In this document: piece by piece, positions 1-13,559 of the stretch | How positions within the stretch are numbered: position 1 is the first letter of the stretch | Layout of the letters: the number at the start of each line of letters is the position of its first letter | Assembly: GCA_003170995.1 (NCBI GenBank) | Contig: PMXT01000182.1 | Coordinates: forward strand, 1-13,559 | Source of the DNA: Actinomycetota bacterium | Lineage (GTDB): Bacteria > Actinomycetota > Thermoleophilia > Gaiellales > Gaiellaceae | Direction: 5' to 3' | Length of the DNA: 13,559 nucleotides | Translations under genes and position numbers: made by a program | The notes under the pieces: generated by a model | What the model saw: the letters and a program-made list of their open reading frames with translations, nothing else | Told to the model about the DNA's origin: nothing | Databases searched by the model: none

Positions 1-401
1 TCGGGCACCTCGTGCTCGATCAGGGCCATGATGCTCGAGGTGGCGCAAACGGTTGGCGCGACGCCGAGCAGATCGAAGTGCGTCTGGTTGCGCGGGTCGT
101 TGACGCGCGCGATCACCTTGGGAACGAAGTAGCGCTTCTGGGCGATCTCGCAGATGACGATGTTGTCCTCGTCGTCGCCGGTGACGGCGAGCATCAGATC
201 GGGAGGGCGGCCGATGCCGGCGCGCTCGAGCACGTGTAGCTCGGTTGCGTCGCCGCGCTGAACCACGTAGTCGAACTCCTCCTCGAGCACCCGGAAACGC
301 TCCGCACGCTGCTCGATGATCGTCACCTCGTGACCCTGGCGCAGAAGCGTGCGGGTGACGTTGGCGCCCACCTTTCCGCCACCTGCCACGAGCACGTACA
401 T
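1..401 (-). CDS. trkA: TrkA-N (RCK-type) NAD-binding potassium uptake regulator, 3' end cut by window edge
   Basis: Cytoplasmic regulatory subunit of Trk/Ktr-type potassium transporters, or a related RCK protein; it binds NAD(H) or a nucleotide and gates a membrane partner. The 133 visible residues start MYVLVAGGGKVG, a Rossmann glycine motif at residues 7-12. An acidic residue (E30) ends the second strand, and QRGDAT (48-53) and VTGDDEDN (73-80) are typical of TrkA-N domains. The C-terminal TrkA-C part lies beyond base 1. The ATG at 401-399 is preceded by a GGAAGGG Shine-Dalgarno sequence about 6 nt away and lacks the TANNNT box seen before its neighbours. It follows phoH after a 160-nt gap and may be read from phoH or from a promoter in that gap. 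The membrane partner is not in the window. The family is clear; trkA versus another RCK gene is less so. Confidence 0.85.
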   Translation of the reverse strand, partial: MYVLVAGGGKVGANVTRTLLRQGHEVTIIEQRAERFRVLEEEFDYVVQRGDATELHVLERAGIGRPPDLMLAVTGDDEDNIVICEIAQKRYFVPKVIARVNDPRNQTHFDLLGVAPTVCATSSIMALIEHEVP

Positions 402-561
402 CAGTGTCCCTTCCCGTGATGCTTCCGAGTCTCTGGGTCGCTAGCACCAAGCGATGCCAGGGAGCTCGTCTGGGGACGGAGGGGCGCGACTGAGGACAAC
501 GCAGCGCGCCGCGTGATAGCGGGCCAGAAGCCGGAGGGTATTGCTTGAAGTGGCACCAACG

Positions 562-1521
562 CTAGCGGCGCCGCTCGGCTCCAGTCGCCTCGACGTGACG
601 CTTGTAGGCCTCGACGATCCGCTGCACCAGCTTGTGGCGAACGACATCCTCGTGCCCAAAATGGACGAAGGCGATGCCCTCGATGTCGGCCAGGATCTGC
701 TGCACCTGGATCAGACCGGAGGCCTGCTCCTTGGGCAGGTCGACCTGGGTGATGTCGCCGGTGACGACCACGCGCGAGCCGAAGCCGAGCCGGGTCAGGA
801 ACATCTGCATCTGCTCGGGCGTCGTGTTCTGGGCCTCGTCGAGGATGATGAAGGAGTCGTTGAGCGTGCGCCCGCGCATGAAGGCGAGCGGCGCGACCTC
901 GATCGTGCCGCGCTCGATGTAGGCCGAGAGCCGCTCGGCGTCGAGCATGTCGTAGAGCGCGTCGAAGAGCGGGCGCAGGTAGGGGTCGACCTTGGCCAGG
1001 AGGTCGCCGGGCAGGAAACCAAGGTGCTCGCCGGCCTCGACCGCCGGGCGGGTGAGGATGATGCGCCCCACCTGGCCGTCGGAGAGCGCCGCCACGGCCA
1101 GGGCCATCGCCAGGTAGGTCTTACCGGTGCCCGCGGGGCCGATGCCGAAGGTGACCGTGCGAGAGCGGATCGCATCGACGTAATGCTTCTGGTTGACGGT
1201 CTTGGGAGCGATCTTCTTGCCGCGATGGCGCCAGACGACCTCTTCGAACACCTCGCGCACATCCTCTGCCTGGTCGAGAGCCCCCAGCACGGCGTCTACC
1301 GAGCTGGGCCCAACCTCCTGGCCGTCCTCGACCAGCCCGACGATCTCCTCGACGACCGTGCGCGCGTTTACGACCTCGGCCTTCCCGCCCTCGAGCGTGA
1401 GCCGGTTGCCACGCAACCTGATCGTGCAGCCGAGCCGCTCGCGCAGCGCCTCGAGCACGCTGTCCGAAACCCCGGCGAGCTCGGCCGCGACTTCGTTGGA
1501 GAGATTGAGCACGTCTTGCAT
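562..1521 (-). CDS. phoH: PhoH-family ATPase
   Basis: Cytoplasmic P-loop ATPase of the PhoH/PhoL family, linked to RNA metabolism and usually found next to ybeY. The 319 residues match the usual length. Residues 1-100 are the N-terminal KH-like region. The Walker A motif GPAGTGKT is at 128-135, [17 protein letters not shown] at 157-173, Walker [10 protein letters not shown] at 224-232 and [12 protein letters not shown] at 252-263, all family signatures. The ATG at 1521 is the only usable start, because an in-frame TAG lies about 10 codons upstream with no ATG, GTG or TTG between. There is no Shine-Dalgarno sequence, but TACACT ends 9 nt before the ATG, so the mRNA is probably leaderless. It follows yqeY by 115 nt. 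Its common downstream partner ybeY is absent; a trkA-like gene follows instead. Confidence 0.95.
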
Positions 1522-1530
1522 CCGGGGGTC

Positions 1531-1536
1531 AGTGTA
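1531..1536 (-). promoter_or_regulatory. Leaderless-type -10 box of phoH
   Basis: TACACT on the minus strand, 9 nt before the phoH ATG. It fits TANNNT and would place transcription start at or next to the A of the ATG. No -35 hexamer is recognisable. Confidence 0.55.
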
Positions 1537-1539
1537 GGC

Positions 1540-1580
1540 GCTGAGCCGCCGCTAGTTCCCGGGCGCCGCGCAAGCTCAGC
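1540..1580. repeat. Inverted repeat upstream of the phoH -10 box
   Basis: A perfect 7-bp inverted repeat, GCTGAGC (1540-1546) and GCTCAGC (1574-1580), has 27 nt between its arms and begins 4 nt upstream of the TACACT box. It spans the place where a -35 region or an operator would lie. It could equally be a hairpin in read-through RNA from yqeY, but no T-run follows it. Confidence 0.35.
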
Positions 1581-1636
1581 CTTTCGCCGGGCACCCGCCC
1601 TGTCTGCAGACGCCACGTCCGCGAGCCTGGCGCCGA

Positions 1637-2074
1637 CTAGGCCAGCGCCTCGCGCACCAGCTGCGAGACGACCGAGCCGTCGGCGCGGCCCGAGACCTGG
1701 GGCATGACGTCGGCCATCACACGACCGAGGTCGCGGATGCTGGTCGCGCCCACCTCGGCGATCACGTTGTCGACTATCTCCTCCAGCTCGGCCTGGGAAA
1801 GCAGCGGGGGCATGAACTCCTCCAGCACCGTCAGCTCCGCCTCCTCGCGCTCGGCTCGCTCCGGGCGCCCGCCGGCACGAAACGCCTCGGCGGCCTCGAC
1901 CCGTTGCTTGCGCTCGCGCTGCAGCACTTGCAGCTCCTCCTGGGTGGACAGGGGTCGCAGTAGCTTCTTCTCGGCGGCGCGCAACGCGGCGAGCATCAGG
2001 CGAAGCGTGTCCCGGCGAAGCTCGTCTTGAGCACGAATCGCCTCGGCCAGCTCCTTCTCGATCCTCTGGATCAC
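1637..2074 (-). CDS. yqeY: GatB/YqeY domain protein
   Basis: Small cytoplasmic protein of the YqeY family, related to the C-terminal tRNA-binding domain of GatB/GatE amidotransferase subunits; its role as a free protein is not well established. It has 145 residues, close to the family norm. Helical N-terminus (1-70), FMPPLLSQAEL at 88-98, and the C-terminal signature GRVMADVMPQVSGRADG at 117-133 followed by a final helix. I chose the GTG at 2074 over a longer open frame starting at 2206, because the homology begins at VIQRIEKELAEAIRAQDELR and GAGAGGA sits about 5 nt upstream. Only one nucleotide separates this GTG from the stop of the HIT gene, so the two are probably translationally coupled. 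It is the last gene of the mtaB-HIT-yqeY unit. Confidence 0.92.
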   Translation of the reverse strand: MIQRIEKELAEAIRAQDELRRDTLRLMLAALRAAEKKLLRPLSTQEELQVLQRERKQRVEAAEAFRAGGRPERAEREEAELTVLEEFMPPLLSQAELEEIVDNVIAEVGATSIRDLGRVMADVMPQVSGRADGSVVSQLVREALA

Positions 2075-2075
2075 G

Positions 2076-2444
2076 TCAGTCCTCTCGCTCGGCCTCGGCA
2101 AGCGCCAGCGCCGGCAGCCGGCCACCCAGATCGCGCCCGCCGAGCAGGTGCCAGTGCAGGTGGAAGACCGTCTGACCGGCGCTCGGTCCGACGGTGCAGA
2201 GCACACGGTAGTCCTCGAGGCCGAGAAAGCGGGCCGTCTCGACTATGAACTCGAGCATCCGCAGCGCCTCCTCGGGCGGGAACTCACCGATCTGGCGGAA
2301 GGTGTCGATGTGACGCTCGGGCACGATCAAGACATGCACCTCGGCCTTGGGATTGATGTCCTCGAAGGCGGCGAAACCGTCGGCCCGGAGGATGTGGGAG
2401 CCGCTGCGCACCAGCTCGCAAAAAAGGCAGTCGTTCGGCGTCAT
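2076..2444 (-). CDS. HIT-family (HINT-like) nucleotide hydrolase or transferase
   Basis: Cytoplasmic histidine-triad protein; HINT-type members hydrolyse nucleoside phosphoramidates and related AMP conjugates. It has 122 residues. The N-terminal CLFCELV provides a Cys-x-x-Cys pair (C6, C9) as in zinc-binding HINT proteins. NPKAEVHVLIVPERH is at 31-45, and the catalytic triad HLHWHLLGG is at 95-103, with H97 and H99 in the active positions. Its ATG overlaps the mtaB TGA by four bases (ATGA, 2441-2444), so it is translated in coupling with mtaB. Its own Shine-Dalgarno sequence is weak. Family assignment is secure; the physiological substrate cannot be read from sequence. Confidence 0.95.
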   Translation of the reverse strand: MTPNDCLFCELVRSGSHILRADGFAAFEDINPKAEVHVLIVPERHIDTFRQIGEFPPEEALRMLEFIVETARFLGLEDYRVLCTVGPSAGQTVFHLHWHLLGGRDLGGRLPALALAEAERED

Positions 2445-3643
2445 GATCGTCTCGCTATACCGATTATCCCCTGCTCGGTTACCTTTTTGGCGCGCGCCTG
2501 CAGGAGCTCACCGAGCGGACCGTCGAGGAGCCACGGCGTGTAGTCGCTCGCATATCCGCGTCCTGGCCGATCGATCAAAATGCTTTCCACCACACCGATC
2601 TTGCCACGCCAGCGGCGTAAACAGGCGTTTTTCGAGGATTCACGTAAGCGCGCGGCGCGCTCCTTCTTCACTCCGACCGGCACGTCGTCCTCGCTTTCGG
2701 TCGCTGTTCCCGGGCGCGGAGAGTAGGGAAAGACGTGCACTTTCGTGATTTCGGCGCGCTCGACCAGATCGAGCGTGCGCTGGAAGGCGGCCTCGTCCTC
2801 GCCGGGGAAGCCGGCGATCACATCGCTCGTGAGATTGAAATCTCCGAGCCCCTCGAGCCGGCGCAGGAAGGTGGCGGCGTCGTAGCGGCGCCTCATCGCG
2901 CGCAGAATCCCGTCGTCGCCGGATTGCAGCGGAACGTGCAGGTGCCGGCAGGCCGTGGGCGTCTCGCGGATGGCGGCGACCAGCTCCGGGCTGACGTGAT
3001 TGATCTCGATCGAGGAGAGGCGCAGGCGCTCGAGGCCGGACGTCCTTCCCGCCTCGCGCACCAGCCCGGCGAGCGAGACACCAGCCTTGCTGTCGCGGAA
3101 GCAGCCGAGATTGATTCCGGACAGAACCACCTCCTTGTGCCCCTGCTCGACGCGGCGCCGTATGTCTGCCAGCACTACCTCGGCCGACTTCGAGCGCCCC
3201 GGCCCGCGCACCAGCGGCACGACGCAGTAGCTGCAGCGAAACGAGCAGCCGTCCTGGATCTGGACGAAGGCGCGAACCCGCTTCGGTTTGGGACTCCGAT
3301 CGACCGGATGGCCGGGCCCGAGCATCTCCGCCACGCGCTCGGGCGCCGCGGTTTTCCCCTGCGCCAAGACGATCACGTTCTCGGCCATTCCCGCGAAGGC
3401 GCCCTCGAGGTTGGCGCCGCAGCCGGTCACGTAGACGCGATCGTGCGTACGCGCCGCCTTGGCCACCGCCTGGCGCGACTTCCCGACCGCTTCGCGCGTG
3501 ACACAACAGGTGTTGACGAACGCAATCTCGGCCTCGCCTGGGCGCATCTCCTCGTGCCCGTCTGCGAGCAGCCGCTCGCGGATCTCCTCGCCATCCGAAT
3601 ATGAGACCTTGCAGCCAAGAAAACGGACGGAGAAGGTGGTCAT
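2441..3643 (-). CDS. mtaB: tRNA N6-threonylcarbamoyladenosine (t6A37) methylthiotransferase MtaB
   Basis: Radical-SAM methylthiotransferase that converts t6A37 to ms2t6A37 in ANN-decoding tRNAs, in the cytoplasm. It has 400 residues. The N-terminal cluster cysteines are C11 (FLGCKVS), C46 or C47 (NTCCVT) and C75 (TGCGAN). The radical-SAM motif CSFRCSYC has C133, C137 and C140. HVPLQSGDDGILRAMRRRY is at 236-254, and the C-terminal part (about 340-400) fits a TRAM domain. MtaB is preferred over MiaB or RimO from overall sequence style and its place beside HIT-yqeY. The ATG at 3643 has AGGTGA upstream and begins exactly at the family N-terminus; the open frame up to 3832 adds only low-complexity, non-homologous residues. 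Its first 41 bases are duplicated 233 bp upstream, and its start overlaps the stop of that upstream frame as ATGA. Confidence 0.93.
   Translation of the reverse strand: MTTFSVRFLGCKVSYSDGEEIRERLLADGHEEMRPGEAEIAFVNTCCVTREAVGKSRQAVAKAARTHDRVYVTGCGANLEGAFAGMAENVIVLAQGKTAAPERVAEMLGPGHPVDRSPKPKRVRAFVQIQDGCSFRCSYCVVPLVRGPGRSKSAEVVLADIRRRVEQGHKEVVLSGINLGCFRDSKAGVSLAGLVREAGRTSGLERLRLSSIEINHVSPELVAAIRETPTACRHLHVPLQSGDDGILRAMRRRYDAATFLRRLEGLGDFNLTSDVIAGFPGEDEAAFQRTLDLVERAEITKVHVFPYSPRPGTATESEDDVPVGVKKERAARLRESSKNACLRRWRGKIGVVESILIDRPGRGYASDYTPWLLDGPLGELLQARAKKVTEQGIIGIARRS
3603..3643 (-). repeat. Direct repeat copy A: functional mtaB 5' end
   Basis: Codons 1-13 of mtaB plus two bases. It matches copy B (3836-3876) at 35 of 41 positions in the same orientation, 233 bp apart. 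Similarity stops abruptly after this segment. Confidence 0.9.
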
Positions 3644-3780
3644 GGCTTCACCTGCGAACGAACTACCGACCAATCGGGGGCTTCTCGGGCCTCTGGCGGG
3701 GCGCTGGGTGTGCGGCGCCGTAGGGGATAGTGCGAATAGCACAGACCCGGAGAGCGACGTGCGCTCAGCGGCCCGAGGCG

Positions 3781-3816
3781 GCTCCGGGCGGCCGGCCGCG
3801 CCCGGACGGACGGAGC
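3781..3816. repeat. Strong GC hairpin inside the mtaB leader region
   Basis: CCGGGCG (3784-3790) and CGCCCGG (3799-3805) form a perfect 7-bp stem with an 8-nt loop. The flanking GCTCCG (3781-3786) and CGGAGC (3811-3816) can form a competing stem. It lies between the two mtaB starts and has no T-run on either strand. Confidence 0.5.
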
Positions 3817-3835
3817 TGCCGGCCAGTGGCACGAG

Positions 3836-3876
3836 GAGACCTTGCAGCCGAGAAAGCGGACCGAGAAAGCCGTCAT
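3836..3876 (-). repeat. Direct repeat copy B: duplicated mtaB 5' end
   Basis: Upstream copy of the first 41 bases of mtaB, 35 of 41 identical to 3603-3643. Similarity ends abruptly on the downstream side at 3836 and does not extend upstream of the ATG. Confidence 0.9.
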
Positions 3877-3883
3877 GACTCCA

Positions 3884-3889
3884 ACTTTA
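3884..3889 (-). promoter_or_regulatory. Leaderless-type -10 box before the upstream mtaB start copy
   Basis: TAAAGT on the minus strand, 7 nt before the ATG at 3876. The functional mtaB start at 3643 has no such box, so this is the likely promoter of the mtaB-HIT-yqeY unit. Confidence 0.55.
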
Positions 3890-3917
3890 GGTGACGCTCG
3901 CCCGCGCCGGTCTCAGC

Positions 3918-4430
3918 CTAGGGTGGATCACATCCAGTCGGCAGGTCGTCATTCTGATTCAAGTTCTCAGCCGCGACCGTCATCAGGAAGTAGAGGTCGT
4001 ACTTCGGATGCGGGCTTTTCGAGCTCTCGTCCGGGCCGGGGCTCCACTTGTCGATCTGGAAGCAGAAGAGCCTCCGACCAGGCCGGATAGGGCGATTGAA
4101 TCCGTTCGCGGCGTCCGCTTCGATGCGGCGCCTGTTCGTCACGTTGCACCAGTACCAGAACTCCCCCGTCTTCCCCTGGACGCTGGCGCCGCAGTCTCCC
4201 ACCTCCACCTGTCCTCGAGTTTGGGGGCGGCGATCGAAGTACTCGGTCACGGCTTGCCTGGCCTGCCCGCCGGAGAGCTCGGGATGCAGAATCTGGACCA
4301 CCCAGATCACGAAGGCAGAAGCGACGATTACCGACAGCGCGCAGAGAATGAGGACGATCCACATCCCGCCTCGCGGCCTCTTCCTCGCATTTAGGACGAA
4401 TCGGAGCGGGTGTTTTGGAAGCGATGGCAT
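3918..4430 (-). CDS. Unrecognised membrane-anchored protein with four extracytoplasmic cysteines
   Basis: I do not recognise the family. The 170 residues contain a basic N-terminus (ARKRPR at 15-20), one strong membrane segment at about 23-48, and an outward-facing domain of about 120 residues. That domain has C80, C95, C123 and C167, which could form two disulfides. The N-in, C-out topology follows from the positive charges before the membrane helix. The GDCGASVQGKTGEFWYWCNVT stretch (C80 to T98), with glycine and aromatic residues before the second cysteine, loosely recalls small actinobacterial DUF4333-type domains; I treat that as weak. The ATG at 4430 is preferred because TACGAT ends 8 nt upstream. 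A TTG at 4460 would add 10 residues, and an ATG at 4364 would start at the membrane helix. It lies between dnaJ and mtaB, where rsmE or prmA is often found. Confidence 0.75.
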   Translation of the reverse strand: MPSLPKHPLRFVLNARKRPRGGMWIVLILCALSVIVASAFVIWVVQILHPELSGGQARQAVTEYFDRRPQTRGQVEVGDCGASVQGKTGEFWYWCNVTNRRRIEADAANGFNRPIRPGRRLFCFQIDKWSPGPDESSKSPHPKYDLYFLMTVAAENLNQNDDLPTGCDPP

Positions 4431-4438
4431 GCGGCGCG

Positions 4439-4444
4439 ATCGTA
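4439..4444 (-). promoter_or_regulatory. Leaderless-type -10 box of the unrecognised membrane protein
   Basis: TACGAT on the minus strand, 8 nt before the ATG at 4430. It supports that ATG over the TTG at 4460. Confidence 0.45.
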
Positions 4445-4494
4445 ACAGCCGATGCCGCAACGCCCGCTATGGGCAAATGTCCTCCGTCGTTTAG

Positions 4495-4518
4495 CGAGCT
4501 TCATTTGAAACGAGCTCG
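4495..4518 (-). terminator. Weak hairpin across the dnaJ stop codon
   Basis: CGAGCT (4495-4500) and AGCTCG (4513-4518) flank a 12-nt loop that contains the dnaJ stop codon and can itself pair (TTCA with TGAA). No T-run follows on the minus strand, so termination here is doubtful. Confidence 0.25.
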
Positions 4519-5622
4519 TAAACGCTTGAACAAGCCCTCGTCGTGCTCGTAGGTGGCGGCGGTCGCGCTCTCTTCGAACTGCGCGAGCAGCTTGCGCTGC
4601 TCCTCGTCGAGCTTGCGCGGGATGAGCACGGTCAGAAGCAGGCGCAGGTCGCCGTGGCCAAAGCCTTGCAGGCGCGGCATGCCCTTGCCCTTGAGCGTGA
4701 GCACGGCGCCCGGCTGGGTGCCCGGCTCGATCCCAACCTCGGCCTCACCGTCGAGTGTCGACACGGTCACCTTGCCGCCGAGCGCGGCCTGGGTCATCGT
4801 CAGCTCCAGCGTCGAGACGAGGTCGTCGCCCTCGCGCACGAAGCGTTCGTCGTGGCGCAGACGCACCAGTACGTACACGTCGCCGGCGCGACCGCCGCGG
4901 CTGCCCGCGTGCCCTTTGCCGGAGATCCGGATCGGCTGCCGGTCGTGAATACCGGCCGGGATCTCGACCTCGAGCTTGCGCTCCTCGACCTCTCGGCCGG
5001 AGCCACCACAGTTCTCGCAGGCGTGCTCGATCACCTTGCCGCTGCCGCCGCAGGTCGAGCAGGTCTGGGTGCGCATGATCTGGCCGAAAATGCTCTGCGA
5101 GACCTGCTGGAACATCCCCTGCCCCTTGCAGGTGGGGCAGGTCGTCGGCTCAGTGCCGGGCTTCATGCCGGAGCCCTCGCAGACATCGCAGACGGTCTCG
5201 GCCTCGAACGTGACCTCGCGCTTCACTCCCTCCGCCGCCTCGGCCAGATCGAGCTCGACCTCGGCGGCGATGTCGGCGCCGCGCTGGCGAGTCGGTCGCG
5301 CCGCTCCGGCGCCGAACAATTCGTCGCCAAAGAAGGCCGAGAAGAGATCGGAGAGACTGCCGAAATCGACTCCGGTCGGCTGGTAGCCGCCGCTGCGAAG
5401 TCCCGCGTGACCGAAGCGGTCGTAGAGCTCGCGCGTCTCTGGCTTGGACAACACCTCGTAGGCCTCGACCAGCTGCTTGAAGCGCTCCTCGGCCTCGGGG
5501 TGATCGGAGACGTCGGGATGTAGCTCGCGCGCCAGCGCGCGGAAGGCCTTCTTGATCTCGACCTCACTGGCAGTGCGTGGTACGCCGAGCAGCTCGTAGT
5601 AGTCGCGGTCGGTGCTGGCCAT
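4501..5622 (-). CDS. dnaJ: Molecular chaperone DnaJ (Hsp40)
   Basis: Cytoplasmic co-chaperone that delivers unfolded clients to DnaK and stimulates its ATPase. It has 373 residues, the normal length for a type I DnaJ. J-domain 7-70 with HPD at 35-37; glycine- and phenylalanine-containing linker 71-115. The zinc-binding domain has four CxxCxGxG repeats: CDVCEGSG (145-152), CPTCKGQG (162-169), CSTCGGSG (188-195) and CENCGGSG (202-209). The C-terminal substrate-binding domains include GDVYVLVRLRHDERFVREGDDL (247-268). I chose the ATG at 5622 because family homology begins there; the open frame to 5724 adds unrelated residues. There is no Shine-Dalgarno sequence, but TAACCT ends 7 nt upstream. 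It follows hrcA across a 177-nt spacer with a terminator, so it is probably transcribed separately. Neither dnaK nor grpE is in the window. Confidence 0.97.
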   Translation of the reverse strand: MASTDRDYYELLGVPRTASEVEIKKAFRALARELHPDVSDHPEAEERFKQLVEAYEVLSKPETRELYDRFGHAGLRSGGYQPTGVDFGSLSDLFSAFFGDELFGAGAARPTRQRGADIAAEVELDLAEAAEGVKREVTFEAETVCDVCEGSGMKPGTEPTTCPTCKGQGMFQQVSQSIFGQIMRTQTCSTCGGSGKVIEHACENCGGSGREVEERKLEVEIPAGIHDRQPIRISGKGHAGSRGGRAGDVYVLVRLRHDERFVREGDDLVSTLELTMTQAALGGKVTVSTLDGEAEVGIEPGTQPGAVLTLKGKGMPRLQGFGHGDLRLLLTVLIPRKLDEEQRKLLAQFEESATAATYEHDEGLFKRLRARFK

Positions 5623-5629
5623 CACCGGA

Positions 5630-5635
5630 AGGTTA
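5630..5635 (-). promoter_or_regulatory. Leaderless-type -10 box of dnaJ
   Basis: TAACCT on the minus strand, 7 nt before the dnaJ ATG. It is directly preceded by CCTGAGT, which also occurs just upstream of the hrcA box. Confidence 0.55.
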
Positions 5636-5668
5636 CTCAGGCGCAGCTTCGAGGCGGCCGAGCGCCGG

Positions 5669-5739
5669 TTTTCTCGGTTGGGACAGCCGTGTTCCGGGCG
5701 CCCTCGGGGGGAACCCCAACACAAACGCTAACGAGAAAA
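5669..5739. repeat. Nested imperfect dyad in the hrcA-dnaJ spacer
   Basis: Three pairs of inverted arms nest inside each other. The outer pair is TTTTCTCG (5669-5676) with CGAGAAAA (5732-5739). The middle pair is GTTGGG (5677-5682) with CCCAAC (5715-5720). The inner pair is GTTCC (5691-5695) with GGAAC (5710-5714). Outer and middle arms are contiguous on one side and separated by 11 nt on the other; middle and inner arms are contiguous on one side and separated by 8 nt on the other. That gives 19 paired positions. It lies after the hrcA terminator and 34 nt or more upstream of the dnaJ -10 box, so it may act as a DNA operator, a second terminator, or a structured 3' end. Confidence 0.5.
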
Positions 5740-5792
5740 GGCGCACCCGTCTGTGCCGGTTCCCGCACAGGAAGTCGCGAACGTAGGTGCGC
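5732..5792 (-). terminator. hrcA: Probable intrinsic terminator of hrcA
   Basis: On the minus strand, GCGCACC (5792-5786) pairs with GGTGCGC (5747-5741) and is followed directly by CTTTTCTCG. Between the arms sits a second stem (5751-5770): CTGTG/CACAG and CGG/CCG with one bulged base and a three-base loop. It begins 8 nt after the hrcA stop. Confidence 0.6.
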
Positions 5793-5799
5793 GGAACAC

Positions 5800-6843
5800 C
5801 TATTCCTCGTACACCTCTTCGGCGAAGCGGGAGAGCTCCTGTGCCGCGGCGCGGACGGCGCCGATCGCCTTCTCGTAGTCCATGCGGATCGGGCCGAGCA
5901 GGGAGACGGTTCCGAGCGGGCGGTGCGCCAGGCCGTAGCGGGCGCCGACCAGCGAGACGCCGGCCAGGGCAGGATTGGCGAGCTCCTCGCCGACGCGAAC
6001 ATAGGGCCGGCGCTGCTCGATCGAGGCGCGCAGCAGCTCGAGCGTGGCCGCCCGGCGCTCGAGCACCGAGAGCAGACTGCGGCAGGCGTCGAGCTCACTG
6101 CCGCGGGTGCTGTCGAGTAGCGTTGCTGCGCCACCTACGAAGACGCGCTCGTCACCGCGGCCGGTCTTTTCCTCGAGCGCCGGACGCAAGACAGCTAGAA
6201 ACGCTCGCTCGCTGGTGGTGAGCGCCGGATCGTCGAGCGCCTCGCGAAGCAGGCGCGGCCCGAGCGTGTGCCCCTCGAGGCGCTCGTTCAGATACTCCCG
6301 TGCCCAGCTCACCAGCCCCGAGTCGACCGTGCCCGAGAAGGCGCAGACCCTCTTCGAGACCTCGCCGGCCGAGGTGATCAGCACGACGAGAACGACCTGA
6401 GGTTGCAGGAGCAGCACCTCGACGTGGCGCACGGCCGTGGTCTCGAGCGACGGCGCCGAGGCGAGCGCGAGCAGGTGTGTCACTCCGGCCAGGATCTCGG
6501 TGGTTGCCTCGAGTGCCTCGGCAACCTCGTTCTGGGCGGTGCTCAGATCTAGCGGTAGGTGCTCGGAGCGCGGCGAGCGCTCGGAGAGAAGCGAGTCGAC
6601 ATAGGAGCGATAACCGCTGTCGGTGGGGATGCGCCCGGCCGAGGTGTGCGGGTGCGTCAGCAGCCCACTTTCCTCCAGCTCCGCCAGCTCGTAACGCACG
6701 GTCGAGGAGGAAATCGTCAGCCCGGCACCCTCGACCAGCCGCCTGGAACCGACCGGCTGCCCGGTCGTCACGTACTCCTCGACCACCAGGCGTAAGATCC
6801 GGCGCTGGCGATCACTCAGACTGATTGCCGGAGGATCGGTCAT
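5800..6843 (-). CDS. hrcA: Heat-inducible transcription repressor HrcA
   Basis: DNA-binding repressor of class I heat-shock genes (groESL and sometimes dnaK); it binds the CIRCE element and is kept active by GroEL. It has 347 residues, the usual length. An N-terminal winged helix spans about 8-80 (LSDRQRRILRLVVEEYV at 9-25) and includes the family signature HTSAGRIPTDSGYRSYVD at 66-83. The rest is the GAF-like dimerisation domain. I chose the ATG at 6843 because homology starts there; the longer frame to 7041 overlaps the divergent gene's promoter. There is no Shine-Dalgarno sequence, but TAAAAT ends 8 nt upstream. No CIRCE element was found upstream of hrcA or dnaJ, so its targets are likely outside the window. 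It lies head to head with the glycosyltransferase gene. Confidence 0.97.
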   Translation of the reverse strand: MTDPPAISLSDRQRRILRLVVEEYVTTGQPVGSRRLVEGAGLTISSSTVRYELAELEESGLLTHPHTSAGRIPTDSGYRSYVDSLLSERSPRSEHLPLDLSTAQNEVAEALEATTEILAGVTHLLALASAPSLETTAVRHVEVLLLQPQVVLVVLITSAGEVSKRVCAFSGTVDSGLVSWAREYLNERLEGHTLGPRLLREALDDPALTTSERAFLAVLRPALEEKTGRGDERVFVGGAATLLDSTRGSELDACRSLLSVLERRAATLELLRASIEQRRPYVRVGEELANPALAGVSLVGARYGLAHRPLGTVSLLGPIRMDYEKAIGAVRAAAQELSRFAEEVYEE

Positions 6844-6851
6844 TTGCAGGA

Positions 6852-6857
6852 ATTTTA
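6852..6857 (-). promoter_or_regulatory. Leaderless-type -10 box of hrcA
   Basis: TAAAAT on the minus strand, 8 nt before the hrcA ATG. A small dyad, GCTGG-GCG-CCAGC (6871-6883), lies just upstream and could be an operator. Confidence 0.55.
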
Positions 6858-7050
6858 GCGGGCACTCAGGGCTGGGCGCCAGCGAGCACGCGAAGGCGTT
6901 TCGGGCTTGTACCCTCACGCTCCGGTTTGTTCTTCTCGGAGTGCCGGGCACGTCGCTAATACGAGATCCTCTCCGGAGGCGAGGCGCTGCACTTTTCCGG
7001 GCGTTCGCGGCGACCCACCACCTGACCCTTTTTCTAGTCACAGCCGCTTG

Positions 7051-7056
7051 TATGCT
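7051..7056 (+). promoter_or_regulatory. Leaderless-type -10 box of the glycosyltransferase gene
   Basis: TATGCT on the plus strand, 9 nt before the ATG at 7066. It supports this start over an upstream one at 6907. No clear -35 is visible. Confidence 0.55.
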
Positions 7057-7065
7057 TGGCCGCCG

Positions 7066-8517
7066 ATGCTCAAAGCCAGACTGGCAGCGCTGGGCACAAG
7101 GTCTGCAGTCCCAAGGCCAGGAGGAACGTTCGTAACGCTAGGTGCCTGGGGCGCCGCCGGTGCCCTCGCCCTGTTTGCGACGTTCTACGGGCTTGCCACC
7201 CGCTACTGGTTTATCGACGAGCGCATATACCGAAGGGCCGGGCGTCTCTACGTCGAGCAGCACCAATTCCTCGCCAACCCTCAGCACCCGCCGCTCGGCA
7301 AGTATCTGATCGGCCTCTCTCAGCTTGCGTTCGGTCACTCGGAGTTCGGCGCCCGCCTACCATCCGCACTCGCGACGCTCGTCACCGGAGTTCTGCTCGC
7401 GCTGCTCGTGGCCCGAGCCGTGGGACAGGTGCCGGCGCTAGTCACGTTCGTCGCCTGGACGTTGCTTCCGCACCCCGGCCGAAGCGACGATATCTCACGC
7501 CTGGCGTACCTCGACACGATCATGGTCGCCTTCCTCGCCTTCGCGCTCTACGCGGCCTGGCGATGGTGGGAGTCGAACTCCTGGAAGTGGGCGATCGCGG
7601 TCGGTGCGGGCTGGGGACTTGCGGTCGCGACTAAGGTGTCGGCGTTGTTCGTCCTGCCAGCGCTGGCAGTGCTCCTGTTCCAGAAGGACGGGTTCGGACG
7701 GCGCGCCGCGCAGCTCACGGCGGCGGCCGTGACGGGATGCGCAGTAGCTCTAGCCACTTACATACCGTTCGGTGCGCACGCGGCCGAACGGGTTATCGAA
7801 TGGATGATGGGCTTTCAATACGCTCATGCGCGACACGGGCACCGCGTGCTGCTCGCCGGGCACATATACCGCTTCCCGCCCTGGTGGGCGCAGGCCGGCT
7901 GGCTGTGGCACGACAACCGCGCGGCCACGATTGTCATGGCGTCGTCGCTCGTGCTGGCGCCGTTTCTCGTGCCGCGCCGTATCTCCGTGTTTTTACTCGT
8001 GGCCGTGCTCGCTCCGGCGGCCATATTCGCGTTCGTCTCCCCAATCCTGCTCTGGCACTGGATGTACGACTGGATGCCCGCGATGGCGGCGCTGATAGGC
8101 ATAGCGATCGGCGTTGCGCTGACGAGCATGTCTTGGAAATATCGGTTCGTGGGCGTGGCGCTGGCATTGACGCTCGTGTTCCTCGCCGGCAATTACGTCC
8201 GCTCGGTTGTCGACCTTCGGCCCACCGGGTACCACAGCATCGAATCAGAGCTCGCCACCGTCGATCACCCGGGTAACGTCGTTCTCAAATACGGAGGCCC
8301 GGACAACACCGCCTTTGACCTCTCCCTCTATTTCGACTTCGCCCGGGCAGAACACACGGCCCCGGCCGATACGACGCAGGTGGCAGCGGTTGTCGTCTCC
8401 ACCAACTGGCCGTCGCCCTACGCTCACGGCGTCATGCCACCGGTTGTCGCATCCCATCCGGCCGCCTTCCGACGCTGGTCGCACCCCGGCTTCATCGTTT
8501 GGTTCCGGCGACACTGA
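7066..8517 (+). CDS. Polytopic membrane glycosyltransferase of the GT39/PMT (ArnT-like) superfamily
   Basis: Probable membrane enzyme that moves a sugar from a polyprenyl-phosphate donor to an acceptor outside the membrane. It has 483 residues with about ten or eleven hydrophobic segments between residues 25 and 378, then a soluble tail of about 100 residues. The first outside loop carries D51-E52, the position of the catalytic acidic residue in PMT/ArnT enzymes. HPPLGKYLIGL (75-85) and GLAVATKVSAL (184-194) match family patterns, and YDWMPAM is at 334-340. The acceptor and sugar cannot be predicted. The ATG at 7066 follows a TATGCT box; the open frame from 6907 adds a non-homologous, proline-rich stretch. 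It is the only complete plus-strand gene, inserted between hemW and hrcA; its end is 48 nt from the end of hemW. Superfamily is likely; specific function unknown. Confidence 0.85.
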   Translation: MLKARLAALGTRSAVPRPGGTFVTLGAWGAAGALALFATFYGLATRYWFIDERIYRRAGRLYVEQHQFLANPQHPPLGKYLIGLSQLAFGHSEFGARLPSALATLVTGVLLALLVARAVGQVPALVTFVAWTLLPHPGRSDDISRLAYLDTIMVAFLAFALYAAWRWWESNSWKWAIAVGAGWGLAVATKVSALFVLPALAVLLFQKDGFGRRAAQLTAAAVTGCAVALATYIPFGAHAAERVIEWMMGFQYAHARHGHRVLLAGHIYRFPPWWAQAGWLWHDNRAATIVMASSLVLAPFLVPRRISVFLLVAVLAPAAIFAFVSPILLWHWMYDWMPAMAALIGIAIGVALTSMSWKYRFVGVALALTLVFLAGNYVRSVVDLRPTGYHSIESELATVDHPGNVVLKYGGPDNTAFDLSLYFDFARAEHTAPADTTQVAAVVVSTNWPSPYAHGVMPPVVASHPAAFRRWSHPGFIVWFRRH

Positions 8518-8565
8518 GCGCTCGTCCAAGCCACGCCGGACGCACTCGTAAGGCCGATTGCGCGT

Positions 8566-9689
8566 TTACGCCGCGCGTAAGTCGCCGGGCCAGACGATCA
8601 ACTCGGCGCTCACCGCTCCGCCGAGCAGGCGCCCACGCCGCGAGAGCGTGATCGACTCGCCGTTGCTCTCGACCAGGCCGAGATCCGATAGCCGGGCGAG
8701 TGCGCCGCGATCGAGCACGGCCTCGACTCCCGCCAGCGCCACGGGCTCGTCCAGGCGCAGGCCGAGCATCAATCGTTCGCGCAACTTCGTCGCCTCGTCG
8801 AGCGCCTCGGTCTCACGTGGCGGCCTCTCCCCCCGCTCCAGCGCCGCCAGATAGCGAGGCAGCGAGGCGGCGTTTCGCCGGCGCGAGATGCCCAGCGTCG
8901 AGACCGCGCCGATCCCGATCCCGAGGTAGTCGTGCCCGTACCAGTAGCTGAGGTTGTGTCTCGATCTGAGATCGCGTCCTTCCTCGATCCGGGCGAAGTT
9001 GGCGGTCTCGTACCAGCGGTAGCCCGAAGCGGTCAGGCGCTCGACGATCCGCTCCAGGTGATCCTCGAGCGAGTCTGCCTGCTCGGCGAGCTCGGCGCCG
9101 TGCGCGCGAGTGAAGCGAGTACCGGGTTTCGCCTCCAGCTCGTAACAGGAGAGGTGTTCGGGCTCGAGTGCAAGCGCCTCGTGGAGGTCGGCGTCAAGGT
9201 CGGCTCGGCTCTGCCCGGGAATTCCATAGAGGAGATCGAGTGAGATGTTGTCGACACCGGCTCGTCTCAAAGACTCGACCGCGCGCCGGACGTCGTCAGG
9301 GCCGGCACGGCGGCCGAGCAGCTCGAGCAGGTGTGGCTGGAAGCTCTGCGCGCCGAGCGAGACGCGATTGACACGCGCTTCCACCAGCGCCGCGGCAAGC
9401 GCGGGCGTAACCGTCTCCGGGTTGGCCTCGACGGTCAGCTCGCTTGCGCCCGGCAACCCCTCGAGCAGCGTGCGCAGAGCATTCGGCTCGAGAAAGGTCG
9501 GAGTTCCGCCGCCGAGGTAAACGGTCTCTAGCTCCAGATCGAGCAGATCCCGCTCCAGTTCGAGCTCGGTCAGAAGCGCCTCGACATAGGCGGTGTGGCG
9601 GTCGCGCCGCCCGGCCAGCGAAACGAAGTCGCAGTAGTCGCAGCGCTGCGAGCAGAACGGCACGTGTACGTACAGGTGCCGAGCTCCGC

Positions 9690-9693
<4 letters not shown>
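8566..9693 (-). CDS. hemW: Radical-SAM haem chaperone HemW
   Basis: HemN-like radical-SAM protein that binds haem and delivers it to target proteins; often misnamed coproporphyrinogen III oxidase. It has 375 residues. [16 protein letters not shown] (8-23) provides the iron-sulfur cysteines C14, C18 and C21. GGGTPTFL is at 61-68, ANPET at 90-94, RVSLGAQSF at 110-118, and the C-terminal HemN_C region runs from about 300. The ATG at 9693 overlaps the lepA TGA as ATGA (9690-9693) and has GGAGG about 6 nt upstream inside lepA, so hemW is cotranscribed and coupled with lepA. The longer frame to 9834 lies within lepA and is rejected. It ends 48 nt from the convergent glycosyltransferase gene. HemW is favoured over HemN because of its length and its place after lepA. 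Confidence 0.95.
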
Positions 9694-11477
<1,784 letters not shown>

Positions 11478-11486
11478 GCCGCTGGA

Positions 11487-11492
11487 AGTATG
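11487..11492 (-). promoter_or_regulatory. Probable -10 box of lepA
   Basis: CATACT on the minus strand, 9 nt before the lepA ATG. It has the same spacing as the phoH and glycosyltransferase boxes but C instead of T at the first position. Confidence 0.4.
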
Positions 11493-11541
11493 GCGATGAA
11501 TTTCAGCTCGAACGCGCCACGGCCCGGCCGGCCGATGCCGC

Positions 11542-11556
11542 CGGTGTCAGACACCG
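11542..11556. repeat. Perfect dyad CGGTGTC-A-GACACCG upstream of lepA
   Basis: Two 7-bp arms around a single base, in the murJ-lepA spacer, about 50 bp upstream of the lepA -10 box. The one-base centre makes a protein-binding DNA dyad, or a 6-bp stem with a 3-base loop, more likely than a full 7-bp hairpin. Confidence 0.5.
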
Positions 11557-11568
11557 TTCAGAAGAGTC

Positions 11569-11592
11569 GCTTGCCGTCAAGCACCAAAGGTG
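11569..11592. repeat. Two adjacent small hairpins after murJ
   Basis: GCTTG (11569-11573) pairs with CAAGC (11578-11582) around CCGT, and CACC (11582-11585) pairs with GGTG (11589-11592) around AAA; the two share one base. No T-run follows on the minus strand, so this is at best a weak terminator for murJ. Confidence 0.3.
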
Positions 11593-11632
11593 ACGAAACA
11601 GAAACAACTTATTCGCTAGAGAGGAGTTCGCA

Positions 11633-13264
11633 CTATGTGGTGCGGCGGCGGCGCAACGCTAGCAGCGTCTCGAGCTCACGAACCCCGAGCAAACGAGCCG
11701 AAACCAGATAGGCGGCCAGCCCGGCCACGAGTGCCGTCCCGAGCGAAGTCAACTGCGAGCCGAAGGAGCGGCCGAGTGCCGAGTCGAGCGAGCGCCAGAT
11801 CGCGTAACTGACGGCGACGAAAATGGCCGCCGAGACGGCGATGCGGACGAAGGAGCTGAGGATCGCGGTGAAGTCGATCCGCCCGATCTGGCGCCTGAGC
11901 AGAACGAGCAGCGCGCCGGTTCCGGCGATGTTGGCGATCGAGATCGAAAGCGGAATCCCCCAGGGCCCAACGCGGTACAGGGCGAAGTACAGAATCGCGT
12001 TCAAGCCCAGGTTCCCGAGCGCCACCACGGTCGGCATCCAGGGCCGCTGCAGCGCGAAGAAACCACGGTTGAGCATCAGCATGAAACCGTTGAAGGCCAG
12101 CCCGACCGAGTAGGCGGCGAGACAGGCAGCCACCACCTTCGTCTGGTGAGCGGTGAACTCGCCGCGCTGGTAGAGCAGCCGCACGATCGGCGCTGCCAGC
12201 ACGATCGAGATCACGCCGGCGGGAACGAGCGTGAAGGCGATCTGGCGCATGCCGACGCTGAAGGTGTCGCGGAAGCTGTCCCAGTCCAGCTGCGCGGCGG
12301 CTCGCGAGAGAGTCGGAAAGAGAACCGTGGCGATGGCGACCGAGAAGATCCCCTGCGGCAACATGTAGATGCGGAAGGCCGAGTCGATCGCCGAGGGCGC
12401 GATGTTGGGATCGATCAGGCGCGCAGCGAAGATCGTTCCGAGCATGACGTTGAAGTTGATCAGCCCCAGGCCGAGCGCGACCGGACCCATCAGCACGAAG
12501 ACGCGCTTGACGGCGGGATCGTGCCAGTCGATGACCGGACGCAGGCGCCCCTCGAGACCGTAGAGCCACGGTACGGGCAACAGGAACTGGATCACCGTGC
12601 CGACCAGGATCGCGCCCGCGTAGATGTAGAGCTGGGTCGTCGTGCTGTGCGTCATCGGCACACCAATCACCAGCCCGGCGATGATCGCCAAGTTCCAGAA
12701 CACCGGTGTCAGCGCCGGAATCGAGAAGTGCTCGTAGCTGTTCAAGATGCCGACGACGATTCCCGACAGACCGAGCAACGCCACGACCGGGAAGAGGATA
12801 CGAGAGAGCGTGACGGCCAACTGCTGCTGGTGCCCGTGGTAGCCGTAGATGCTCATCACAAACGGCGCCACCAGCATGAAGAACGCCGTCAGGGCGCCGA
12901 GCCCGAGCAGCATCAGCCAGAACAGCGAGGAGGCGACCCGCCAGGCCCTCTTTCTCTCGCCCTTGACCAGCAGCTCGCTGAAGACCGGCACGAAAGCCGA
13001 GGAGAGAGCGGCATCGGCGACGAGCGCCCGGATCAGGTTTGGCACCTGAAAGGCGGCGGTGAAGGCATTGATACCGGCGCCCTGGACACCGAAGTAGTTC
13101 CGCGCGAGGATCTCCCGAGCCAGCCCAACCACTCGCGAGATCGCCGTCGCGACCGCGAAGATCAGCGTCGAGAGGGCAAGCCTGCGACCGTGCGCCGAGG
13201 TCTCGATCGAGCCGTCTTCGGCTACCTCCCCCGCGGCCGGACCGGGTGCGACTTGGTCGTCCAC
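11633..13264 (-). CDS. murJ: Lipid II flippase MurJ (MviN family)
   Basis: Integral membrane flippase that moves lipid II across the cytoplasmic membrane for peptidoglycan synthesis. It has 543 residues and about 14 hydrophobic segments. The first helix region carries ISRVVGLAREILARNYFG (42-59), with R44 and R50 matching the essential arginines near the N-terminus of E. coli MurJ. VPNLIRALVADAALSSAFVPVF (74-95) contains R79 and the conserved AFVPVF. The loop signatures MLPQGIFSVAIATVLFPTLSR and LYQRGEFT also fit. The GTG at 13264 is chosen because TATACT ends 7 nt before it; the 37 upstream residues in the open frame to 13375 are not family-like. The first 25 residues are a soluble acidic extension. 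It is divergent from the plus-strand gene at 13401. Confidence 0.93.
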   Translation of the reverse strand: MDDQVAPGPAAGEVAEDGSIETSAHGRRLALSTLIFAVATAISRVVGLAREILARNYFGVQGAGINAFTAAFQVPNLIRALVADAALSSAFVPVFSELLVKGERKRAWRVASSLFWLMLLGLGALTAFFMLVAPFVMSIYGYHGHQQQLAVTLSRILFPVVALLGLSGIVVGILNSYEHFSIPALTPVFWNLAIIAGLVIGVPMTHSTTTQLYIYAGAILVGTVIQFLLPVPWLYGLEGRLRPVIDWHDPAVKRVFVLMGPVALGLGLINFNVMLGTIFAARLIDPNIAPSAIDSAFRIYMLPQGIFSVAIATVLFPTLSRAAAQLDWDSFRDTFSVGMRQIAFTLVPAGVISIVLAAPIVRLLYQRGEFTAHQTKVVAACLAAYSVGLAFNGFMLMLNRGFFALQRPWMPTVVALGNLGLNAILYFALYRVGPWGIPLSISIANIAGTGALLVLLRRQIGRIDFTAILSSFVRIAVSAAIFVAVSYAIWRSLDSALGRSFGSQLTSLGTALVAGLAAYLVSARLLGVRELETLLALRRRRTT

Positions 13265-13271
13265 GCGCCCG

Positions 13272-13277
13272 AGTATA
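13272..13277 (-). promoter_or_regulatory. Leaderless-type -10 box of murJ
   Basis: TATACT on the minus strand, 7 nt before the GTG at 13264. It decides the start codon. Confidence 0.6.
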
Positions 13278-13387
13278 GGTAGACGCCCGCTCGGGCCGGG
13301 GGTCGCGCCGTCACGCAATCGGCAGCGGCGAACCTGCCAAGCCGCCTGACGGGACGTATCGAAACAGAGTCGCACGAGCCCGCTGAG

Positions 13388-13393
13388 TAAGCT
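13388..13393 (+). promoter_or_regulatory. Leaderless-type -10 box of the right-edge gene
   Basis: TAAGCT on the plus strand, 7 nt before the GTG at 13401. It forms a divergent pair with the murJ box; the 110 bp between them holds only a small GGCAG/CTGCC hairpin (13321-13338). Confidence 0.5.
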
Positions 13394-13400
13394 CCCGTCC

Positions 13401-13559
13401 GTGACGGTCTCGGGAATTCTCAGCGACGCCTGGCGACTCTACCGCATGCTCTTCCGGCGCTCGATCGGCTTCGCCGCAGTCGTGATCGCGGTACTCACGG
13501 CTGTCAATGTCGCGCAGTACGCAGTTCCGAGGCACACGGGTCTGTCGGTGCTACTCGGC
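13401..13559 (+). CDS. N-terminus of an unrecognised integral membrane protein, cut by window edge
   Basis: The 53 visible residues start MTVSGILSDAWRLYRMLFRR and continue into a hydrophobic helix at about 21-40, with the frame open to the last base. A short amphipathic start with LYRxxxRR before the first membrane helix is common in polytopic actinobacterial proteins of the glycerophosphoryl-diester-phosphodiesterase membrane-domain type, but that is only a resemblance. The GTG at 13401 is supported by TAAGCT ending 7 nt upstream; no Shine-Dalgarno sequence is visible. It is divergent from murJ. Confidence 0.6.
   Translation, partial: MTVSGILSDAWRLYRMLFRRSIGFAAVVIAVLTAVNVAQYAVPRHTGLSVLLG

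Follow-up and report, generated by a model that had tools for sequence, protein, structure and literature searches.

A diverged second start of mtaB in a Gaiellaceae genome as the probable footprint of a small, structured, dispersed element

The beginning of mtaB occurs twice in the stretch of DNA analysed here (the window, 13,559 nucleotides of contig PMXT01000182.1 from a member of the Gaiellaceae), and the spacer that separates the two copies, missed in the first-pass annotation, is a dispersed structured element of 152 bp. The mtaB repeat is probably the target duplication produced when this small, non-autonomous element inserted, because the spacer is a dispersed repeat with similar flanking repeats at other sites. 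The diverged start would thus be explained as the footprint of an element family whose relatives are scattered through related soil bacteria, often exactly at the ends of tRNA genes. The support comes from the conserved fold of the dispersed spacer, from the single, element-free mtaB start of five relatives in the genus and from the comparable repeats elsewhere. An insertion that copies its target seems to fit these sequences best, with a mobilising enzyme that is only presumed.

The two mtaB starts and the locus in relatives

The direct repeats at 3603-3643 and 3836-3876 are 233 bp apart and identical at 35 of 41 bases, both read MTxFSVRFLGCKV on the minus strand, and the pair can be extended to 42 of 51 bases (3603-3653 against 3836-3886). 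The intact downstream start (ATG 3643-3641) is here called copy A and the truncated upstream start (ATG 3876-3874) copy B. Their six differences fall at the third positions of codons 2, 5, 7 and 9 and at the first and third positions of codon 3. The coordinates, spacing, identity and reading frames given in the first-pass annotation were exact on recheck, as was its statement that four of the six differences are silent third-position changes and the other two share a codon. It had also assigned the intact gene to the downstream copy, where the mtaB frame indeed starts, and had argued that this is no fresh slip duplication, in agreement with the divergence of the two copies. The local-alignment score of the window flanks, 57, was reached by none of 38 mispaired flanks from the same genome, so the repeat lies beyond chance. 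The features of the locus are collected in Table 1, in which the outer edge of the left copy (3654) was placed by eye.

Table 1. Features at the mtaB start, in window coordinates
Feature	Coordinates	Strand	Basis
Intact mtaB, 400 codons, the first 14 being copy A	2441..3643	-	ORF and translation; MtaB of relatives aligns from residue 1
Putative left target copy: first 41 nt of mtaB (copy A) and ~11 nt of 5' flank	3603..3654	-	51-nt repeat; alignments to five relatives stop at 3647-3654
Possible 78-codon leader ORF that opens at the copy B ATG and crosses the element	3640..3876	-	Frame analysis; translation not shown
Linker of ~29 nt, left copy to element	3655..3683	.	Unmatched in the mtaB flank of relatives
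Dispersed structured element, 152 bp, terminal stem CTCG..CGAG and two hairpins	3684..3835	+ (strand with conserved fold)	Genome searches, alignment, covariance model, covariation
Putative right target copy, abutting the element directly: copy B, the truncated mtaB start, with its ancestral 5' flank	3836..3887	-	51-nt repeat; alignments of relatives; flank comparison
TAAAGT, -10-like box, before copy B only (7 nt from its ATG)	3884..3889	-	Comparison with relatives
Frame of 180 codons between mtaB and dnaJ	3918-4460	-	ORF list

Alignment of the locus with related genomes, a check proposed in the first-pass annotation, gave a single mtaB start in all five relatives of the genus, and no element was found at their mtaB loci (1.5 kb scanned on each side, and wider loci in four of them). 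Copy B with its flank (3834 to 3884-3901) matches this single start, best in G002 (90.6%), and the copy A side matches the relatives only as far as 3647-3654. Across the 41 sites copy B differs from G002 at 2, and copy A differs from G004 and G005 at 3 each and from G002 at 6. The 41-bp ends are ambiguous, as their few sites appear to fit both a local duplication followed by drift and the import of one end. Among the best 120 of 7999 protein matches to the 463-residue frame (86% of which is MtaB alone), none covers more than 90% of it, and the same junction was not seen in an independent assembly; several near MtaB proteins carry the source name Gaiellaceae. The stretch between mtaB and dnaJ (window 3890-4500) is itself variable, at about 0.6 kb here and 1.35-2.0 kb in four relatives, with little DNA similarity.

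The promoter had been placed with the upstream copy, and comparison with relatives supports this. Of 29 relatives, 28 have a TANNNT motif 4-12 nt ahead of the mtaB start codon (G004 is the exception; the null was 8 of 580 windows), and in the window such a box precedes copy B and is absent before copy A; a scan for the sigma-70 consensus returned no promoters in 3400-4600. The spacing of the motif is as for a leaderless or nearly leaderless mtaB transcript. The TGA of the leader frame (3642-3640) overlaps the ATG of copy A as ATGA, and coupling of such a leader to mtaB is plausible. The simplest reading is that ribosomes would read the leader, terminate at the true start codon and reinitiate there, and yet an open frame with a one-in-three frame match could be luck in GC-rich DNA.

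The element family, its fold and its sites

A search of the window's own genome with 3550-3950 found 19 further places, 18 of them over the spacer, and a search with 3684-3835 found 19 places in that genome, the window copy included, with matches in all six genomes of the genus. The other copies in the same genome are 71-85% identical to the window copy over the matched stretch. Twenty-seven full-length genus copies could be aligned end to end, and a covariance model built from them gave 117 matches in the six genomes (31, 16, 28, 10, 12 and 20 in G000 to G005), a dispersal in many copies that, at a length of 152 bp, is as in a bacterial MITE. Under filters stricter than those of the genus search, the model matched 35 of 121 relatives, all 35 in one family. 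The analyses of sites used 75 of the 117 genus matches, picked by score and with flanks fetched, and 43 copies from other genera taken from the matches listed under the stricter filters, 118 in total, several of which occupy orthologous sites and hence are not independent. The listed copies have a G+C content of about 72-81%. Shortened elements of about 75-135 bp (e.g., G000:C145:2708-2795 and G005:C79:1554-1688) match the model end to end, as if whole hairpins had gone and the terminal stem had been retained.

Searches by blastn of phages and plasmids gave no match to the window element, and viral contigs had no match to one exact element pattern. A known structured RNA family was rejected, as Rfam returned no match for the window in gathering mode, and in E-value mode the best below-threshold match was DnaX, at 16.6 bits against 35 (E 0.28). 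Word searches brought up no description of the family among the titles and abstracts of open papers that they listed, a reach outside which most subscription journals fall.

In the 27 genus copies the ends of the element pair (CTCG..CGAG) and enclose two large hairpins, which makes a three-way junction. Changes on both sides were seen at 33 of the 52 pairs, and 95.2% of cells are paired. Shuffled alignments averaged 83.4%, with 0 of 500 reaching the observed value, and sliding the partners gave 43.8% at most. The terminal helix has double changes at 7 of 9 pairs and 95.9% of its cells paired, and the base-paired ends expected of a MITE are thus present. The 44 copies from other genera that stand outside the model, among the matches listed, have 96.6% of cells paired and 44 of 52 pairs double-changed, with 0 of 500 shuffles as high, on an alignment that was fitted to the model and so is biased towards its fold. 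The window copy alone folds modestly better than its shuffles (z -2.22, 5 of 200 as good). Because G.U cells exceed A.C cells (125 against 28 in the genus, 223 against 14 in other genera), the comparison suggests that the fold is maintained on the plus strand, as RNA or single-stranded DNA. The same excess is seen at pairs with a Watson-Crick majority (52 against 26 and 72 against 13, respectively), the fold having been predicted in the plus orientation, which somewhat favours G.U on that strand. The long stem has a conserved tandem U.G/G.U.

The copies sit at particular borders. In the genus, 31 of 75 copies have their right end within 2 nt of an intact tRNA gene, or overlapping it by up to 3 nt, and all 31 are at the tRNA 3' end in a single orientation; no tRNA gene ends 12 nt or less from the left end of any of the 118 copies. 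Among the matches listed from other genera, the right end often lies on a start codon: a start at -6 to +15 that opens at least 80 codons accompanies 30 of 43 copies (null 21.5%), an upstream stop within 45 nt of the left end 33 and both together 27, often at fixed offsets. The same test in the genus, which covered 67 of the 75 copies as against 43 of 43 elsewhere, gave a start in 7 of 67 (null 13.3%), a stop in 14 and both in 1. At two sites of one such genome (G061), five other genomes have an overlap of the ATGA or GTGA type, with 9-19 bases there against 165-176 in G061.

Other arrangements were also noted. In other genera the element is found between the stop and start of neighbouring genes in 27 of the 43 copies (L145-L184; e.g., L155, L149 and L154), and in G033 a GTG start lies inside the element end. 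Three copies (L044 in G000:C33, L137 in G005:C26 and L114 in G001:C12) stand beside an apparent 3' half of tRNA-Lys that is broken near the anticodon loop, and aragorn called no tRNA at these half-gene sites. A second recurrent sequence (GCACGTTCGAACC...), with parts like a tRNA T-arm, adjoins several elements (L227, L228, L136 and L117).

Flanking repeats were sought by aligning the left 120 nt to the right 100 nt of 115 of the 118 copies, three with short flanks being left out. A score of at least 36 was reached by seven of them, the window included, where 0.65 would be expected (0.56% of 1240 mispaired flanks). These seven strong cases represent six sites with repeats of 22-67 nt: a tRNA-Glu gene in G000 and G002 (64-67 nt), a tRNA-Thr gene (46 nt), a tRNA-like remnant (29 nt, exact), mtaB in the window (51 nt) and two tRNA-Ala genes (22 and 23 nt, both exact). 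In all seven, the first base of the right copy is base 1-3 beyond the element, and 0-48 nt separate the left copy from the element. An eighth case, at a tRNA-Ala gene in G004, has a repeat of 19 nt, a score of 33 and a right copy that starts at base 7. The tRNA-Glu insertion is orthologous in L005 (G000:C126) and L130 (G002:C8). At that site a truncated 5' half retains the promoter on one side, and the whole gene stands on the other, 73-77 nt away; a small remnant is present there in G003 and a partial element in G005, and G004 appears empty, though with a flank of imperfect colinearity.

The remaining 108 of the 115 copies have no strong repeat, and a score of 36 was not reached by any of the 43 copies that other genera contribute among the matches listed; both results count against insertion with target duplication. 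Decay of the duplicates is assumed for the 108. A displaced target copy that has no function may erode, as is suggested by one tRNA-Ala site, the single empty and filled pair that, with the seven strong repeats, was observed for the target duplication of a MITE: G005 runs from the tRNA-Ala directly into AAAGGTTCGAACGTGC, and G002 has, after the tRNA-Ala, a gapped element, a decayed tRNA 3' end and then the same AAAGGTTCGAACGTGC.

Insertion weighed against its alternatives

On the preferred reading, a small non-autonomous element with a three-way-junction fold would have landed close to the 5' end of mtaB, and some 51-54 bp of its target would have been duplicated, namely 14 codons with the ATG and about 11 nt of 5' flank. 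The left target copy would keep mtaB whole, and the right copy, flush with the right end of the element, would keep the old promoter. The two copies would have been identical at the time of insertion and have diverged since. At present the near-leaderless promoter before copy B would drive mtaB by a transcript that crosses the element, and the leader ORF, closing on ATGA, would couple translation to the real start. Several observations count against insertion: the two mtaB starts disagree at 6 of their 41 sites, with copy B closer to G002 (2 differences) than to copy A, the ~29 nt between the flank of copy A and the element are left unexplained, and searches of the six genus genomes for PF00589, PF00078 and PF01797 brought out no mobilising enzyme. 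By eye, this linker has a weak resemblance to the tRNA-3'-like and other recurrent linkers of many element copies.

An alternative that appears quite unlikely is site-specific integration by a tyrosine recombinase, with an attachment site that carries its own version of the target, by which the first codons of copy A would be element-borne and copy B would be the displaced resident end. The T-loop and anticodon-loop positions of tRNA genes are used by tyrosine integrases, and the duplicated tRNA pieces do extend to the 3' end from one or the other, with 22-23 nt from the T-loop and 46 nt from the anticodon loop. Copy B and its flank resemble the resident start of G002, and one of 26 scanned integrase loci is near an element (L206 in G001:C9, an element at a tRNA-Phe-like site with a gene for a tyrosine recombinase roughly 0.6 kb away). 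However, the duplications copy whatever the target happens to be (different tRNA-Ala genes, tRNA-Thr, tRNA-Glu and mtaB), which is hard for attachment sites matched in advance. PF00589 has 31 matches across all six genus genomes, and an integrase partner was rejected, as elements were absent within 1.5 kb of 25 of the 26 loci scanned; G003 holds ten element copies with a single PF00589 match in a MAG rated 91% complete. An HUH transposase was rejected as well, with Y1_Tnp (PF01797) at four loci in three of the six genomes, none with an element, so that 1 of the 30 PF00589 and PF01797 loci scanned is near one. The reverse transcriptase family RVT_1 (PF00078) had no match in the six genomes (MAGs rated 77-93% complete), and a SINE-like retroelement was set aside on that result.

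A bolder and rather unlikely proposal is that the element, a three-way junction of one strand, is a mobile RNA or single-stranded DNA that moves via a single-stranded intermediate. Structured gene borders (tRNA 3' ends in one genus, operon stop/start overlaps in sister genera) would guide it, and a target copy would be left beside it. Such an element would be a bacterial counterpart of SINE spread, with host genes surviving as the duplication restores them.

The readings of the first-pass annotation can be judged against the same evidence. Its suggestion of a partial tandem duplication comes nearest the mark, as a duplication it is, though one best seen as the target duplication of an insertion. 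That slippage or recombination duplicated the mtaB start beforehand, with the element entering the spacer later, seems very unlikely. The two copies have diverged, so the duplication is not fresh, as this order of events would have it; but copy B abuts the element with zero bases between, like the right copies at the other repeat sites, and in none of the five genus relatives is the duplication seen on its own. The annotation had favoured a scar of xenologous replacement, in which recombination brought in an mtaB with some 5' flank, the promoter and 14 codons of the resident gene staying behind, and this, too, is highly improbable. Copies A and B do sort with different relatives at a few silent sites. 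Against this, the halves of mtaB, for which identities were computed separately, are 80.6-85.7% identical in DNA to the five relatives with none standing out as a donor, the neighbouring genes are at 79.3-94.6%, and xenology was rejected on these gene-by-gene identities. It would also leave unexplained a dispersed element, with similar flanking duplications elsewhere, at the exact junction. Codon 6 is GTC in copies A and B only, against the five relatives, and the codon-3 replacement sits in copy B; copy A looks native, because the nearest protein found (95% identical) starts MTT as it does. What stands of the earlier account is its description: two copies that are not fresh, with the promoter upstream and the intact gene downstream.

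An assembly chimera at the repeat is extremely unlikely. The repetitive nature of the element would favour it, as would N gaps in 2 of the 118 copies analysed, but an assembler should not be confused by the element, because the other copies in the genome are only 71-85% identical to that of the window. Both sides of the junction are mtaB sequence in the same orientation within a conserved gene order, and the filled tRNA-Glu site is common to two MAGs.

Meaning and comparison with known elements

If inserted in this way, the element can land in a gene without destroying it, by duplicating the part that it cuts off, and a structured insert can come to lie between a promoter and its gene. The docking preferences (tRNA 3' ends in one genus, stop/start overlaps in others), together with the strand-specific fold, make the mobilising mechanism testable.

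SXT integrates in the 5' end of prfC. As in the mtaB case, SXT-type integrative elements targeted to tRNA genes or gene 5' ends have the displaced gene end on their far side and regenerate the gene. Unlike them, the present element has no integrase or cargo in its 152 bp and has many unrelated targets, and membership among integrative elements was rejected on this absence and on the 25 of 26 unlinked PF00589 loci.

Rickettsia palindromic elements, as described in the MITE review PMC10969869, are similar in their length of about 150 bp, in lying within genes that stay functional and in the open frame that runs through them. By the same description they add an in-frame peptide to the host protein, whereas here the duplication would restore the gene and the frame of the element is separate from that of MtaB. 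ERIC, RUP, Correia/NEMIS and other MITEs share with the element a non-autonomous nature, a length of 100-200 bp, many copies, paired ends and a stable fold, as far as they are described in PMC2229807 and PMC10969869. In those descriptions they are mostly A+T-rich, with TA termini and TA-type targets; the present element differs in its high G+C content, its CTCG..CGAG ends in the genus and its three-way junction.

A further likeness is to YPAL or RU-2, the Yersinia palindromic sequence, a 168-bp element with target duplications of variable size (3-26 bp) next to dyads (PMC2229807). By that account small elements with variable duplications beside dyads are already known, and both elements are small, not A+T-rich and without 5'-TA termini. 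The YPAL targets span or adjoin dyad symmetry, and here the repeats of 22-67 nt are at tRNA genes and mtaB. The duplications reach 51-67 nt here as against the 3-26 bp described for YPAL (PMC2229807), and the likeness is one of description. The word tRNA is absent from the main text of PMC2229807 and from that of the review PMC10969869, and precise docking at tRNA 3' ends is, by the description of YPAL in PMC2229807, a feature that sets the present element apart.
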